A stretch of DNA of 64,000 nt from Halosimplex litoreum. Lineage in GTDB: Archaea; Halobacteriota; Halobacteria; Halobacteriales; Haloarculaceae. A program made the translations under genes and the position numbers. A model generated the notes under the pieces. It saw nothing but the letters and a program-made list of their open reading frames with translations, was not told the origin of the DNA and did not search any database. The stretch covers positions 1,363,836 through 1,427,835 of the forward strand of contig NZ_CP065856.1 of NCBI RefSeq assembly GCF_016065055.1, written 5' to 3'. Positions 1-64,000 of this stretch are shown here, in pieces (within the stretch, counting starts at the first letter, position 1; each line of letters opens with the position of its first letter).

Positions 1-180
1 CGACCCCCACGCCCGGGCGACCGACATCGAGTACGTACCGAAGCTCACCTGGACGAGCCCGGCGACCACCGTGACCGCCAGACTCGCCAGGCACAGCCCC
101 AGCAGCGACCGGTCGACCCAGTCGAAGCGGGCGCTCTCGGCCGCCTCCGACTCGCCCCCCGGCGCGACGTTCTCCGCCAT
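1..180 (-). CDS. FecCD-type iron/siderophore ABC transporter permease (N-terminal part, cut by window edge)
   Basis: Only the first 60 residues are present. They read as a short cytoplasmic N-terminus (MAENVAPGG, then acidic residues) followed by a first hydrophobic segment (LLGLCLASLAVTVVAGLVQV) and the start of the periplasmic-side loop S-F-G-T-Y-S-M, which fits the first helix of BtuC/FecCD permeases. The gene lies downstream of two iron-type substrate-binding lipoproteins and an oxidoreductase on the same strand, with an iron-box palindrome just before its ATG, so import of ferric siderophore or haem-like iron is the best guess. The family assignment rests mainly on context because most of the protein is missing. 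Confidence 0.7.
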   Translation of the reverse strand, partial: MAENVAPGGESEAAESARFDWVDRSLLGLCLASLAVTVVAGLVQVSFGTYSMSVARAWGS

Positions 181-187
181 TCGATCG

Positions 188-204
188 TTTTAGGTATGCC
201 TAAA
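188..204. promoter_or_regulatory. Iron box (DtxR/IdeR/SirR-type operator)
   Basis: TTTAGG-TATG-CCTAAA is an inverted repeat with a 4-base centre, close to the DtxR/IdeR consensus TTAGGTTAGGCTAACCTAA. It sits about 9 bases before the start codon of the minus-strand permease gene, where a bound repressor would block transcription start. The same half-site pair occurs twice more about 3.6 kb away in front of the first gene of this operon. Confidence 0.75.
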
Positions 205-211
205 CAGTGGT

Positions 212-1282
212 TTAGTGGTTGCGGTTCGCCGAGGCGCCCTCCGAGCGGCCGCCGCCGTCGGGCGCATCCCCGGCGGGTGCGTCGCCGGCGGGAACGTCGT
301 CGGGCGCGTCGCCGTCGGGGTCGTTGGCAGCGGTCCGTCCGGCCTCGATCTCGGCGGCGCGTTCGAGGACCGCGTCGTCGTCGAGGTGTTCGAGGAGTCG
401 CTGGTGGCCGCGGTCGGTCAGATCGGCGACTTCGTCGGCGCTCCGGCGGGTGTCGAAGGCGTCGTCGATGTACTCCTCGCGGAGGTCGTCGAGGGTCGCG
501 TCGTCGGCGTCGTGGTCCTCGGGGACGCGCTCGTCGAACCACTCGCGCCAGCGTTCGCGGTCGCCCCACTCGCCCTCGAACTCGCTGTCGGGGCGGAGCC
601 AGTCGTAGTGGCGGGCGAGATCGACGGGGTAGCCCCGCTCGACCCGGCGGTCTTCGAGCAGCGTCCGGGCGACGTGGGCGCCCCGGCCGGCCGCGACGAC
701 GGCCTGTACGTCCCGCTGCCCGGCGGGCGAAGCGACGTAGAGCCCGTCGACGGGCGTTCGGCCGTCCGCGTCGGCGTAGTCGGGGTCGACGTGTTCGTGG
801 GTCTCGCCGTCGTGCTCGTGGGCCTCGAACATCGCGTCACCGGTCAGCGGGCGACAGTACTCGCCGGTGTAGCGCGTCGCGGCGATCACCCGGTCGGCGA
901 CGACGCGACGGCCGTCCTGGGTCTCGACGGCCAGCGGCGCGTCCGCTGGGTCGGCGCTCTCGTCGTCGGTCGGGTCGGCGTCGCCCGCCCGCTCGACGGA
1001 TTGGACGAGGTCGTCGACGAGCCGGCAGCCGGTCTCGCGGGCGTGGTCGCGGAGCAGTGCCTGGAACGTCTCGACGTCGATGCCGGCGGGGAAGCCGGGG
1101 TAGTTGCCGAGGAACGCACAGCGGTCGAGCGACGCGGTCCCGCGGTCGAAGACGACGGTGTCGAGCCCGGAGCGAGCGAGGAAGACGCCGGCCGCCGCAC
1201 CCGCGGGGCCGCAGCCGACGACGACGGCGTCGGCGGACTCGAACGCAGATTCGGGTTCGCCACCCTCGCTCGCGTCGCTCAT
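212..1282 (-). CDS. FAD/NAD(P)-binding oxidoreductase in iron-uptake operon
   Basis: A 356-residue protein with an N-terminal dinucleotide-binding motif GCGPAG at residues 23-28 followed by an acidic strand end (VVFDRG), typical of the thioredoxin-reductase-like two-dinucleotide-binding family. A second motif (GLYVASPAG) looks like the late FAD-contacting strand. I see no CxxC redox pair, so it is not a classical thioredoxin reductase. The tail (about residues 320-356) is a low-complexity D/A/P/G repeat ending in a basic patch. Its ATG abuts the stop codon of the upstream lipoprotein gene with no gap, so it is in one operon with the transporter; reduction of imported ferric chelate is an inference from that context. 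Confidence 0.8.
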   Translation of the reverse strand: MSDASEGGEPESAFESADAVVVGCGPAGAAAGVFLARSGLDTVVFDRGTASLDRCAFLGNYPGFPAGIDVETFQALLRDHARETGCRLVDDLVQSVERAGDADPTDDESADPADAPLAVETQDGRRVVADRVIAATRYTGEYCRPLTGDAMFEAHEHDGETHEHVDPDYADADGRTPVDGLYVASPAGQRDVQAVVAAGRGAHVARTLLEDRRVERGYPVDLARHYDWLRPDSEFEGEWGDRERWREWFDERVPEDHDADDATLDDLREEYIDDAFDTRRSADEVADLTDRGHQRLLEHLDDDAVLERAAEIEAGRTAANDPDGDAPDDVPAGDAPAGDAPDGGGRSEGASANRNH

Positions 1283-2515
1283 CTACAGGTCACCCGCGAC
1301 GATCGCCGCGACGCGCTCGCGGTCGAACAGCTCTGCGTCGGCGCCGTACAGTTGGTTCGCGGTCCGCTCGGTCAGCACCATGCTCGTGATCGGGCCCTGG
1401 TAGAGGCCCCCGGCGCGGTAGACGTCGCCGTTCCGGACGGCGGTGAGGGTGCCGGCGGTCTGGTGGTCTTCGAGGAACGAGACGACCGTGTTCTGGAACT
1501 CGTCGGCGGACATGGCCTCGTAGCCCCGCAGCATCATCACCTCGGGGTCGACCTTCAGCAGCGTCTCCAGGTCGATGGCCGCCCGCGAGCCGTGGAAGTC
1601 CTTGATGTCCGTGCTCGCGAGCGCGTCGCGCACGCGGAGGTCGGTGAGGTGCTTGAAGCCGGTCCCCTCGCCGACGACGTAGGGGTAGTACTCCTCGGGC
1701 TCGTTGCCGACGCCCCAGAGGACGGCGACTTCCGGTCGGTCGCCCTGGTTCGGGACGACGGGCGCGAGGTTCGACTGGAACTCGTCGTGGACGGCCTCGA
1801 ACGCCTCGTAGCGGTCGGTGCGGTCGAACACCTGCGCGAGCTTCTCGAAGCCCTCCATGAGGGTGTAGTAGCGGTAGTCCGAATGCCAGGGGTAGTGCTG
1901 TGCGTAGATGCAGTTGCCGAAGATGGGCCCGATCTCCGAGACGATCTCGTCGACGTCCGACTGCTCCCACCCTTTGAAGCGGTTCATCAGGAAGTTCGGG
2001 TCCATGACGTGGACGTCGGCGTCGAGCTCGTAGAACAGCTCCGTGCCGACGCCGCCGTCCTGGTAGAGCGAGACCACGTCGCTCTTGTCGACGCTGACGC
2101 CCGGGATCGAGTCGTAGTAGTCGGTGTGATAGCGGCTCTTCAGCCAGACGCCCTCCGGCGGTTCGAGGCCGAGGGCGATCCCCATGTCGGCCCACGAGCC
2201 GTTGTTGGCGACCCAGGTCTCGGGGACGGCGTCGAAGGTCACCTCACCGACGGGCTCGATCGACACCGAATAGGACGTCTCGACCGCCGACGACTCCGTA
2301 CTGGCCGGTGTCTCCGTCTGTGTTCCGGCGCCGCCGGTCGGCGTCGGCGTGTCGGTGGGCGTCTCGGTCGGCGTCGCGGTGTCGCCGCTCCCGTCGGCGG
2401 GCGTGTCGGTCGCTTCGCCGCCCGTACAGCCGGCGAGGCTTCCGCCGCCGACGAGCGCGGCCGCGGTGGTCAGGTAGGCTCTGCGTGTGGGATCGGAGTC
2501 GGATTCGTCGGTCAT
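1283..2515 (-). CDS. Iron/siderophore ABC transporter substrate-binding lipoprotein (second copy)
   Basis: A 410-residue PF01497-like binding protein. Residues 11-12 are a twin arginine (TRRAYL) followed by a hydrophobic run and the lipobox L-A-G-C with Cys30, so Tat export and lipid anchoring at the outer face of the membrane are predicted. Residues 31-75 form a Thr/Pro/Glu-rich linker usual in haloarchaeal lipoproteins. The body shows the family pattern GEVTFDAVPETWV early and a late DPEVMMLRGYEAM strand. The start ATG overlaps the stop of the preceding gene as ATGA, implying translational coupling. It is clearly paralogous to that upstream gene; two different binding proteins feeding one permease is the likely arrangement. 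Confidence 0.85.
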   Translation of the reverse strand: MTDESDSDPTRRAYLTTAAALVGGGSLAGCTGGEATDTPADGSGDTATPTETPTDTPTPTGGAGTQTETPASTESSAVETSYSVSIEPVGEVTFDAVPETWVANNGSWADMGIALGLEPPEGVWLKSRYHTDYYDSIPGVSVDKSDVVSLYQDGGVGTELFYELDADVHVMDPNFLMNRFKGWEQSDVDEIVSEIGPIFGNCIYAQHYPWHSDYRYYTLMEGFEKLAQVFDRTDRYEAFEAVHDEFQSNLAPVVPNQGDRPEVAVLWGVGNEPEEYYPYVVGEGTGFKHLTDLRVRDALASTDIKDFHGSRAAIDLETLLKVDPEVMMLRGYEAMSADEFQNTVVSFLEDHQTAGTLTAVRNGDVYRAGGLYQGPITSMVLTERTANQLYGADAELFDRERVAAIVAGDL

Positions 2516-3804
2516 TGTCCGGTGATGATGTCCGCAACGGTGTCGTGGTCGAACAGCTGGTCGTCGGTCGCGAGGTCGGGGTAGGCGCCCTCGGTGTAGC
2601 TCGGCCACTCGCCGAAGGCCTCGGGGTACAGTTGCTTTGCGCCCATCTCGATCTGGAAGAGATTGAGCAGCGGGCCCTGGTGGCGAGTGCCCTGGGCGTG
2701 GACGCGGCCCTCCTCGACGGCGGTGACGGTGCCGGCGACGGGGTCGTCTTCGAGCGAGTCGCGGATCGCCGCCATGTCGTGAGCGTCGACGACGCCGCCG
2801 AGGACGAGCAGCACGTCGGGGTCGGCCTCGGCCAGCCCCTCGTAGTCTACTTTCGCGCCGTTGGCGACGTCCGCGCCGAAGGCGTCGGTCGCACCGAGCG
2901 GCCGCGTGTGTGCGGCGTGGTAGCCGAGAGCGTTCACGTCGTAGGTCCACATCCCGTCGCCCGCCGTGGAGGGCAACACCATCGCCACGGAGGGGCGTTC
3001 GCTCTCGGGCGGTAGCCCCGCCTCGACGGTGGCGAGTAGATCCGCGCGAACGTCGGTCAGCGCCTCGTAGCGAGCCGTCTCGCGGAGCGCTCGCGCGACG
3101 CCGCCGAAGGTCTCCCAGAGGGTGTAGTACTCGTAGGCGTCGGCGTAGGCGTCGGGCGGCGAACCGTGCTGTGCGCTGAAGGTGTTGCCGAACCACGGGC
3201 CGACGGTGTCGGCGACCGTCTCGACGCTCTCGCGGTCCCAGTTGCCCATCGTGGCGACGTTCGCCGGGTCCGCGAGGTGGACGTCGCTGTCGAGTTCGTA
3301 TACTTTCTCCTCGGGGGGGTTCCACGAGGCGAAACAGTCCGACCAGTCGACGGTCACGCCGTCGAGCGCCGGCGTGAACGCGTTCATCAGGGAGTTCGTG
3401 TAGTCGACGGCGTACACCGCGTTCACGTCGTCGCCCCGGCCCAGCGCCAGCGCCATGTCGGCGTGGCTGGAGAGGATCGTGAAGATCGACTCGGGCGTCG
3501 ACTCGAAGCGCACCTCGCCCATCGGCGCCAGCTCGACGCTGTAGGGCCCCGAGGGAGTCGTCGTGGCCGTCTCGGTCGCCGTCACCGATTCCGTCGCGGT
3601 CCCGTCGCTGGGCTGTGCGGTCGGGTCGTCGGTGGGCGTCGTCGGGGTCGGGTCCGCCCCGTCGGCGGGGCCGGCCTCGGGCGTCGGCGTCCCGGTCGAG
3701 TCGCTCCCGCCGAGACAACCCGCCAGCGCACCGGCAGCGGCCAGTCCGACACCGGCTCGGACGACCTCGCGCCGCGTCCGTTCTCCGTCCGTTCCGTCGT
3801 GCAT
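2512..3804 (-). CDS. Iron/siderophore ABC transporter substrate-binding lipoprotein (first gene of operon)
   Basis: A 430-residue protein with Tat motif RTRREVV (Arg11-Arg12), a short hydrophobic stretch and lipobox LAGC with Cys30, then a Thr/Pro-rich linker to about residue 85. The mature domain begins with GEVRFESTPESIFTI and contains the late strand PDVLLVLGGVV, as in the FecB/BtuF-like binding proteins. It opens the operon: TATA-like TTTAT lies about 26 bases before the ATG and two iron boxes bracket it, so expression should rise when iron is scarce. Ligand identity (siderophore, haem, cobalamin) cannot be read from sequence; the iron boxes favour an iron chelate. Confidence 0.87.
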   Translation of the reverse strand: MHDGTDGERTRREVVRAGVGLAAAGALAGCLGGSDSTGTPTPEAGPADGADPTPTTPTDDPTAQPSDGTATESVTATETATTTPSGPYSVELAPMGEVRFESTPESIFTILSSHADMALALGRGDDVNAVYAVDYTNSLMNAFTPALDGVTVDWSDCFASWNPPEEKVYELDSDVHLADPANVATMGNWDRESVETVADTVGPWFGNTFSAQHGSPPDAYADAYEYYTLWETFGGVARALRETARYEALTDVRADLLATVEAGLPPESERPSVAMVLPSTAGDGMWTYDVNALGYHAAHTRPLGATDAFGADVANGAKVDYEGLAEADPDVLLVLGGVVDAHDMAAIRDSLEDDPVAGTVTAVEEGRVHAQGTRHQGPLLNLFQIEMGAKQLYPEAFGEWPSYTEGAYPDLATDDQLFDHDTVADIITGQ

Positions 3805-3809
3805 ACGTT

Positions 3810-3832
3810 TTAGGCCAACCTAACTCCATAAA
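3810..3832 (-). promoter_or_regulatory. Promoter with proximal iron box of the iron-uptake operon
   Basis: On the minus strand the TATA-like TTTAT (3828-3832) lies 24-28 bases before the ATG, the spacing of leaderless haloarchaeal transcripts. Between it and the ATG is the inverted repeat TTAGG-CCAA-CCTAA (3810-3823). A DtxR-family repressor bound there would cover the transcription start. Confidence 0.75.
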
Positions 3833-3844
3833 GCCGTTTCGGAC

Positions 3845-3860
3845 TTTAGGCAACCCTAAA
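3845..3860. promoter_or_regulatory. Distal iron box
   Basis: TTTAGG-CAAC-CCTAAA is a perfect 6+6 inverted repeat with 4-base centre, on the upstream side of the same TATA box. Centre-to-centre distance to the proximal box is about 36 bases, so two dimers could bracket the pre-initiation complex. It could also reach the divergent promoter side, but the plus-strand gene starts about 145 bases away. Confidence 0.75.
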
Positions 3861-4005
3861 AAACGGATGACAGGATACCGTCGTGAAAGAAAGGGAGGGA
3901 TCGAGGCGAGTTCGGACGCGACGCGGTTCGGTCGGGCGGCGACAGCAGGGAGGCCTGACTCGGGCGTCGCGCCACCGTTTAGTCCGCGGCGGCCGATGGC
4001 GGGGT

Positions 4006-5103
4006 ATGGACGAACGCGTACGAGAGCACGCGGAGACGCTGGTCGACTGGAGTGCGCGGATCGAGGCGGGCGACGACGTGGTCGTCTCGGTCGACGAGGG
4101 CACCCACGATCTCGCCGTGGCCGTCGCCGAGGCGCTGGGCGAGCGCGGCGCGAACGTGACGACCGTCTACGCCTCCGAGGAGGTTCAGCGGGCCTATCTG
4201 CGCGCCCACGACGGCGAGTTCGACGAGGACCCCGCACACGAGTTGTCGCTGTACGAGAACGCCGACAGCGTGCTGTCGCTGGGCGGTGGACGCAACACGG
4301 CGGCGACCGCCGACGTGCCCGGCGAGCGCACCCAGCGCTACGGCCGGGCACGAGAGGGGATCAGGGAGGCCCGGCTGGCGACCGACTGGGTGTCGACCGT
4401 CCACCCGACCCGCTCGCTCGCTCAACAGGCCGGCATGGCCTACGCGGAGTACGAGGAGTTCGTCTACGAGGCCACGCTCCGGGACTGGGAGTCCCTGGCG
4501 GAGGAGATGGACCAGTTGAAGCAGATCCTCGACGACGGCGAGGAGGTCCGGATCGTCAACGAGGGCACCGACCTGACCCTGTTCGTCGACGGTCGTACCG
4601 CCGTCAACTCCGCCGCCAGCGTCGCCTACGACTCGCACAACCTCCCCTCGGGCGAGGTGTTCACCGCGCCCTACGACACCGCCGGCGTCGTCACGTTCGA
4701 CGTACCGATGACGATCCGCGGCCGCGACGTGCGTGACGTGAAGCTCACGTTCAAAGACGGCGTCGTCGTCGACTGGGAGGCCGCCCAGGGCGCGGACGTG
4801 ATCGACGAAATCATCCAGACCGACGGCGGCTCGCGCCAGCTGGGCGAACTCGGGATCGGAATGAACCGCGGCATCGACCGGCCGACCGGGCGTATCCTCT
4901 TCGACGAGAAGATGGCCGGGACCGTGCACCTTGCGCTCGGCCGCGCCTACGACGCCAACCTCCCCGACGGCGAGTCCGGCAACGACTCGGCGGTCCACGT
5001 CGACCTCATCACAGACATGACCGGCGACTCGCGGCTGGCGGTCGACGGCGAGGTGATCCAGCGAAACGGTGTGTTCCGGTGGGAAGACGGGTTCGAGGGC
5101 TGA
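4006..5103 (+). CDS. Aminopeptidase, peptidase family M29
   Basis: A 365-residue cytoplasmic metallo-aminopeptidase that removes N-terminal residues from peptides. The M29 metal-site pattern is visible in order: NLPSGEVFTAP (Glu near residue 217), FDEKMAGTVHLALG (Glu near 300 and His near 306) and HVDLITDM (His and Asp near 330). Length matches the family (about 360-410). ATG is preferred over the longer upstream reading frame because the upstream part is basic and not haloarchaeal in composition. It stands alone, divergent from the iron operon. Confidence 0.9.
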   Translation: MDERVREHAETLVDWSARIEAGDDVVVSVDEGTHDLAVAVAEALGERGANVTTVYASEEVQRAYLRAHDGEFDEDPAHELSLYENADSVLSLGGGRNTAATADVPGERTQRYGRAREGIREARLATDWVSTVHPTRSLAQQAGMAYAEYEEFVYEATLRDWESLAEEMDQLKQILDDGEEVRIVNEGTDLTLFVDGRTAVNSAASVAYDSHNLPSGEVFTAPYDTAGVVTFDVPMTIRGRDVRDVKLTFKDGVVVDWEAAQGADVIDEIIQTDGGSRQLGELGIGMNRGIDRPTGRILFDEKMAGTVHLALGRAYDANLPDGESGNDSAVHVDLITDMTGDSRLAVDGEVIQRNGVFRWEDGFEG

Positions 5104-5181
5104 ATCGGATCCCGTCGACGCGGCGGAGACGAAACTTCCGCGGGCGCAAGGACTACGGGAGCACCCGCGAGACGGCTAGTC

Positions 5182-6249
5182 GTGACTACTCACGACGTCG
5201 CTTTCATCGGGACGGGCGACCTGGCCGACCTGAAGAACCCCAACCCCGAGGGGTTCGCGATGAACTACTACCACGCCGAAGGCTACGAGAAACTCGACGA
5301 CTGCGAACTCGTCGCCTGCGCGGACCTGGAACGGGAGCGCGCCGCGGCGTTCGCCGGTCGGTTCGACATCGACGATGCCGGCGTCTTCACCGACTACGAG
5401 GCGATGCTCGCCGAGACCGATCCCGATATCGTCTCGATCTCTATCTGGCCCGCGGACCACGCCGACGTGGTCCTCGACTGTGCGCGGAGCGACAGCGTCG
5501 ACGCCATCCACTGCGAGAAGCCGATGGACCTGACGTGGGGGAACTCCCGGCGGATGGCCGAGGGCTGTCGCGAGGCGGGCGTCCAGCTCACGTTCAACCA
5601 CATGCGCCGGTTCAAGCCGACGTGGGTCGAAGCCCGCGAACGGATCGACGACGGTGCCATCGGCGACCTCGAACGGATCGAACTCTCCCCCGGAAACGTC
5701 TACGACGGCGGGACCCACCAGATCGACTTCGCGACGGGCGTCGCCGGCGACCGTCCGGCCGAGTGGGTGATCGGACAGATCGACTACCGCGAGGCGAATC
5801 AGTGGTTCGGCGCCCACAACGAGAATCAGGCCCACGCCCACTGGCGCTACGAGAACGGCGTCGACGCCGTCGTCTCGACCGGCGGCGACCGGTCGTTCGT
5901 CCCCGCGGACATGCGCTTCGTCGGGGGTGAGGGCGTCCTCGAAATCGGGCCCGAGGACTCCGAGGCGGACCTGCGCTGGCGTGCCGACGGCGACGACGAG
6001 TGGGAGGACGAGACGGTCGAAGAGGGCGCCTGGACGGACCCGATCCACGACGCCGTTGCCCACGTCGTCGACTGCCTGGAATCGGGCGACCGGCCGGTGA
6101 TCGGCGCCGAGAACGCGCTGAACAGCACCGAGATCATCTTCGGGATCTGGGAGTCCGCACGCCGGCGCGGCCGCGTCGACTTCCCGCTGGAGATCGACGA
6201 CAACCCCCTCGAAGCGATGGTCGAATCCGGCGATCTGGATCCGCAGTAA
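5182..6249 (+). CDS. Gfo/Idh/MocA family NAD(P)-dependent oxidoreductase
   Basis: A 355-residue sugar- or polyol-dehydrogenase-like protein. N-terminal Rossmann motif FIGTGDLA at residues 8-15, the family signature HCEKPMDL with Glu-Lys-Pro near residues 112-114, and a C-terminal alpha/beta domain with Asp/His-rich putative catalytic segment (GGTHQIDFA). GTG is used as start; no in-frame ATG gives a complete Rossmann strand. Substrate is unknown: the family includes myo-inositol and glucose-fructose oxidoreductases and also regulators. No operon partner is seen. Confidence 0.88.
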   Translation: MTTHDVAFIGTGDLADLKNPNPEGFAMNYYHAEGYEKLDDCELVACADLERERAAAFAGRFDIDDAGVFTDYEAMLAETDPDIVSISIWPADHADVVLDCARSDSVDAIHCEKPMDLTWGNSRRMAEGCREAGVQLTFNHMRRFKPTWVEARERIDDGAIGDLERIELSPGNVYDGGTHQIDFATGVAGDRPAEWVIGQIDYREANQWFGAHNENQAHAHWRYENGVDAVVSTGGDRSFVPADMRFVGGEGVLEIGPEDSEADLRWRADGDDEWEDETVEEGAWTDPIHDAVAHVVDCLESGDRPVIGAENALNSTEIIFGIWESARRRGRVDFPLEIDDNPLEAMVESGDLDPQ

Positions 6250-6333
6250 TCGAGACGGCTCTCGCTCGCTCCGTCGTATTCCGTCGGGACCGGTGCTCGG
6301 TACAGGAAGTAGTGAGCGATCGCGGTGGCGCGC

Positions 6334-6361
6334 GCTGTCGCGAGTCTCGTCTCGCGACAGC
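6334..6361. other. Perfect 11-bp hairpin
   Basis: GCTGTCGCGAG, a 6-base loop TCTCGT, and CTCGCGACAGC form a perfect inverted repeat 85 bases after the oxidoreductase stop codon and immediately before the dispersed repeat. It may act in 3' end formation or be the boundary of the repeat; no T-run follows it. Confidence 0.55.
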
Positions 6362-6363
6362 AC

Positions 6364-6611
6364 CGTGCGAGGGATGAGCGAGTGAGCGCAGTGAACGAGC
6401 GAATCGGCTGGGGAGGTTCGTGGCTGTCTGCAGTGCTGTGCGGCTGCGGTCCCTGGTGGGCTGAAAGGGCGAGGCGCGCTCGCGCTCGTTCAGTCGTCTG
6501 AGCGGGCACTATCCGCACGGGCCGTGCCGAGAGCGCGGATATCCCGCTCAGCGACCGCGAGCGGGCCGAGGGCTTTCATCGCTCACCGTCGAGTGCGGTC
6601 GCTGTCGTCTG
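6364..6611 (+). repeat. Dispersed intergenic repeat, copy A
   Basis: This fills most of the 469-base gap 6250-6718, which holds no convincing gene. The reverse complement of 18911-19262 matches it along its length: shared blocks include CGTGCGAGGGATGAGCGAG, GAATCGGCTGGGGAGG, CTGAAAGGGCGAG, GCACTATCCGC and GAGGGCTTTCATCGCTC, separated by short diverged stretches. Both copies are intergenic and lie between unrelated genes, so this is a repeat family rather than a gene duplication. An open frame beginning near the end of copy A translates a segment (RARISRSATASG) that also occurs in copy B; it is likely spurious. Confidence 0.8.
6500..6549. other. Conserved stem-loop inside repeat copy A (possible structured RNA)
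   Basis: GAGCGGG pairs with CCCGCTC (7 bp), an internal loop CAC/T follows, then TATCCGC pairs with GCGGATA (7 bp) around an 18-base loop. The equivalent element in copy B is also exactly 50 bases; its outer stem is GAGTCGG/CCGACTC, i.e. two base pairs changed on both sides. Such paired substitutions are expected if the fold itself is selected. Whether it is transcribed cannot be told. Confidence 0.6.
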
Positions 6612-6718
6612 CGTTTCTTTCACGGTACAATCTATCGCAACGCTCGCTCAACAAGCACGCGAGACCGAACGTCGGCCTCGACCCCACGTTTTTGAGACGA
6701 GCGGTCCCAACTGCGAGC

Positions 6719-7150
6719 ATGTCGGACCTGACGGCGTTCGTCGACGGGATCGTTCACGAGCCGACCCAGACCGAGGGACGCGGTCTCGATCTGACGGCCG
6801 CCGAAGTCTACGAGATCGCAGAACCCGGCCGCGTCGACTTCGGCGGGGGCGAGTTGGAAGCAGCCGACCTCCAAGCCCACGACTGCCAGTATCGGAACGA
6901 GGAGGACGACTACCAGTGGTGGCACCTCGACGCCGGTCAGTACCTGATCGAGTACAACGAGTCGCTGGCGCTCCCCGAGGACTCGGTCGCGCGGGTCCAG
7001 ACACGCGACGCAGTGATCGCCCGCGGCGCGTTCCATCCGACGCTGGAACTGTCGGAACTCGGTCGCGTGCCGCTGTCGGTCGGCGGCGCGGGGCTGCGCC
7101 TGAAGGAGAACGCCCGCGTCTCGACGGTCGTCGGCGTCGAACAGGCGTGA
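6719..7150 (+). CDS. dUTPase / dCTP-deaminase-like protein
   Basis: A 143-residue protein of the dUTPase fold. The early motif GRGLDLTAAEV matches dUTPase motif 1 (A-G-x-D-L), the central strand IARGAFHPTLELSELG resembles motif 3, and GLRLKENARVSTVVG supplies a late strand. It probably hydrolyses dUTP to dUMP or deaminates dCTP, keeping uracil out of DNA; bifunctional members exist in archaea and sequence alone does not decide. ATG chosen because a T-rich TATA-like stretch (GTTTTTGAG) lies about 27 bases upstream, fitting a leaderless message. Confidence 0.75.
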   Translation: MSDLTAFVDGIVHEPTQTEGRGLDLTAAEVYEIAEPGRVDFGGGELEAADLQAHDCQYRNEEDDYQWWHLDAGQYLIEYNESLALPEDSVARVQTRDAVIARGAFHPTLELSELGRVPLSVGGAGLRLKENARVSTVVGVEQA

Positions 7151-7169
7151 CGCCGTCGAGGCGGTGACG

Positions 7170-7346
7170 CTACGCGGGGACGGCCCTGCGGGACAGCCGG
7201 TAGGCGACGGCGACGACGACGAGTGGAACGACGGCGAGCAGCAGCGACCCCTGGATCACGACCGCGTACCAGCACAGGGCGACGTAGGCGAGCGCGCCGA
7301 CGACGAGCCACGGACGGGGGACCAGTCGCGTGAACGGTTCGGCCAT
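7170..7346 (-). CDS. Small membrane protein, two helices
   Basis: A 58-residue protein with two hydrophobic segments (WLVVGALAYVALCWYAVV and LLLAVVPLVVVAVAY) joined by IQGS, and a basic C-terminus (YRLSRRAVPA). It resembles the neighbouring upstream gene product, sharing the pattern Y-A-x-x-I-Q-G between the helices, so the two are probably ancient duplicates. Function unknown. Start chosen as the ATG directly before the first hydrophobic segment; the longer frame upstream is Arg/Pro-rich shadow. Confidence 0.65.
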   Translation of the reverse strand: MAEPFTRLVPRPWLVVGALAYVALCWYAVVIQGSLLLAVVPLVVVAVAYRLSRRAVPA

Positions 7347-7402
7347 AGCGGAGCGACGCCCGGCGCCGATAAAATCCTTTCCAACCAACACGTCCGGGCG
7401 GG

Positions 7403-7630
7403 TCACTCCCGTTCCAGCTGTTCGGCGATCCGCTGGATACCGTCGGCGATCGCCTCGACGGCGCCCATGATCCGCCACAGCAGATACGCGCCGACCAGGA
7501 GAATGCCCGGCAGCAGTCCGAGGAGGATCGCACCCTGGATGAGCAGGGCGTAGGCGATGACGAGGAGGTACGCGGCGCCGAACGCCGCGACCAGTTCCCG
7601 CGAGAGCGACGGGGGAGACCAACCGGACAT
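7403..7630 (-). CDS. Small membrane protein, two helices plus amphipathic tail
   Basis: 75 residues: helix 1 [17 protein letters not shown], turn QGAI, helix 2 [17 protein letters not shown], then a charged amphipathic tail ([18 protein letters not shown]). Same order and Y-A-x-x-I-Q-G turn as the gene 56 bases downstream on the same strand. Probably cotranscribed with it. No function can be assigned. Confidence 0.7.
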
Positions 7631-7735
7631 GGACGGGTGTTCGGAACAACCTGTCAATACAGCTTCGTTCGAGAGCCCCCGCCCCGAACCACCGCGTTTC
7701 ATCTCGGACGCTCCCGCAGGCGGAACCGAACGCCG

Positions 7736-8179
7736 ATGGCCACCGTCAGATCCGCCCGACGGGACGAACTGGACGAACTGCTCGAACTGTACCGGCAGCT
7801 CAACCCGGACGACTCCGAACTCGCCCCCGAGGCGGTGGCGGACCTGTGGGACGAGATGCTCGCGGACGACGACCTCGATATCGTGGTCGTCGAGCACGGC
7901 GGGCGCCTGGTCGCCACTTGCCTGCTGTCGGTGACGAAGAATCTGACCAGAGGTGCGCGACCGTTCGCGCTGATCGAGAACGTGGTGACGCGCGAGACCC
8001 ATCGGGGCGAGGGATTCGGCAGCCGGTGCGTCGAGGCGGCGGTCGAGCGGGCCGACGAGCGGGGCTGCTACAAGGTGATGTTGCTGACCGGCACCGACGA
8101 AGCGTGGAAACACGAGTTCTACGAGTCCTGCGGGTTCGACCGCGAGGCCAAGACTGGGTTCACGATGGACCTGCGATAG
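7736..8179 (+). CDS. GNAT family N-acetyltransferase
   Basis: 147 residues with the GNAT order: N-terminal helix pair, strand [17 protein letters not shown], the acetyl-CoA-binding motif A as [16 protein letters not shown] (R-G-E-G-F-G matches Q/R-x-x-G-x-G/A), and late strand YKVMLLTG followed by FYESCGF, the usual C-terminal motif. The acceptor (amine, protein N-terminus or metabolite) is unknown. Monocistronic, divergent from the two small membrane genes. Confidence 0.88.
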
Positions 8180-8283
8180 CGCCGGAGGGACAGCGACGGC
8201 CGTGCGAACGGATGGCTCGGCGGGGACAGCGACGGACGGGGCGTTCCGACGGGCTTTTGAACGCGCGTCGAGTTCGACCGGGT

Positions 8284-8670
8284 ATGGCAGATTTCACGGT
8301 CGCCGTCTCCGACCCGGAGGACGGCCACACCTACCAGGTCGAGATCGACGGACAGGACGCCAACCGCTTTATCGGCCGCGAGATCGGTGAGGAAGTCGAC
8401 GGCGGGAGCGTCGGCCTCTCGGGCTACACCGTCGAGATCACCGGCGGCTCCGACGAGACCGGTCGCCCGATGCGCGGCGACGTCCGCGGCACCGAACTCA
8501 AGCAGATCATGCTCGAAGGCGGCACGGGCTACGAGCCCGGCCGCGACGGCGAGCGAAAGCGCGTCACCGTCCGCGGCCGCGAGGTCGGCGACGCCACCCG
8601 TCAGATCAACGCCCGGATCGCCGAGCGCGGCGGCGAGGACCCCGCCGACCTCCTCGGCGACGACGAGTAA
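8284..8670 (+). CDS. rps6e: 30S ribosomal protein S6e
   Basis: 128-residue archaeal S6e, a component of the small ribosomal subunit. Recognised by [18 protein letters not shown], the central [12 protein letters not shown] and [18 protein letters not shown], all characteristic of archaeal S6e; haloarchaeal versions have the same acidic C-terminus ([10 protein letters not shown]). A T-rich TATA-like element CTTTTGA lies 24-30 bases before the ATG, consistent with leaderless initiation. Confidence 0.95.
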
Positions 8671-8791
8671 GCTCGCGACCGGCCTCCGGTCGGAGGCGCT
8701 GCTGTGTTTTGTTTCGCTCCGGCGTGTGCTGTGTGTTGACTCACGTCGAGGAGTGACGGCGGTCCGCGTATCGTCTCCGTCGGCGACCGAG

Positions 8792-9964
8792 TCAGAGCAC
8801 GAAGTCGACGGCGGCGAACGCACCGTAACTCACGCCGAGCGCCAGCACCAGCGATCCGACCCAGGCGGCGACGGTCTTGAGCATCTTCTCGCGGCTGACG
8901 GCGCTGTTGCCGGCGGCGTAGCCGCTGCCGACGATGGCCGAGACGATGATCTCGTTGAACGAGACGGGGATCCCGAAGAAGACGGCGGTCTGGGCGATGG
9001 CGAACGAGGGGATGAGCGCGGCGATCGACCGCCGTGGGCCGAGCGAGGAGTAGTCCTGCGAGAGGGCCTTGATCATCCGCGGCGCGCCGGTCCACGAGCC
9101 GATGAGGAGACCGAGCCCGCCCCCGAGCAGGACGGCGACGATGGGGAGCCCGAAGGGGTCGAGCAGCGGGACCAGCGGGCCGATCGCGAGGCCGACCTGG
9201 CTGCCGCCGGCGGAGAAGGCGACGAGCCCGCCGAGCACGAGCAGGAAGTGCCGTTGCCCGCGCTCGCCGTTCGAGCGGATGTCGACCCAGAGCGCGAGCG
9301 CCGCGACGGCGGCAAAGGCCAGCGAGACGCCGGCGCGGACGGCGAGTAGCGGCGCGTCGACCCCAGTGGCGACTGCGGTGACGACCGAGTCCTGCTCGCC
9401 GGCGGGGCCGAGGAAGACGAACTGGACGTTGGCGAGGATGACGCCGACGACGCCCGCGAGCACGGGGACGGCGAGTCGTTCGGCGACGCCCTCGCTGCGG
9501 AGCAGGCGGGCGGTGGCGTAGGCGACGCCGCCGCCGACGAACGGGACGGCGACCCACAGCGCGGCGATCTGGCGGTACTTGGCCCAGGCGGGGTCGCCCC
9601 CGAGTGCGAGGCCGACGCCGACGACGGCGCCGGTGACGGTGAAGGCGGTGGCGATCGGGTAGCCGGCGAAGACGCCGACGGCGACCAGTATCGCGGCGGT
9701 CGTCAGCCCGACCACGGCGGCGGTCGGCGAGAGCGTCACCCCCTGGATCAGCTCCTGACCGACCGCCTCGGTGACGTTGGCACCCTGGAAGACCGCGCCG
9801 GCCAGGCCGAGGATGCCGACGACGAAGCCGGCGCGCATCACCGAGATCGCGTTGGCGCCGACGGCGGGGGCGAAGGGCGTCGACCCCGACGACCCGGCCC
9901 CGATCGCCCACGCCATGAAGAGACTCGCCGCGGCCGCAACTACGAGGATCGCCAACGATGCCAT
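8792..9964 (-). CDS. PiT family inorganic phosphate transporter
   Basis: A 390-residue polytopic membrane protein with about ten to eleven hydrophobic segments. The duplicated PiT signature is visible: FAPAVGANAISVMRAG near the N-terminus and GSGYAAGNSAVSREKML near the C-terminus, in the two homologous PD001131-type halves. It should import phosphate using an ion gradient (H+ or Na+). No DUF47/PhoU regulator gene accompanies it here, unlike many PiT loci. Convergent to S6e. Confidence 0.9.
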   Translation of the reverse strand: MASLAILVVAAAASLFMAWAIGAGSSGSTPFAPAVGANAISVMRAGFVVGILGLAGAVFQGANVTEAVGQELIQGVTLSPTAAVVGLTTAAILVAVGVFAGYPIATAFTVTGAVVGVGLALGGDPAWAKYRQIAALWVAVPFVGGGVAYATARLLRSEGVAERLAVPVLAGVVGVILANVQFVFLGPAGEQDSVVTAVATGVDAPLLAVRAGVSLAFAAVAALALWVDIRSNGERGQRHFLLVLGGLVAFSAGGSQVGLAIGPLVPLLDPFGLPIVAVLLGGGLGLLIGSWTGAPRMIKALSQDYSSLGPRRSIAALIPSFAIAQTAVFFGIPVSFNEIIVSAIVGSGYAAGNSAVSREKMLKTVAAWVGSLVLALGVSYGAFAAVDFVL

Positions 9965-10048
9965 CTGGCCACGGCTACCGGACGTTCGCTTAATAGCCTG
10001 CCGACTGCGGCGGAGTAGAGCGGGGCAGAAACGAATGCACGCGACCTA

Positions 10049-10750
10049 TCAGGTCGTCTCCGAGTCGGCCTGGTCACCCAGGTCGGGCGCCTCGACGCCT
10101 TCCGCGGCCTCGACGGCGTCGGTCTCTTTCTCGGTGTCGACGTGCCACCGGTCGACCGTCGACTCGTAGTCGGCGAGCTTGTTCGACACCTTGATCTTCA
10201 GGTCGTCGTCGTTGACGTTGATCTCGAAGACGTACTCCGGGCGGTCGTCGCCGTTGACCCGCTGGAGGTTCGCGCTGACGAGTCCGTTGTCGAAGTAGTA
10301 GGGCGCGATCTGGGTCATCACGTTGCGGTAGACGGCGTCTTCGACCTTCCGGACGGCCTTGCGGCCGGCGGAGTCGGCGGCGCGAGCGACGTAGTCCAGC
10401 GACTCGCCCCACTTGTCGACGGCCTCGTCGGTCTCCTCGTCTTCGAGCCGTTCGTAGGACTCGGTGAGCTTCTCGCCGGCCTTCTGCAGGTCCTCGTCGG
10501 GGTCCTTGCCGGCCTTCTCACCCTCGCCTTCCTCGACGCTGGCCTGGTCGGCGGTCTTCTCGTTGACGTCCTCGTCGAGTCGCTCGTGGCTCTTGGGTCG
10601 CCACTCGTCGAACTCGTCGAGGGCGGCCAGGGACACGTCCTCTTCGCCGTCCTCGCGCAGGTCCTTCAGCGCGCGGACGATCCGTTCGCCGTGTTCGACG
10701 GCGTCGACCCACCCGCCGCGCTGTTTGAACCCGGAGACGCTCTCCTCCAT
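10049..10750 (-). CDS. Conserved haloarchaeal protein (DUF5828-like)
   Basis: 233 acidic residues. Begins MEESVSGFKQRGGWVDAVEHG, followed by a charged, probably helical middle (about residues 60-125, Glu/Lys/Asp rich) and an alpha/beta-looking section ending in VFEINVNDDDLKIKVSNKL. I recall this pattern as a family restricted to haloarchaea with no known function. The start ATG overlaps the stop of the upstream small gene as TAATG, so the two are translated together. Confidence 0.75.
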   Translation of the reverse strand: MEESVSGFKQRGGWVDAVEHGERIVRALKDLREDGEEDVSLAALDEFDEWRPKSHERLDEDVNEKTADQASVEEGEGEKAGKDPDEDLQKAGEKLTESYERLEDEETDEAVDKWGESLDYVARAADSAGRKAVRKVEDAVYRNVMTQIAPYYFDNGLVSANLQRVNGDDRPEYVFEINVNDDDLKIKVSNKLADYESTVDRWHVDTEKETDAVEAAEGVEAPDLGDQADSETT

Positions 10751-10965
10751 TATCGCCCGTAGGTAAGCCGCGTCGCGACTTCGTCTAGCTTCCCCTTGAC
10801 GCGACCCAGCAGGATCTGCGGCACCGCGACCCGACGCATCTCGTCTTCGGGGACCTCGATGCGCGCGTCGCCGTACGGGTCGCGGTCGCCGTCGTCGCTC
10901 TCCGTAGTGTCGACGACGCTGCTCATGGCGCAGCGACCGCACGTTTCTGTCTCTTTCGGAGCCAT
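10750..10965 (-). CDS. Conserved haloarchaeal small protein with CxxC
   Basis: 71 residues: MAPKETETCGRCAM carries a C-x-x-C pair at the N-terminus, then an acidic linker and a basic, probably helical C-terminus (VAVPQILLGRVKGKLDEV). An alternative ATG 13 codons in would drop the Cys pair. Coupled by a one-base overlap to the downstream acidic protein, suggesting a joint role. No known function. Confidence 0.65.
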   Translation of the reverse strand: MAPKETETCGRCAMSSVVDTTESDDGDRDPYGDARIEVPEDEMRRVAVPQILLGRVKGKLDEVATRLTYGR

Positions 10966-11150
10966 CGATTCGTCTCCGCCTTGTCGCTCGGAGTGGTTAA
11001 GCTTTCGCCAGTCATCCTTTCGCCGGTCGGTGGTTTCCTCGGCACGGGCCGCGCCTGCGAGAACCCCCGTCTGCTCACGGCTTCGCCGTTCGCACGGTCC
11101 GGGGGAGCGTCGCTCCCTCGCTGCTCACGCGGAAGGCCGAGCGCGGGCGC

Positions 11151-12077
11151 TCACGCGTCGGCCAACCCGGGCTTGGGATTCGAGACGCGGATCGTCGTGC
11201 CGACGCGCGATGTCTCCGAGGGGACGAACACGTCCGTGTCGACCGTCCGCGTCGTGCCCGGCCAGGCGGTCCCGACCTTGCAGGTGCGGCTGGAGATGGA
11301 CGCGCCGCCCGCGTCGTAGAACTGGACGAGCACGTCGACATCGACCGCCTCACCTTCGTTGCTGACGGTGAGTTCCACGCGGCCGAGTCGATCCCTGATC
11401 TCGCTCACGTCGACCTCGTTGCCCTCGCCGTCGTAGAAGACGATGCGGTCCAGAGTGACGTGTTCGGTGTCGCTGTCGATATACCGGAACAGCCCGTCGC
11501 TGATCGCCTCGTAGAGGTCGTCCCCTTCGGTTCCCTCCTCGAAGAGCGCGCCGATCGGGTTGAGGTCGGCGCGCAGGTCGCTCGCGATCGTTCTCCGGTT
11601 GCCCGTGTTGGTCTTCAGCCGGAGGTAGTCCCTGATGAACGGGTCGAACTGCTCCGGGAGGTCGCCGTCGTACATCTCGGCGTAGGTCCGAAGCTCGTCG
11701 TCGAAGTTGATCATCGGCGGGAGGGGGGCCGCCTTCCTGTCCGTTGGCACCCACGGCCGTGCGGACCTATCCGCCCGCCCGGTCGTCGCCACGGCCGCGT
11801 CACCCGCCGCTTGCTCGAAGTACCCGAGCGAATCGAGCAGCGCCGCGAAGATGGCGCTGAGAACGGTGACGAACAGGACACCGGCGGTCAGCAGGTGAGA
11901 GATCGGCTCCGGAAGCGTGAACTGGAACAGCGCGATGAACACACAGGTCACGCTCCCGACGACGAGCAGGAACGACCCGACGTTGGCGTCCTCGCCGGTG
12001 ACGAACGTGATGCTCTCGAGGAATTTCGAGTCGGCTGCCGCCGCCGCGCTCTCGTCGGCAGGGTCACTCGAACTCAT
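11151..12077 (-). CDS. Hypothetical membrane-anchored protein
   Basis: 308 residues. Two hydrophobic segments (about residues 34-55, GSFLLVVGSVTCVFIALF, and 64-85, LLTAGVLFVTVLSAIFAALL) are followed by a large soluble part. The last ~90 residues are beta-rich (VTLDRIVFYDGEGNEVDV; VELTVSNEGEAVDVDVLVQF), like an immunoglobulin-type or CARDB-type fold. It is 3 bases downstream of a second small membrane protein gene, so the two form an operon. The 3' flank (11040-11150) has GC-rich palindromes such as GGGAGCG-T-CGCTCCC that may help end transcription. Confidence 0.7.
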   Translation of the reverse strand: MSSSDPADESAAAAADSKFLESITFVTGEDANVGSFLLVVGSVTCVFIALFQFTLPEPISHLLTAGVLFVTVLSAIFAALLDSLGYFEQAAGDAAVATTGRADRSARPWVPTDRKAAPLPPMINFDDELRTYAEMYDGDLPEQFDPFIRDYLRLKTNTGNRRTIASDLRADLNPIGALFEEGTEGDDLYEAISDGLFRYIDSDTEHVTLDRIVFYDGEGNEVDVSEIRDRLGRVELTVSNEGEAVDVDVLVQFYDAGGASISSRTCKVGTAWPGTTRTVDTDVFVPSETSRVGTTIRVSNPKPGLADA

Positions 12078-12080
12078 GGC

Positions 12081-12320
12081 TCAGCCGACCGCCCTGTTTT
12101 CGGCGTTCTCTCTGCTCTTCTCGACCGCCCGCTGGAGCACCTGGACGAGGTGTGACACCCACAGCCCCGCAGTGAAGCCGAACAGGGTGCCGACCGTGGT
12201 GATCCGAACGGGGTCCTGGAGCGGTGAGAGCGCGGCGACGATACACAGCGCACCGAACACGACCATCAGGCCGTACTGAACGCGCGTCTCTAGAGCCGCC
12301 CGCCGTATCTCGGGTAACAT
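12081..12320 (-). CDS. Hypothetical small membrane protein, two helices
   Basis: 79 residues with hydrophobic segments GLMVVFGALCIVAALSPL and TVGTLFGFTAGLWVSHLV and a basic/polar C-terminal helix (LQRAVEKSRENAENR). First gene of a two-gene unit with the 308-residue membrane protein, which also begins with two membrane helices. Function unknown. Confidence 0.65.
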   Translation of the reverse strand: MLPEIRRAALETRVQYGLMVVFGALCIVAALSPLQDPVRITTVGTLFGFTAGLWVSHLVQVLQRAVEKSRENAENRAVG

Positions 12321-12808
12321 GTGTCTGAATAGAGGAGTCGTATCCGGTTAAGTCTACGGCGGGGAAACGAAGACCATCACGCGAGGATTCCCCGCCTCGA
12401 CCGCGAGCGGTTCGGTTACAGGGCCGGTGGGTGCGTTCGAGTCTGACCGGCAATACCGGGACGTACCGGAACGGGACCATCGAGTGTCTGCTCGACGGCT
12501 GGCCTCCGTCCGGCCTCGCGCTGCTCGGCGATCCCCGGACGCCCGGAACGCCGAAACCGGCCGGTAGCCGAGCGTTCGGCTCGGACGCTCCGGTCACGGG
12601 GACGAGTGTTCGTCCGACTGACGACCCGTTACCCGGTTACAGTTCGACCGAGAACGAGAGTTCGACGGATTCGTGCTCTGTATCCGGCACGATTCTCTGG
12701 GAGATGCGCTGATCGGTAGGGATGCCGGTAGTCGACGAGCGAAGTGACCAGGTCGAAGATGGGGCCCGGGCCGGACGTTTATGTCGCCCGCCCACGTTCG
12801 GGTGAGAC
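12321..12808. other. 488-base stretch without a confident gene
   Basis: No reading frame here has convincing haloarchaeal composition. On the minus strand at about 12637-12720 a short open stretch ends in SVELSFSVEL-stop and looks like a real protein C-terminus, but it loses its frame upstream, so it may be the tail of a decayed gene. The right end is the promoter region of the two plus-strand genes that follow. Confidence 0.5.
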
Positions 12809-12952
12809 ATGAGAGACCATCACGTGGAGGTGGCGGGGACGCTCTCCGTCGGGACGCCCGGGGAGACCTACGAGGTGGGGGCCGACCAGGGGGCGGTCGC
12901 GCTGGTGGTCGGCGCGCCGGCCGTCGACGACGACCACCCCTGTGAGCCATGA
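12809..12952 (+). CDS. Micro-protein coupled to downstream conserved gene
   Basis: A 47-residue acidic frame (MRDHHVEVAGTLSVGTPGET...DDHPCEP). Its stop overlaps the next start as ATGA, the coupling arrangement used throughout this chromosome, and it is preceded by TTTATGTCG about 25-30 bases upstream, a plausible TATA box. Composition (Val/Gly/Asp rich) is coding-like. No homology recognised. Confidence 0.5.
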   Translation: MRDHHVEVAGTLSVGTPGETYEVGADQGAVALVVGAPAVDDDHPCEP

Positions 12953-13581
12953 GTGACCGGGAGACCGCCGAGGACGCCGACGAGGTGGCCGCCGCGGATC
13001 TCGACGAGAAGACGGCGACGGGGGAGGCGCCCGAGGACGTGCCGGTCTGGGACGACGAGTACGTCGAGCGGGTGAGCGGGCGGCTCATGCACAACTTCGA
13101 CCTGGAGAAGGGGCGAACGGTCGCGGGGGAGTCGTTCACGCTGTACGGCCGGATGGATATCGAGAGCCGCAAGCAGCTGTTTCACGCGGCGCTGAACTAC
13201 GCGAACCACGGGTCGACCGAACACCTGTTCGTCGCCCGCCGAGATAGTGTGGGGGTCGCGGATCTGGAAGCCGACGTCGAGTGGGCCCACGACCTGGCCG
13301 ACGAATGGATCGACGCCGACGAGGAGCACTTCAGCACGGACTTCACGGTGGCACTGGTAGTGCCGGCGATTCCGGCGGCGGTCCGGGAGTTCGTCGAGGG
13401 GTTCAAAGACCGGACGCTGATCAGGTACGGCTACTACGGCCACTACGAGGTGAACCTCGTCGTGGTTGCGCCGGAGCGCGAGGAGGTCGTGACGAGTCGA
13501 GCGACCGACCTCGACCGGGCGTTCGACCTGTGGGCCGAGAGCGAAGCGGAGTCGTCGGGACTCCTGAGTAGGCTGTTTTAG
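12949..13581 (+). CDS. Conserved haloarchaeal protein next to cstA
   Basis: 210 residues, strongly acidic at the N-terminus (ETAEDADEVAAADLDE) then an alpha/beta domain with HNFDLEKGRTVAGESFTLYG and two hydrophobic strands FTVALVVPAIPAAV and EVNLVVVAPEREEVV. No membrane segment. It converges on the cstA gene with a 4-base overlap of the stop codons. Function unknown; a link to CstA is only positional. Confidence 0.75.
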   Translation: MSDRETAEDADEVAAADLDEKTATGEAPEDVPVWDDEYVERVSGRLMHNFDLEKGRTVAGESFTLYGRMDIESRKQLFHAALNYANHGSTEHLFVARRDSVGVADLEADVEWAHDLADEWIDADEEHFSTDFTVALVVPAIPAAVREFVEGFKDRTLIRYGYYGHYEVNLVVVAPEREEVVTSRATDLDRAFDLWAESEAESSGLLSRLF

Positions 13582-15443
13582 TCGTCGCCGGCTTCGACGC
13601 CGCCGCCTTCGGCCGAGCCGACGATGGCCTCGCGGTCGAGACCGCCGCGGGCCTCCCTGATGTTGTCGTAGCTGAACCAGACGAGGCCGAAGATGAGTCC
13701 GACGAGCACCAGCGCGATGACGCTCTGGAAGACGAGCGAGGCGGCGCCGATGGTGCCGCTGTAGTCGCCGGTCATGAGGGCCATGGGGTTGCGGTAGACG
13801 CCGATGGTCACCAGCGCGACGACGGTCACCGCGAGCATGAAAACGAGCGGCGCGCCGGTGCTGACGAGCTGTTTGTTGTCGTCCCAGTTGGCGAGCCAGA
13901 CGGTCGCGACCAGCAGCGCGAGCGCCGCGAGCGCCTGGTTCGCGCCGCCAAAGAGGGGCCAGATGTTCGACCACTGGCCGGAGGCGACGAGGAAGTAGCC
14001 CGCCAGCGAGAGGACGCCGGCGTTGACGTAGCGGTTCGTGACCGTGCGTTCGAGGTCGGTCTCGGGCGTGCCGACGATCTCTTCTAACATGTACCGACCG
14101 AGTCGCATCGCGGTGTCGGTGCTGGTCAGCAGGAAGCTGACGAAGACGAGGCCGATGAACGTCGCCGCGGCGGTGACGCCGAGGCCGAAGACGGTGAGCA
14201 GGGCGCCGCCGCCCGCGGGGAAGGTCACGAGCGCGGAACTGAGCGAGTCGCCCGCGCCGACGACCAGCGAGACGGCGAGGATCGCGGTGACGGCGAGCAG
14301 CCCCTCGCCGAGCATGCCGCCGTAGCCGATGAGGCGGGCGTCGGACTCCTGGTTGAGCTGTTTGGCGGTCGTGCCCGAGGAGACCAGCGAGTGGAAGCCG
14401 CTGATGGTCCCGCAGGCGATGGTGACGAACAGGAACGGGAACAGCGCCCCCAGGTCCTGGTGGATGAAGCCGGTCCAGCCGGGGATCTGCGTGGTGAGCG
14501 ACGTGACCCGGACGCCCTCGATGCCCGCGGAGGCGACGTTGATCGTGATGTCGGTGAAGCCGACCACGGTGCCGACGACGGCGCCGAGGATCATGCCGCC
14601 GACGCCGACGTACAGCAGGCTGGAGGTGAGGAAGTCGCGGGGCTGGAGCAACACCCAGACGGGCAGGACGCTCGCTGCGAAGGCGTAGAGGACGGTCACG
14701 AGCACCCAGCCGGCCATGTTGGGGTTGGCCGCGCTCGCCAGCGGGAGGAACTCGCCGCCGGAGCCGAGCAGGACGATGGTGTCGGCCGGCAGGCCCTCGC
14801 GGGCGAACATGGCGACGGGGTACTGGAGGCCGACCCAGACGCCGCCGAACACCATCGCCACGAAGGCGGCGGCCCCCGGCAAGAAGGGACCGTTCAGCTG
14901 GTAGAGGTACACCCCGAAGAGGATCGCCAGGGCGATGTAGACGAACGACGCCGTCGCCGTCCACGGGAAGGCGTCGAACACCAGCCCGATCAGATAGGCG
15001 AACGCGGCGATGACGAGGATGATCGTCAGGTACGCGAACCACAGCAGCATGTCCTTGCCCCGCTTGCCGACGTACTGGCCGATGATGTACCCGATCGACT
15101 TGCCCTCGTGGCGGACGCTCGACGACAGCGACATGAAGTCGTGGACCGCGCCGAACAGCGGGTTGCCGATCGCGACCCAGACGATCGCTGGGATCCACCC
15201 GAACGCCGCGGCGGCCGTGATCGGCCCCGCGATCGGTGCGCCGCCCGCGATACTGGAGTAGTGATGCCCGAGTAAGACCGGCTTTTTCGACGGGACGTAC
15301 TCCTGGCCGTCGTCGTACTTATGCGCCGGTGTCTCGCGGTCGTCGTCGAGCTCGACGAACCGAGCCAGGTACCTGGAATACCCCAGATACCCCACCGAGA
15401 ACGTTGCCAGTGCCGCGATCGCGAGCCACATCACCTGTACCAT
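13578..15443 (-). CDS. cstA: Carbon starvation protein CstA (peptide/pyruvate transporter family)
   Basis: A 621-residue polytopic membrane protein with about 16-17 hydrophobic segments. The CstA N-terminal region is clear: FVELDDDRETPAHKYDDGQE, followed by HHYSSIAGGAPIAGPITAAA, then GNPLFGAVHDFMSLSSSVRH and GKSIGYIIGQYVGKRG, all signature stretches of PF02554. Bacterial members (CstA, BtsT) import peptides or pyruvate when carbon is short; the archaeal substrate is not known. A TATA-like box lies 38 bases before the ATG. Confidence 0.92.
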   Translation of the reverse strand: MVQVMWLAIAALATFSVGYLGYSRYLARFVELDDDRETPAHKYDDGQEYVPSKKPVLLGHHYSSIAGGAPIAGPITAAAAFGWIPAIVWVAIGNPLFGAVHDFMSLSSSVRHEGKSIGYIIGQYVGKRGKDMLLWFAYLTIILVIAAFAYLIGLVFDAFPWTATASFVYIALAILFGVYLYQLNGPFLPGAAAFVAMVFGGVWVGLQYPVAMFAREGLPADTIVLLGSGGEFLPLASAANPNMAGWVLVTVLYAFAASVLPVWVLLQPRDFLTSSLLYVGVGGMILGAVVGTVVGFTDITINVASAGIEGVRVTSLTTQIPGWTGFIHQDLGALFPFLFVTIACGTISGFHSLVSSGTTAKQLNQESDARLIGYGGMLGEGLLAVTAILAVSLVVGAGDSLSSALVTFPAGGGALLTVFGLGVTAAATFIGLVFVSFLLTSTDTAMRLGRYMLEEIVGTPETDLERTVTNRYVNAGVLSLAGYFLVASGQWSNIWPLFGGANQALAALALLVATVWLANWDDNKQLVSTGAPLVFMLAVTVVALVTIGVYRNPMALMTGDYSGTIGAASLVFQSVIALVLVGLIFGLVWFSYDNIREARGGLDREAIVGSAEGGGVEAGDD

Positions 15444-15479
15444 GTGTTGTCACCACACACCACACATCTCGAAAGAACA

Positions 15480-15487
15480 CTATAAAA
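15480..15487 (-). promoter_or_regulatory. Putative TATA box of cstA
   Basis: TTTTATAG on the minus strand, 38 bases upstream of the cstA ATG in an AT-rich patch (CACTATAAAACCGG on the plus strand). The spacing allows a short leader of roughly ten bases. Confidence 0.5.
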
Positions 15488-15594
15488 CCGGAAGATCATG
15501 ATATAGATTATTCGATAGTTAACGGCAGGGAAACGGCGGTAAGTGCGGTCGAGCGCCGGCCGCTGGATCGGTCGTCGACGCTCTGGCGGGGCGG

Positions 15595-16566
15595 TCAGTG
15601 TGCCGCGGGCGCGGCGTCGGCGTCGATGGCGAGGTCGTCGGCCACCGCGGCGAGCAGGTCGCCTCTCACCTCGCGGACGCGTGACTCGATCTCGGCGACG
15701 ACCGGTTCGTCGAACGCCCGGCGGATCTCGTCGATCCGTTCGCGCTCGGTCGCGACGCGCTCGCGCAGCCACGTCGCGCCTCGCCCTTGCTCGTCGTCGT
15801 CGGGCGCGGGCGTCACCCGGTTGACGACGAACCCTTCGACGCCCAGATCCTGCTCGGCCATCTCCGCGACCGCCCGCTCGGTCTCGCGGATCGATAGCTC
15901 GTCGGGGTTGACCACGAGGAAGAAGGCCGCGTCCTCGCGCAGCGTCCGGCCGGCGAACTCGAAGCGCTCCTTACGGCCCTGCAGGTGGGCGATCAGCGGG
16001 TCCTCGTCGAGCTTCTGTCGGGCCTCGCGGTCACCGACGGCCGCCTTCTCGAACAGGTCGACCGACTTCGTCCGCTTGGCGACGAGGCGCTCGATCCAGC
16101 CTTCGAGGAACTCCGGGAGCGCGAGCAGCCGTAGGGTCCCCCCGGTCGGCGAGGTGTCGAAGACGACGCGGTCGTAGTCGTCGGCCTCGCGCATGACCTG
16201 GACGAATCGGTCGAACAGCGCGGCCTCGTAGGCGCCGGGCGTCCGGTGGGCGAGTTCGATCTGGCGGTCGATCTCGTTGACGATAGCGGCGCTGACCTGC
16301 TCGTTCATCCGTCGCCGGATCTCCCCCATGTGTCGCTCGACTTCCTCGTCGGGGTCGATCTCCATGGCCCACAGGCGCTCGTGGCCCTCGACCGCACGCG
16401 GGTCGTCGTCGAAGGTCTGGTCGAACACGTCGGCGGTGCTGTGGGCCGGGTCCGTCGAGACGACGAGCGTGTCCAGCCCCGCCTCGGCGCATTTCAGCGC
16501 GTACGCACAGGAGACGGTCGTCTTGCCGACACCGCCCTTCCCGCCGAAGAAGACGAACTGCTCCAC
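15595..16566 (-). CDS. Get3/ArsA-family ATPase
   Basis: A 323-residue P-loop ATPase. The deviant Walker A GGKGGVGKTT spans residues 8-17, followed by VVSTDPAHSTADVFDQ (the A-loop/switch I of the family), VVFDTSPTGGTLRLL (switch II) and FFLVVNPDELSIRETER. Single ArsA-type domain, length of Get3/TRC40 proteins. No CxxC zinc pair is visible, so it differs from eukaryotic Get3 in its dimer contact. Tail-anchored protein targeting or anion pumping are the known roles of relatives; neither can be chosen. GTG start. Downstream of two other minus-strand genes. Confidence 0.88.
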   Translation of the reverse strand: MEQFVFFGGKGGVGKTTVSCAYALKCAEAGLDTLVVSTDPAHSTADVFDQTFDDDPRAVEGHERLWAMEIDPDEEVERHMGEIRRRMNEQVSAAIVNEIDRQIELAHRTPGAYEAALFDRFVQVMREADDYDRVVFDTSPTGGTLRLLALPEFLEGWIERLVAKRTKSVDLFEKAAVGDREARQKLDEDPLIAHLQGRKERFEFAGRTLREDAAFFLVVNPDELSIRETERAVAEMAEQDLGVEGFVVNRVTPAPDDDEQGRGATWLRERVATERERIDEIRRAFDEPVVAEIESRVREVRGDLLAAVADDLAIDADAAPAAH

Positions 16567-16657
16567 GGTCAGGTCTCCCGCCGTCCGGGCCCGCTCGGGC
16601 CGGACCCCCTTCCGGTCCCGCTCGGTTCGATCCGTCCGCGGTCGGTGGACCCCGCCA

Positions 16658-16972
16658 TCAGTGGACGTGGTACTGCTGGCCTTTGCGTTCGAGCCACGAC
16701 CCCCGATCCCACATGCGGCGCTCCCAGGCCTCGAACTCCTCGGCGAGGTACGGCAGGAGTTCGGCCGTGTAGTACGACGCCGGGCTCGGAATGCCGAAGG
16801 CGTCGGCGAAACAGGCGAACAGGAACGTGTCCTCGACGTCCTCGGCCTCCTTCTCGATCTTCTCGAAGGAGGGATGCTCGACCATCCCGTGATAGAACCC
16901 GTGGAGCCACTCCGCGACCCACTCGCGGAACGACGCGATGCGGTCGACGAGCGACCGGCCGTCGTCCATCAT
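16658..16972 (-). CDS. Conserved haloarchaeal protein upstream of the Get3/ArsA ATPase
   Basis: 104 residues, soluble and helical-looking, rich in Trp, Phe and Tyr: REWVAEWLHGFYHGMVEH, then FLFACFADAFGIPSP and LLPYLAEEFEAWERRMW, ending in a short basic segment with HVH at the terminus. It precedes the ATPase gene by 91 bases on the same strand, so the two may be cotranscribed. I do not recognise a named family. Confidence 0.75.
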   Translation of the reverse strand: MMDDGRSLVDRIASFREWVAEWLHGFYHGMVEHPSFEKIEKEAEDVEDTFLFACFADAFGIPSPASYYTAELLPYLAEEFEAWERRMWDRGSWLERKGQQYHVH

Positions 16973-17033
16973 GAACGTTCGTAGTAGACCGACGTATTTA
17001 AAGATGGCAGCGGACCGACGGGACGGCCGCTCC

Positions 17034-17456
17034 CTACCCGAGGTCGTCGGCGAGTCGGTCGAACGCGCGGTCGAGTTCCCCGCGGCGCTTCCAGGCGGCG
17101 ACGCGGTCGGTGACGCGGTCGGTGACGGCGGCCAGCGGAAGCCCCAGGCCGACGCCCGACCGGGCGGTGACGCGCGTCCCCTCGTCGTCGGCCGCCCAGT
17201 CGATCTCGGTCCACAGCTCGTCGAACGGGCCGGCGTCGCCGACTTGCTCGTAGCGCAGGCCGCCCTCCCGGGGCTCGAACCGGAGAGCGACGCCGACGCC
17301 GCGAGCGCCCGCGGTCACGAACGTCGCCTCGTCGCGCTCCTCGACCTCTAAGACCTCGAAGCTGCCCTCGTACTCGACGACGACGCCGGGTTCGAGCGCG
17401 CGGCGCACCGCCGCGGGCGTCGCACCGACGAACCGCTCGACCGTGACTTCCCGCAT
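17034..17456 (-). CDS. SRPBCC (START/Bet v 1-like) superfamily protein
   Basis: 140 residues with the typical beginning of the ligand-cavity fold, MREVTVERFVGATPAAVRRAL, a central run of beta strands (YEGSFEVLEVEERDEATFV; LRYEQVGDAGPFDELWTEI) and a long C-terminal helix (AWKRRGELDRAFDRLADDL). Such proteins bind or modify hydrophobic small molecules; the ligand here is unknown. First of three minus-strand genes leading to the Get3/ArsA ATPase. Confidence 0.82.
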   Translation of the reverse strand: MREVTVERFVGATPAAVRRALEPGVVVEYEGSFEVLEVEERDEATFVTAGARGVGVALRFEPREGGLRYEQVGDAGPFDELWTEIDWAADDEGTRVTARSGVGLGLPLAAVTDRVTDRVAAWKRRGELDRAFDRLADDLG

Positions 17457-17659
17457 CGACCCGTGTCTCGCGGCCGCGGGGCTTAAACGCTGGCCCGCCC
17501 CCGTGACTCGGCCGGATCGTCGTCCCGTCCGTCGGCCCGGTCGTCGACTCGGCGGGGAAATCCTTACCAGCGACGGGTCCGTTCGCTCGGAGACATGTGT
17601 GGGGCGCAGGTGCGCGACGGCGCGTCGAGCGACGAGCGAACGGCGACCGGGAGCGAGCC

Positions 17660-18190
17660 ATGACCGGCGAGCCGTCCGGCCGACTCCACCGAGGGGAGTC
17701 CACCGACGACGGATCGTCGTCGGGGCTCACCCGCAGGGCGGCCCTCGCGGCGGTCGGCGCCGGAGCGGCGACGAGCCTGGCTGGCTGTCTCGGTGGCGGC
17801 CGCGAGGAAATCGTCCTCACCGGCATGGAGCTGTACAACTGGACCGGGGCCTCGATCACCGTCGAGGTCACCCTCTCGGCGGGCGGGTCGGAGCTGTTGG
17901 CGACGACCGAGACCGTCGGGAACAGTTCGAGCACGCGGGTCGTTCGCGACTGGCCGGGCGAGGCCGCGGCCTACCGGTTGCAGGTCGAGGCGGTCGACAC
18001 GGATCTGGCGGTGGACGCGGACCTGCCGGACGGCACTTGGGCCCGCGGGCGCTGTGCCTGGGCCGAAGTCGACTTCGGCAGTCCCAACCGCCAGCGCGAC
18101 CCCAGCGGCGCGACGGAAGCGTACTCCGCCGACGCCCGACTCCGCGACAACGACGAGGGCCCATTCGGCGAGCAGTGTCCCGCCGAGTGA
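17660..18190 (+). CDS. Tat-exported lipoprotein of unknown function
   Basis: 176 residues. TRRAALAAVGAGAATSLAGC is a textbook haloarchaeal Tat signal with lipobox, giving a lipid-anchored protein. The mature ~120 residues form alternating beta strands (EIVLTGMELYNWTGASITVE; YRLQVEAVDTDLAVDADL), consistent with a small beta-sandwich. The ATG chosen keeps a usual signal length; a longer in-frame ATG 21 codons upstream adds an Arg-rich stretch unlikely to be translated. Confidence 0.75.
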   Translation: MTGEPSGRLHRGESTDDGSSSGLTRRAALAAVGAGAATSLAGCLGGGREEIVLTGMELYNWTGASITVEVTLSAGGSELLATTETVGNSSSTRVVRDWPGEAAAYRLQVEAVDTDLAVDADLPDGTWARGRCAWAEVDFGSPNRQRDPSGATEAYSADARLRDNDEGPFGEQCPAE

Positions 18191-18268
18191 CCGCGGCGTC
18201 TCGCGGTCGACTTCCGTCGCGTCCGCGGTGTGGCGGCCTTGAAGTGCGTCGCTCCCGTAGCCTCGACG

Positions 18269-18712
18269 ATGGCCGAGGAGATCCCGCGAGACAAGCCGAT
18301 ATTGCTGTTCGACGGCGTCTGCAACCTCTGTAACGGGTCGATCCAGTTCGTCATCGACCACGACCCCGAGGGCGTCTTCCGGTTCGCGCCGCTGCAGTCC
18401 GAGGCGGCCGAGCGGCTGCTGGACGACGTGGGTTTTCACGACTACGACTTCGACACGTTCGTCCTCGTCGACGGCGACGACTACTACACGAAATCCGAGG
18501 CCGCGTTGCGGGTGGCGAGCGAGCTGGAGTTTCCGTGGTCGCTCGCCAAGGTCGGGCGGGTCGTGCCGCGGCCGTTGCGTGATGCAGTGTACGATACGGT
18601 CGCGACGCATCGGTACGCCGTGTTCGGTCGGAAGGCCCAGTGCATGATCCCCTCCCCCGAGATCCGCGAGCGGTTTATCGAGATGAGCGCGGGGCCCGAG
18701 GCTGACGACTGA
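18269..18712 (+). CDS. DCC family thiol-disulfide oxidoreductase-like protein (DUF393)
   Basis: 147 residues. The family signature D-G-x-C-x-L-C appears as LLFDGVCNLCNGSIQFVI with Cys18 and Cys21, followed by FRFAPLQSEAAE, LVDGDDYYTKSEAALRVA and the C-terminal YDTVATHRYAVFGR, all standard for the group. The CxxC suggests thiol redox activity, unproven for most members. ATG at residue MAEEIP is preferred over a 13-codon longer frame. Its 3' end overlaps a small antisense membrane gene by 38 bases. Confidence 0.88.
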   Translation: MAEEIPRDKPILLFDGVCNLCNGSIQFVIDHDPEGVFRFAPLQSEAAERLLDDVGFHDYDFDTFVLVDGDDYYTKSEAALRVASELEFPWSLAKVGRVVPRPLRDAVYDTVATHRYAVFGRKAQCMIPSPEIRERFIEMSAGPEADD

Positions 18713-18848
18713 GTTCACAGTCCGCCTCGTCACGCCCGGTTCGCCACCACTCGAACAGCTCTCTGACGAAGTATACCGCGAACAGGACCACCAGCGTCGC
18801 GACGAACCACTGGTCCGGACCGACCGTGGGCGTGACGAAATCGCTCAT
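18675..18848 (-). CDS. Small single-pass membrane protein
   Basis: 57 residues: MSDFVTPTVGPDQ, one hydrophobic segment WFVATLVVLFAVYFVRELFE with aromatic ends, and a charged tail rich in Arg and Pro. It overlaps the 3' end of the DCC-family gene on the other strand by 38 bases. Haloarchaeal genomes hold many such one-helix proteins; no function is known. Confidence 0.5.
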   Translation of the reverse strand: MSDFVTPTVGPDQWFVATLVVLFAVYFVRELFEWWRTGRDEADCELSRQPRAPRSSR

Positions 18849-18910
18849 GGTTCGATGGGACGAGCCAGCGTTGTAGGTCTTCTATCCGACTCGTGATCGA
18901 AGCGAGTGAG

Positions 18911-19062
18911 AGCAGACGACGAGCGATGAACGCCCTCGACCCGCTCGCTAGCTGGAGCCGTGACCGCAGCAGACGACGAGCGATGAACGCCCTCGACCCG
19001 CTCGCTAGCTGGAGCCGTGACCGCAGCAGACGACGAGCGATGAAAGCCCTCGACCCGCTCGC
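18911..19062 (-). repeat. Tandem 57-base repeat, 2.7 copies
   Basis: Units begin at 18911, 18968 and 19025; two are complete and identical and the third matches for 38 bases with one change (GAACGCC to GAAAGCC). A period of 57 (19 codons) keeps frames open on both strands, creating spurious repetitive peptides. It is an internal expansion of the end of dispersed repeat copy B; copy A has only one such unit. Confidence 0.85.
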
Positions 19063-19069
19063 GGTCGCT

Positions 19070-19119
19070 GAGTCGGATATCCGCGCTCTCCGCACCACCC
19101 GCGCGGATAGTGCCGACTC
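19070..19119. other. Conserved stem-loop inside repeat copy B (possible structured RNA)
   Basis: Same 50-base architecture as at 6500-6549: outer 7-bp stem GAGTCGG/CCGACTC, internal loop, inner 7-bp stem TATCCGC/GCGGATA and an 18-base loop. Relative to copy A the outer stem has two pairs altered on both arms, preserving pairing. Confidence 0.6.
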
Positions 19120-19331
19120 AGACGACTGAACTGGACGCGAGCGCGTCTCGCCCTTTCAGTCCGCCAGGCACAGCATCGCAACGGCAACCGCGACAGCGCC
19201 GCAAACGGCCACGATCCTCCCCAGCCGATTCGCTCGCCTCCGGCTCGCTCATCCCTCGCACGACTGTTTCGGGCGGCTCTCACGAGGTTCGAGCACGCCC
19301 GACAGCGCGCGCCAAGACGGAAAGTGAGGGC

Positions 19332-20807
19332 CTACTCGCCGCCCCTCAAATTCCACAGGTCGACGCGGTCGGGCACCCCGGCGAGCGCGCTCGCGGGCCA
19401 GTCGTCGTGAGCGAGCGTGAATTCGGTGTCGGAGTGAGCGTCGACGAGGCGGGCGACGCCCGCGGCGGCGGCCTCGTAGGCGGGGGCGTCGAGGCGTTCG
19501 GGCACCTCGGCGGTGAGCGGGTAGCCGTCGGCGAGTTCGCGCGGGAACGGGCCGAACGGTGGGAGGACGTTCCAGCACTCGTCGAAGTCCTCGTGGGCGT
19601 CGCCTTCGGTCAGGAGGACAGAGTCGCCGCGCGGGTCGAGCCGGTCGAGGCGCTGGCGGTGGCGCACCACTTCGGGCCGGCGGGCGCTCTCGCCGGAGAG
19701 GTGGAAAAAAGTGTCCTTGGAGACGGGATCCGTCTCCTCGAGCTGGGCGGCGTGGTCGAGCAGCGCGCGGTAGCCGTCGAGCATCGCCGGGTGACCCCGG
19801 GCGCGAGCCTCGACGAGTTCCAGCAGATCGCCACGGCGGATGGCCTGCTTGATGGTGCGGAGTTCGCCGTAGGAGACGTGGAGGTTGTGCTCGGCGAGCA
19901 ACCGCTCGCGCTCGTCGGCGCCGAGCGAGCGGACTTCCGCGGGTGTGTGGCTCGTACAGACCGGACACGAGCAGGGGAAGTAGTCCAGATCTTCGAGGTG
20001 TTCGGTGGTCCGGACCGTCATGTAGCGGTCGTCGCGGGCGTAGATGGCGTAGGCGGCGGAGTCGAAGAGGTCGCAGCCCAGCGCGACAGCGAGGGCGAAC
20101 ATCATGGGGTGGCCGGCGCCGAACAGGTGGACCGGCGCGCTCTCGGGGAGACCCCGTTTGGCGGCGGCGACCACGTCCGCCAACTCGGCGTAGCGGTACT
20201 CGTTCATCATCGGGACGACCGCCCCGACCGGGAACACGTCCAGTCCCGACTCGGCGGCGTGGGCGCCGGCTTCCTCCCGGAGGTCGGTGTAGGTCGACCC
20301 CTGCACCGGTGCGTTGACGAGCATGTCGCCGGTCTCCACCTCGGCGGCGGTGGCCAGGCGGTCCTGCGTGGTCCCCAGCTCGTCCTCGGCCTGTTCGCGC
20401 GAGGCGTCCGGCGGCGTCGGGATGTCGACGGGCGTCCCGATGTCGGAGCCGATGCGGCGCTGGAAGTCGAGAATCTCCTCGGTGGTCACGTCGATTTCGC
20501 CGTACTCGGCCAGCTGGAAGGATCCCGAGTCGGTGACGATGGCCCCCGAGAAGTCGAGCAGGTCGTGTAGCCCTTGCTCCTCGACGGGCTCGCGCAGGTC
20601 CTCGCTACCGTAGAGGACGTAGGAGTTGGTGATGAGGATCTCGGCGCCGAACTCCGATTCGAGCTGGGCGGGCGTGACGGTCTGGAGGTGGGGGTTGATG
20701 ACGGGAAGGAGCGCGGGCGTCTCGACCGTGACGCCGGCGCGCGGGACCTCCAGTTCGCCCAGCCGCCCGGCGGCGTCGTAGCGGTCGACCTCGAAGACGT
20801 CGGTCAT
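19332..20807 (-). CDS. tgtA: tRNA-guanine(15) transglycosylase (archaeosine TGT)
   Basis: 491 residues. Exchanges guanine 15 in the D-loop of archaeal tRNAs for preQ0, the first committed step to archaeosine. Catalytic-domain signatures are [13 protein letters not shown] (Asp of the TGT active site), [27 protein letters not shown] and [11 protein letters not shown]. Zinc ligands appear as PCSCPVC with a following H-N-L-H. Length fits the haloarchaeal form, which lacks the PUA region of longer archaeal homologues. The partner enzyme ArcS is encoded 10 kb away in this window. Confidence 0.95.
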
Positions 20808-20852
20808 TGCCCGCGCTTTCCCGCGGGCGGGCCTAAGGGTTGTGTTCGGCGG

Positions 20853-21287
20853 CTATCCGAGATCGGCGGGGTCGATCCGGTCGACGATGCCGTCGAAGTC
20901 GTCGTCGAAGCTCAGAACCGAGTCGATACCGCGCTTTTCCAGCAGGGCGATCGTCGTCGCATCGGTGAAGCTGAGGCCCTGATCGTCGAACCGTTCGAAC
21001 GTGTCGACTGCGTCTCGGAACACAGAGCGGTCGACGTGTTCGAGTGTGACGAGATCCGGGTACTCGGTAGCACCTCGCATCCGCCGCCCGACTCGTTTTG
21101 CCTGCTCGAACGAGCCCGTGCGACTGAGCGTCAGGGTCACCGCTTCGTCGTAGAGATAATCGCTTACGTACGGTCGACCTTCTTCGCCGTCGATGAGTGC
21201 ATCGAACGCACGGACCGCGACATCGTGTCGAGTCGCGTCGATGTCGGCGTGGGCGTAAAATACACCGCTGTCGATGACGACGCTCAT
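20853..21287 (-). CDS. PIN-domain protein (VapC-like toxin)
   Basis: 144 residues with PIN-fold acidic residues: VVIDSGVFYAHAD at the start (Asp6), YVSDYLYDEAVTLTL (Glu), and LSFTDATTIALLEKRGIDSVLS near the end (Asp). These would hold Mg2+ for RNA cleavage. The gene overlaps its upstream neighbour, a short antitoxin-like protein, as ATGA. This arrangement fits a VapBC module, although some archaeal PIN pairs serve in ordinary RNA metabolism. Confidence 0.88.
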   Translation of the reverse strand: MSVVIDSGVFYAHADIDATRHDVAVRAFDALIDGEEGRPYVSDYLYDEAVTLTLSRTGSFEQAKRVGRRMRGATEYPDLVTLEHVDRSVFRDAVDTFERFDDQGLSFTDATTIALLEKRGIDSVLSFDDDFDGIVDRIDPADLG

Positions 21288-21559
21288 CCGTAGAGGATGT
21301 CGTCGATATCGTCTTCGTCCGTTTCGACCCCGGAGGCGAACATTCCGCTGTGGAACGCTTCGCGCTCCGCTTCCGAGAGCGGAACCGTCGAATCGCGGAA
21401 CGAATCGACGATCTCGGACTTGGACTCGTGTGCGTTTTTCAGCAGCCTGGTCAGGATCTCCTGTTGGGTAACCTTGTTTCCGGTCCGTAGTTTGATCTCC
21501 GCCTGTAGCTCCTCCAGTAGCGACTTCCCCTCCTCGTCCATTTTAACTGCCGTCGCCAT
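21284..21559 (-). CDS. Putative antitoxin partner of the PIN protein
   Basis: 91 residues: MATAVKMDEEGKSLLEELQA then RTGNKVTQQEILTRLLKNA resembles the ribbon-helix-helix type of VapB antitoxin (basic strand followed by two helices), with an acidic C-terminal half that would wrap the toxin. Directly upstream of the PIN gene with a 4-base overlap. Expected to repress its own promoter; the AT-richer stretch GAAACTAAGTTAATG just upstream of its start is the likely site. Confidence 0.75.
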   Translation of the reverse strand: MATAVKMDEEGKSLLEELQAEIKLRTGNKVTQQEILTRLLKNAHESKSEIVDSFRDSTVPLSEAEREAFHSGMFASGVETDEDDIDDILYG

Positions 21560-21829
21560 ACTCCACGGTATCGTCCGAAACTAAGTTAATGTTTCTACCG
21601 GACCATCCATCGCCGTTTCCGTCGCGGCGGATGCCCCTCCGGAACACTGGCAGAAGAACTGGTGTCTCGTCAGCGCTCGTTGTCGACAAGCACGATTTCG
21701 ACGGTGGCCGTCGACACCAGCGTGAGGACCTGACGACCGTGGTCGAACGAATGAACACGACGACACCACGCGCCGATCGACGCCGGCGGGAGTCGCCGAG
21801 GCGCTTCCCGGGACCACGGGCGTGCGCGG

Positions 21830-22564
21830 TCACAGCCTCGCGAGGAACTCCTCGCGATCGTCCCACTGCTCGACTCGCTCTCGGACGGAGGGATCCTTGT
21901 CGAACCACTCTCGTAGGGCGGACGCAGTCGCGCGTCGGACTTTGTACTCGCTGTCACCGGAGAGGCGATACGCCAGTTCGAGGACGTGGTCGCTCCCACC
22001 GTACGCGCCCCCGACGGCCTTGGCGGCGTTCCACCTGGTTCGTACGTCGTCAGAGCGACTCCAGCGGTCGAGGAACTCGCTGCCGACTGCTCGGTCCTTG
22101 GAGGCGACGACGCTCACCGCGAATCCCCCGCAGCTCTTCTGGACGTAGTCGTCCGAGTCGGACACCAGGTGATCGAGGAGTTCGAGGGCCGGCCGGACCT
22201 GCTCTGGTGGGACGGTCATCAACCCGACCTCGCACGCCCGTCGGACGTAGTTGTCGTCGTGTGTCACCCACTCGTGCCAGGCCCCTTTCGTCCGTTCGAA
22301 CGCGTGCTCGTTCACGTACTTCAGTGCCATCGCGACGGCTTCGCGGACCCGCCAGTCCTCGTGTCGCGAGATGTCTCGGAGGTAGTCCAGCCGCTCCGGG
22401 ATCGCGTCCTCGACGACTGCTTTACGCGCCCACGCCTCGGCCTTGAACGCGAGGTGGTCTCGGTCGCGCTCCGGAAGCGATTCGATGTCGTCCCACGTGT
22501 GGTCACGATAGTATTCGTCGGCACGGTCACGGATCTCGGGAAGACCGATGTCGTCGAAGTCCAT
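21830..22564 (-). CDS. HEAT-repeat / DNA-alkylation-repeat-like protein
   Basis: 244 acidic residues arranged as helical repeats: HEDWRVREAVAMALKYV, HDDNYVRRACEVGLMTV, DSDDYVQKSCGGFAVSV, SDDVRTRWNAAKAVGGAY and DSEYKVRRATASALREW each follow the HEAT-like D-x-x-V-R/Q-x-x-A pattern. A scaffold or protein-binding role is usual; relation to AlkD-like glycosylases cannot be excluded. A GTG 8 codons upstream is an alternative start. The 270 bases before the VapB-like gene show nothing convincing. Confidence 0.75.
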   Translation of the reverse strand: MDFDDIGLPEIRDRADEYYRDHTWDDIESLPERDRDHLAFKAEAWARKAVVEDAIPERLDYLRDISRHEDWRVREAVAMALKYVNEHAFERTKGAWHEWVTHDDNYVRRACEVGLMTVPPEQVRPALELLDHLVSDSDDYVQKSCGGFAVSVVASKDRAVGSEFLDRWSRSDDVRTRWNAAKAVGGAYGGSDHVLELAYRLSGDSEYKVRRATASALREWFDKDPSVRERVEQWDDREEFLARL

Positions 22565-22610
22565 CGCTCGGTCGTCGTCTTCGACCACCGGCGAAGTAAA
22601 CGTTCACAGA

Positions 22611-23159
22611 CTACGCCTCGCCGAACAGCGCGAAGTACAGCACGCCCAACATCGACCGGCCGTCGCGTAGGTCGTCCTCGCGGGCGGCGTCGACGAGGGC
22701 GTCGAAGGTGGTCGTCTCGACGCGGATGTCCTCGTTGTAGTCCAGGTCCTGCTCGCCGCGTTGCTCGCAGTCGCGGGCGACGAAGTAGTGGAAGACGGCG
22801 TCGGAGAAGCCGTTGGCGGGCTCGACGGTCGTGAGGTGTTCGACCGCGCCGGGCAGGTACCCGGTCTCCTCCTCCAGTTCGCGGGCGACGCAGTTCTCGA
22901 GGTCGGCGTCGTCGTCTTCGATGCCGCCGGCGGGGAGGGCTCGATTGACTCGCCCCACCGGCTGGCGCCACTCCTCGATGACGACCACGTCACCCTCGGG
23001 GGTGAAGGGGAGGACGACGACGCTCTCGCCCTCGGTGAGGTAGTCGAACTCGGCCTCCTCGCCGTTCGGGAAGCGCACGGAGTCGGTGAGGATGTCGAAC
23101 CCCTCGCAGGTGTAGGACGTGCGGCTGTCCAGGGTCTCCCAGGCCAGGTCGTCGGGCAT
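22611..23159 (-). CDS. Nudix hydrolase (ADP-ribose pyrophosphatase-like)
   Basis: 182 residues. The Nudix box region is ALPAGGIEDDDADLENCVAR followed by ELEEETGYLP; the R-E-L-E-E-E-T-G-Y core is intact while the preceding Glu position is shifted by the acidic insertion. EEWRQPVGRV upstream is the typical substrate-side loop of ADP-ribose pyrophosphatases. Likely cleaves a nucleoside diphosphate linked to another moiety. Divergent from a second Nudix gene 133 bases away, of a different subgroup. Confidence 0.85.
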   Translation of the reverse strand: MPDDLAWETLDSRTSYTCEGFDILTDSVRFPNGEEAEFDYLTEGESVVVLPFTPEGDVVVIEEWRQPVGRVNRALPAGGIEDDDADLENCVARELEEETGYLPGAVEHLTTVEPANGFSDAVFHYFVARDCEQRGEQDLDYNEDIRVETTTFDALVDAAREDDLRDGRSMLGVLYFALFGEA

Positions 23160-23291
23160 AGTGGCAGGGACGGCGCGAGCGGATTAGCGGTGTCGGTTGC
23201 CGACGGCGGCGGGACGAACGGGGAGCGTCCGGGTGCCGCTCCGGCGGTGGCGCCTCGAAACGCCGAAGGACGGGGCGGTCGAGGTGGGTCC

Positions 23292-23780
23292 ATGGACGTT
23301 CGCGACGAGTTCGTTCCCCCCGAGGAGTTCGCCACCGTGTTGAACCGCGTGCCGCAAGTCTGCGTCGAGGTCGTGCTGGCGGGCGAACGCGCGGACGCGG
23401 GCCGCGTCCTGCTCGCCCACCGGACGAACGAACCCGCGAAGGGGGAGTGGTTCTGGCCGGGCGGGCGCCTCTACAAGGGCGAACAGCTGGAAGTCGCCGC
23501 ACGCCGCGTCGCCCGCGAGGAACTGGGCGTCGAGGTGACCGTCGAGGGTCGTGTCGGCGTCTACGGCCACTTCTGGGACACCTCGCGGATCGACGGCGTC
23601 GACGCCCGTCACACCGTCAACGTCGTCTTCCGCGTCGCGCGCGTCGACCCCGACGCGGCGATCGAACTCGACGACCAGCACGACGACTACCGGTTCGTGG
23701 CCGGCGACGAGGAGGGGCTCCACGAGTACGTCCGGGAGTATCTGGTCGACATGGGGCTGCGCGAGCGGGCCAGCGAGTGA
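23292..23780 (+). CDS. Nudix hydrolase, GDP-mannose mannosyl hydrolase-like
   Basis: 162 residues. GEWFWPGGRLYKGEQLEVAA then RRVAREELGVEV is the Nudix motif in the form seen in GDP-mannose mannosylhydrolases, where one canonical Glu is replaced; FATVLNRVPQVCVEVVL at the N-terminus and GHFWDTSRIDGVDARHTVN also fit that subgroup. It would hydrolyse GDP-sugars, which could link it to glycan metabolism, though it lies 9 kb from the glycan island. Confidence 0.8.
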   Translation: MDVRDEFVPPEEFATVLNRVPQVCVEVVLAGERADAGRVLLAHRTNEPAKGEWFWPGGRLYKGEQLEVAARRVAREELGVEVTVEGRVGVYGHFWDTSRIDGVDARHTVNVVFRVARVDPDAAIELDDQHDDYRFVAGDEEGLHEYVREYLVDMGLRERASE

Positions 23781-23814
23781 GGGCGGATCGGGAGCGGCGC
23801 TGATACCCGCGTCG

Positions 23815-25104
23815 TCACGCGCTCGCGTCGACGATCCGGTAGAGCCCGCCCGACTCCTCGGGGTCGGCTTCCTCGTCGTCGGCTTGCCTCGCGTCGAGAT
23901 ACGACTCGGCGGCCCGGTCGGTGAAGTAGACGGCGTCGTCGGTGACCAGCGGCGCGCACGTGACGACGCCGACGCCGTCGACGCTCCAGACCGCCTCGCC
24001 GGAGTCCTTCTCGACGGCGTAACAGGTGTCGTCGTAGGCGCCGACGAGGGCGTGCTCGCTCGTGACCGTCGGACAGCCGATGATCGACCCGCCGGTGTCG
24101 AACGACCAGCGCTCGCTCCCGTCCTCGAACCCCAGCGCGTAGAGGTTCGAGTCGTGACTGCCGACGTAGACGGTGTCGGTCTCGACCTCGATCGAGGGAC
24201 CGGACATCACCAGATCGTCGGTCTCGAACGACCACTCTTCGGTCCCGTCGTCGAGCGCGACCCGGTAGATCGTCCGGTCCCACGACCCGAAGACGGCGCT
24301 CCCGTCGGCGGTGGCGATCGGCCCCTTGATCTCCTCGCCGGTGTCGAACGTCCACAGGTACTCCAGGTCGGGGTAGCTCCAGGCGTAGCAATAGCCGTCG
24401 TTCGAGCCGACGACGAGCCGGCCCGCCTCGCGGTCGATCGCGGCCGTCGAGTGGGGGTGGTTCGTGACTCGCTGGTCCTCCCAGGTCACGTCGCCGGTGA
24501 CGGCGTCGACGGCAAACATCGCGCCGCTGGGCTCGTGGTACTCGACGGCGATGTAGACGGTGCCGTCGTAGTAGCCCGGGCTCGATCCGATGGCGTCGCC
24601 GAGCTTCGACCGCCAGTAGCGCTCGCCGGTTTCGAGGTCGAAGGCGTACAGCGCGCCGTCGTAGGCGCCGATGTAGACGACGCCGTTGGCGACCGCGGGC
24701 GTCCCGTGGATGCCTCGCGAGGTCGGATCGACCGACGACCGCCAGACCACTTCGCCGGTCGGCGTCACCCGCCGGATCTCGCCGTTGTCGCCGGGGACGA
24801 CGATATCGCCGCCGGGCACTTCGACGGGGCTGGCTTTCGCCGCCGTGTGGTCACCCGTGTTGACCTCCCGGAGCGTCCAGTCGACTTCGGGGTCGGTCGG
24901 AACCGTCGCGTCGGGGTAGACGCCGCGTCGCTGGAGGCCGCCGCGGAACTGCGCCGTCGCGGCCTCGCTGAGCGGCTCGCCGTCGGTCTCGATCCTGCCG
25001 CCGACCTCCGTCCCCCCGGGCGCCGCTGCGCAGCCGGCGAGGCCGGTCGCGATCCCGGCGCCGACCGCCCCGAGAAACGCCCGTCGTGAGTGGGGCTCGT
25101 CCAT
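23815..25104 (-). CDS. PQQ-type beta-propeller lipoprotein
   Basis: 429 residues. Tat signal SRRAFLGAVGAGIATGLAGC with lipobox Cys, then seven to eight repeats of the PQQ/BamB propeller blade such as GVVYIGAYDGALYAFDLETG, GTVYIAVEYHEPSG, TIYRVALDDGTEEWSFET and TVYVGSHDSNLYALGFEDG, each with the W-x-x-x-T/L closing strand. Anchored on the outer membrane face; may scaffold protein complexes or bind a cofactor. The terminal blade contains an acidic insert (ADDEEADPEES). Confidence 0.87.
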   Translation of the reverse strand: MDEPHSRRAFLGAVGAGIATGLAGCAAAPGGTEVGGRIETDGEPLSEAATAQFRGGLQRRGVYPDATVPTDPEVDWTLREVNTGDHTAAKASPVEVPGGDIVVPGDNGEIRRVTPTGEVVWRSSVDPTSRGIHGTPAVANGVVYIGAYDGALYAFDLETGERYWRSKLGDAIGSSPGYYDGTVYIAVEYHEPSGAMFAVDAVTGDVTWEDQRVTNHPHSTAAIDREAGRLVVGSNDGYCYAWSYPDLEYLWTFDTGEEIKGPIATADGSAVFGSWDRTIYRVALDDGTEEWSFETDDLVMSGPSIEVETDTVYVGSHDSNLYALGFEDGSERWSFDTGGSIIGCPTVTSEHALVGAYDDTCYAVEKDSGEAVWSVDGVGVVTCAPLVTDDAVYFTDRAAESYLDARQADDEEADPEESGGLYRIVDASA

Positions 25105-25234
25105 GTAGCCGGTAGTCGTCGCCGCGTCGTTTCACTGTTACGGGCCGGCGACGCGTCTCCGCTCCGATCTATCGCGGGGGGGCTCCGGCCAGTCGGCCCG
25201 CACAGCTAAGGGCTCGGCGGCCGCGCTCCACGGT

Positions 25235-25429
25235 ATGGCCACCGACGAGGCGCCCTCGGGGGACATCCGCGTGTTGCTCGTCCTCGACGTGCTCCTCTCG
25301 CTGCTGTTCAGCGTCGGCGCCGTCTACGCTCTGGATCTCGCCGGAGTCGGCGAGTACACCTGGCGGAACGTCGCGCTGGCGACGCTCTTTCTCGCCGTCG
25401 TGACCTACGTCGCGGTCCTCAGAGAGTGA
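25235..25429 (+). CDS. Small membrane protein, two helices
   Basis: 64 residues: MATDEAPSGDI, then RVLLVLDVLLSLLFSVGAVYALD and RNVALATLFLAVVTYVAVL joined by an acidic loop. Composition and codon use match neighbours. Similar two-helix proteins are frequent in haloarchaea; function unknown. Confidence 0.7.
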   Translation: MATDEAPSGDIRVLLVLDVLLSLLFSVGAVYALDLAGVGEYTWRNVALATLFLAVVTYVAVLRE

Positions 25430-25536
25430 GCGGCGGCGGACCCGCCGGACGTCGACGACCGCCCCCGCTCCGCGGAGCCGGCAAGCCGCTCGGTCGCCGG
25501 ATCGGTTACCCGTCTTGATCCCCTAGCGCGCGTGCT

Positions 25537-26235
25537 ATGACAGCCGCACTGTTCGTCGTCAGCGAGGAAGGCTACTGGGGAGAGGAGTGTATCGAGCCGC
25601 TCACCACGCTGGAGTCGGCGGGCGTCGACGTGACCGTCGCCACGCCCTCGGGCGACCCGCCGGAGGTCGACGAGCGGTCGATCGACCCCGACGAAGTCGG
25701 GGAGGAGACCGCCGAACGAGTCAGGGAGATCCACGAGAGCCACGACGAACTGAACGACCCCGACCCGGTCGCCCGCGTGTCCGCCGACGGCTACGACGCC
25801 GTCGTCTTCCCCGGCGGCCACGGGACCGAGTGGGACGTCAATCAGGACCGCCACGCCCGCGCGCTCCTGCGGGAGGCCGTCGGGGGGGAGGACGGGACGG
25901 CGCTGGTCGTCTGTCACGCCGTCGGTATCCTCGCGTTTACCCGCACCGACGACGGGAAGTTCCTCGTCGACGGCCGCGACGTGACCGGGTTCCCCAACGA
26001 GTGGGAGGACGGGATCGTCGACGACGCCGACCGCATGCCCGACGGCCGGAAGCTGCCCTACTGGGTCGAAGAGGAAGTGAAAGCCGCCGGCGGGAACTGG
26101 GACGCCGAACTCGACGCCGACGAGAGCGTCACCGTCGACGGCGACCTGGTGACTGGGCGCGGTCCCGGCTCGTCGGCCGCGGCCGCGCGGACGCTGCTGG
26201 ACGAACTCGGCGTCGCCGCTCAGGCCGGGGACTGA
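25537..26235 (+). CDS. DJ-1/PfpI (class I glutamine amidotransferase-like) protein
   Basis: 232 residues of the Hsp31-like branch. The nucleophile elbow is [12 protein letters not shown] with Cys126, and Glu10-Glu11 (SEEGYWGEE) provide the acidic partner; [16 protein letters not shown] supplies the third motif with H-G. Members act as glyoxalase III, chaperone or deglycase. The insertion [18 protein letters not shown] is typical of the 220-230 residue group. Single gene, TATA not evident. Confidence 0.88.
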
Positions 26236-26312
26236 GCGGACGGCGGGAGCCAGGACGGGACCGGCGGCGTCTCGCGCGGTGGATATTTCACGGGGCCGGC
26301 CGCACTGCGGGT

Positions 26313-26993
26313 ATGGCGATCGAAGACCGCGGCGACGCGAGCCTGATCACCCACGCGCTCGCGTCGGACGTGTTGACCCGGCTGCGCGACGTGGAGACAG
26401 AACAGGTGGAGTTCCGGAAGGGGCTCGTGAAACTCGGTCGGATCTGCGGCTACGAGATCATCGACGGCGCGATGGAGACCGAGTACGTCGCCGTCGAGAC
26501 CCCCCTCACCGAGACGATGGGCCAGCGCGTCAAGGGCCTCGACGACGTGGTCATCGTCAACGTCCTGCGCGCAGCGACGCCGTTCGTCGAGGGGCTGCTG
26601 AAGGCGTTTCCCCGGGCCCGCCAGGGAGTCATCTCCGCCAGCCGGGACGAGGCGGCGGGCATGGACGAGGCGGGCCAGTTCCCCATCTCCGTCGACTACG
26701 TGAAACTCCCCGATATCGAGCCCGAGGACACCGTGATCGTCGCCGACCCGATGCTGGCGACGGGATCGACGATGTGCGCGGTGCTGGAGCGGGTGCTAGA
26801 GGGCCAGCCCGAACCCGAGAACCTGTTCGTCATCTCGGCGGTGAGCGCGCCGGAGGGGCTGCTGGCGGTCGGCGACGCCGTCCCCGAGGCGGAGCTGCTG
26901 ACCGTCGCCATCGACGACGAACTCGACGACGACGGCTACATCGTCCCCGGACTCGGCGACGCGGGCGACCGGGCGTTCCGGACGACGGAGTGA
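26313..26993 (+). CDS. upp: Uracil phosphoribosyltransferase
   Basis: 226 residues. Converts uracil and PRPP to UMP (pyrimidine salvage). The PRPP loop [18 protein letters not shown] lies around residues 141-158, [19 protein letters not shown] is the upstream signature, and the C-terminal [16 protein letters not shown] carries the uracil-binding [10 protein letters not shown] motif. Length is standard. Confidence 0.96.
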
Positions 26994-27031
26994 GAGCGAG
27001 CGGCGACGTTACGGAGTCGGTCGTGGGGCCG

Positions 27032-27262
27032 TCAGTCCATCGCGACGTAGGTCTGAGTGTCCTCGATGCCCGCTACGTTCTGGATGTGGGTGGCGGCGAC
27101 GGCCTTGACCTCGGCGGTCTCGTCGACGGTGACGGTGGCGATGAAGTCCACGTCGCCGGCGACGATGTAGGCGTCGTCGACGCCCTCGACGTCGAGAATC
27201 TCGGATTTGAGCCGCTCGGCGTCGCCCGAATGGGCCTTGACCATGACGTAGGCGCGGACCAT
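27032..27262 (-). CDS. Stand-alone Lrp/AsnC ligand-binding (RAM) domain protein
   Basis: 76 residues comprising only the RAM effector domain: MVRAYVMVKAHSGDAERLK, central GVDDAYIVAGDVDFIATVTV with the ligand-turn glycine pattern, ending THIQNVAGIEDTQTYVAMD. There is no DNA-binding HTH. It follows the TrkA gene by one base on the same strand and has a close paralogue on the other side of that gene. An ATG three codons upstream overlaps trkA and is less likely. Confidence 0.87.
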   Translation of the reverse strand: MVRAYVMVKAHSGDAERLKSEILDVEGVDDAYIVAGDVDFIATVTVDETAEVKAVAATHIQNVAGIEDTQTYVAMD

Positions 27263-27263
27263 C

Positions 27264-27944
27264 TCAGGCACCCCCCGTGGCCGCGACGGCCTCGCCGACG
27301 ACGATCTGGCGCACGTCGTCCAGTTTCTCGAAGTCCGCGAGGATGGCGAGCGTGTCGCCCGCTTCGAGCGATACGTCCTCGTCGGGGATCGAGAGCGGGT
27401 CGCCCTGCTTGCCGAAGGCGAGCAGTTCCGTGTCGGCCGGCAGCTCCAGTTCGTCCAGCGTGTAGCCGCGCATCGGCGACTCCGGCGTGACGGTGAGCTC
27501 GACGAGCTGGAGGTTCTGTGCGATGTCGGCGACGGCGCGGATGTTGCCGCCGAGGAGTGCGTTCTTGGCGACGATGGCGCCCAGCCGCTCGGGGTAGATG
27601 ACCTCGTCGACGTCGGATGCGTACTTGCGGTAGATGTCCTCGCGGTACTCCTCGTCGATCCGGAGGACGGTGCGACAGCCGTGGTGTTTCCCGATCATGC
27701 AGGCGACGAAGTTCGTCGAGAGATCGCCCGTCAGCGCGCCCAGGGCGTCGGCCTCCGCCAGGTCGGCGGCGAGCAACACCTGCTCGTCGCTGGCGTCGCC
27801 CTCGATGACCTCGTATCCCTCCGCTTGCGCGCGGTCGACTTTCGCCGGGTCGCGCTCGATGAGGACCACCTCGTGTCCGCTGTCTTCGAGTGCGCGTGCC
27901 GTCCGCAGCCCGACGCGGCCGGCACCCACGATAACGAATCGCAT
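27264..27944 (-). CDS. TrkA family K+ uptake regulatory protein (TrkA-N + TrkA-C)
   Basis: 226 residues. The N-terminal RCK/TrkA-N Rossmann fold starts at once with MRFVIVGAGRVGLRTARAL, an acidic strand end VVLIERD and EGDASDEQVL; residues about 140-226 form the TrkA-C domain (VELTVTPESPMRGYTLDEL; VSLEAGDTLAILADF). It should bind NAD(H) or nucleotides and gate a K+ channel or Trk transporter; none is encoded nearby. Cotranscribed with the downstream RAM-domain gene. Confidence 0.9.
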   Translation of the reverse strand: MRFVIVGAGRVGLRTARALEDSGHEVVLIERDPAKVDRAQAEGYEVIEGDASDEQVLLAADLAEADALGALTGDLSTNFVACMIGKHHGCRTVLRIDEEYREDIYRKYASDVDEVIYPERLGAIVAKNALLGGNIRAVADIAQNLQLVELTVTPESPMRGYTLDELELPADTELLAFGKQGDPLSIPDEDVSLEAGDTLAILADFEKLDDVRQIVVGEAVAATGGA

Positions 27945-28124
27945 GGTAACGCGTACGACCAGGCGGGGAATAAAGCTACCTCCGATCACCCCCGATCGGG
28001 GGCTTCGAACTCCCGGTCGAGCGGCTCGCCGATCGTGTGCGTGTCACTCTCACCCTACCGGATCAACGCGGGCTTCGAGGTCCGGGGGAAGGTTTTTGGA
28101 GTCACCGGGAGAAGTTCGGATACG

Positions 28125-28355
28125 ATGGTGCGGGCCTTTATCATGGTGAAGACGGCGGCCGGGAAGTCCGAACAGCTGCTCGACTCGATCCGGGGGATCG
28201 ACGGGGTCGAGGAGGCGCACATCGTCGCCGGCCAGTACGACATCATCGTCGAGGCGACCGGCGAGGAGGTGTACGACCTCATGCACGGCGTCGCGACCAG
28301 GCTCCGCGATCTGGGCGGTGTCGCCGACACGAAGACGTACATCTGTCTCGATTGA
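28125..28355 (+). CDS. Stand-alone Lrp/AsnC ligand-binding (RAM) domain protein, paralogue
   Basis: 76 residues, the same length and layout as the protein on the other flank of trkA: MVRAFIMVKTAAGKSEQLL, GVEEAHIVAGQYDIIVEATG, and DLGGVADTKTYICLD. It lacks an HTH and is divergent from trkA. A T-rich TATA-like stretch (GGTTTTTGGAG) lies about 27-35 bases before the ATG. Confidence 0.87.
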   Translation: MVRAFIMVKTAAGKSEQLLDSIRGIDGVEEAHIVAGQYDIIVEATGEEVYDLMHGVATRLRDLGGVADTKTYICLD

Positions 28356-28385
28356 GCGGTCCCCGCGCTCGGGTCTCGGCGCCGT

Positions 28386-29480
28386 TCACTCTTCAGGGCC
28401 GTCACGCTCGGGAGCGGTGCCCTCGCTGGCGGCCCGACCGGTCTCGCCCTCGGTGACGGACCGTCGCCGGTCGCGGACTCGCGGTGGGAACGTCGCGTAG
28501 GCGTGGTCGAACACGTCGGTGGGGTCGGGCTCGCTCGCTTCGGCGGCCGCCACGGCCTCGTCCACCTCGTCCCTCGCCGCCTCGCGGGCCGCCTCGACGA
28601 ATCCCTCGTCGACGACGCCCTCCTCGCGCAGGTAATCGGCGTACCGTTCCAGCGGGTCCGCGGTCCGCCAGTCGGGCAGACCCTCGGCGGCGGCGTCGCG
28701 GTAGCGGTCGGGGTCGTCGCTGGTGGTGTGGGCGCCCTGGCGGTAGGTCAGACTCTCGACGAGGACGGGGTCGCCCGCGAGCGCCGACGCGCGAGCCTCG
28801 CGGACGACCTCGTAGACAGCGAGGGGGTCGTTCCCGTCGACTCGTACCCCGTCGACCCCGTAGGCGCGGGCCTTCCCCGCGATGGTCGCGCTGGCCGTCT
28901 GTCGGTCGGTCGGCACGCTGATCGCCCAGCCGTTGTTCTCGCAGAAGAAGACGACCGGCGCCGAGAACACGCCCGCGAAGTTCGTCGCCTCGTGGAAGTC
29001 ACCCTCGCTCGTGGCGCCGTCGCCGAGGCAGGCGCAGGCGACCCGGTCGTCACCGCGATAGTCGGCCGCCATTCCCGCGCCGACCGCGTGGGGGAGTTGC
29101 GTCGCGATCGGCGTCGCCTGCGTGAACGTGACCGGGTCCCGACCGGGCTCCGCGTCCGTATCGACGACGGGTTCGTACTCGGAGTACCCGCGGCGAAAGC
29201 GGAGAATATCGGCCGGCGAGCGGCCGCGGGCGAGTTGCATGGCGTTCGAACGATACGTCGGGAAGAGCCAGTCGTCGTCGACCAGGGCGTGAGCGGCGCC
29301 GACCTGCGACCCCTCCTGCCCGACGAAGGGCGGGTAGCCGCTCATCCAGCCCCTGCGCTGGAGCGCGACCGCCCGCTCGTCGAAGACGCGAGCGCGGACG
29401 ATATCTCGGAGGAGCGTGCGCGCCAGCCCCGGGTCGACGTTCGTCTCGCCCAGCGACCGCTCGCCGATGACGCGGTGCAT
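28386..29480 (-). CDS. Thiamine-diphosphate-dependent dehydrogenase E1 component, alpha subunit
   Basis: 364 residues of the pyruvate / branched-chain 2-oxoacid dehydrogenase E1-alpha family. GQEGSQVGAAHAL is the family start, the ThDP motif runs LGDGATSEGDFHEATNFAGV to FFCENNGWAISVP (G-D-G to N-N), and the phosphorylation-loop region YRQGAHTTSDDPDRY follows. No E1-beta, E2 or E3 gene is adjacent, so its partners are elsewhere. The last ~30 residues are Arg/Glu-rich. Confidence 0.87.
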   Translation of the reverse strand: MHRVIGERSLGETNVDPGLARTLLRDIVRARVFDERAVALQRRGWMSGYPPFVGQEGSQVGAAHALVDDDWLFPTYRSNAMQLARGRSPADILRFRRGYSEYEPVVDTDAEPGRDPVTFTQATPIATQLPHAVGAGMAADYRGDDRVACACLGDGATSEGDFHEATNFAGVFSAPVVFFCENNGWAISVPTDRQTASATIAGKARAYGVDGVRVDGNDPLAVYEVVREARASALAGDPVLVESLTYRQGAHTTSDDPDRYRDAAAEGLPDWRTADPLERYADYLREEGVVDEGFVEAAREAARDEVDEAVAAAEASEPDPTDVFDHAYATFPPRVRDRRRSVTEGETGRAASEGTAPERDGPEE

Positions 29481-29599
29481 GGTATCCCGATTGGTGCGGC
29501 GGTGAGAAAGCGATTGCGTCGAGCCCGACGGCGACTCGGCCCGACTCGACGCCCGCTCGCAGTCGACACCTCAAAGAGCGCGCGGCGCCAACGGCCGGT

Positions 29600-29953
29600 A
29601 TGGTCAGTGCCGTCGACGCGGTCGAGCTGGTCTTCCTGATCGTCGTCCACAGCGCGGTCGCCGCCCTGATGACGCGGTTTTTCCGCGTTCGGCTATCGAC
29701 TCGCTGGGGTGGCTTCCTCTACGCCGGCATCCTCGTACCCTTCGCGTTGCTGGTCTCGACGCTGTTTTTCAGCGGCGTCCTGCCGCTGGGGCCGAATCTG
29801 GGGTCGGCCGGTGCCGTCGTGACGCTGATCATCCTCCTGCCGACGGTGGCGGGCATCACCTTCGACTACTTCTGGATGCCCTCGCCCGACGACGTGGACC
29901 TGCCCGACCGCTGGGACCGCAACGAACGACCCAGCCGCTACGAGGACCGCTGA
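29600..29953 (+). CDS. Conserved haloarchaeal membrane protein
   Basis: 117 residues with three hydrophobic segments (VELVFLIVVHSAVAALM; WGGFLYAGILVPFALLVSTLFF; VVTLIILLPTVAGITFDYF) and a charged C-terminal tail (DDVDLPDRWDRNERPSRYED). Tail on the cytoplasmic side is likely. Divergent from the E1-alpha gene. Function unknown. Confidence 0.75.
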   Translation: MVSAVDAVELVFLIVVHSAVAALMTRFFRVRLSTRWGGFLYAGILVPFALLVSTLFFSGVLPLGPNLGSAGAVVTLIILLPTVAGITFDYFWMPSPDDVDLPDRWDRNERPSRYEDR

Positions 29954-29998
29954 CCCGCCGCCGCGCGCTTCGCTCCCGCGGACGCCACCGAAACCGCG

Positions 29999-30598
29999 TT
30001 ACTCCAGCAGCGTCAGCACCGCCGCTTCCACGTCCGAAAGCACCGCCGCCTGGGGCCGCGTAGCGTCGATCCGGACGAACCGCTCGGGGTCGTCGTCGAT
30101 CAGCCGCTCGTAGTTCGTCCGCACCGATTCGAGGAAGGCAACCTGTTCCATCTTGTTGGTCGACCCCGCCCGACGGGCGCCGGTCTCGGGATCGACGTCG
30201 AGGTAGATCGTCGCGTCCGGGCGGCGAGTGAACGGGGCGTGTACGTCCCGGACGTAGTCCAGGGGGTCGGCATCGAGGTCGGGGTGGGCGTCGAGCGTCG
30301 CGCCCTGGTAGGCGTACCGGGAGTCGGAGTAGCGGTCGGAGACGACGAGGCGACCCTCGGCGAGGGCGGGGCGAACCACCCGCGAGAGGTGGTCGGCGTG
30401 GTCGGCGGTGTAGAGGAACAACTCGGCCAGCGAGTCGGCGTCGGCGTCGCCGATAGAGCGGGCGACCGCCTCGCCGTACCACGACTCGGTGGGTTCACGA
30501 GTGAACACCGCGTCGGCGGGCAGGGCGTCGCTGTCGGCGAGGTGGGCGGCCGCCGAGGACTTGCCGCTACCGTCGAGCCCCTCCAGCGTCACGAGCAT
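29999..30598 (-). CDS. tmk: Thymidylate kinase
   Basis: 199 residues. Phosphorylates dTMP to dTDP. P-loop [11 protein letters not shown] at residues 5-15, the dTMP-binding [10 protein letters not shown], the D-R-Y/H motif [15 protein letters not shown], and lid region [17 protein letters not shown] placed at [10 protein letters not shown]; an upstream frame extension (MGRPRRAG) is basic and not needed. Antiparallel to arcS, with the two starts about 140 bases apart. Confidence 0.93.
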
Positions 30599-30737
30599 AC
30601 CTGCCCGTCTCGGCCGCCCCACCTAAACGACTCGGTGGCGGGACGGGCGGAGGCGAACGGCGGTGGCCGAGTCTCCGAGACGGGACCGGACGGCCCGAGA
30701 CGATAGCCTCATCCCGGCCGACACCGACCGAAGGAGT

Positions 30738-32531
30738 ATGACCGACCACTTCGAGGTCCACGAGCGCGACGGGGCGGCCCGTGTCGCCGAGGTGCGCCTC
30801 GACTCGCCGGTGACGACGCCCGCGCTGGTCACCGACGCCGACCGCGCCGACGACGCGCCCGAATCGGGGATCGCGGCGCCGGTCCTGGCCGACGCCGGGA
30901 CCGGCTGGGCGACCGAACCCGACGCGCCAGAGGGGGACGACTCCCGCCTCACCGTCCTGCCCGCCCGCGGGTTCCCGTCGGGGACGCCCGACGAGGTCCA
31001 GGAGGCGTTCGCGCCGGAAGTCCCCGACGCCGACTTCCCGAGCGCCGCCGTAATTTCGGCCGACACCGCCGCCGACCTGGGCACCGACGCCTACGTCCTC
31101 TCCGGCGCGCCGGGGATCGCCGGCCACGCCGCGAAGTTCGTCGACTCGATCGTCCAGGTTCGCGAGGCGATCCCCTACGACGCCGCGCTGTATCTCCCGG
31201 GTGTCGCCACGCCGGCCAACGTCGCGACGCTGGTCTACGCGGGCGTCGACCTCGTCGACGCCGACCGCGCCGTCGTCCGCGGCACGCAGGGCCGCTATCT
31301 CACCGTCGACGACCACCAGTTCCTCGAAGACCTCGACGAACTCCCCTGTGCCTGCCCCACCTGCCAGCAGCCCCGCGAAGAGTTCGACCGGCTGGACTGC
31401 GCCCGCCACAACGTCAACGCCCTCGAAGCGGCGCTCAAGACCGCCCGCCGCCGGATCCGCGACGGCCGCCTCCGCGATTACGTCGAGGGCCAGGCCCGTC
31501 ACGAGCAGTGGCTCACCGCCGTCTTCCGCCGCCTCGACCAGCAGTACGGCTATCTGGAAGAGCGCACCCCCATTTTGCGACAGGCCGAGATCACCGCGGC
31601 GACCGAGGATACCATCCGACGCGTGGAGATACAGCGCTTCGCCGAGCGGGTCACCGCCCGCTATCGCAACCGCTTCGACAACCCGCTCGTGCTGGTGCCG
31701 TGTTCGGCGGGCAAACCCTACAGCGACTCCCAGAGCCACCGGCAGTACCACGACGCCGTCCAGTGGCGCGCCCACAAGGTGTCGATGACCTCCCCCATCG
31801 GCGTCGTCCCGCAGGAGCTCGAACTCACCTACCCCGCTCAGCACTACGATTCGGTGGTGACCGGCCGCTGGAGCGAAAACGAGATCGAGTTCGTCGCGAG
31901 CGTTCTAGAGCGCTACCTGGAGAACACGGACTACCCGCGGGTCATCGCGCACGTCCCCGATGACTACCGCCCCATCTGCGAGCGCGTCGAGGCCTCGCTG
32001 GGGACGGCGTTCACCTACACCGTCGAAGACCACCCCACGACCACCGACTCCCTGGGCAACCTCGCCAGCGAGCTCTCGGACGAGCTGAAGTACGGCAAGC
32101 GCGAGCGCCAGCACAACACCATCAGAGCGATCGCCGACTACCAGTTCGGGGCGGGTGCGGGCGACGAGCTGTTCGACGACCTCGCGGTTCGGGGGAGCCA
32201 CCCCGGCCTGCAGGCCCACGACGGCGACGGCGAGCAACTGGCCGTGGTCGTCCGCCCCTACGGCACGCTGGCGTTCACGCTCGCCGGCGCGCGCCACTGG
32301 GTCGACAGCGACGCCCCGACCAAGCGCGTCGAGATCGACGACTTCGTCCCCCACGGGAGCGTCCTCGCGCCCGGTATCGTCGACGCCGACGAGGACGTCC
32401 GCGTCGGCGACGAGGTCGTCTTCGAGGGGCCCAGCGCCTTCGCCGTGGGCCGCGCGGAGATGTCCGGTCCCGAGATGGCCCGGTCGACGCGCGGGATCGC
32501 CGCCCAGGTCCGTCACGTCGACGAACTGTAG
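30738..32531 (+). CDS. arcS: Archaeosine synthase subunit alpha
   Basis: 597 residues. Converts preQ0 at tRNA position 15 into archaeosine, completing what TgtA begins. The ArcS hallmark P-C-x3-K-P-Y-x2-S-x2-H is present as [15 protein letters not shown], and the N-terminal half is TGT-like but catalytically altered ([20 protein letters not shown]; zinc ligands CACPTC). A PUA domain closes the protein ([12 protein letters not shown]-type start, [20 protein letters not shown]). AAGGAG seven bases before the ATG is one of the few clear Shine-Dalgarno sites here. Confidence 0.94.
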
Positions 32532-32589
32532 TGAACACCACCGGATCGATCCGAATCCTGAAGAGCGGGGACGGCGAACCTATCGGCCA

Positions 32590-33888
32590 ATGCACGTGAG
32601 CATCGTGGGCAGCGGCTACGTCGGGACGACGGTCGCGGCCTGTCTCGCCGATCTGGGTCACGACGTGACGAACGTCGACGTCGACGAGGACACCGTCGCC
32701 GCGATCAACGACGGCGAGTCGCCGATCCACGAGCCCGGCCTCGCCGACCTCGTGGCAGAACACGCCGGGGAGACCCTGCGGGCGACCACCGACTACGACG
32801 CCGTCCGCGAGACGGACGTGACCTTCCTCGCGCTGCCGACCCCCTCCGAGGACGACGGCGCCATCGACCTAGCCTACATGGAGGCCGGCGCCGCCTCGCT
32901 GGGCGAAGCGCTAGCCGACAAAGACGGCGACCACCTCGTCGTCGTCAAGAGCACCGTCGTCCCCGGGTCGACCGAGGAGGTCGTCGCACCCGCGATCGAG
33001 GAGACCTCGGGCAAGACCGCCGGCGAAGGGTTCCACGTCGCGATGAACCCCGAATTCCTCCGCATGGGCACCGCCGTCGCGGACTTCCTCGACCCCCAGA
33101 AGATCGTCTTCGGCGCCCGCGAATCGGCGGCCTACGACACGCTGGGCGAGGTGTTCGAACCGCTGGTCGCGGAGAGCGACGCCACCGTCGTCGAGACCGG
33201 GATCCGCGAGGCCGAGATGATCAAGTACGCCAACAACGGCTTTCTCGCCTCGAAGGTTTCGCTCATCAACGACATCGGGAACGTCTGCAAGGAGTTCGAC
33301 GTCGACGCCTACGAAGTCGCCGACGCCATCGCCTTAGACGACCGTATCGGTGGGAAATTCCTCCGGTCAGGGATCGGGTACGGCGGCAGCTGCTTTCCGA
33401 AAGACGTGAATGCGATTATAGCAGCCGCACACGACGCCGGCTACGAGCCGCCGATGCTCGAAGCCGCGGTCGAAGTGAACGCTCTCCAGCCCGAACGTCT
33501 CCTCTCGCTGCTAGACGAGCGGGCAGACGTGGCCGGTGAGCGCGTCGCCGTCCTCGGGCTTTCGTTCAAGCCCGGGACGGACGACGTTCGGAAGACGCGG
33601 GCGGTGCCGGTCATCGAAGGACTGCAGGAACGCGGTGCGGAGGTGGTCGCCTACGACCCCGTGGCGACCGAGCGCTTCGACGAACACTACCCCGAGATCG
33701 AGATCGACTACGCCGACAGCGCGGCCGGAGCGCTGGAAGGGGCCCGCGCGGCGGTCGCAGTCACCGACTGGGACGAGTTCGCCGCACTCGATTCGGCGTT
33801 CGACGCGATGGCGACGCCACTGGTCCTCGACGGTCGACACGTTATCGAGCGCCGCGAAGGGATCGACTACGTCGGCCTGACGTGGTAG
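32590..33888 (+). CDS. aglM: UDP-glucose/UDP-ManNAc-type 6-dehydrogenase (AglM-like)
   Basis: 432 residues. Oxidises the C6 hydroxyl of a UDP-hexose to a uronic acid using NAD+. N-terminal Rossmann motif [13 protein letters not shown] (residues 5-17), central [20 protein letters not shown] and [19 protein letters not shown], catalytic Cys near residue 268 in [12 protein letters not shown], and C-terminal [20 protein letters not shown]. In Haloferax this enzyme makes the hexuronic acids of the S-layer N-glycan. It opens the glycan island, which supports that role here. Confidence 0.93.
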
Positions 33889-34043
33889 TCGGCCCGAACG
33901 GAATACCCGGATCGACCCGGTCTCCCGTTCACGCCCCGTAGCGTTCGCCCCCGCCTCTACCGCTTCCGTATCCCGCTGTCCGACCGATCACTATCAGATA
34001 ACAGTAGTGTCTACCGGATTAAACATCAAATCGCAGATAATAT

Positions 34044-34283
34044 ATGAATAAAATACGTTTTTCGAAACTACCGGAAAATTTGTCGTTCGATACCGGTCGT
34101 TCTGACGAGCGGAAGGTCACTCGAGTGTCGACGAGAGAGGCGTTCCGGGAGCAGTCGTATCCGGTCCCGTCCGTCTCCGGAGAAGTACAGGATACGCAGC
34201 CTCGGGAGAGAGTCGCCGAGATCTCCGACCAGTCTAGAAAATCTATCGAAACCGTCGAAAACGGGCAATCGCGGCACTTTTAG
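34044..34283 (+). CDS. Possible small protein, unknown
   Basis: A 79-residue frame, MNKIRFSKLPENLSFDTG onward, with a balanced charge (Lys/Arg and Glu/Asp) and more Ser/Gln than neighbours. It begins within an AT-rich promoter-like patch (GATAATATATG). No domain recognised, no partner. It may be a real accessory gene or a chance frame in the gene-poor stretch. Confidence 0.3.
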   Translation: MNKIRFSKLPENLSFDTGRSDERKVTRVSTREAFREQSYPVPSVSGEVQDTQPRERVAEISDQSRKSIETVENGQSRHF

Positions 34284-36563
34284 AACGGGGAGCGGCCGTA
34301 ACCAGCGACTTCGGGTCGATCGGCGAGCGGGTACCGACGGGAGGTCCCAGTTGAAACTGGCCGTCGAGCCATCGGATCTCGACTTTACGCTGGCTTTCCG
34401 TCGAACCGCGGATCGTGCTGCCACCCATTGTCGGGCTGTCGCGCTACTAGTAAAATAAGAATATATTTAATAAATATTGTATATTTCGTATCGACGAGGG
34501 AACAGCGCGAGAACAGTTTAGAAGTGGCAGATCTAGTGAATACCGCTGTCGGATTCGTCCGTCCAAACGAAATCCCGACGACACGTTTCCACGCGAAGGC
34601 ACTGCCCGGAACGAAGCGAGTGACGACGCCGTGAGCGGGTGAAGCGACCCGGCCACACTCGGCGTCGGAACGGGAATCCCACAGAGGGAGACCATGTTCG
34701 GGTTCGGGCTGGGTGTGTGGTTGGATGGCGGACGGACTCCCCCTGTGGCCTCGGGCCACCGACGGGGCGCGGATCGTCCCCGGCGAGAAACTAGCTGACT
34801 CGCCGACTGTTCGGTGGCACCCGACGATATAGTCACCAGTCATATAAATATTTCTTAGATAACAATATGTAGATCGATTATGACTCGTCTCCTAGCAATT
34901 TCGTGAACCGAGGAAGCCGGAAGTTCCGTTCTGTTCCGTTCAGTTTCGTTCGACCGACTGTTCACTCGTACGGATAGGTGTTCGGTTGGAGCGCGGAGGA
35001 CGCTCTCACACACGTGAACACCTGTGGTCGTTGCCTGACCAGTTCCCCTCGTCGTTACCACAGTTGAATTCGACGCTCCGGGATCGGGGCTCACCCGTAC
35101 CGATATCCTCTTCGAACGAGGAACTAGTAGTTCCCCACGCCGACTCGAACTGTGCGCCACATCCAGTCGTTCGGTCAGTTTACCCTCCGTTCGAAACCCG
35201 TCTCTGCTCGCACTGCACCGGCATCGACGGTTTCTGGACGGGTCGCGGTTTGGCTGTCCCACATCGTGGCTCACGTTTCGTCCGCCCCCCGAGACCACGT
35301 TTCGTAGCAGTCCGAGATCGGGCCACGATCACCCGACGATCGATTCCCTACCGAAGGATCGCACCGGGCGATATCAACATCGATTCTACCCCCACGAAAC
35401 CCAAATACGCTTACATAAATATCCGAATTCGATTATAATGGGCCCCCTATTTCGGTTTTCGAAGTAACCCCTTCGTGTCCGGAATGTAAGCTCGTCTAAC
35501 AGCTACTGGAACGGCGCTCGCTCGCTATTGCTGGCCTCTCACGGAAATTGTTGTATTGACCGTGAACGCTTGGAACGAAGCGACGTGGTGCGTAGCCCGC
35601 GAAATAGATTACAGGACTATATATGTAATCCCAGTGCGTTCGGTGCGCCGATCGACGGTCGGTTGAGTACGATAGGCCACGCACCGCTGTACCCGAGGCA
35701 TCGGAGTACCGGAGCGAATAGCGTACCGTCGTCGCACGGCAGGTTCCTCGTGGTGCCCGAGTCCATCGATCGGTTCGGTGAGTGCACCGAATCGTACTCT
35801 GTTTCGGTATTCTCGCTGGCCTCGTCGCCTTCTGGAACGGTTCGACCAGTCTCGGCGACCAAGGTGCGGTCCGAGGCGACGACTTCAGCGCCACTGAGAC
35901 CTGCCGTCGAGTTGATCCAGCCCCGACGGTCGCGTCTGTGTCGACTCTCGTTGGGAGTTGCGCGAGCGAGCACCTTCACCCGGGTCGCGGTGGAGACCGA
36001 CCTCTCGTGTCGTTCGTTTCCGTAGATTTTCGAGGAGCATGCGGTGTCTAATCGGCGGCGCAGCGTGTTCGAATCCGTTCGAACGCAGTTTCTGCGCTGT
36101 GTGGTGCCTGGCGTGCTCGAAGAGATCCACCGTCGGATCGTCCAGCGGTTCGTGGAGGCCGAGGCAACCGGGCCGAAAGGATTCGAGACGTGCCTGTGCG
36201 ACTGTCGTGGTGTCGCTGTCCCGACCGAGCTGTACCAGCGGGGCCGTGCCGATCCCACGGTGGCGGTAGAATCCGGGACCACGAGGGCACGGTCACCGGC
36301 CATGGTGACGTACGCGCCGCCGAAACACTGCAGACGCTACCCTTCAAGGGATAGTCGGGTGTAGATCCGGTTGCGATCGATAATATCGGAAATAAATCAC
36401 TTCTGGACCAACTACAGATACTGATAAGGAGCCGATCCGACCGTGGGACCACGGACTCGAAGAGGGAGCAGTCACGCGTAGCTTCAGTTCGGACTCTGGG
36501 AGGAGATATCGAACAGGCCCGTATCGACCGAGTAGCGAGCGCTTGGACGGAGGGGCGAGAGCG
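34284..36563. other. 2.3-kb gene-poor stretch with AT-rich islands
   Basis: No confident gene. AT-rich patches at about 34440-34500, 34840-34880, 35400-35445, 35600-35630 and 36360-36430 look like promoter islands. On the minus strand between 36290 and 35617 two different frames show coding-like composition in succession (first a segment with LHEPLDDPTVDLFEHARHH, then GAEVVASDRTLVAETGRTV), as if a gene had decayed through a frameshift near 36000. A plus-strand frame of 106 codons from a GTG at 36044 covers the same bases, so strand cannot be settled. Confidence 0.5.
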
Positions 36564-37508
36564 TCACAGAATCCGACGGAGGAGCGCCAGTTCGTCTTCC
36601 TTCGAGAGGTACTCCGCATCTAGACAGGCGTGGATGATCTTGTGGGCGAGGTCGGGGTCCCACTCCGTGGTGTCGTTCCGGACCGGTCGGTCGCCGATCC
36701 GCTCCTCCAACGAACTGATCCGGGACTCGAGGTCGTGGATCTGGTCGTCTCGGTCGGGACGGTTCCGGATCCGTGGGCCGTCGTCGCCCGGTTCCTCGTC
36801 GAACAACTGCTTCACGAACGCTCGCCGATTCGTCCAGTCGAACCCATCGATCTCGTTGACTCGTTTCGAGACCGTGGCTCTCGTCACGTCGAGGGTTGTC
36901 GCGATCTCCTCCTGAGTCGCCGTCGGCTCCCGGTGAACTACGCGGAGCGTCTCCCACTGTTTGTCCGTGAGTGCCGCGGGATCGGTCACCTGAGCCCCGT
37001 GATCCGACCCCGAATCGTCTGAATCCGCTTCGGTGAGCCGGTCGGCCGCCACTCGGTCGGTCCCCGGAGTATCGTCACGGCTGTCGGTTCTCGCTCCGGT
37101 GTCTGACTCGGGGGACACCACGCTGTCCGGTGCGTCTATATCTGTCGAACTCCCCGGCTGTCGTTCGGTTCTCGTTTCGTTCGTGAGATCCGGGACTTTG
37201 AGTTCAGTCTCTTGGTCGGGACTGTCGTCCATCGTGGATTGGTCGGTGTCGACGTCTGTATCACGGTCGCTCTCACCGTGACCGTCCGCTCGCTTGGTTC
37301 GAGGTCTGTCCTTCGCTGGGTCGCCGTACTCCTCCAGGACCCGTTCGACGAACAGCTCCGACGCTCCGTCTACGTGGTCCGCGATCCCCGTGAGTGACGC
37401 GTTCGGATTCGACTGCGCGACGTCGAGGATCTTTTTGTGAATCATCGCTCTCGGCCGCGATCCAGCACTGATAGCATGTTCGGCGGTAGTCGTTTCAGAT
37501 TTACCCAT
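36564..37508 (-). CDS. Winged-HTH regulator-like protein with long acidic linker
   Basis: 314 residues. Near residues 22-62 a first helix-turn-helix-like segment (MIHKKILDVAQSNPNASLTG then IADHVDGASELFVERVLEEY), then a disordered Asp/Thr/Ser-rich linker to about 170, then a clear winged HTH (LTDKQWETLRVVHREP; TQEEIATTLDVTRATVSKRV) around 178-235 and a short coiled coil (DDQIHDLESRISSLEERIG). It probably binds DNA and could regulate the glycan island. The AT-rich upstream region includes TATTGTTATATTTGC 30-45 bases before the ATG, a likely promoter. Confidence 0.72.
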   Translation of the reverse strand: MGKSETTTAEHAISAGSRPRAMIHKKILDVAQSNPNASLTGIADHVDGASELFVERVLEEYGDPAKDRPRTKRADGHGESDRDTDVDTDQSTMDDSPDQETELKVPDLTNETRTERQPGSSTDIDAPDSVVSPESDTGARTDSRDDTPGTDRVAADRLTEADSDDSGSDHGAQVTDPAALTDKQWETLRVVHREPTATQEEIATTLDVTRATVSKRVNEIDGFDWTNRRAFVKQLFDEEPGDDGPRIRNRPDRDDQIHDLESRISSLEERIGDRPVRNDTTEWDPDLAHKIIHACLDAEYLSKEDELALLRRIL

Positions 37509-37714
37509 CCGGATCCTCCCGTAACAAAACGATATGCAAATATAACAATAAGTCTTTCGCCCTATATTAAAGCTAACGCGCACGCGGTTGGAAACGAACG
37601 AGCGAACGAACGCTCTCACGACAGACCGATCGTCGGTCGGCCCCCCGCGGCTATAGGGTTCGATTCGGACCCGCCCGGAGGTAAAGATAAGTGAGTCGGA
37701 GACGACCCCGGGAC

Positions 37715-38302
37715 ATGGACGTGATCGATCTGGTCGAGGCCTTCGCGACCAGACTACGGCCGATCACCAGCGGTCGGCCGGGGATGGACCCAGTCGGTGA
37801 GACGGCGGCGGTCGACAGTGTCTCGCGCGAGCGCGAAACCGACGACCGGATCGACGACGTCTACGTTCCTGTCGGCGAGGAGTTCGCGGAAGACGTTCCA
37901 ACACATCTTACGAACTCGCCGTTCGGTAGACCGACGCTCCCGGTCGGCGCCCCCGGAGCCAAAGACGGGACCCACGGCGTCGTCGCTTCGCTCGGAGGGG
38001 TGGTCGAGCGCGAGGGCTCCGGGGACGATACGATAGTGATCGTGGACGACGACCTGGTCAGGTTCTCCCTCTCGGACTCCCTCGGTGCGTTCGCCGGCTC
38101 GGATCTCGTGGAGAACGTTCGCGTCGTGTGCGGTGCGGCGGGAGTCGAACCGACGCTCGAAGACGCGGACGTGTTCCACGTGGTGACGCTCACCGATCGT
38201 GTGACCCGGTCTTCGATCGTCGACACCGGAACAGAGTTGGTGGGTTTGAGGGAGTCAGGGGAACAGACCGGAGCGATCGCCTCGCTAGAATCGCTCTCGT
38301 AG
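37715..38302 (+). CDS. Hypothetical acidic protein
   Basis: 195 residues, no membrane segment or signal peptide. Begins MDVIDLVEAFATRLRPI; middle GGVVEREGSGDDTIVIVDDD and C-terminal VVTLTDRVTRSSIVDTGTELVG suggest an alpha/beta fold. A GTG 8 codons earlier could also start translation. Divergent from the wHTH regulator gene, 207 bases away, so they may share a control region. No family recognised. Confidence 0.6.
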   Translation: MDVIDLVEAFATRLRPITSGRPGMDPVGETAAVDSVSRERETDDRIDDVYVPVGEEFAEDVPTHLTNSPFGRPTLPVGAPGAKDGTHGVVASLGGVVEREGSGDDTIVIVDDDLVRFSLSDSLGAFAGSDLVENVRVVCGAAGVEPTLEDADVFHVVTLTDRVTRSSIVDTGTELVGLRESGEQTGAIASLESLS

Positions 38303-38382
38303 AGATGATCGGACGTCCCCCGAACGTCTTCGCCGGAAGTCGTTCGACGACTCCCTCCCGCTCGCTGAGTGGGTCCGCGTAG

Positions 38383-38985
38383 ATGGAGCCGTTCGTCCAC
38401 CTCGCGCTCGGGTATCTCGTCTACTCCCTCACCAGTCGATTGTGGACCGGTCGGCCACCGTCCGGTGACTCGGTGCTCGTGCTCGCGCTCGCCACACAGT
38501 TCCCGGACGCGGTCGACAAACCGCTCAACTGGTGGTTCGGTATCCTCGACGGGCGAGGGATCGGCCATTCGATACTGACGATGGCGCCGCTGTGCATCGC
38601 GCTGTACGTCCTCGCCCGACGGTCCGACCGCGGACGGTGGAGTGGCGCGTTCGCGGTCGGGGTCGGAACGCACCTCTGCTACGACGCGCGAGGCGCGCTA
38701 GGCCCCGAAGCGATCGGCGAATCGGCACCGTACCTGCTCTGGCCGCTCGTCCCCGCTCCCACGTACCCGAAAGACAGTCTCACCGATCATCTCGATCAGG
38801 CGGTCTTCGTCGCTCGTTCGTTTGCTCGGGAGCTGCCAGCAGCTCTCTTTTCCGAGGGAGTCCTACGAATCCTCGGGGTGGTGTGTCTTACCCTCTCACT
38901 CTGGGTCTACGACGGGCGCCCGGGACTCGAAACGGCTCGTTCGACGCTCCGGGAGTGGGCTCGCAAGCTACGACGGAGTGCCTGA
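38383..38985 (+). CDS. DUF457 / YdjM-like membrane-bound metal-dependent hydrolase
   Basis: 200 residues with four or so hydrophobic segments. MEPFVHLALGYLVYSL carries the N-terminal His of the family, GIGHSILTMAPLCIALYVL includes the conserved H-S, and FAVGVGTHLCYDARGAL holds the G-x-x-x-H-x-x-x-D pattern typical of these putative metal-dependent membrane hydrolases. Function is not known in archaea. Lies 80 bases after the acidic hypothetical gene on the same strand. Confidence 0.75.
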   Translation: MEPFVHLALGYLVYSLTSRLWTGRPPSGDSVLVLALATQFPDAVDKPLNWWFGILDGRGIGHSILTMAPLCIALYVLARRSDRGRWSGAFAVGVGTHLCYDARGALGPEAIGESAPYLLWPLVPAPTYPKDSLTDHLDQAVFVARSFARELPAALFSEGVLRILGVVCLTLSLWVYDGRPGLETARSTLREWARKLRRSA

Positions 38986-39022
38986 TCGGTGTCGGGCTCC
39001 GCCTCCCGACTCGCGTGGGGTC

Positions 39023-39184
39023 TCACTTTCGCTCCTCGAGGGATTCCACGAGCTGCAACGACTCCCGGATGTGCCGGTGCTTTTCAGCCTCGTCCTGGGT
39101 TCGCAGTGCTTCGTAGAGGTGTTCCGTGATAGATTCGGTCGTTCGGCTCTCGTCGTTCTCCATCGTTGGTTCGGTGTTGGTCAT
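39023..39184 (-). CDS. Micro-protein coupled to the GT2 glycosyltransferase
   Basis: 53 residues, highly charged and helical: MTNTEPTMENDESRTTESIT then EHLYEALRTQDEAEKHRHIR and ESLQLVESLEERK. Its ATG overlaps the stop of the upstream glycosyltransferase as ATGA, so it is translated with it. Too short for a fold call; a regulatory subunit or chaperone-like role is speculative. Confidence 0.65.
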   Translation of the reverse strand: MTNTEPTMENDESRTTESITEHLYEALRTQDEAEKHRHIRESLQLVESLEERK

Positions 39185-40443
39185 CCGGTCGCCTCGGTGG
39201 CGCCGAGCATGCTCAAGAAGAACGAGCAAAAGACCGTCTGCACACCGATCACCGTAACCGTCGATGCCAGGAGGTTCACCGACGCTGAGGGGAGGGCAGT
39301 GTAGCCCTCGATCGTCCACGCCACGACCGCGTAGCCCAGGATAGTCGCGCCGACACCGAACGTGGCGAGGCCGACAGACGCACCGTGTTCCAGACTGAAC
39401 TGGGTCCGGACGAAGTCGGTAACCGGGTCCGCCGGTTCACGGATCGGGTCCGTCGCAACCGAGCTGAACATCGCGAGGCTGCCGATCTGATACGCAACGA
39501 CCGTGATCAGGCTCCCAGCGATCATCGTCTGGAGACCGAACGTCACCGACCCCAGTTGCGTCCCGAACAGCGAAAGCGCCATGACCGAGATCCCGAGCAA
39601 CCCGAACAGGACAGCCGGGGCCGAAAACAGGTATCCCGGCGCGTTCACGAGCATGAACTTCACGTGTCGCCACCCGTCGCGGAAGCTGTCGAGGGTCGCT
39701 TCACCTTCACGCTCGTGATACGTGATCGGTCGCTCTTCGATCGTCATGTCCTTGGCCGCCGCGTCCATTATCATCTCGCTGGCGAACTCCATCCCGGTCG
39801 TCTCGAGGTCGAGCCGGTCGAGCGCGTCCCGGTCGAGAACGCGGAGTCCGCTGTGGGCGTCGCTGACTCCGGCGTCGTAGAACGTGTTCAGGAACCGCGT
39901 CAGCAGTGGATTCCCGACGTACTGGTGGAGTGGTGGCATCGCACCCTGTTTGATCTCGCCCTCGAGGCGGCTCCCCATGGCGATGTCGACGTCGTCGCGG
40001 TTGGCCAGTTTCACCAGCTTCGGCAGTTCCTCGAAGTCGTAGGTCGTGTCCGCGTCACCGATCGCGACGTACTCGCCGCGGGCGCGCTCGAAGGCGTATT
40101 TGTAGGCGTTGCCGTATCCACCCTCCTCGGGCTCGACGACGATCGCGCCCAGGTCGCGAGCGATCTCCGGCGTCCGGTCGGTCGAGCTGTCGCTGACGAG
40201 GATCTCGGTGACGACACCGAGTTCTGCGACCGCCGATTTCACGCGACCCATGCATTCGGAGATCCCCTCCTCTTCGTTGAGTGTGGGCATGACGACCGTC
40301 AGGCTCGGTTCCCGCTCGCTGTCTGCCTGGACCAGCAGAGAGTCGGCGTGCGACCCCGACGCGGCGTTCGCACCATCTTCGAGTGGTCGTTCGTCGACTG
40401 CCCCCTCCGTCACGTCGCTGCTCGGGTCCGTGTCCGCCGACAT
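39181..40443 (-). CDS. GT2 glycosyltransferase, dolichol-phosphate sugar transferase-like with C-terminal membrane helices
   Basis: 420 residues. After an acidic low-complexity N-terminus (about 50 residues) the GT-A domain starts at LTVVMPTLNEEEGISECMGR; the metal-binding DxD is in YVAIGDADTTYDFEELPKLV, and SGLRVLDRDALDRLDLETTG is the dolichyl-phosphate transferase pattern. Four hydrophobic segments follow from about residue 260. It should load a sugar from a nucleotide onto a dolichol-phosphate carrier, as AglJ/AglD do in Haloferax N-glycosylation. Sandwiched between two micro-protein genes in one operon. Confidence 0.87.
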   Translation of the reverse strand: MSADTDPSSDVTEGAVDERPLEDGANAASGSHADSLLVQADSEREPSLTVVMPTLNEEEGISECMGRVKSAVAELGVVTEILVSDSSTDRTPEIARDLGAIVVEPEEGGYGNAYKYAFERARGEYVAIGDADTTYDFEELPKLVKLANRDDVDIAMGSRLEGEIKQGAMPPLHQYVGNPLLTRFLNTFYDAGVSDAHSGLRVLDRDALDRLDLETTGMEFASEMIMDAAAKDMTIEERPITYHEREGEATLDSFRDGWRHVKFMLVNAPGYLFSAPAVLFGLLGISVMALSLFGTQLGSVTFGLQTMIAGSLITVVAYQIGSLAMFSSVATDPIREPADPVTDFVRTQFSLEHGASVGLATFGVGATILGYAVVAWTIEGYTALPSASVNLLASTVTVIGVQTVFCSFFLSMLGATEATG

Positions 40444-40444
40444 G

Positions 40445-40624
40445 TCACTTCGCCTGCTCGCCGCCGTCAGCTGCGATTCGGGCGTCTGCGGACCCGTCGC
40501 ACTGGACCGGACTTTCCCCACATTCGACGCACACGTAGGTGCTCTCGACGGTCTCGACGACCGGGGCGTTGCAGTTGATACACTTGATACTTGCCGTCCG
40601 TGCCGCTCGTGGATATCGACTCAC
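40445..40624 (-). CDS. Zinc-ribbon micro-protein upstream of the GT2 gene
   Basis: 59 residues with two C-x-x-C pairs (Cys15/Cys18 in IKCINCNAPVVE and Cys32/Cys35 in YVCVECGESP), i.e. a rubredoxin-like zinc ribbon, a basic N-terminus (MSRYPRAARTAS) and an acidic tail. Starts with GTG. The stop lies one base before the glycosyltransferase ATG. Such ribbons mediate protein or nucleic-acid contacts; role unknown. Confidence 0.7.
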   Translation of the reverse strand: MSRYPRAARTASIKCINCNAPVVETVESTYVCVECGESPVQCDGSADARIAADGGEQAK

Positions 40625-41000
40625 CCGTTTTCACCTTCGTCAATGAATTGATTGGATGACGATCATATAATAGTTTACTCCGTTCTGATAATTGATCCTA
40701 ATACGTTACGTAGCCCTCGGTAGCGGACGGTCGTTTCCGGCTTCGATCCGGCCGTGACCCCGCCTCTCGATCGCTAACGGACCGACAGTTTCCACATCGA
40801 ACTATCTGTGAACCAGACCACACGTGTGAAATACAGGGAACGGACGAAACACGCCGACCGTTCGCGCGCGGCGGACGGTGTGTCGGTGCACCGTCGGCTT
40901 CGTCGCGCCGCTCGGTTTCAGACGGGATCCGAGCGCGATAGCGGCTGTGGGCTTCACGTGAACGGCTGTTTTTAATACGTCCGAGCTGGGAATTTCGGAT
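40625..41000. promoter_or_regulatory. Divergent intergenic region; TATA box of the epimerase at 40971-40977
   Basis: 376 bases with no supported gene. On the plus strand TTTAATA lies 24-30 bases before the epimerase ATG, fitting a leaderless transcript. On the minus side an AT-rich patch (GATCATATAATAG) 35-45 bases before the zinc-ribbon GTG is the likely promoter of the GT2 operon. Confidence 0.6.
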
Positions 41001-41921
41001 ATGCAAGGGAAACGGGCGTTAGTCACGGGCGGTGCGGGATTCATCGGGTCGAACCTGGCGAACGCCCTCGCCGAGGACAACGAGGTACTCGCGCTGGACG
41101 ACTGTTATCTGGGGACGCCCGACAACCTCGACGAATCGGTCGAATTCCTCGAGGGGTCGGTCCTGGACGACGATCTGCCGACGGACGTCGACGTCGTGTT
41201 CCACATCGCGGCGCTGTCGTCCTACGCGATGCACGAGGACGACCCCACGCGGGGGGCGCGTGTCAACGTCGAAGGCTTCGTCAACACGGTCGACCAGGCC
41301 CGCCAGGATGGCTGTGACACGGTTGTCTACGCCTCGACGTCCTCTATCTACGGCGACCGCACGGATCCCTCTCCCGAGGACATGCCGGTCACGGTCAACA
41401 CGGGCTACGAGGCGTCGAAACTCGCCCGCGAGAAGTACGCCGAGTACTTCGCCAACCACTACGAGCTGTCGATGGCCGGCATGCGCTTCTTCTCGGTCTA
41501 TCAGGGCATGGAGGACGGCGCCGAGGAACACAAGGGCGAGTACGCCAACCTGATCGCGCAGTTCGCCGACGACGTCGCCAACGGCCGCAACCCCGAGATC
41601 TGGGGTGACGGGTCCCAGACGCGGGATTTCACCCACGTCGACGACATCGTCCGCGGCCTCGAACTCGCCGCCGACCACGAACTGTCCGGCGTGTACAACC
41701 TCGGCACGGGCGAGCAGTACAGCTTCGACCACCTCGTCTCTACCCTCAACGACGAGCTGGGCACCGACGTCGAGCCGGTTTACGAGGACAACCCCATCCC
41801 CGATGACGTGTACGTTCACGATACCATGGCCGACGCCACGAAGATGCGCGAAGCTACCGGCTGGGAACCCGAGATATCCTTCGAGGAAGGCGTCCGGCGC
41901 GTCTGCAGCCAGTACGACTGA
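41001..41921 (+). CDS. NAD-dependent sugar epimerase/dehydratase (GalE-like SDR)
   Basis: 306 residues of the extended short-chain dehydrogenase family. NAD-binding G-x-x-G-x-x-G is TGGAGFIGS (residues 9-17), catalytic Tyr136 and Lys140 are in GYEASKLAREKYA preceded by YASTSSIYGD (Ser), and SQTRDFTHVDDIVRGLELA is the nucleotide-sugar-binding region of UDP-glucose 4-epimerase-type enzymes. Likely supplies an epimerised UDP-sugar to the glycan pathway. Monocistronic with its own TATA box. Confidence 0.92.
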   Translation: MQGKRALVTGGAGFIGSNLANALAEDNEVLALDDCYLGTPDNLDESVEFLEGSVLDDDLPTDVDVVFHIAALSSYAMHEDDPTRGARVNVEGFVNTVDQARQDGCDTVVYASTSSIYGDRTDPSPEDMPVTVNTGYEASKLAREKYAEYFANHYELSMAGMRFFSVYQGMEDGAEEHKGEYANLIAQFADDVANGRNPEIWGDGSQTRDFTHVDDIVRGLELAADHELSGVYNLGTGEQYSFDHLVSTLNDELGTDVEPVYEDNPIPDDVYVHDTMADATKMREATGWEPEISFEEGVRRVCSQYD

Positions 41922-42079
41922 ACCGCGGCGTCGTCGCTCGCTTCGCGGTCCCGGCGGCGTGGTCGTCGTTCCTCGGGACACTCCGCGATCGTACGGTTTT
42001 CGCCCGTTTACCACCCCGATCGAGAGCCTGCGTGACTTCTCCCACGACTAAACTCCGGGTTTCCCTCACCGAGGGTGAG

Positions 42080-43090
42080 CTATCGTTCCCTCACGTCGAT
42101 CCAGAGGCGGGCGTCCCGATAGGCGTTGTCCACCGTCGGATCAGCGGGGGCGTTCCACTTGTACACCAGATACGTGAGGCGAAGTCGATCCCCTATCATC
42201 GACGGCTGGACTGGGTGTCGGCGATGCCACGTCTCGTCGGCCGTCAGGCGGGGTTCGAACCGGTGTAACCGCTCGGATTCGACGACGGTCGTCGAGTTGT
42301 TCCGAAGCTCGACGCGGTCGAGACGAACGACGACGGTGTATGGCGTCGATACGTGCTCGTTGTTCTGTATCCCGACGACGAGCGACCGCGTCTCGTCGGC
42401 AGTGAACTCCTGCGGGTAGTTCTCCGCGACCAGGTCGCCGGATTCGTTCGCTGCGAGGAGATAGAACTCGCTGGACGGGACTCCTTGCTTCGGATCGAGT
42501 GCCACGAAGCCGACGCTCCCGACGGCCAGCAGGATGGAGACCGCGACGACGGCCGTCAGGGCGGTGTCCCAACTGGTCTCCGTCCGGAACAGGTTCGACC
42601 GAGCCGCCGAAAGCCACTGCCGATACGGCACGGAATATCGCACCTCCGAGGGCAGGGCCCGTCGACGGCGTACGGCTACGGCGACGAGCACGAGAACGAG
42701 ACCGGCAAGCGAAGTGACGACGGCATCCGGGGCGAGCCCGACCGGAGACAGATCGAGAACCAAGCCGACGATGGGAGTCACCGCGATCGACGTTCCGAAC
42801 GATAGTGCGACCCGTTCGTAGAGTCCCAGACCGTCGCTGACGGTCCGACCGTTGCGGCTCTGCCCCGTCTCGTGGTGTCCATGTGGAAACAGTACTGCGA
42901 CGAGCGCCCAGCCGGGGACGAACAGCGCGAACGGGATCGCGACCGCTGCACGAAGTAGCGTCTCGTTCACCACCGGCAGGACGATCGTGGCGACGACGAC
43001 CGACGTGAGACAGACGACCCCCGCGAGGTCGGCTGGGAGACCGTGCAGACGTCTCCCTGCGGCTTTCGCTTCCCGCAGATCAGTTCCCAT
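42080..43090 (-). CDS. DUF1616 domain membrane protein
   Basis: 336 residues. Hydrophobic segments at about 20-75, 95-145 and 185-205 (GVVCLTSVVVATIVLPVV; AIPFALFVPGWALVAVLF; AVVAVSILLAVGSVGFVAL) then an extracellular beta-rich domain with SEFYLLAANESGDLVAENYP and YTVVVRLDRVELRNNSTTVV. This is the DUF1616 arrangement frequent in haloarchaeal and methanogen glycan clusters. Contains N-x-S/T sequons in the outer domain, so it may itself be glycosylated. Function unknown. Confidence 0.82.
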   Translation of the reverse strand: MGTDLREAKAAGRRLHGLPADLAGVVCLTSVVVATIVLPVVNETLLRAAVAIPFALFVPGWALVAVLFPHGHHETGQSRNGRTVSDGLGLYERVALSFGTSIAVTPIVGLVLDLSPVGLAPDAVVTSLAGLVLVLVAVAVRRRRALPSEVRYSVPYRQWLSAARSNLFRTETSWDTALTAVVAVSILLAVGSVGFVALDPKQGVPSSEFYLLAANESGDLVAENYPQEFTADETRSLVVGIQNNEHVSTPYTVVVRLDRVELRNNSTTVVESERLHRFEPRLTADETWHRRHPVQPSMIGDRLRLTYLVYKWNAPADPTVDNAYRDARLWIDVRER

Positions 43091-43185
43091 GGGCGAGTGT
43101 GTCGGGGAATATTGAAAAGTTCACTGATAGTGCCACCTATCACTTCGGAATACCGTCCGTCGCTGGGGGCCGACTCGTCCGGTCG

Positions 43186-43458
43186 TCAGAACAACCACGG
43201 TGAGACCCTCGCGACGAACTGCCGTGCGAGCACGAACGCGAAACCAGTGAGGCCGAGGACCGTGAGCCAGTGAACGCGCCGTTGCCAGGCCAATCTCACG
43301 TAGATGGTGAGCGTCAGCTCTCGCGCCGCGAGTAGACCGATGAGTGAGCAGACGAAAAACAGCTCGTACGAGAAGACGTCGAGAGCGATCAGTGAGAGGA
43401 GCGCAGTGCATATCCACCCCAGCGAGAGAACGAGAAACCGGTCGCGGGTCATCCACAT
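43186..43458 (-). CDS. Small membrane protein, three helices
   Basis: 90 residues: hydrophobic segments FLVLSLGWICTALLSLIALDV, ELFFVCSLIGLLAAREL and WLTVLGLTGFAFVLARQFVA. ATG at MWMTRDR is chosen; a GTG four codons upstream is possible. Follows a divergent promoter region shared with the nucleotidyltransferase gene and lies upstream of the DUF1616 gene on the same strand. Function unknown. Confidence 0.65.
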   Translation of the reverse strand: MWMTRDRFLVLSLGWICTALLSLIALDVFSYELFFVCSLIGLLAARELTLTIYVRLAWQRRVHWLTVLGLTGFAFVLARQFVARVSPWLF

Positions 43459-43605
43459 AGCACACACCACGACGGGCCACCATACGAAGGTGTCGCCGTA
43501 CCCGCTGTCGGACGAACCGCGATACCCACCGGTAACGCCGAGCCCGGGGGGTCGACGGTCGCAGTCTCCGATCGAACCGTGACCCGATCTGTAGCGCTCG
43601 AACGC

Positions 43606-43673
43606 ACGAACGTTCGTCTCCGTTCACGTGGACGTGCATTCGTTCACGTCCGAGATGGCCAACGAACGTTCTT
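43606..43673. promoter_or_regulatory. Cluster of palindromes between divergent genes
   Basis: The 388-base gap between the small membrane gene (minus) and the nucleotidyltransferase gene (plus) holds no supported gene but contains ACGAACGTTCGT (43606-43617, a perfect 12-base palindrome), a second GAACGTTC palindrome (43664-43671), and between them a direct repeat CGTTCACGT at 43621 and 43641. This is an operator-like cluster for a dimeric regulator. An AT-rich GGAAAATAGATAAAGG at 43705-43720 may be the plus-strand promoter. Confidence 0.45.
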
Positions 43674-43846
43674 CGGTCGTCAGATGGCTCGTCGGATGGG
43701 GCTGGGGAAAATAGATAAAGGAGTGTCAAGAAGTCCAGCCAAATGGGCGTGGTGTCGTCTGGCCGCGTGGGGGGAGCCGACAGTCTTTCCGGACGGGGGC
43801 CACCGTTTCGGCGCCGAGACAGTGCAGGTCGGTTCGAGGGTCGGGA

Positions 43847-45052
43847 GTGAGTCGAGTGAGTTCACTCGCAGCCGGCCTGGAGAACGACCTCCCGGAAGAG
43901 TTCGCCACACTGCTGGACTGTGGCCGAGATTTCCTCGCCGCCGGGGAAGCCGAACGAACGGGCTCTCGGCCCGGTCTCTCGGTATCGGCGACCGAGTGGC
44001 AAGCGGTTCACGAGTTAGCGAGGCGACACGGCATGGAACCGCTTCTGATCCGGTCCGTGTCAGACCTGCGCGATGACGTCGGCGCGTCGGAGTTGCAGCG
44101 AGTTCGAGAACAGCGGCGCCAGCAGTTGCAGACCCGTGCACTCGAGATGGTGGCCGAACTGCTGGCAGTGCTGGATCTGTTCGAGGAGCGTGCGGTCCCC
44201 GTTCTCGTTTACAAGGGGCCGGTCGCAGCGACACGGGCCTACGGCGACCCGTCGTATCGCGCGTACGCTGACCTCGATCTGCTGGTTTCGCAGTCCGCCC
44301 AACGGACTGCGCTCGAAGCCCTCGAACAGCGGGGCTACCGACGCCAGGCGGTCAACGGACCGGTGTTCCAGACCGTCCTCCAGCGGCCAGGTGATAGCTT
44401 CTCTATCGATCTTCATACGCACGTCGTCCCCGAGTTCTTTCCGTTCGAACTCCCCTTCGATAGGCTGTACGAGAGCCGAAAGCCTGTCGAGGTGAGCGGA
44501 CGAGCGGTTCCGACTCTCTCGACCGAAGACGCGTTTCTGGTCCACTCCATCCACGGGTCGAAACACCACTGGTTCCGTCTCGAGTGGGTGCTGACCACGG
44601 CGTTGCTGGCGTACCGCGTCGAGGACTTGGATGCGACACTCCGTCGAGCGACCGATATCGGATGCGATCGGATGGCGTTACTGGGGCTCGAACTCGCCGA
44701 TCGACTCTTCGACGCGTCGTTCGGTTCGGCAGTCGAACGCCGACTGGACGGTCGAACCGGATCGGCGGTTGCGGGCGCAGCAGAAGACATCGTCGACTGG
44801 GTCGTCCACGAGGACTGGTCGGCAGACAACGGCAAACGGACCCATCTCGCGGACTTCCGGCTCCGTTCCAGACTCTTCAGCCGGCGTCGCGACACGGCCC
44901 AGTTCTGGATACGGGCCCTGACGAAGCCCCGTACCGACGACGTCGAGTGGGTATCCCTTCCCGGGTGGCTCTCGCCGCTCTACAGGGTCGTTCGGCCGAT
45001 TCGGTTGCTCGTGGAATACCGCCGGGCGATGACCAACGGCCTTCCGAAGTGA
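43847..45052 (+). CDS. Polysaccharide-locus nucleotidyltransferase-family protein (NTP_transf_5-like)
   Basis: 401 residues. The core VPVLVYKGPVAATRAYGDPS followed by YRAYADLDLLVSQ is the nucleotidyltransferase-fold signature of the PF14907 group (K-G x12-15 R-x-x-x-D-x-D-L/I-L/V). DLHTHVVPEFFPF and TEDAFLVHSIHGSKHHWFRL are also typical. Such proteins recur in capsule, exopolysaccharide and lasso-peptide loci; the reaction is unknown. GTG start. No membrane segment. Confidence 0.82.
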   Translation: MSRVSSLAAGLENDLPEEFATLLDCGRDFLAAGEAERTGSRPGLSVSATEWQAVHELARRHGMEPLLIRSVSDLRDDVGASELQRVREQRRQQLQTRALEMVAELLAVLDLFEERAVPVLVYKGPVAATRAYGDPSYRAYADLDLLVSQSAQRTALEALEQRGYRRQAVNGPVFQTVLQRPGDSFSIDLHTHVVPEFFPFELPFDRLYESRKPVEVSGRAVPTLSTEDAFLVHSIHGSKHHWFRLEWVLTTALLAYRVEDLDATLRRATDIGCDRMALLGLELADRLFDASFGSAVERRLDGRTGSAVAGAAEDIVDWVVHEDWSADNGKRTHLADFRLRSRLFSRRRDTAQFWIRALTKPRTDDVEWVSLPGWLSPLYRVVRPIRLLVEYRRAMTNGLPK

Positions 45053-45312
45053 TCGAAGCCTCCGTTCGGAGACTTCGGACCGAGCTGGTTGTCTCGCCAG
45101 TTTTTGTGTGCTAGCCGACTTACGCGCCTCCGGGGACGGGAACCCGTCCGATCCGTCGATTTACCCGACTGAGTTCCCGTCTCGTACTTCCGAGACGGAG
45201 GGTCCAGGATAAGGTTTATTGACGTATGATAGAATCATCAATTCGTGCGTCTGTCCCGCCTCTGGAGGTCCGGTTCCGAGCCTGACAGACGACTCTGAGG
45301 GGAGCAGAAACC

Positions 45313-46773
45313 ATGAACGAGACACCGAACCACGGATACAACGTCCCCGACGAGGGCACGACCGACTGGCACCTCGCACTGAATGAGAATTTCGAGCGCT
45401 TCGATACGGAAGTCGAGATCAGAGACACCGAAGCCAACAAAGGAGACTACGAGCCGAAAGACGGCGCGAAGTACGAAGCGACAGACTCCGGTGCAGTGTA
45501 TCTCGGAAACGGGAACAGTTGGGTCCTCGCTAGTCGGCGCGTCCACTCACTGGAGGCGGAGAGTATCAACAGCGTCAAAACACCCTCGGGGACGGATATC
45601 GAATCGTTCCGAGCTGCGGCTGAAGGCGGTGGCGTCGTTCGTCTGAAACCGGGCGTCACCTACGAGTGGGACGAGACGTTCATCTTCGACCCGGAAGACC
45701 GGGACAGTAACCTCCGCGTCGAAGCCCATCGAGCGACGATCGAGCACGACTCCGATCCGGCCGTAGACGTCCGTACGATATACCGTGACGGGTCGAATCT
45801 CTCTCCGGTGACACTGACGTGGTCAGGAGGCACGTTTCGGGGACCGGGAGCGAACAACGGCAGCTCTGTGGACCCGGACGGGGTTCCAGACTACGCTCCG
45901 TCCGTCGAAACCGGGTCCTGCGTGTTCAGGCTCACTGATGCCTGGAATCACACGATCGATGTTCGGGCCTGTCGTGAAGTCCGTGCCGGGATTTACGTCC
46001 GTAACGAGGAATGGTGGTCGGAAGCCAACGAACTGAGTGCGGGCGCGAACGCCGACACGGTAGATTTCTGCTACTTGTGTCTCGGTGGCAGCTATCTCGG
46101 AACCTCCGGCGGCGGGAGTATGAGGGGGATGCAATTGAAACACGATTGGGGGTCCGGGAAAGGTAGCAAGGCCACGATTTATCAAGGCGGTGCGGGTTTT
46201 CACGGAGGAAACGTCTACCATACCGGGAATCTGCCGAAGAACGGCTGGGGCTGGTGGGCGGACGGAAATCTCGAAGGAACGGACGTTCACTGGGAGTCGG
46301 AGTTCGGAACCGAAAACAGCGTAGACATTCAGTTTGAGGGAAATACCAAGACACCACCCCCGTTTACTGCTCGGTTGACCGGATCGTCGGACGAGGCGGT
46401 TGGAGACGGGGGCGGAATCGTCAATAACAGATATCAAGACGTGTTCTTCAGACAGGGAGGAAGCGAGATGGGTATGACCGGCGCCGACGGTAAGAAAGGG
46501 TACCGGATCCCCGCAGGCCCCGGAAACGACGTGTGGTCTTTCCAATCACCGACCATGCTCCATCTCGGGTCGGTCGCCACGAACAACCCCAGCGACCTCG
46601 GCGCTTCGAACGGTAGAGACAACATCGGGAACGAACACACGGAGATGCGGTTCCACAACGGCTCGGGGAGCAAGCCAGTGGGCTGGTACTGGTGGGACGA
46701 AGACGGCAGCGTCTCTGAGGGGGACCGCTGGGTCAAAATCGGCGACCCATCGACGGTCATCTCGCCGTACTAG
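45313..46773 (+). CDS. Phage-tail-spike-like right-handed beta-helix protein
   Basis: 486 residues without signal peptide or membrane helix. The N-terminus NHGYNVPDEGTTDWHLALNE then NFERFDTEVEIRD matches the short entry motif common at the start of viral tail-fibre/spike proteins (G-Y-x-x-P-x-x-G-T-x-x-W-x-x-x-L-N-x-N-F). The rest is Gly/Asn/Thr/Trp-rich with repeating short strands (VVRLKPGVTYEWDETFIFD; ATIYQGGAGFHGGNVYHTG), consistent with a beta-helix that binds or cleaves polysaccharide. Position in a glycan island is suggestive of captured viral or secreted glycan-active protein. Relatively low in Ala, unlike its neighbours. Confidence 0.6.
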   Translation: MNETPNHGYNVPDEGTTDWHLALNENFERFDTEVEIRDTEANKGDYEPKDGAKYEATDSGAVYLGNGNSWVLASRRVHSLEAESINSVKTPSGTDIESFRAAAEGGGVVRLKPGVTYEWDETFIFDPEDRDSNLRVEAHRATIEHDSDPAVDVRTIYRDGSNLSPVTLTWSGGTFRGPGANNGSSVDPDGVPDYAPSVETGSCVFRLTDAWNHTIDVRACREVRAGIYVRNEEWWSEANELSAGANADTVDFCYLCLGGSYLGTSGGGSMRGMQLKHDWGSGKGSKATIYQGGAGFHGGNVYHTGNLPKNGWGWWADGNLEGTDVHWESEFGTENSVDIQFEGNTKTPPPFTARLTGSSDEAVGDGGGIVNNRYQDVFFRQGGSEMGMTGADGKKGYRIPAGPGNDVWSFQSPTMLHLGSVATNNPSDLGASNGRDNIGNEHTEMRFHNGSGSKPVGWYWWDEDGSVSEGDRWVKIGDPSTVISPY

Positions 46774-46966
46774 TCTCCCGCGCACGTGTTGTTGGCTACA
46801 TCGATCGAGGGGAGACAGATCTGTGGAGCGACTTCGGATCGTTCTCGGCCGGCGACCGACTTCCCGGATGTAGAACAAGTATTATATCAGACGATGATCT
46901 CTTCGGAGGTAGGTACGGCGGCCGAAGCGAGTACGTGACAGGGCAGGGTAGGACCACTCCAGAGAG

Positions 46967-48460
46967 ATGCTCGAATACTTCCAGCGGATTTACAGGCGCC
47001 TGACTAGCGGTGAAACGACCGAAGAGCAAGCCATCCAAAGTGGCGTCTGGGTAGCCGGGATCAACGTTGGAGACCGCATTCTCCAGCTCCTGAAAGTCGT
47101 CATCCTCGCCCGATTACTCTCCCCGAAAGCGTTCGGCCTCCTCGGGATCGCTCTGTTGGTGATCAAAGGACTCCGAAGGTTTTCGAACCTCGGATTCGAC
47201 CAGGCCCTGATCCAGCATCGAGATGAAAACGTCGACGCGTATCTGAATACTGCGTGGTTGGTGAAGATCGCACGGGGCCTGTTGATCGCAGCCGTCGCGG
47301 TTTTCTCCGCACCGCATCTGGCGAGGTTTTTCAGCGAGCCGCAGGCGACACCCCTGATTCGGGCCATCGGTGTCGCGAATTTACTCCTGACGCTCCAGAA
47401 TCCCGCGATCGTGTATTTTCGGAAGGACCTCGACTTTCACAAGGAGTTCGGATACAAAATAACTGCTCGTTTTGCGGACTTCGGGGTCGCCGTCGGCTTC
47501 GCGTTCGTTTACCGAAGCGTCTGGGCTCTGGCGGCGGGTATCGCAGCGATGAACCTCGTACAGTTCGCGCTGTCGTATCGGATTCTCGACTACCGACCCC
47601 GATTGGAGTTCGAACTGGAGTATGCGAGAGAGATGTTCGGGTTCGGGAAGTGGATATTCGCTCAGGCCTGTCTATCGTTCTTGCTCGTGGAAGCGGACGA
47701 CGGGTTCGTCGGGTGGTTCTTTACCGCGTCGATTCTCGGGTATTATCAACTCGCGTATCGCTATTCCAACGCTCCCGCGACCGAGATTACCCAGGTCGTA
47801 CGGCGCGTTGCGTTTCCGTCTTTTTCAAAGATTCAGGATAATCCCGTGAAGCTCCGAAATGGCCTTTTTCGCACGGTGAATTTGACCGCTGCGGTCTCGT
47901 TTCCCATAGCAGCCGGTATCTTCGTTACCGCGCCTCAATTTGTTAACGTGGCGTTCGGTAAGCAATGGACACCGATGATTCCACTTATGCAAGCACTTGC
48001 TCTTCTGGGTGGGGTGCGATCGATCAATGAACTATTCAATTCCTTATATAAATCGCGGGGAATGCCGGAGTACGTTGCGTACTTCCTTATTGTCCAGGTA
48101 ACTATCGTCGCTATTGGAATTTTCCCTGTCGCTAAGTCATTCGGCGTACTCGGAGTAGCGTATCTACTTGTCGGCCAGAGTGTAATTATTGGCCCGTTGA
48201 AAGCGTACCTCGCTTTATCTCTAGTAGATGGAACTGGATCTCGACTCCTCCCACTGGTTTTTTACCCATTTATTGGGAGTTCGATAATGGCTATCGTTGT
48301 CACTTTTGTCAGAAGATACTTGAGATTTGGGCTTATCGAGCTTGCAGTGTTAGTAATTATAGGCGCAGCATCGTATATTGCAGTAATGATAGCCATTGAA
48401 AAAAGGACAGGATACGAGCTTATCGAATCGTTCAAAGATATCAGAAGTGCTGTGTCGTAA
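46967..48460 (+). CDS. Wzx-type oligosaccharide flippase (MOP/MATE superfamily)
   Basis: 497 residues with about 12-14 hydrophobic segments. VWVAGINVGDRILQLLKVVI then LARLLSPKAFGLLGIALLVI is the standard start of polysaccharide flippases of the Wzx/RfbX/TuaB type, and FLVEADDGFVGWFFTASILGYY the mid-domain. It should flip lipid-linked glycans across the membrane. Base composition changes within the gene: up to roughly 47,900 it is GC-rich, after that codons become AT-rich (GTTTTTTACCC, GTTAGTAATTATAGG), suggesting a recombination join. Same strand as the tail-spike-like gene, 193 bases downstream. Confidence 0.88.
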   Translation: MLEYFQRIYRRLTSGETTEEQAIQSGVWVAGINVGDRILQLLKVVILARLLSPKAFGLLGIALLVIKGLRRFSNLGFDQALIQHRDENVDAYLNTAWLVKIARGLLIAAVAVFSAPHLARFFSEPQATPLIRAIGVANLLLTLQNPAIVYFRKDLDFHKEFGYKITARFADFGVAVGFAFVYRSVWALAAGIAAMNLVQFALSYRILDYRPRLEFELEYAREMFGFGKWIFAQACLSFLLVEADDGFVGWFFTASILGYYQLAYRYSNAPATEITQVVRRVAFPSFSKIQDNPVKLRNGLFRTVNLTAAVSFPIAAGIFVTAPQFVNVAFGKQWTPMIPLMQALALLGGVRSINELFNSLYKSRGMPEYVAYFLIVQVTIVAIGIFPVAKSFGVLGVAYLLVGQSVIIGPLKAYLALSLVDGTGSRLLPLVFYPFIGSSIMAIVVTFVRRYLRFGLIELAVLVIIGAASYIAVMIAIEKRTGYELIESFKDIRSAVS

Positions 48461-48626
48461 CGGTAGAGGGGAACATAGTACGATTAGCGGTGTTGTGCCA
48501 GCGAACAAAAGATCGCACCCACGATTCGGCAGCCTCTGGTTCGGCGTGATTAGAGCGGCTCGTGAGTGCGATAGTTCGGGCTTTTAATTCTCGGAAGATT
48601 CGTTTTGATGTCGTATTGACTTCCAC
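48441..48626 (-). pseudogene. Remnant of an IS6-family transposase (C-terminal end)
   Basis: The minus-strand peptide contains RIFRELKARTIALTSRSNHA then EPEAAESWVRSFVRWHN, which matches the end of haloarchaeal IS6-type (ISH14/ISH15-like) DDE transposases, where R-x-F-R/K-E-x-K-R-R-T and A-E-x-W-L/V-x-x-F follow the catalytic Glu. The N-terminal ~170 residues are absent, so it is inactive. It overlaps the end of the flippase gene by 20 bases; the remaining gap to 48804 is AT-rich and otherwise empty, ending in a promoter-like patch (AAAAAGTAATTAAATAC). Confidence 0.65.
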
Positions 48627-48804
48627 GGCGACGCATCTAAAATGGGATTTCAGCTCGTTAGAGCCAGAGTTAGAAGGATGGGCGCCACCTGTGATGAGTA
48701 CGACTTTACGAAATGAACAAAAAGTAATTAAATACTAGGATCACGTTTGTCAATACAGTCACTTCCAAAGATAATATCTTCTGCCGTTCTTAGCCAGGGG
48801 TACA

Positions 48805-49764
48805 ATGGATCTCGACAACATTGTTTGGACAGCGCTCGACCGATCAGAAGCTGTGCTACCGTTTTCACCGAAGCAGGTGATGCGGTCACTGGGATTCATA
48901 CCTTGGAGATTGCGTGGACCGATAGTGAGAGCTGCCGAGTACCGTTATCAACGGGCAACGTATCCGGATCCACTCACACCGATCTGGGAGCGGGACTGGG
49001 ATCTGCTCGTTGTTCTCGACGCGTGTCGCCCAGAGTGGATGGCTGCCGTGGAGGACGAGTACGGATTTGTCTCAGATACCGGTACAATTCACTCGGTGGG
49101 GAGCCATTCGAAGGAATGGATCTCAAATACTTTTACGAGCGAATACGACTCTAAGATGGAAGACACAATCTACATCACAGGAAATCACTACGCTGAGGGA
49201 TTGGGTCAATCTCCTCTTCGTAAGTTCGTGACTGCACATGAAGTTGGCGAGTGGGCCTACGAGTCTGCGTCACCTCCAGCGAATATTATCACTGATTTAG
49301 CAGTCCGAAATTGCCGAAGGACTGAATGGGACCGCTGTATTGTTCACTATATGCAGCCTCACAAGCCGTTTATTTCTAGATCAGGTGACCGTGGCGACTT
49401 CACGGTAAAGGAATGGTCAACCAGATACGGCCCATACCATCGGTACTTCAACGGCGAGCTTTCTCTCCAAGATCTCCATGAAAAGTTCGTAGAAAATTTG
49501 CGGTACGTTCTCGACGAAGTGGAAATACTACTGAACAACGTTGACGCCCCAAATGCGGTCCTAACAGCGGATCACGGTCAAGCGCTCGGAGAGGGCGGAC
49601 TTTGGGATCATACTCCAGGTGTGAATCACCCCTCCATGCGATCTGTCCCCTGGGTGGAGACTAACGCAGTTGACACGCACGGTCATCAACCGAAGGAGTA
49701 CGAGTCAACCAAGTACGACGACGAAACGGTAAAACGGAACCTCAAAATGCTAGGTTATCGGTGA
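48805..49764 (+). CDS. Alkaline-phosphatase-superfamily (sulfatase-like) protein, short form A
   Basis: 319 residues. Metal-site pattern WDLLVVLDACRPEWM (Asp near 72), IVHYMQPHKPF mid-protein, and VLTADHGQALGEGGLWDH (Asp-His near residue 254) mark the AP superfamily; the cluster DTHGH near the end could complete the second metal site. It ends TVKRNLKMLGYR, carrying the L-G-Y tail seen in four AP proteins here. Closely related to the gene at 52183 (same V-H-Y-M-Q-P-H segment). Probably acts on sulfate or phosphate groups of surface glycans. In the low-GC block. Confidence 0.82.
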   Translation: MDLDNIVWTALDRSEAVLPFSPKQVMRSLGFIPWRLRGPIVRAAEYRYQRATYPDPLTPIWERDWDLLVVLDACRPEWMAAVEDEYGFVSDTGTIHSVGSHSKEWISNTFTSEYDSKMEDTIYITGNHYAEGLGQSPLRKFVTAHEVGEWAYESASPPANIITDLAVRNCRRTEWDRCIVHYMQPHKPFISRSGDRGDFTVKEWSTRYGPYHRYFNGELSLQDLHEKFVENLRYVLDEVEILLNNVDAPNAVLTADHGQALGEGGLWDHTPGVNHPSMRSVPWVETNAVDTHGHQPKEYESTKYDDETVKRNLKMLGYR

Positions 49765-49792
49765 TCTCTACTTAAATTACGTCCCTTTCGGA

Positions 49793-50881
49793 TCAGCAAC
49801 TAAACTCTACTAGTGCATCATCTATTTCATCAACAATGGATGGCCAATCATGCTCTTTTGCCCATTCTATTCCATTTTGCTCGAGCTCTATCCGAAGATC
49901 TTCATTATCCTTTAGCCGTAATATCGTTTCTTGCACCGAATCTGGAGAAGGCTCACAAAGCAGCCCAGTTTTTCCATCCTTGATCGCGGACGGGATGCCT
50001 CCAGTATCAGAACCAATGACAGCAGTCCCAGCAGCATTTGATTCCAAAAACGAGATGCCAAATCCTTCGATGTTTCCTGTCTCCTCGATGTGACGTGCCG
50101 GCATCACAAAAGCGTCAGAAAGGTTATAGTACGCCGGTAGCTCATCGTCTGGGACATAGCCCGCAAAACGCACGCGATTCTGTATCCCAAGTGACTGTAC
50201 TTTTTCTTGAAGTTCACTCTGTTGCTCACCCGAACCTACGATCAGATATTCGACACCACTGACGCCTGCAATGGCGTCTAGAACTATATCGTGACCTTTC
50301 CGCGGGTCGAGACGAGAGACTGTAAGAATAGTGAACATTTCGTCGTTAATCGGAATCTCAACGTTGGACTCCGAGTTCTCGGTGGCGAACCTTTGGTAGT
50401 CAGTACCATTATGTATAACTTGCATTCGGTCACGCTCCGCCCCTGAATCAAGGAGTGCCTGCTTAGTCCAATCACTCACCGCGATAAAATTGACACCTGA
50501 TCGGGTAGCTACTGCGAATCCTACTTTCGATATAAAAGGCCGGTTGCGGATCACTTCTCGACCATGTGAATGCACGACTACATTTTTGAACCGCGATGCG
50601 GGAGCAGACAGAAACGGCATTATCGAACAGAAATAGATCAGATCAAACTTTGCCTGATGACGTACAATCCATCGTAAGACGTTAGCACGGCCACGGAGAC
50701 CGGAGAATTTTCTCTTTACTATCGTAGCATCGGAATTAAGAGACGGATCTCCCTTGTCTTTCTCCGTTAACACAGTTAGGGAGTGGTTCGTGTGAATAGC
50801 GAAGTTTTTCATCACAGTCTGGATTCCACCTGTATCGGGCGGAAAGAGTGGTGCAACCAGCAAAACGTCCATACGTGGCAT
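49793..50881 (-). CDS. GT4 family glycosyltransferase
   Basis: 362 residues, GT-B fold. N-terminal VLLVAPLFPPDTGGIQTVMK is the acceptor-side glycine-rich loop; the donor domain begins FTILTVSRLDPRKGHDIVLD, with E-x7-E motif around NIEGFGISFLESNAAGTAVI and GGIPSAIKDGKTGLL. Transfers a sugar from a nucleotide donor to the growing glycan at the cytoplasmic face. It lies wholly within the low-GC block (a 60-base sample at 49801 is 37% GC by count), convergent to the AP gene before it. Confidence 0.9.
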   Translation of the reverse strand: MPRMDVLLVAPLFPPDTGGIQTVMKNFAIHTNHSLTVLTEKDKGDPSLNSDATIVKRKFSGLRGRANVLRWIVRHQAKFDLIYFCSIMPFLSAPASRFKNVVVHSHGREVIRNRPFISKVGFAVATRSGVNFIAVSDWTKQALLDSGAERDRMQVIHNGTDYQRFATENSESNVEIPINDEMFTILTVSRLDPRKGHDIVLDAIAGVSGVEYLIVGSGEQQSELQEKVQSLGIQNRVRFAGYVPDDELPAYYNLSDAFVMPARHIEETGNIEGFGISFLESNAAGTAVIGSDTGGIPSAIKDGKTGLLCEPSPDSVQETILRLKDNEDLRIELEQNGIEWAKEHDWPSIVDEIDDALVEFSC

Positions 50882-51004
50882 CCAAGTTGAATTTAAATAT
50901 AACTATCGCTGTCACGTGATGCACTCTACGTCACTACGTCTCCAAATTGCACTGTTTAATATGGACGATCAGGTATATACCATACCCGCTACATCTGAAA
51001 AGTA

Positions 51005-51814
51005 ATGTCACGTGGCATCTTGTATATCGCTACGGGAGACCAATATATAAGCGAGGTAAAAACTTCTGCAGAGAGCGCCAGGGAACACATGCCGGGTATC
51101 GATATTACGCTGATAACGGACGAGACGATCGATTCGAGCCTGTTCGATACCGTACAGGACATGGAGGGCCTCGATGCGGACTTCAGTTCCTCCAATCTAG
51201 AGCCCGGGATGAGCCCGTACGACCGAACCCTGTTTCTCGATACGGACACGTATCTGACCGATAGCGTTCACGAACTGTTCGACGTGCTCGACGACTGTGA
51301 CCTGGCAGCAGCCCTCTCTCCGAGCCAAGACTCCGCTCCCGGTGTCCCTGACCCGTGGATCCAGTACAACACCGGCGTCGTTTCGTATCGATCGAACGAT
51401 TCCGTACGGGAACTGCTCACGCGTTGGAACGAGCTCTATCGGGAGTGGCGTAACGAGCGGGATATCGTTCAGAATCAGCCATCGTTTCTGCGGGCGGTTT
51501 ACGATTCGAACGTGGACGTATTTACGCTCTCGGACCACTACAACGTCCGTCTGTTTTCACCCGGTGCGATCCACGGGGACGCCAAGATCGTCCACGGACG
51601 TCCGGAAACGGGGATCGAGAACGCGGCTCACTTGATAAACAAGAGTTCCAGGTGGAGGGCGTTTTACCGAAACTCGTACGTCTCGCGGTATAGCGCGTTC
51701 AAAATCGTCGAAGATGCCAGCCTTCGCTATCACCTCGAAAAATCTGTGTCTGAACGGGGAGTGAGGCAAACGCTACTCGAGGCACCACGGTATCTCAGCG
51801 ACAGACTCTTCTGA
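51005..51814 (+). CDS. GT-A-type glycosyltransferase (nucleotide-diphospho-sugar transferase)
   Basis: 269 residues. GILYIATGDQYISEVKTSAE opens the fold and RTLFLDTDTYLTDSVHELFD carries the DxD metal motif (Asp79/Asp81). WIQYNTGVVSYRSNDSVREL and QNQPSFLRAVYDSNVDVFTL are as in GT8-like and related retaining transferases. The first ~100 bases are AT-rich like the block to the left, the remainder is GC-richer, so the right edge of that block falls near or within the 5' part of this gene. Confidence 0.75.
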   Translation: MSRGILYIATGDQYISEVKTSAESAREHMPGIDITLITDETIDSSLFDTVQDMEGLDADFSSSNLEPGMSPYDRTLFLDTDTYLTDSVHELFDVLDDCDLAAALSPSQDSAPGVPDPWIQYNTGVVSYRSNDSVRELLTRWNELYREWRNERDIVQNQPSFLRAVYDSNVDVFTLSDHYNVRLFSPGAIHGDAKIVHGRPETGIENAAHLINKSSRWRAFYRNSYVSRYSAFKIVEDASLRYHLEKSVSERGVRQTLLEAPRYLSDRLF

Positions 51815-52182
51815 GGCCTCCATGGACGCTGTCGATCCGTCGCTTCGTCCGGGGGAATCGACCGGACCTACCGACGGCAGTGCCGAGAGAGTTTACTATG
51901 AGCCCGGAACGGCCCACCGCGAAACTTCGATCGGTCGTGTCGACGGTGCTTCGAAGCACCTGTAACAGTCGACTCCGGACCGAGTGTCCGATCCGATCGG
52001 TCGGTTCGCTCTTGCCCGCTCCGTTCTCCTCGGTTGCCCGGGCGAATGCGACGGAAACGGCGCCGGGAGATCCGTCCGAGTGGGTATTTCGCGTTCCCAA
52101 CCCCGGTTACAGTGTGTGATTTATGCAAAGTCGTGTTACGTTATCGAAATCTTGATTCGGCTGTCTATCGACCCGTCGTCTG
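51815..52182. other. 368-base intergenic region
   Basis: No supported gene; frames on both strands overlap here with equal (poor) merit, including a 73-codon plus-strand frame from an ATG at 51898. The right third (GTTACGTTATCGAAATCTTG) is AT-richer and probably holds the promoter of the following gene. Confidence 0.4.
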
Positions 52183-53115
52183 ATGAAAGTACAGAGGAGT
52201 CAAATTCGTCTCGGACTCTCGAATCCGAAACTTCTCGCACGGAAATTATCTCAGTTCTACAATTACAGGCGTTCGCAGTCGGACTACAATCCGGAGGGGA
52301 TCGACTTCATGACGCAGGATTGGGACTGCTTGACCATTCTCGACGCCTGCAGATACGACTTGTTCGAATCGGAAAACACGATCGAAGGAACCCTTCGAAA
52401 GGTCGTCTCTCGCGGTTCGGCGACGCCGGAATTTCTGCGAGGGAATTTCCGGGACCGCGAGTTTCTCGATACGGTGTACGTCACGACGAATCCGATGCTC
52501 CAGCGCCACGACAGCGAGATCAACACGGTGTTTCACGAAGTAATCGACCTCTGGGCCGGAGACACCTGGAACGACGAACACGAGACGGTACTGCCGGAGA
52601 CCGTCACCAGAGAAGCCATAAAAGCGGCCGAGGAGTTTCCGAACAAACGGCTCCTCGTCCACTACATGCAACCCCACTACCCGTTTCTCGGTGCCGACAC
52701 GGATTTCGACAAAGGACACATCGACGATTCCGCCGCGGACGACCTCACGACCTGGATGCAAGTGATGACCGGTGAAGTCGACATCGCTCACAGTGATTTG
52801 TTGGAAGCGTACACAGAGAACCTCCGACGCGCACTGCCACACGTCGAAGAACTCGTCGAGAATATCACTGGAAAGACAGTTGTGACCTCCGACCACGGGA
52901 ATATGCTCGGCGAACGATCGTCACCGATCCCCATCCGAGAGTGGGGACACCCCCAAGGAATCTGGACCGACGAATTGGTCTGTGTCCCGTGGCTCGAAAC
53001 GAAGTGGGAAAAACGCCGGGAGGTCGTCAGTGAACCACCCGACAGCGAGACAGCGGGTAGTGAGTCCGACGCCGTCGAAGAACGGCTGGAGAGTCTCGGA
53101 TACGTGGATACGTGA
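52183..53115 (+). CDS. Alkaline-phosphatase-superfamily (sulfatase-like) protein, short form B
   Basis: 310 residues, paralogue of the gene at 48805: DWDCLTILDACRYDLFESE (Asp near 54), LLVHYMQPHYPFLGADTDF, VVTSDHGNMLGE (near 237) and a GHPQGIWTDELVCVPWLETK end region. Terminates VEERLESLGYVDT, again with L-G-Y. A basic N-terminus (KVQRSQIRLG) and no signal peptide point to a cytoplasmic or membrane-peripheral enzyme. Substrate probably a glycan-linked sulfate/phosphate. GC content is nearer the genome norm than its paralogue. Confidence 0.82.
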   Translation: MKVQRSQIRLGLSNPKLLARKLSQFYNYRRSQSDYNPEGIDFMTQDWDCLTILDACRYDLFESENTIEGTLRKVVSRGSATPEFLRGNFRDREFLDTVYVTTNPMLQRHDSEINTVFHEVIDLWAGDTWNDEHETVLPETVTREAIKAAEEFPNKRLLVHYMQPHYPFLGADTDFDKGHIDDSAADDLTTWMQVMTGEVDIAHSDLLEAYTENLRRALPHVEELVENITGKTVVTSDHGNMLGERSSPIPIREWGHPQGIWTDELVCVPWLETKWEKRREVVSEPPDSETAGSESDAVEERLESLGYVDT

Positions 53116-53265
53116 CCGAGAAGTGCAGTTTACGAGATCGTGGAACAGCCACCTTCGAACCCGCTCTTCCGGACCTACGACCTGAACTCTCGAGAGGTCG
53201 AGTTTCGATCTCGGTTCAACGAGTTACCGTCGGAGGTACGGATAGTTCTCCGATAGAGACGTCGA

Positions 53266-54375
53266 TCACGCATAACCGAGGTCTTCGAGCCGTTCGTGAA
53301 TCACCTCGTTTTCGAGGTCGGACGTGACGGTGTCGGTCGAGTCTCGCTTTTCGGGGACGTCGCAGTCGACCTGTAGTCGATCGAGTATCGCTGGGGTCAC
53401 GTCCACGTGGCGTTCCAGTTCGAACGGCTCGGTCGCGCCCCAGACACCTTGCGTCGTGTCGTGGTCCATTCGCATGTCCTTGTCGGGTCGGTAATCGGAA
53501 GCGGGTCGCATCCCGTGATCCGAGAGCACGAGCGTCGTGTCTGGGTCGATAGCGTCGACGACGTCTCCAGTCAGTCGGTCGACCAGCTCGTAGGCGTCCC
53601 GGATGATCGACGTGTCCTCTGTCGCGTGCATGATGTCGTCGAGACCCCGAAACATGAGGAACCCGACCTCCAAATCCCGCTCGGGCGAGAGTTTTTCGTA
53701 GAGTTCGACGTACTTCTCCGCGTTCGCCTCCATCCGCCGTAGATGTCGATCGCAGTACGGCCGTTCCTGTACCGACGGGTCGTTGACGGGCGACTCCTGC
53801 TCGACGTAGTATCCGGCGTCGTCCCCATCGTAGACGGTCTCCTCTAATCGTTCGGGATATACGACCGGGTTGCTAGCCTCTTCGAATTTCGGTGCAGGGA
53901 TTCCCGAAACGACGACGCCGTTGGTCTCTCGGATCGGATACGTCAGCGGAAGCCCGTATACGAGGCCGTCCCCGTCGATGTACTCCCAGAAGCGTTTGTA
54001 CGGGATGTTCGTACTGTCCACTTTGTCGCCCTTCTCGCCTTTCGTACCAGCCCCGAGTGCTCCCAGCACGCGTCCGATCAGAATACGTCGAACCAACGGG
54101 GGAAGCCACGTCTGGGTGGCGAGAGAGCGTATCGGACCGGAGAGCGGGTGATCGGAGTATGGACCGTACACGAAGCCCAACATTCCGTGCTCGGAGAAAG
54201 GAGCTCCAGTCGAGATCGTCGTCCACGCGTTCGCGCTGCTGATGTATCCGGCTTCGTCGAACGGGTGTTCGGGAAGTAACCGCCCATTCTCGGACAACGA
54301 TTCCCAAAACGGCAGATCGAACTGTGACAGGTGACGACTCGTTGCCGCGTCCCACCCGATGACGAGAGTCTCCAT
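53266..54375 (-). CDS. Type I phosphodiesterase / nucleotide-pyrophosphatase-like AP-superfamily protein
   Basis: 369 residues. LVIGWDAATSRHLSQFDLPF gives the first metal Asp, SSANAWTTISTGAPFSEHGM the Thr nucleophile region of the phosphodiesterase group, then FLMFRGLDDIMHA, TTLVLSDHGMRPASDYRPDK and DHDTTQGVWG for metal ligands. It ends EVIHERLEDLGYA. It therefore belongs to PF01663-type enzymes rather than true sulfatases, acting on phosphodiester or sugar-nucleotide bonds. Downstream end of the large minus-strand glycan operon. Confidence 0.85.
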   Translation of the reverse strand: METLVIGWDAATSRHLSQFDLPFWESLSENGRLLPEHPFDEAGYISSANAWTTISTGAPFSEHGMLGFVYGPYSDHPLSGPIRSLATQTWLPPLVRRILIGRVLGALGAGTKGEKGDKVDSTNIPYKRFWEYIDGDGLVYGLPLTYPIRETNGVVVSGIPAPKFEEASNPVVYPERLEETVYDGDDAGYYVEQESPVNDPSVQERPYCDRHLRRMEANAEKYVELYEKLSPERDLEVGFLMFRGLDDIMHATEDTSIIRDAYELVDRLTGDVVDAIDPDTTLVLSDHGMRPASDYRPDKDMRMDHDTTQGVWGATEPFELERHVDVTPAILDRLQVDCDVPEKRDSTDTVTSDLENEVIHERLEDLGYA

Positions 54376-54500
54376 AGTGGCTCAATCCGCAGGACACCTA
54401 TTAGGAGTTCTGCGTGTGAACACTGTTCACAGCCACCGATACGAACCGAGTCGCCGATCCGTGCTCTGGACCGAATTCGAAGGTACGGCCGTCTCAAAGC

Positions 54501-56462
54501 TCACTCTGGTGATCCCCCAGAGAGGGAGCGGTTGTTCGGCAATTCTTTTCGATACACTTCCGTCTGTCCGTTTGTGTAGACTTTCGATTCGGAGGGGCCG
54601 ACCGGTGAGTCGACGAACACGAATTGTCGCCCGCCGAAGGTCAGGCCGTCACTTGCCAAGACTCCCGTTCTATTCGAGAGTCCGGAATACGAGTAGACCG
54701 CTCCCGGATCGAGCACACTCGTGTTAGCCCTCCCGGTGACTCGGCCCGTCCGTTCAATCGGGACGTCCGGATTCGGTGGAACGATCCGACTCGTGTTCTC
54801 GGACCCGAAGCTTCGACCCCAGTCTTCCCCTTCGTTCAGCTGTGCGGTATCGAACTGTCGGAAGTGGGGTATTTCGTCTCCTGCCGGCGACGTGGCCTTG
54901 TCTGCGACCGGGGACGCGAGGCTCGTCACGGCCAAGAGGCAGATCACTACTGCCACGACGCCACGCCCGGCACTGATCGAAACCTGCCCGTCGGAGAACC
55001 GGTTCGTCTTGCCGAGATAATTAAAGACGATTCCTGCACAGACGTTGAACCCGAACAGACCCAAGAGTGCGTAGAACCGCTGCGGTGCGGTGTCGACGGA
55101 GTTCGTGACGATACTCACGACGAGTAGAAGCGAGACTAGCCCTATCCAGACGAGGACGTAGTCGTGCTCCCACTCGGCCCGCCGGAACATCCAGATCGCA
55201 CCGATGATAAACAGAACGAACAACAGCGTCTGTGCGGCCGTACTGACGAAGAGCACGTCGAGCGGGAGATCCGAGTATCGGCCCGGCCCACCGGCCGCTG
55301 CACCGGCCTCCGTCTCGGTCGCACCGGTCGTGACCAGAACTGCCAGTACCAACCCCGCGACCCGCGACAACAGCGCCTCCTGGTGGAGTGGATTCCCGAG
55401 GACCCCGATCGTGTACAGCCCGACGAAGAAGATCGGCGAGCCCACCGGTACCTTCTGGTACTGCCCTTTCAGAACGGTGTGGCTCAGTCCCGAAAACAGG
55501 CCGAATACGGCCAAGAAGACGAGGCCCGCGCCCGCACTGAACCGGTGTCCGAAGATGATCGCCGGTGCGAGGACGACTCCGACGGTGAACCACGCTCTTC
55601 GGTCTTCCTGACGCGACGCCTCCGACTGGTACAGTTTGGCCGCGACGATGCCGAGCAGCAGTATGATCGGATAGAAGAAGTTGAGTTTGTTCGGGTGCAT
55701 GCCACGGCCGATCATCCAGCTCATCACGCTGAATACGAGCGCGCTGTACAGCGCGACTCGTTTCGGGAACACCGGAAAGACGCCGTCCAGCATCCCGAGC
55801 AACAACACGGTTCCGGTCAACACCAGCGTCGCCAAGAGATAGTACGATACCTTCGCCGAAAGACCGGTCAGATAGGCGAACTCGGTCACGTACGCGAGAT
55901 GACCCGCGTACCGCGCCTGAGATGCGGGGATATGATAGCTTGAAAAGACAGATTCGATCACGGGAAGGTATCGATAGTTCGTGTCCGGCGCGTACATCCC
56001 CGCGGGAAAGAGGAACTGGCTGCTCCAGTAGGTGAAAAACGCCAGGACGAGGATCTGCGGGACGACCCGAACCCGACTCTCACCTCGAGCGATCTGGTAG
56101 CCGATGATCCCGGCGTAGCCACCGAACAGGACGTACATCAGGTCCGGACGGTAGTAGGTGTTGAACCGGAAGAGCACGACCATGCTCAAGACGTACAGAC
56201 TCGCCAGCAGGATCGGGACTCGCGCGTCGAGGGGGTTCGGGTCCGCGGCATCGGTGGGCGGCTCGGTATCGCGGACCCGACCGACGAGCGTCCCGACGAT
56301 AGCGATGGACGACCCGATCACGACACCGAGGACGGGGCCGACGACAGACCAGAACTCGATGGAGACGAAAAAGTACAGCAACAACCCGCCGACGGCGAGC
56401 AACAGTACCGACGCGTACGTCCGAAGCAGTGCCAACCCGCCGTGGAACGCGCGCCCGATCAT
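54501..56462 (-). CDS. Large polytopic membrane protein, GT-C/O-antigen-ligase-like
   Basis: 653 residues with about 13-14 hydrophobic segments followed by a ~130-residue extracytoplasmic tail. An early outer loop contains FPAGMYAPDTNYRYLPVIES, reminiscent of the D-x-x-Y motif loop of GT-C transferases, and HPNKLNFFYPIILLLGIVAA a later one. The tail has several Asn-Ser/Thr sequons (ENTSR, RANTS, SNRTG, NNRS). It may transfer or polymerise lipid-linked sugars outside the cell. Family not firmly recognised. Follows the GT4 gene by 64 bases. Confidence 0.65.
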   Translation of the reverse strand: MIGRAFHGGLALLRTYASVLLLAVGGLLLYFFVSIEFWSVVGPVLGVVIGSSIAIVGTLVGRVRDTEPPTDAADPNPLDARVPILLASLYVLSMVVLFRFNTYYRPDLMYVLFGGYAGIIGYQIARGESRVRVVPQILVLAFFTYWSSQFLFPAGMYAPDTNYRYLPVIESVFSSYHIPASQARYAGHLAYVTEFAYLTGLSAKVSYYLLATLVLTGTVLLLGMLDGVFPVFPKRVALYSALVFSVMSWMIGRGMHPNKLNFFYPIILLLGIVAAKLYQSEASRQEDRRAWFTVGVVLAPAIIFGHRFSAGAGLVFLAVFGLFSGLSHTVLKGQYQKVPVGSPIFFVGLYTIGVLGNPLHQEALLSRVAGLVLAVLVTTGATETEAGAAAGGPGRYSDLPLDVLFVSTAAQTLLFVLFIIGAIWMFRRAEWEHDYVLVWIGLVSLLLVVSIVTNSVDTAPQRFYALLGLFGFNVCAGIVFNYLGKTNRFSDGQVSISAGRGVVAVVICLLAVTSLASPVADKATSPAGDEIPHFRQFDTAQLNEGEDWGRSFGSENTSRIVPPNPDVPIERTGRVTGRANTSVLDPGAVYSYSGLSNRTGVLASDGLTFGGRQFVFVDSPVGPSESKVYTNGQTEVYRKELPNNRSLSGGSPE

Positions 56463-56526
56463 GGCCGTGGGCCTCGGGGGGACTCCCGGGCGTCCGCTCC
56501 GGATACGATCACCCGATCGGAGCGAG

Positions 56527-57708
56527 TCACGCTCGTTCGCCCCCCGTCAACTCCGCGTACTCGAGCTCGACGCGCGACGCGATCTCGCTCCACTCGTGGT
56601 CGCCGGCCCACGCTTCGGAGGACGCGGCCATCCGCTCGTACGTATCCGGGTCGCCCAGTAACTCCTCCATCCGGGCCGCGAGTTCGCCGATCCCGTCGCG
56701 TGGGACGAGATACCCCGTCTCGCCGTCGGCGACCGCGGTCGGGATGCCGCCGACCTCGGTGCCGATCACGGGGGTTCCGCAGGCCATCGCCTCCATGAAG
56801 ACGATCCCGAACCCCTCGTACTCGGAGGGCAGGACGAACAGCTCGACCGACGAGTACAGCGACGGTAACTCCTCGTCCGGGACGAACCCCAGGAACGACA
56901 CGTCGTCGGCGACGCCCAGATCCGACGCCAGATCTTTCAGCGACGACTCCAGTCGCCCGGTCCCGGCGATCAGCAGCTCCGCGTCGGTCCCGTCCGCCCG
57001 TGCGAACGCGCGGATCGCCTTGTCGATCCCCTTGCGCGGGTCGAGACGGCTGAGCACCAGTACCGAGGGCCGGACCTCGCTCACCGCGGGGTGGCCCCCG
57101 GACCGCTCGCTGAACCGCTCGGTGTCGATCCCCGGCGGAACCGTCCGGAGCTTCGACTCGTCGAAGCGATACAACTCGCCCAGCTGCTCGCGGGTGTGGT
57201 CGCTGACCGCGACGATCCGGTCGGCCAAGCGTCCGCTGACGGCGTCCATCACCACGTTGATCGGGTGGAACACGTACTTGAACAGGTAGTCTGGGGGGCT
57301 CTGGGGGTCGACCGACCGAGCCTCGTCGTAGGAGGTGCCGTGGCTCGTCAACACCAGCGGCGCGTCGATCGACCGGAGCAACCACGGGCCGAGCGCGACC
57401 GTCGAAGCCGGCATCAACGTTCCGTGAATCACGTCGTAGCGCTCGAAGTCGATCCGGCGTCGGCAGGCGATACTGAAATACAGCGTCGACACCACCACGA
57501 GCGGGCGCGCCTTCGTGATCCTGGTCACCGAGACGTTCTCCTGTGTCGGCGGCGGGTCGTCGCCGTCGGGGACCGCCTGGGTGTACACGTCCACGTCGTG
57601 CCCTCGTTCGCCGAGCGCGTTCGCCAGTTCGTAGGCGTAGGTCGCGCCGCCGCCCGTCCGCGGGGGGTACATCTTCGTTATCAGGCAGATCCGGAGGCCG
57701 TCGGTCAT
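56527..57708 (-). CDS. GT4 family glycosyltransferase
   Basis: 393 residues, GT-B fold. ICLITKMYPPRTGGGATYAY is the N-terminal glycine loop, LTSHGTSYDEARS the acceptor-site His, PSVLVLSRLDPRKGIDKAIR the donor-domain start, and EYEGFGIVFMEAMACGTPVI contains the E-x7-E motif, followed by GGIPTAVADGETGYLV. Start ATG overlaps the stop of the preceding sulfatase gene as ATGA, so it belongs to the tightly packed operon 60504-54501. Clearly related to the GT4 gene in the low-GC block. Confidence 0.92.
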   Translation of the reverse strand: MTDGLRICLITKMYPPRTGGGATYAYELANALGERGHDVDVYTQAVPDGDDPPPTQENVSVTRITKARPLVVVSTLYFSIACRRRIDFERYDVIHGTLMPASTVALGPWLLRSIDAPLVLTSHGTSYDEARSVDPQSPPDYLFKYVFHPINVVMDAVSGRLADRIVAVSDHTREQLGELYRFDESKLRTVPPGIDTERFSERSGGHPAVSEVRPSVLVLSRLDPRKGIDKAIRAFARADGTDAELLIAGTGRLESSLKDLASDLGVADDVSFLGFVPDEELPSLYSSVELFVLPSEYEGFGIVFMEAMACGTPVIGTEVGGIPTAVADGETGYLVPRDGIGELAARMEELLGDPDTYERMAASSEAWAGDHEWSEIASRVELEYAELTGGERA

Positions 57709-59021
57709 ATCGTCGCGTCCTCCGCGGCGAGGTCGTCCGTCACTCGGCGGATCGACGCCTTCTCGGTCCGCGTTCGGTCGTGTCGGTCGAGCACGGCTGA
57801 GAGCGACTCGACGACCGCCCCGTGATCCGCCGACACGTCTTCGGTCTCGTCGGAGTCCTCGTGGAGGTCGTAGAGCCGTTCGGTGGCCGTCTCACGGTCC
57901 CGGACGAGCTTCCACGACGGCGTGCGGACGGCCCGGCGTCGGTCGTTCTCCGTCTTCGACAGCACGGCTCGGTCGGTGTACGCCGTCGGGTCGAACCCCG
58001 TGGGGTCGGCCAGGTCGGTCAGCATGTCCGGCAGCGACCGCAGCGAGACCTGCTCGTCCACCTGCCCGCGGACGCCGGCGTTGTGGACGAACATGGGCAC
58101 CCGGATGTTCTCGTCGTACAGCGCCTGCGGGTGGCCGAAGTTACCGTGGTCGCCGACCGCCTCGCCGTGGTCCGCACAGAAGACGGTGACCGGATCGTGC
58201 GGGGCGACGGCGTCGGCGAGTTCGTCGACGAACGCGTCGACCGAGCGGACGGCGTCGCGGTAGGCGGCGCCGATCATCTCCCGGGCGTGGTCGGGGATCG
58301 CCTCGTCGGCGCTCTCCCCGTACCAGTAGCGCAGGATCGAATAGTACATCCGCCAGGCCGACGCCTCCTCGCGGAACCGCCGCGGCGTGATGTACGGCTG
58401 GTGGGAGTCGAGGACGAACACCCAGAGGAAGAACGGTTCGGACAGGTCCGACAGCTGTTCGGTGACCAGCTCGAAACTGCCCGGCCACTGTGAGAACCAC
58501 TCCTTCTTGTCGCTCCAGCCGAGAGGGTCTCCCGGAAGCGCGTCGAGGCCCGTGTCGGCCAGTTTGAACAGCGTCGAATCGGAGAGCTGCGTCGAGGAGA
58601 TGTCGTCGCTGTCGGCGCTGATCTCGAAGAATCGGTCGAAGCCCGCGTCGAAGTTGCTCTCGCGGGTGGTCCAGGGGTTGGCGGTGATCCCGGCGGTCTC
58701 GTACCCCATCGCCCCCAGCCGCTCGCTGAGGTGGCTGAACCGCGCCATGTGCCGGCCGATGCGCTGCTGGCGACCGCGCCAGTCGCCCATCGACCACTCC
58801 GGGTCCTCGGCCACGAACTCGCCCGTGAACAACACCGGGACCGACGACGGCGTGCGTGGCCCGGCCGCTATCGCCTGCGTGAACGAGAGCCCGTCGCCGG
58901 CGACCCGGTCGATGGCCGGGGTCAGGCTCGAGTCGGGATCGACGAACCCGCAGTGGTCGGCACGGAGGCTGTCGACCGTGACGAACACGAGGTTGCGTCG
59001 CTCCGCGCCGGGACTCGTCAT
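57705..59021 (-). CDS. Sulfatase-like AP-superfamily protein without LGY tail
   Basis: 438 residues. NLVFVTVDSLRADHCGFVDP supplies the metal Asp, AAGPRTPSSVPVLFTGEFV the nucleophile region, VFVLDSHQPYITPRRF and VTVFCADHGEAVGDHGNFGH the remaining ligands. There is no C/S-x-P-x-R formylglycine motif, so it may be a phosphohydrolase/transferase rather than a true sulfatase. Unlike the other four AP proteins of the island it ends in a basic/acidic helix (RRVTDDLAAEDATI) with no L-G-Y. Its ATG overlaps the stop of a 70-residue protein that does end in L-G-Y. Confidence 0.88.
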   Translation of the reverse strand: MTSPGAERRNLVFVTVDSLRADHCGFVDPDSSLTPAIDRVAGDGLSFTQAIAAGPRTPSSVPVLFTGEFVAEDPEWSMGDWRGRQQRIGRHMARFSHLSERLGAMGYETAGITANPWTTRESNFDAGFDRFFEISADSDDISSTQLSDSTLFKLADTGLDALPGDPLGWSDKKEWFSQWPGSFELVTEQLSDLSEPFFLWVFVLDSHQPYITPRRFREEASAWRMYYSILRYWYGESADEAIPDHAREMIGAAYRDAVRSVDAFVDELADAVAPHDPVTVFCADHGEAVGDHGNFGHPQALYDENIRVPMFVHNAGVRGQVDEQVSLRSLPDMLTDLADPTGFDPTAYTDRAVLSKTENDRRRAVRTPSWKLVRDRETATERLYDLHEDSDETEDVSADHGAVVESLSAVLDRHDRTRTEKASIRRVTDDLAAEDATI

Positions 59022-59230
59022 TCGTTCAGGTACCCCAGCGACTGGAGACGGTCCTCGACACCGGCGTCGTCGACCGCGAGCTCGCGCCCCTGGGCGTCGT
59101 CCTCTTCGAGACTCGCGAGCACCTCGTTCAGGACGTACCCGGCGTAGTCGTCGGCGGTCTCGAACTCCGTGTGTTCGGCGCGCGTTTCGATGCGTTCGAT
59201 CAGGTCGTCGGAAATCGAGATGTCAGCCAT
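59018..59230 (-). CDS. RHH-like small protein with sulfatase-type LGY tail
   Basis: 70 residues. The N-terminal half, ADISISDDLIERIETRAEH then TEFETADDYAGYVLNEVLA, looks like a ribbon-helix-helix (strand, helix, turn, helix); an acidic spacer (LEEDDAQGRELAVDD) leads to GVEDRLQSLGYLNE, nearly identical in pattern to the ends of four AP-superfamily proteins of the island. The gene lies two bases after one sulfatase-like gene and overlaps the next by ATGA. Could be a DNA-binding regulator, or an adaptor supplying the tail in trans. Confidence 0.8.
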   Translation of the reverse strand: MADISISDDLIERIETRAEHTEFETADDYAGYVLNEVLASLEEDDAQGRELAVDDAGVEDRLQSLGYLNE

Positions 59231-59232
59231 CG

Positions 59233-60504
59233 TTACTTGTACCCCAGCGCCGACAGTCGGTCTTCGATCTCGTCGTCGACCGCCTCGGTCTCGCTCGCCT
59301 GCGTCGTTCCCTCCGCGTCCGTTCGCTCGGCCACGTGGCCGCGCAGTTGCGCCGCCGTCTCGCCCTCCGCGTCACCGCCCGAGAGCGAGAGGTCGTCGGC
59401 CGTCGTGTCGTACTCCCCGAACCAGGTGGCCGACTCGCTCCGAGCGCTGAACCGACGGAGATGTGCGTCGCCGTCCTCGCCGCGCGCCTGCGAGACGACC
59501 ACCCGGTCGGCGTACGCTTCGGGGGAATCGACGACCGCACGCAAGTCCTCCCCGGGGAGTCCTGTCACCGGTGTGCCCGCCGTTTCGAGTGCGGTCCGCG
59601 CGACGTCGAGCGTACTGGCCGGCGTTTCGATAGTGGCCGACGGTACGTCGGGACCGGCCATCACGAGCGGGACGTGGACCAGTTCGTCGTGCAGGTATCG
59701 GGGGTGCTCGAAGTAGCCGTGTTCGCCGAAGGCGTCGCCGTGGTCGGCGGTGAGGAGGACCAGCGACTCGGAGAGAAGACCCCGCTCTTCCAAGCCGTCG
59801 AACAGCGACCGGAGCCGGTCGTCGGTGTAGTTGATCTCCGCGTCGTAGAGATCCATCAGTCGCTCGCGCTCGGCGTCGGTGATGCTCTCGGGGTCGCTTA
59901 TCGCCCGCTGATAGAGGTCCTGAGCGGCCGAATCCGGGACCGCCTCGCCGTGGAACTCGCGCTGGTACGCCGCGGGCGCCTCGTAAGGCCCGTGGGGGTC
60001 CATGTAGTGGTTCCAGAGGAAGAAGGGCCCGCCGTCCAGCGAGTCGAGCCACTCCAGCGACCGCTCGTTGATCTCCGAAGCGCGCGCGTAGTGGCGGTTC
60101 CGGACCTTGTCGAGCGCCCGCTGTGCGAGCGCCAGCAGCCTGTTCTTCCCGAGGTGGAGGTCGTCGTCGAAGTGGTCGAACCCCTGGTCGAAGCCGTAAG
60201 CCCGCGACACGAACGGGTTGGAGTGGAAGCCGGCGGTCTCGAACCCGTTCGACGCGAGCCTCGCCGCGACCGTGTCCGCGTCTCGCTGGTAGCCCGCGTC
60301 GACGGCGTCGTCCGGATACCGGCCGGTCAGGATCGACGGCACCGCCTCGCGAGTGTGCGAGCTCGCGCTGAACGCGCGGTCGAACCGCGCACCGTCCGCG
60401 GCGACGGACGCGAGAAACGGCGACGTCTCCCGCTCGTATCCGTAGCACGAGAGGTGGTCGGCCCGAAGGGCGTCGAATGTGATAAGGACGATATTCCGCG
60501 GCAT
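59233..60504 (-). CDS. Sulfatase-like AP-superfamily protein with LGY tail
   Basis: 423 residues. NIVLITFDALRADHLSCYGY is the classical start, SSHTREAVPSILTGRYPDDA the nucleophile region (no formylglycine C/S-x-P-x-R), LWNHYMDPHGPYEAP the central loop, and LVLLTADHGDAFGEHGYFEH the second metal-site motif. Ends EIEDRLSALGYK. ATG at MPRNIVLI is taken; a longer frame adds 20 non-conserved residues in a probable promoter. First gene of the operon running to 54501. Confidence 0.9.
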   Translation of the reverse strand: MPRNIVLITFDALRADHLSCYGYERETSPFLASVAADGARFDRAFSASSHTREAVPSILTGRYPDDAVDAGYQRDADTVAARLASNGFETAGFHSNPFVSRAYGFDQGFDHFDDDLHLGKNRLLALAQRALDKVRNRHYARASEINERSLEWLDSLDGGPFFLWNHYMDPHGPYEAPAAYQREFHGEAVPDSAAQDLYQRAISDPESITDAERERLMDLYDAEINYTDDRLRSLFDGLEERGLLSESLVLLTADHGDAFGEHGYFEHPRYLHDELVHVPLVMAGPDVPSATIETPASTLDVARTALETAGTPVTGLPGEDLRAVVDSPEAYADRVVVSQARGEDGDAHLRRFSARSESATWFGEYDTTADDLSLSGGDAEGETAAQLRGHVAERTDAEGTTQASETEAVDDEIEDRLSALGYK

Positions 60505-60629
60505 GGCTATCGAGTTGCTATCCCTGTCGTTCGGAGTTAATGTTTCTCCTTCACACAAATTCACACTGCCACGAAACAGCGAAACACAATTACCGTGGGC
60601 CGCGAACCGAGGACCGACGGAGTCAACCA

Positions 60630-61781
60630 GTGCATATCGCGTTCGTCTCCAACGTCGTCTACCCGTTCGTCAAGGGGGGTGCCGAGAAGCGGATCTACGA
60701 GATCGGACGCCGTCTCGCTCGGGACGGACACGCGGTGTCGGTCTACGGGCGTCACTACTGGGACGGTCCCGAAGTTATCGAGTACGAGGGGATGACACTC
60801 CGAGCGGTCGCACCCGGCGCCGACCTCTACGCCGGTGAGCGACGGTCGATCACCGAGGCGCTCGACTTCGCCGTTCGGGCCGCTCCCTCGCTCCGCTCGG
60901 CGCTGTCCGACCGCGACCACGACCTGGTCGTCGCGTCCGTGTTCCCGTACTTTCCCGTTCTCTCGGTGAAGGTCTCGGCGCTGGGCACCGACGTGCCGCT
61001 CGTCACGACCTGGCACGAGGTCTGGCGTTCGTACTGGGAGGAGTACCTCGGCCGGCTCGCCCCCTGTGGCAAGCTCGTCGAGCGGGTCACCGCGCGAACG
61101 CCGCAGCTCCCGGTCGCCGTCTCGGGCGTCACCGCCGACCGCCTCGCGACGCTCGGGCCCGACCGCGACCGGATCCGTGTCGTCCCGAACGGACTCGACA
61201 CCCAGCAGGTCCGAGCGGCGCCGCTCCCGGACGACCCCGCCGACGGTTACGACCTCCTCTACGCCGGCCGGCTGATCGAACACAAGAACGTCGACCTGCT
61301 GCTGGAGGCGTTCGAGAAGGTCGCCGCCGACCACGACGCGACCCTCGGGATCATCGGTGACGGGCCGGAGGCCGACGCGCTCCGCCGCCAGGCCGAGACG
61401 CTCGACGCCGCCGCCGACATCGAGTTCCTCGGCTTCCTCGAAGCGTACGAGGACGTGCTCGGTCACATGCGCGCCGCGGACGTCTTCGTCTCCCCATCGA
61501 CGCGCGAGGGCTTCGGGATCACGTTCGCCGAGGCGATGGCCGCCGGCTGCACGGTCGTCGCCGTCGAACACCCACACTCGGCGGCCTCGGAGGTCGTCGG
61601 CGACGCCGGCTTTCTCGCGGACCCGTCGGTCGCGGCTCTCACCGACGCGCTCGAGCGCGCCCTGGGCGGCCACAGCCCGGCCGTCGACCCGACCGAGCGC
61701 GTCGAGCGCTACGACTGGTCGTCGGTCGCACGGCAGGCCGAGCAGACGTACGAGCGTGCCATCGAGGGAGGGTGGCAGTAG
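60630..61781 (+). CDS. GT4 family glycosyltransferase
   Basis: 383 residues. HIAFVSNVVYPFVKGGAEKR gives the N-terminal loop, TTWHEVWRSYWEEYLG the acceptor site, YDLLYAGRLIEHKNVDLLLE the donor-domain start and PSTREGFGITFAEAMAAGCT the E-x7-E motif. GTG is chosen as start because it directly begins the first strand; an upstream ATG adds a Thr/His-rich stretch overlapping the divergent promoter. Divergent from the sulfatase operon; followed after one base by the next small gene. Confidence 0.9.
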   Translation: MHIAFVSNVVYPFVKGGAEKRIYEIGRRLARDGHAVSVYGRHYWDGPEVIEYEGMTLRAVAPGADLYAGERRSITEALDFAVRAAPSLRSALSDRDHDLVVASVFPYFPVLSVKVSALGTDVPLVTTWHEVWRSYWEEYLGRLAPCGKLVERVTARTPQLPVAVSGVTADRLATLGPDRDRIRVVPNGLDTQQVRAAPLPDDPADGYDLLYAGRLIEHKNVDLLLEAFEKVAADHDATLGIIGDGPEADALRRQAETLDAAADIEFLGFLEAYEDVLGHMRAADVFVSPSTREGFGITFAEAMAAGCTVVAVEHPHSAASEVVGDAGFLADPSVAALTDALERALGGHSPAVDPTERVERYDWSSVARQAEQTYERAIEGGWQ

Positions 61782-61782
61782 T

Positions 61783-62037
61783 ATGCCCGCACGAACCTCG
61801 CCCGAGCGCAACGGGGGGAGCTCCGCACGGACGAGTCCCGTGAACCCGTTCACTCCGCCAGCCCGGACCGATCTAATCAACGATTTTATACGATTCGCAG
61901 ACGTCGAATTCGGCAACGCTCCGGTTTCGCCACCGGAATCGCACCCCGGCGGCGACTGGATCCGGGCTTCCCGGTCGCCCGACCGCGTGGTCGATCGGGT
62001 GTCTCGGTCACCAGCCAGAGAGAAGCAAGGACAGTAA
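61783..62037 (+). CDS. Small protein of unknown function in the asparagine-synthase operon
   Basis: 84 residues, Pro/Arg/Ser-rich with one more hydrophobic acidic centre (RTDLINDFIRFADVEFGNA). It starts one base after the GT4 stop and its TAA overlaps the next ATG as TAATG, so it is translated as part of a four-gene unit. No domain, signal peptide or membrane helix. Possible substrate or regulator of the downstream synthase-like enzyme, but nothing in the sequence proves this. Confidence 0.6.
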   Translation: MPARTSPERNGGSSARTSPVNPFTPPARTDLINDFIRFADVEFGNAPVSPPESHPGGDWIRASRSPDRVVDRVSRSPAREKQGQ

Positions 62038-62912
62038 TGAGCTCTGAGACAAGCTACGAGTCACGGACGGTCGATTCCGATCGGGATACGAAACGGGAGG
62101 TACCACAGACACATCACGAACGAGACCGTGCCAGGGCCGGTAGCGCGAGTCTGCTGACGGTCGGCTATCGGGGCGGAGCGGTGCTACTGTTCGTGATAGC
62201 GGTCGTTTCCGGAGGGGCCGCGTCGTTCTATCCCTCCGCTTCGGATGTGCTCGCTGCGCTCGCGGGAGTCGGGGTGGTCGGGGCGGTCCTCTGTATGGTG
62301 CTTTCGAGCGGTGTTCGCCACCCCGTCGAAGTGAGCCAGAGCCTCTACGAGGCGACCGCCGACAACAGGGCCGCGATCGTGGATCACTTCGCCGTGACCG
62401 GTCATCGGACGTACGTTCCGACGGGCGAGCGTCCGGTCGACGCGCGGTTCTACGTCGGCGGGGCGATGGACCAGCCCGTCCCGCCCGCCGAGAACCTCGA
62501 CTCGGTGGTCGTCGACTCCGACCGCCGCCAGGCGCTGTCGCTCGTTCCGACCGGTCGCGGCCTGGTTCGCGACTTCGAACCGTCGGTCGCGGATCTCCCC
62601 GAGGAAGACAGAGCGGTCGTACAGGCGCTGCTCGAAGGCGTCACGGATTACTACGAGCTCGCGGAATCGACGGGGCTCGAACGGATCGCCGACCTTGACG
62701 TCGCGGAACGGAGGCGAGTCACGGTCCGGGTTCGGGGAGCGACGGTCGGCGACCTCGGTAGACTCGATCACCCTATCCAGTCGTTCATCGGAGTCGGCCT
62801 GGCGGTCGCGACGGGGGGGCCGGTCGAATCCGAATCGACCGTGAAGGAGGGGACGGCCTACCTGTCCTTCGAGTGGAACACGAACGGCGACGCGTCGAGA
62901 GCGACAGAATGA
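62037..62912 (+). CDS. Membrane-anchored haloarchaeal protein of unknown function
   Basis: 291 residues. A charged N-terminus (about 35 residues) precedes two hydrophobic segments, GGAVLLFVIAVVSGGAASF and VLAALAGVGVVGAVLCMVL, with a short outer turn; the remaining ~190 residues are cytoplasmic and alpha/beta in look (RTYVPTGERPVDARFYVGG; RRVTVRVRGATVGDLG). Its stop overlaps the asparagine-synthase start as ATGA. The layout recurs in haloarchaeal glycan loci from memory; no function known. Confidence 0.72.
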   Translation: MSSETSYESRTVDSDRDTKREVPQTHHERDRARAGSASLLTVGYRGGAVLLFVIAVVSGGAASFYPSASDVLAALAGVGVVGAVLCMVLSSGVRHPVEVSQSLYEATADNRAAIVDHFAVTGHRTYVPTGERPVDARFYVGGAMDQPVPPAENLDSVVVDSDRRQALSLVPTGRGLVRDFEPSVADLPEEDRAVVQALLEGVTDYYELAESTGLERIADLDVAERRRVTVRVRGATVGDLGRLDHPIQSFIGVGLAVATGGPVESESTVKEGTAYLSFEWNTNGDASRATE

Positions 62913-64000
62913 GCGGGATCGTCGCGCTCTTGGATCGCGGCCGTGGCGGTGTCGATCCCGACCTGAAGGCGATGCACGAACGCATCGACCATCGGGGCCC
63001 CGACGGGGAGGGAATCTGGTGTGATGGTCCCGTCGGGCTAGGCCACCAGCAGCTCCGTTCGACGCCGGAGGCCGAACACGACGACCAGCCGTGTCGTGAC
63101 GGCGCGGTCGTCGTCACCGGCGATATCCGTCTCGACAACAGAGCGACCTTGCTGGACGCGCTCGACGTCGCGAACGGCGGGAAACCGATTCCCGATAGCC
63201 GGCTGGTGCTCGCGGCGTATCGGCGGTGGGGCGAGGCGTGTCCGGACCATCTCGTCGGGTCGTTCGCGTTCGCCCTGTGGGACTCGGCGGCCGGGCGCCT
63301 GTTGTGCGCCAGGGACTGCTTCGGCGTCAAGCCGCTGTACTATCACTCCAGCCCCGATACCTTCGCGGTCGGCTCGGAGGCGAAGGCACTCCTCGCACTC
63401 CCCGACGTCGACCGAACCCTCGACGAGCGGAAGGTCGGCGACCTCCTCACTGGAACGTTCGAGGACAAAGAGCGGACGTACTACCGCGATATCCGCCGAC
63501 TTCCGCCGGCTCACGCGATCAGTGTTCGCAGCGACGGTAGCCGGCTGTGGCAGTACTGGGACCTCGACCCGACCGACAGCGTCACTCTCGGGTCGGACGC
63601 CGCCTACGAACGGCGGTTCCGGGAGCTGTTCGAGCAGGCCGTCCGCTGTCGACTCCGAACCGACGGAACCGTTGGAACCGCGCTGAGTGGGGGGCTCGAT
63701 TCGTCGTCGATCACGGTCGTAGCCCGTGACCTGCTGTCGTCGGCGGATCCGCTTCTGACCTTCTCGAACGTGTACGACGACGCTCCGACGAGCGACGAGC
63801 GGGAGTTCGTCGAACGGGTGACCGAGCGCGCTGGGATCGACTCACGGTACGTGTTCATGGACGAGGTCGGGATGCTCGACGACCGTGAGTCGATGGGTTG
63901 GCACTACGACCAGCCCCCCCACGATACGATGCACCACGCGATCTGGGAGCGGATGAAGCGTGCGGACGAAGCGGGCGTGAACGTCGTCCTGGAAGGCGCC
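62909..64000 (+). CDS. Asparagine synthase (glutamine-hydrolysing)-like protein, C-terminus cut by window edge
   Basis: 364 residues visible of probably about 600. The glutaminase domain shows MSGIVALLDRGRGGVD, IDHRGPDGEGIW, VVTGDIRLDNRATLLD and LVGSFAFALWDSAAGRLLCA then RDCFGVKPLYY; the synthetase P-loop is TALSGGLDSSSITVVAR near residue 256. The normal catalytic Cys2 of the Ntn-type glutaminase is Ser here, so glutamine hydrolysis is doubtful. Related enzymes in glycan islands amidate uronic acids or are of unknown use. ATGA-coupled to the gene before it. Confidence 0.9.
   Translation, partial: MSGIVALLDRGRGGVDPDLKAMHERIDHRGPDGEGIWCDGPVGLGHQQLRSTPEAEHDDQPCRDGAVVVTGDIRLDNRATLLDALDVANGGKPIPDSRLVLAAYRRWGEACPDHLVGSFAFALWDSAAGRLLCARDCFGVKPLYYHSSPDTFAVGSEAKALLALPDVDRTLDERKVGDLLTGTFEDKERTYYRDIRRLPPAHAISVRSDGSRLWQYWDLDPTDSVTLGSDAAYERRFRELFEQAVRCRLRTDGTVGTALSGGLDSSSITVVARDLLSSADPLLTFSNVYDDAPTSDEREFVERVTERAGIDSRYVFMDEVGMLDDRESMGWHYDQPPHDTMHHAIWERMKRADEAGVNVVLEGA

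Follow-up and report, generated by a model that had tools for sequence, protein, structure and literature searches.

The window is a stretch of 64,000 nucleotides of a haloarchaeal chromosome (G000:C1:1363836-1427835, G000 being the window's own genome), with genes called by a simple composition script. Within it, four genes lie head to tail on the minus strand: a gene for an enzyme of the alkaline phosphatase (AP) superfamily, a small gene, a second AP-superfamily gene and a glycosyltransferase gene. The first (59233..60564) encodes an enzyme with a Thr nucleophile that ends RLSALGYK (59236..59259), an L-x-x-L-G-Y tail carried in cis; the GTG at 60564 listed as its start probably lies too far upstream, and the ATG at 60504 is likelier because a 90%-identical orthologue begins there. 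The second (59018..59230) encodes a 70-residue protein, here termed RHH-LGY, formed by a ribbon-helix-helix-like (RHH-like) domain (approximately residues 1-48), an acidic linker and a C-terminal helix; its C-terminus (...VEDRLQSLGYLNE) contributes residues 61-70, RLQSLGYLNE (59021..59050), which include residues invariant in relatives. The third (57705..59021) encodes a 438-residue PF00884 enzyme with the Thr nucleophile T57 (GPRTPSSVP), and its C-terminus (...RTEKASIRRVTDDLAAEDATI) has no L-G-Y. The fourth (56527..57708), downstream of this tail-less enzyme, encodes a GT4-like glycosyltransferase. The first junction is a gap of 2 nt and the last two are ATGA overlaps, that between the RHH-LGY gene and the tail-less AP gene occupying 59018..59021. 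This -3 overlap is also kept in several relatives, the order AP-RHH-AP-GT is found again in relatives, and Halosimplex carlsbadense has an AP gene 89% identical to that of the window.

Three more genes of the window encode proteins with tails in cis: an AP-superfamily protein of the PF01663 type ending RLEDLGYA (53266..54375, minus strand), an AP-superfamily-like protein ending RLESLGYVDT that falls below the Pfam cut-off (52183..53115, plus strand), and another ending NLKMLGYR with a weak match to the STM4013 family (48805..49764, plus strand). The initial annotation of this DNA had described four cis tails, a 57705 protein without one, and an ATGA-coupled 70-residue protein ending RLQSLGYLNE, all of which are present as quoted. 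Its count of five AP-superfamily proteins is secure for 57705, 59233 and 53266, which match PF00884 or PF01663 in Pfam (57705 scores 106.4 bits against Sulfatase, PF00884, with a curated cut-off of 25); the 48805 and 52183 proteins have no Pfam match above threshold and are assigned to the superfamily from weaker matches.

A regular expression for the tail, applied to 1.27 Mb of fetched haloarchaeal DNA, matched 118 genes, of which 51 were AP genes, 66 were RHH-like and one was neither; outside the AP and RHH-like genes of these loci the rate was 1/1090, the single match being a CysD-like protein. An even sample of 400 kb from G000 gave 2 matches among 408 genes, and both encode membrane proteins with F-G-F endings and no L-G-Y. 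The tail is also strongly conserved. Across 43 AP-linked RHH relatives, Y29 and the tail residues L62, L65, G66 and Y67 are invariant. When tailed AP proteins are aligned, Planctomycetota among them, L417, G421 and Y422 show the same invariance as catalytic residues such as D11, T51 and D254-H255. Literature searches on the tail, or on an RHH protein together with sulfotransferases, yielded only one relevant report (PMC11980604).

The distribution of the tail follows the catalytic nucleophile. A census of 42 PF00884 matches, drawn independently of the RHH gene, covered 16 haloarchaeal genomes, with 12 proteins from G000 and 30 from 15 other genomes picked for the absence of 57705 relatives, and the C-termini were read through. 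Proteins with a Thr or Ser nucleophile have the tail in 31 of 32 cases, the sole exception being 57705, which stands beside the RHH-LGY gene, and proteins with a Cys nucleophile (the formylglycine type) have it in none of nine (Fisher p=2.9e-8); one remaining match has neither kind of nucleophile. Only two of the 42, both window proteins, are encoded within 1.5 kb of an RHH-LGY gene. It is thus the Thr-type branch, and not sulfatases generally, that the tail marks. Bacterial relatives recovered by the 57705 family search also have Thr nucleophiles; about half of them match the tail expression and several more have x-G-Y-like ends. Formylglycine sulfatases share their fold and the PF00884 domain with these proteins but differ in their Cys nucleophile and in the absence of an L-G-Y tail (0/9). 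Their signature, the Cys in C-x-P-x-R, is absent from 57705 and its clade, which have Thr, and 57705 is more likely to be of the sulfotransferase type than a sulfatase.

The nearest characterised proteins are Agl30 and Agl31 (VNG1056C and VNG1057C), AP-superfamily members that sulfate the N-glycan of Halobacterium salinarum, as established by deletion, mass spectrometry and expression in Haloferax volcanii (PMC11980604). The cloning primers in Table 1 of that paper encode the C-termini HLEDLGYL for Agl30 and LEELGYT for Agl31, in frame with a StrepII-His tag, and the primer for VNG1063H reads KELGYIE. Because the tagged Agl30 and Agl31 still sulfate glycans, a free tail carboxylate is not needed. 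These enzymes thus resemble those of the window in being AP-superfamily proteins of a glycosylation cluster with an L-G-Y tail; the closest PDB fold to the model of 59233 is 6HHM, which is likewise the one reported for VNG1057C (PMC11980604). They differ in that their tail is in cis, with no RHH subunit described and no discussion of the tail in the portion of PMC11980604 available here, whereas 57705 has no tail. The Thr/Ser branch probably contains Agl30 and Agl31, both of which bear the tail. From the proven activity of these tailed enzymes, and from the richness of the surrounding island in glycosyltransferases, we infer that the 57705 and 59233 enzymes probably serve that island as glycan sulfotransferases.

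The association between tail-less AP genes and RHH-LGY genes was examined from both sides. On the RHH side, the set consisted of 69 AP-linked RHH-LGY genes scoring at least 40 bits, many of them found via the RHH gene itself; the nearest AP gene within 10 kb was tail-less for 63, tailed for 3 and absent for 3. Where the nearest AP gene lay within 350 bp, it was tail-less in 39 of 39 cases, and at loci with both kinds of AP gene the one nearest to the RHH-LGY gene was tail-less in 18 of 18 (7 expected, p<2e-6). The two genes are divergent in 24 cases, with the RHH gene upstream on the same strand in 21, convergent in 9 and with the RHH gene downstream in 3; arrangements kilobases apart also occur. 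On the enzyme side, 57 of 391 genomes carry a 57705 relative at E<=1e-45, and an RHH-LGY gene lies within 350 bp of it in 34, within 3 kb in 48 and within 30 kb in 56, one genome having none within 30 kb. Among members of the 57705 family, an RHH-LGY gene is found within 3 kb of 49 of 71 tail-less proteins and of none of four tailed ones (p=0.012), so that 22 of the 71 tail-less members have none at that distance. Relatives of 57705 and RHH-LGY genes occur together in 50 genomes against 8.7 expected, and a separate scan of named genomes placed an RHH-LGY gene within the 5-kb flank of 21 tail-less relatives and of no tailed ones. The suggestion that tail-less AP genes adjoin small tail-bearing genes more often than tailed ones do is thus borne out (63 nearest against 3). 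The initial annotation held that the idea would fall if tail-less homologues generally lacked such a neighbour or if the small family occurred mostly away from AP genes; it is the tailed members of the 57705 clade and the tailed PF01663-type proteins that lack an RHH neighbour, and 66 of the 69 AP-linked RHH genes have an AP gene within 10 kb, so that neither condition refutes the idea.

The largest set behind this association, the 57705 family, is a single clade (73 rows, SH-aLRT 100) within which a tailed subclade is nested. Only four changes of tail state occur in the PF00884-type tree, and an independent-pairs test has too few pairs for significance. The association recurs in other lineages. 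A second tail-less PF00884 clade (in G333, G348 and G355) has RHH-LGY genes within 3 kb, RHH-LGY genes adjoin four of five tail-less PF01663-type proteins and none of 12 tailed ones, and in another archaeal family three tail-less AP genes directly follow an RHH-LGY gene. Tail-less PF01663 proteins of yet another family also lie in clusters with RHH-LGY genes. A mere genomic coincidence, in which glycosylation islands simply abound in both kinds of gene and an old neighbour has been inherited by the 57705 clade, could draw on the many AP genes per island and on the dominance of one large clade. It is already disfavoured, and indeed highly improbable, in view of the nearest-AP test in mixed loci, the four orientations, the several AP lineages and the invariance of the tail residues.

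The explanation considered fairly probable is that the L-x-x-L-G-Y tail is a required module of the Thr/Ser AP branch, and that the RHH-LGY subunit supplies it in trans where the enzyme has none. In the usual state the enzyme would carry the tail at its own C-terminus, behind a flexible acidic linker; the model of 59233 (pLDDT 85) has a disordered linker at residues 398-409 followed by a tail helix at 411-419. The tail would have been lost in the 57705 lineage and, independently, in a few others, where a small, probably dimeric RHH-like protein would carry it. This protein would bind the enzyme, perhaps via a substitute C-terminal helix, and present the tail in trans, and the tail would then either dock to a partner or complete the enzyme. 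Tail-less AP proteins have a different, helix-like C-terminal motif (consensus approximately ERERIADAARELAAEGSL), which also occurs in some unrelated tail-less AP proteins; it is clear in L092, L094 and L091 and weak or absent in others. In 57705 the corresponding segment (ESLSAVLDRHDRTRTEKASIRRVTDDLAAEDATI; 57708..57809, minus strand) is a candidate docking site for the RHH protein, to be taken as a lead only. The in-trans tail put forward in the initial annotation is partly supported, by the gene association and the complementarity of tail states, but the annotation's term 'sulfatase-like' should give way to Thr-nucleophile and sulfotransferase-like. An APS kinase is recognisable in only 28 of the 391 haloarchaeal genomes, so the usual route to PAPS is missing from most genomes with sulfotransferase-like AP proteins. 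None was found in G000, which counts against the preferred explanation as regards the sulfate donor.

The 70-residue protein of the window has no match in Pfam, including PF01402. Among its relatives, a paralogue that is not linked to AP genes scores 22.4 bits against PF01402 (cut-off 20.5) and the more distant L218 protein 17.7. The monomer model (pLDDT 74) has helices at residues 8-18 and 26-48, a low-confidence linker and a tail helix, with no strand assigned; its best PDB fold matches are RHH proteins, among them NikR, MazE and ParD, at E-values of 0.6 or worse, and a PDB sequence search with the RHH profile gave nothing meaningful. An RHH-like domain, as first proposed, is indirectly supported by the relative above the PF01402 cut-off and by the helical model, with the fold matches weak and the window protein itself outside Pfam. 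The seven matches to the protein in haloarchaeal plasmid records all bear the annotation 'hypothetical protein', and the family is unannotated. Some likeness exists to the RHH antitoxins ParD and MazE-mt1, which are also small RHH-like proteins with a C-terminal tail and an ATGA-coupled partner and which give weak fold matches; the RHH-LGY partner differs in being an AP enzyme whose relatives bear the tail, and nothing suggests toxicity.

RHH proteins are usually DNA-binding, and the RHH-LGY protein might accordingly be read as an autoregulatory transcription factor of glycan-sulfation clusters, with the tail as a sensor or dimer element that the enzymes do not need. Often the RHH-LGY gene comes first or is transcribed divergently from the AP gene, and RHH relatives that precede ATP sulfurylase have a neutral KYTTVSIP strand, as in PF01402 members; neutral relatives could bind DNA. 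Such a role is nevertheless unlikely for the family linked to AP genes. It predicts neither the tail-less neighbour (39/39 adjacent; 18/18 in mixed loci) nor the tail rule of Thr-type enzymes, and it sits poorly with the convergent and kilobase-distant arrangements. In addition, the would-be DNA-facing residue of the central strand is acidic in 22 of 43 AP-linked members and the mean net charge of the domain is -7.7, and an acidic domain with Glu or Asp at that position favours a structural role.

How the tail acts is a separate question. It might act on the enzyme itself, folding onto the AP body or a neighbouring protomer and completing or capping the active site with no third partner, and the RHH dimer would supply it to the tail-less lineage; this is a sub-case of the preferred explanation and not exclusive of it. 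Choline sulfatase offers a precedent: the C-terminal tail of one protomer extends to the active site of the other, and catalysis requires it (PMC5870055). The likeness lies in an AP-superfamily tail that acts across subunits; the difference is that choline sulfatase is a homo-oligomer carrying its tail in cis, with no L-G-Y module described (PMC5870055). The family-wide coupling of tail and catalytic Thr also fits a self-acting tail. This possibility is rather doubtful, however, since the tail helix is modelled after a disordered linker, and since CysD-like proteins and the AP-unlinked RHH paralogue share the tail, which argues for a common receptor.

These other bearers of the tail deserve description. 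The paralogue (G000:C1:43864-44070; L002, L177) is a very conserved PF01402 RHH protein that ends QLEDLGYLD, has no AP neighbour and is 78-100% identical in 29 of 40 genomes searched. Because this near-universal haloarchaeal paralogue stands away from AP genes, the RHH-plus-tail architecture alone implies no AP partner. Haloarchaeal CysD-like proteins (L281-L310) are present in 80 of 80 genomes searched, and the 30 whose ends were read all finish in ERLRDLGYM (full ending ...RAQDKEDLMERLRDLGYM). CysD of other archaea (L219-L223) ends QKLRALGYM, and both endings resemble the sulfotransferase tail. CysD, the small subunit of sulfate adenylyltransferase, thus has a similar ending on an unrelated fold, hinting that the tail may dock to sulfate activation. 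The CysD-like protein (80/80) and APS kinase are uninformative for co-occurrence testing. The tail shared by the CysD-like proteins and the AP-unlinked paralogue favours docking to a third partner. Extended further, the tail could be a general docking signal of a prokaryotic sulfation assembly, in which sulfotransferases, CysD and RHH adaptors would share one partner, activated sulfate would be handed over locally and RHH adaptors would plug in the tail-less enzymes; this wider proposal is speculative and on balance rather improbable.

If the in-trans explanation is correct, the tail would be near-obligatory in a class of sulfotransferase-like enzymes of archaea and bacteria, and would separate them at sight from the true sulfatases that annotation confuses them with. 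A terminal module of an enzyme would have been split off onto an RHH protein, a fold usually classed among gene regulators. It would also offer a handle on the sulfate supply to surface glycans in the haloarchaea (363 of 391 genomes) that lack a recognisable APS kinase.

Two further arrangements were observed. At one locus (L126; G044:C21:149420-156917) five tail-less genes of the 57705 type are packed into 7.5 kb and one RHH-LGY gene lies some 12 kb from them; a single RHH adaptor may serve several enzymes there. In a further archaeal family (L212, L213, L215 and L218), genes for an RHH-LGY protein, a DHH-family protein, a tail-less PF01663 AP protein and an APS kinase form operon-like clusters, with ATP sulfurylase present in some but not in every one, and a complete sulfation pathway around the tail-less AP protein is possible.
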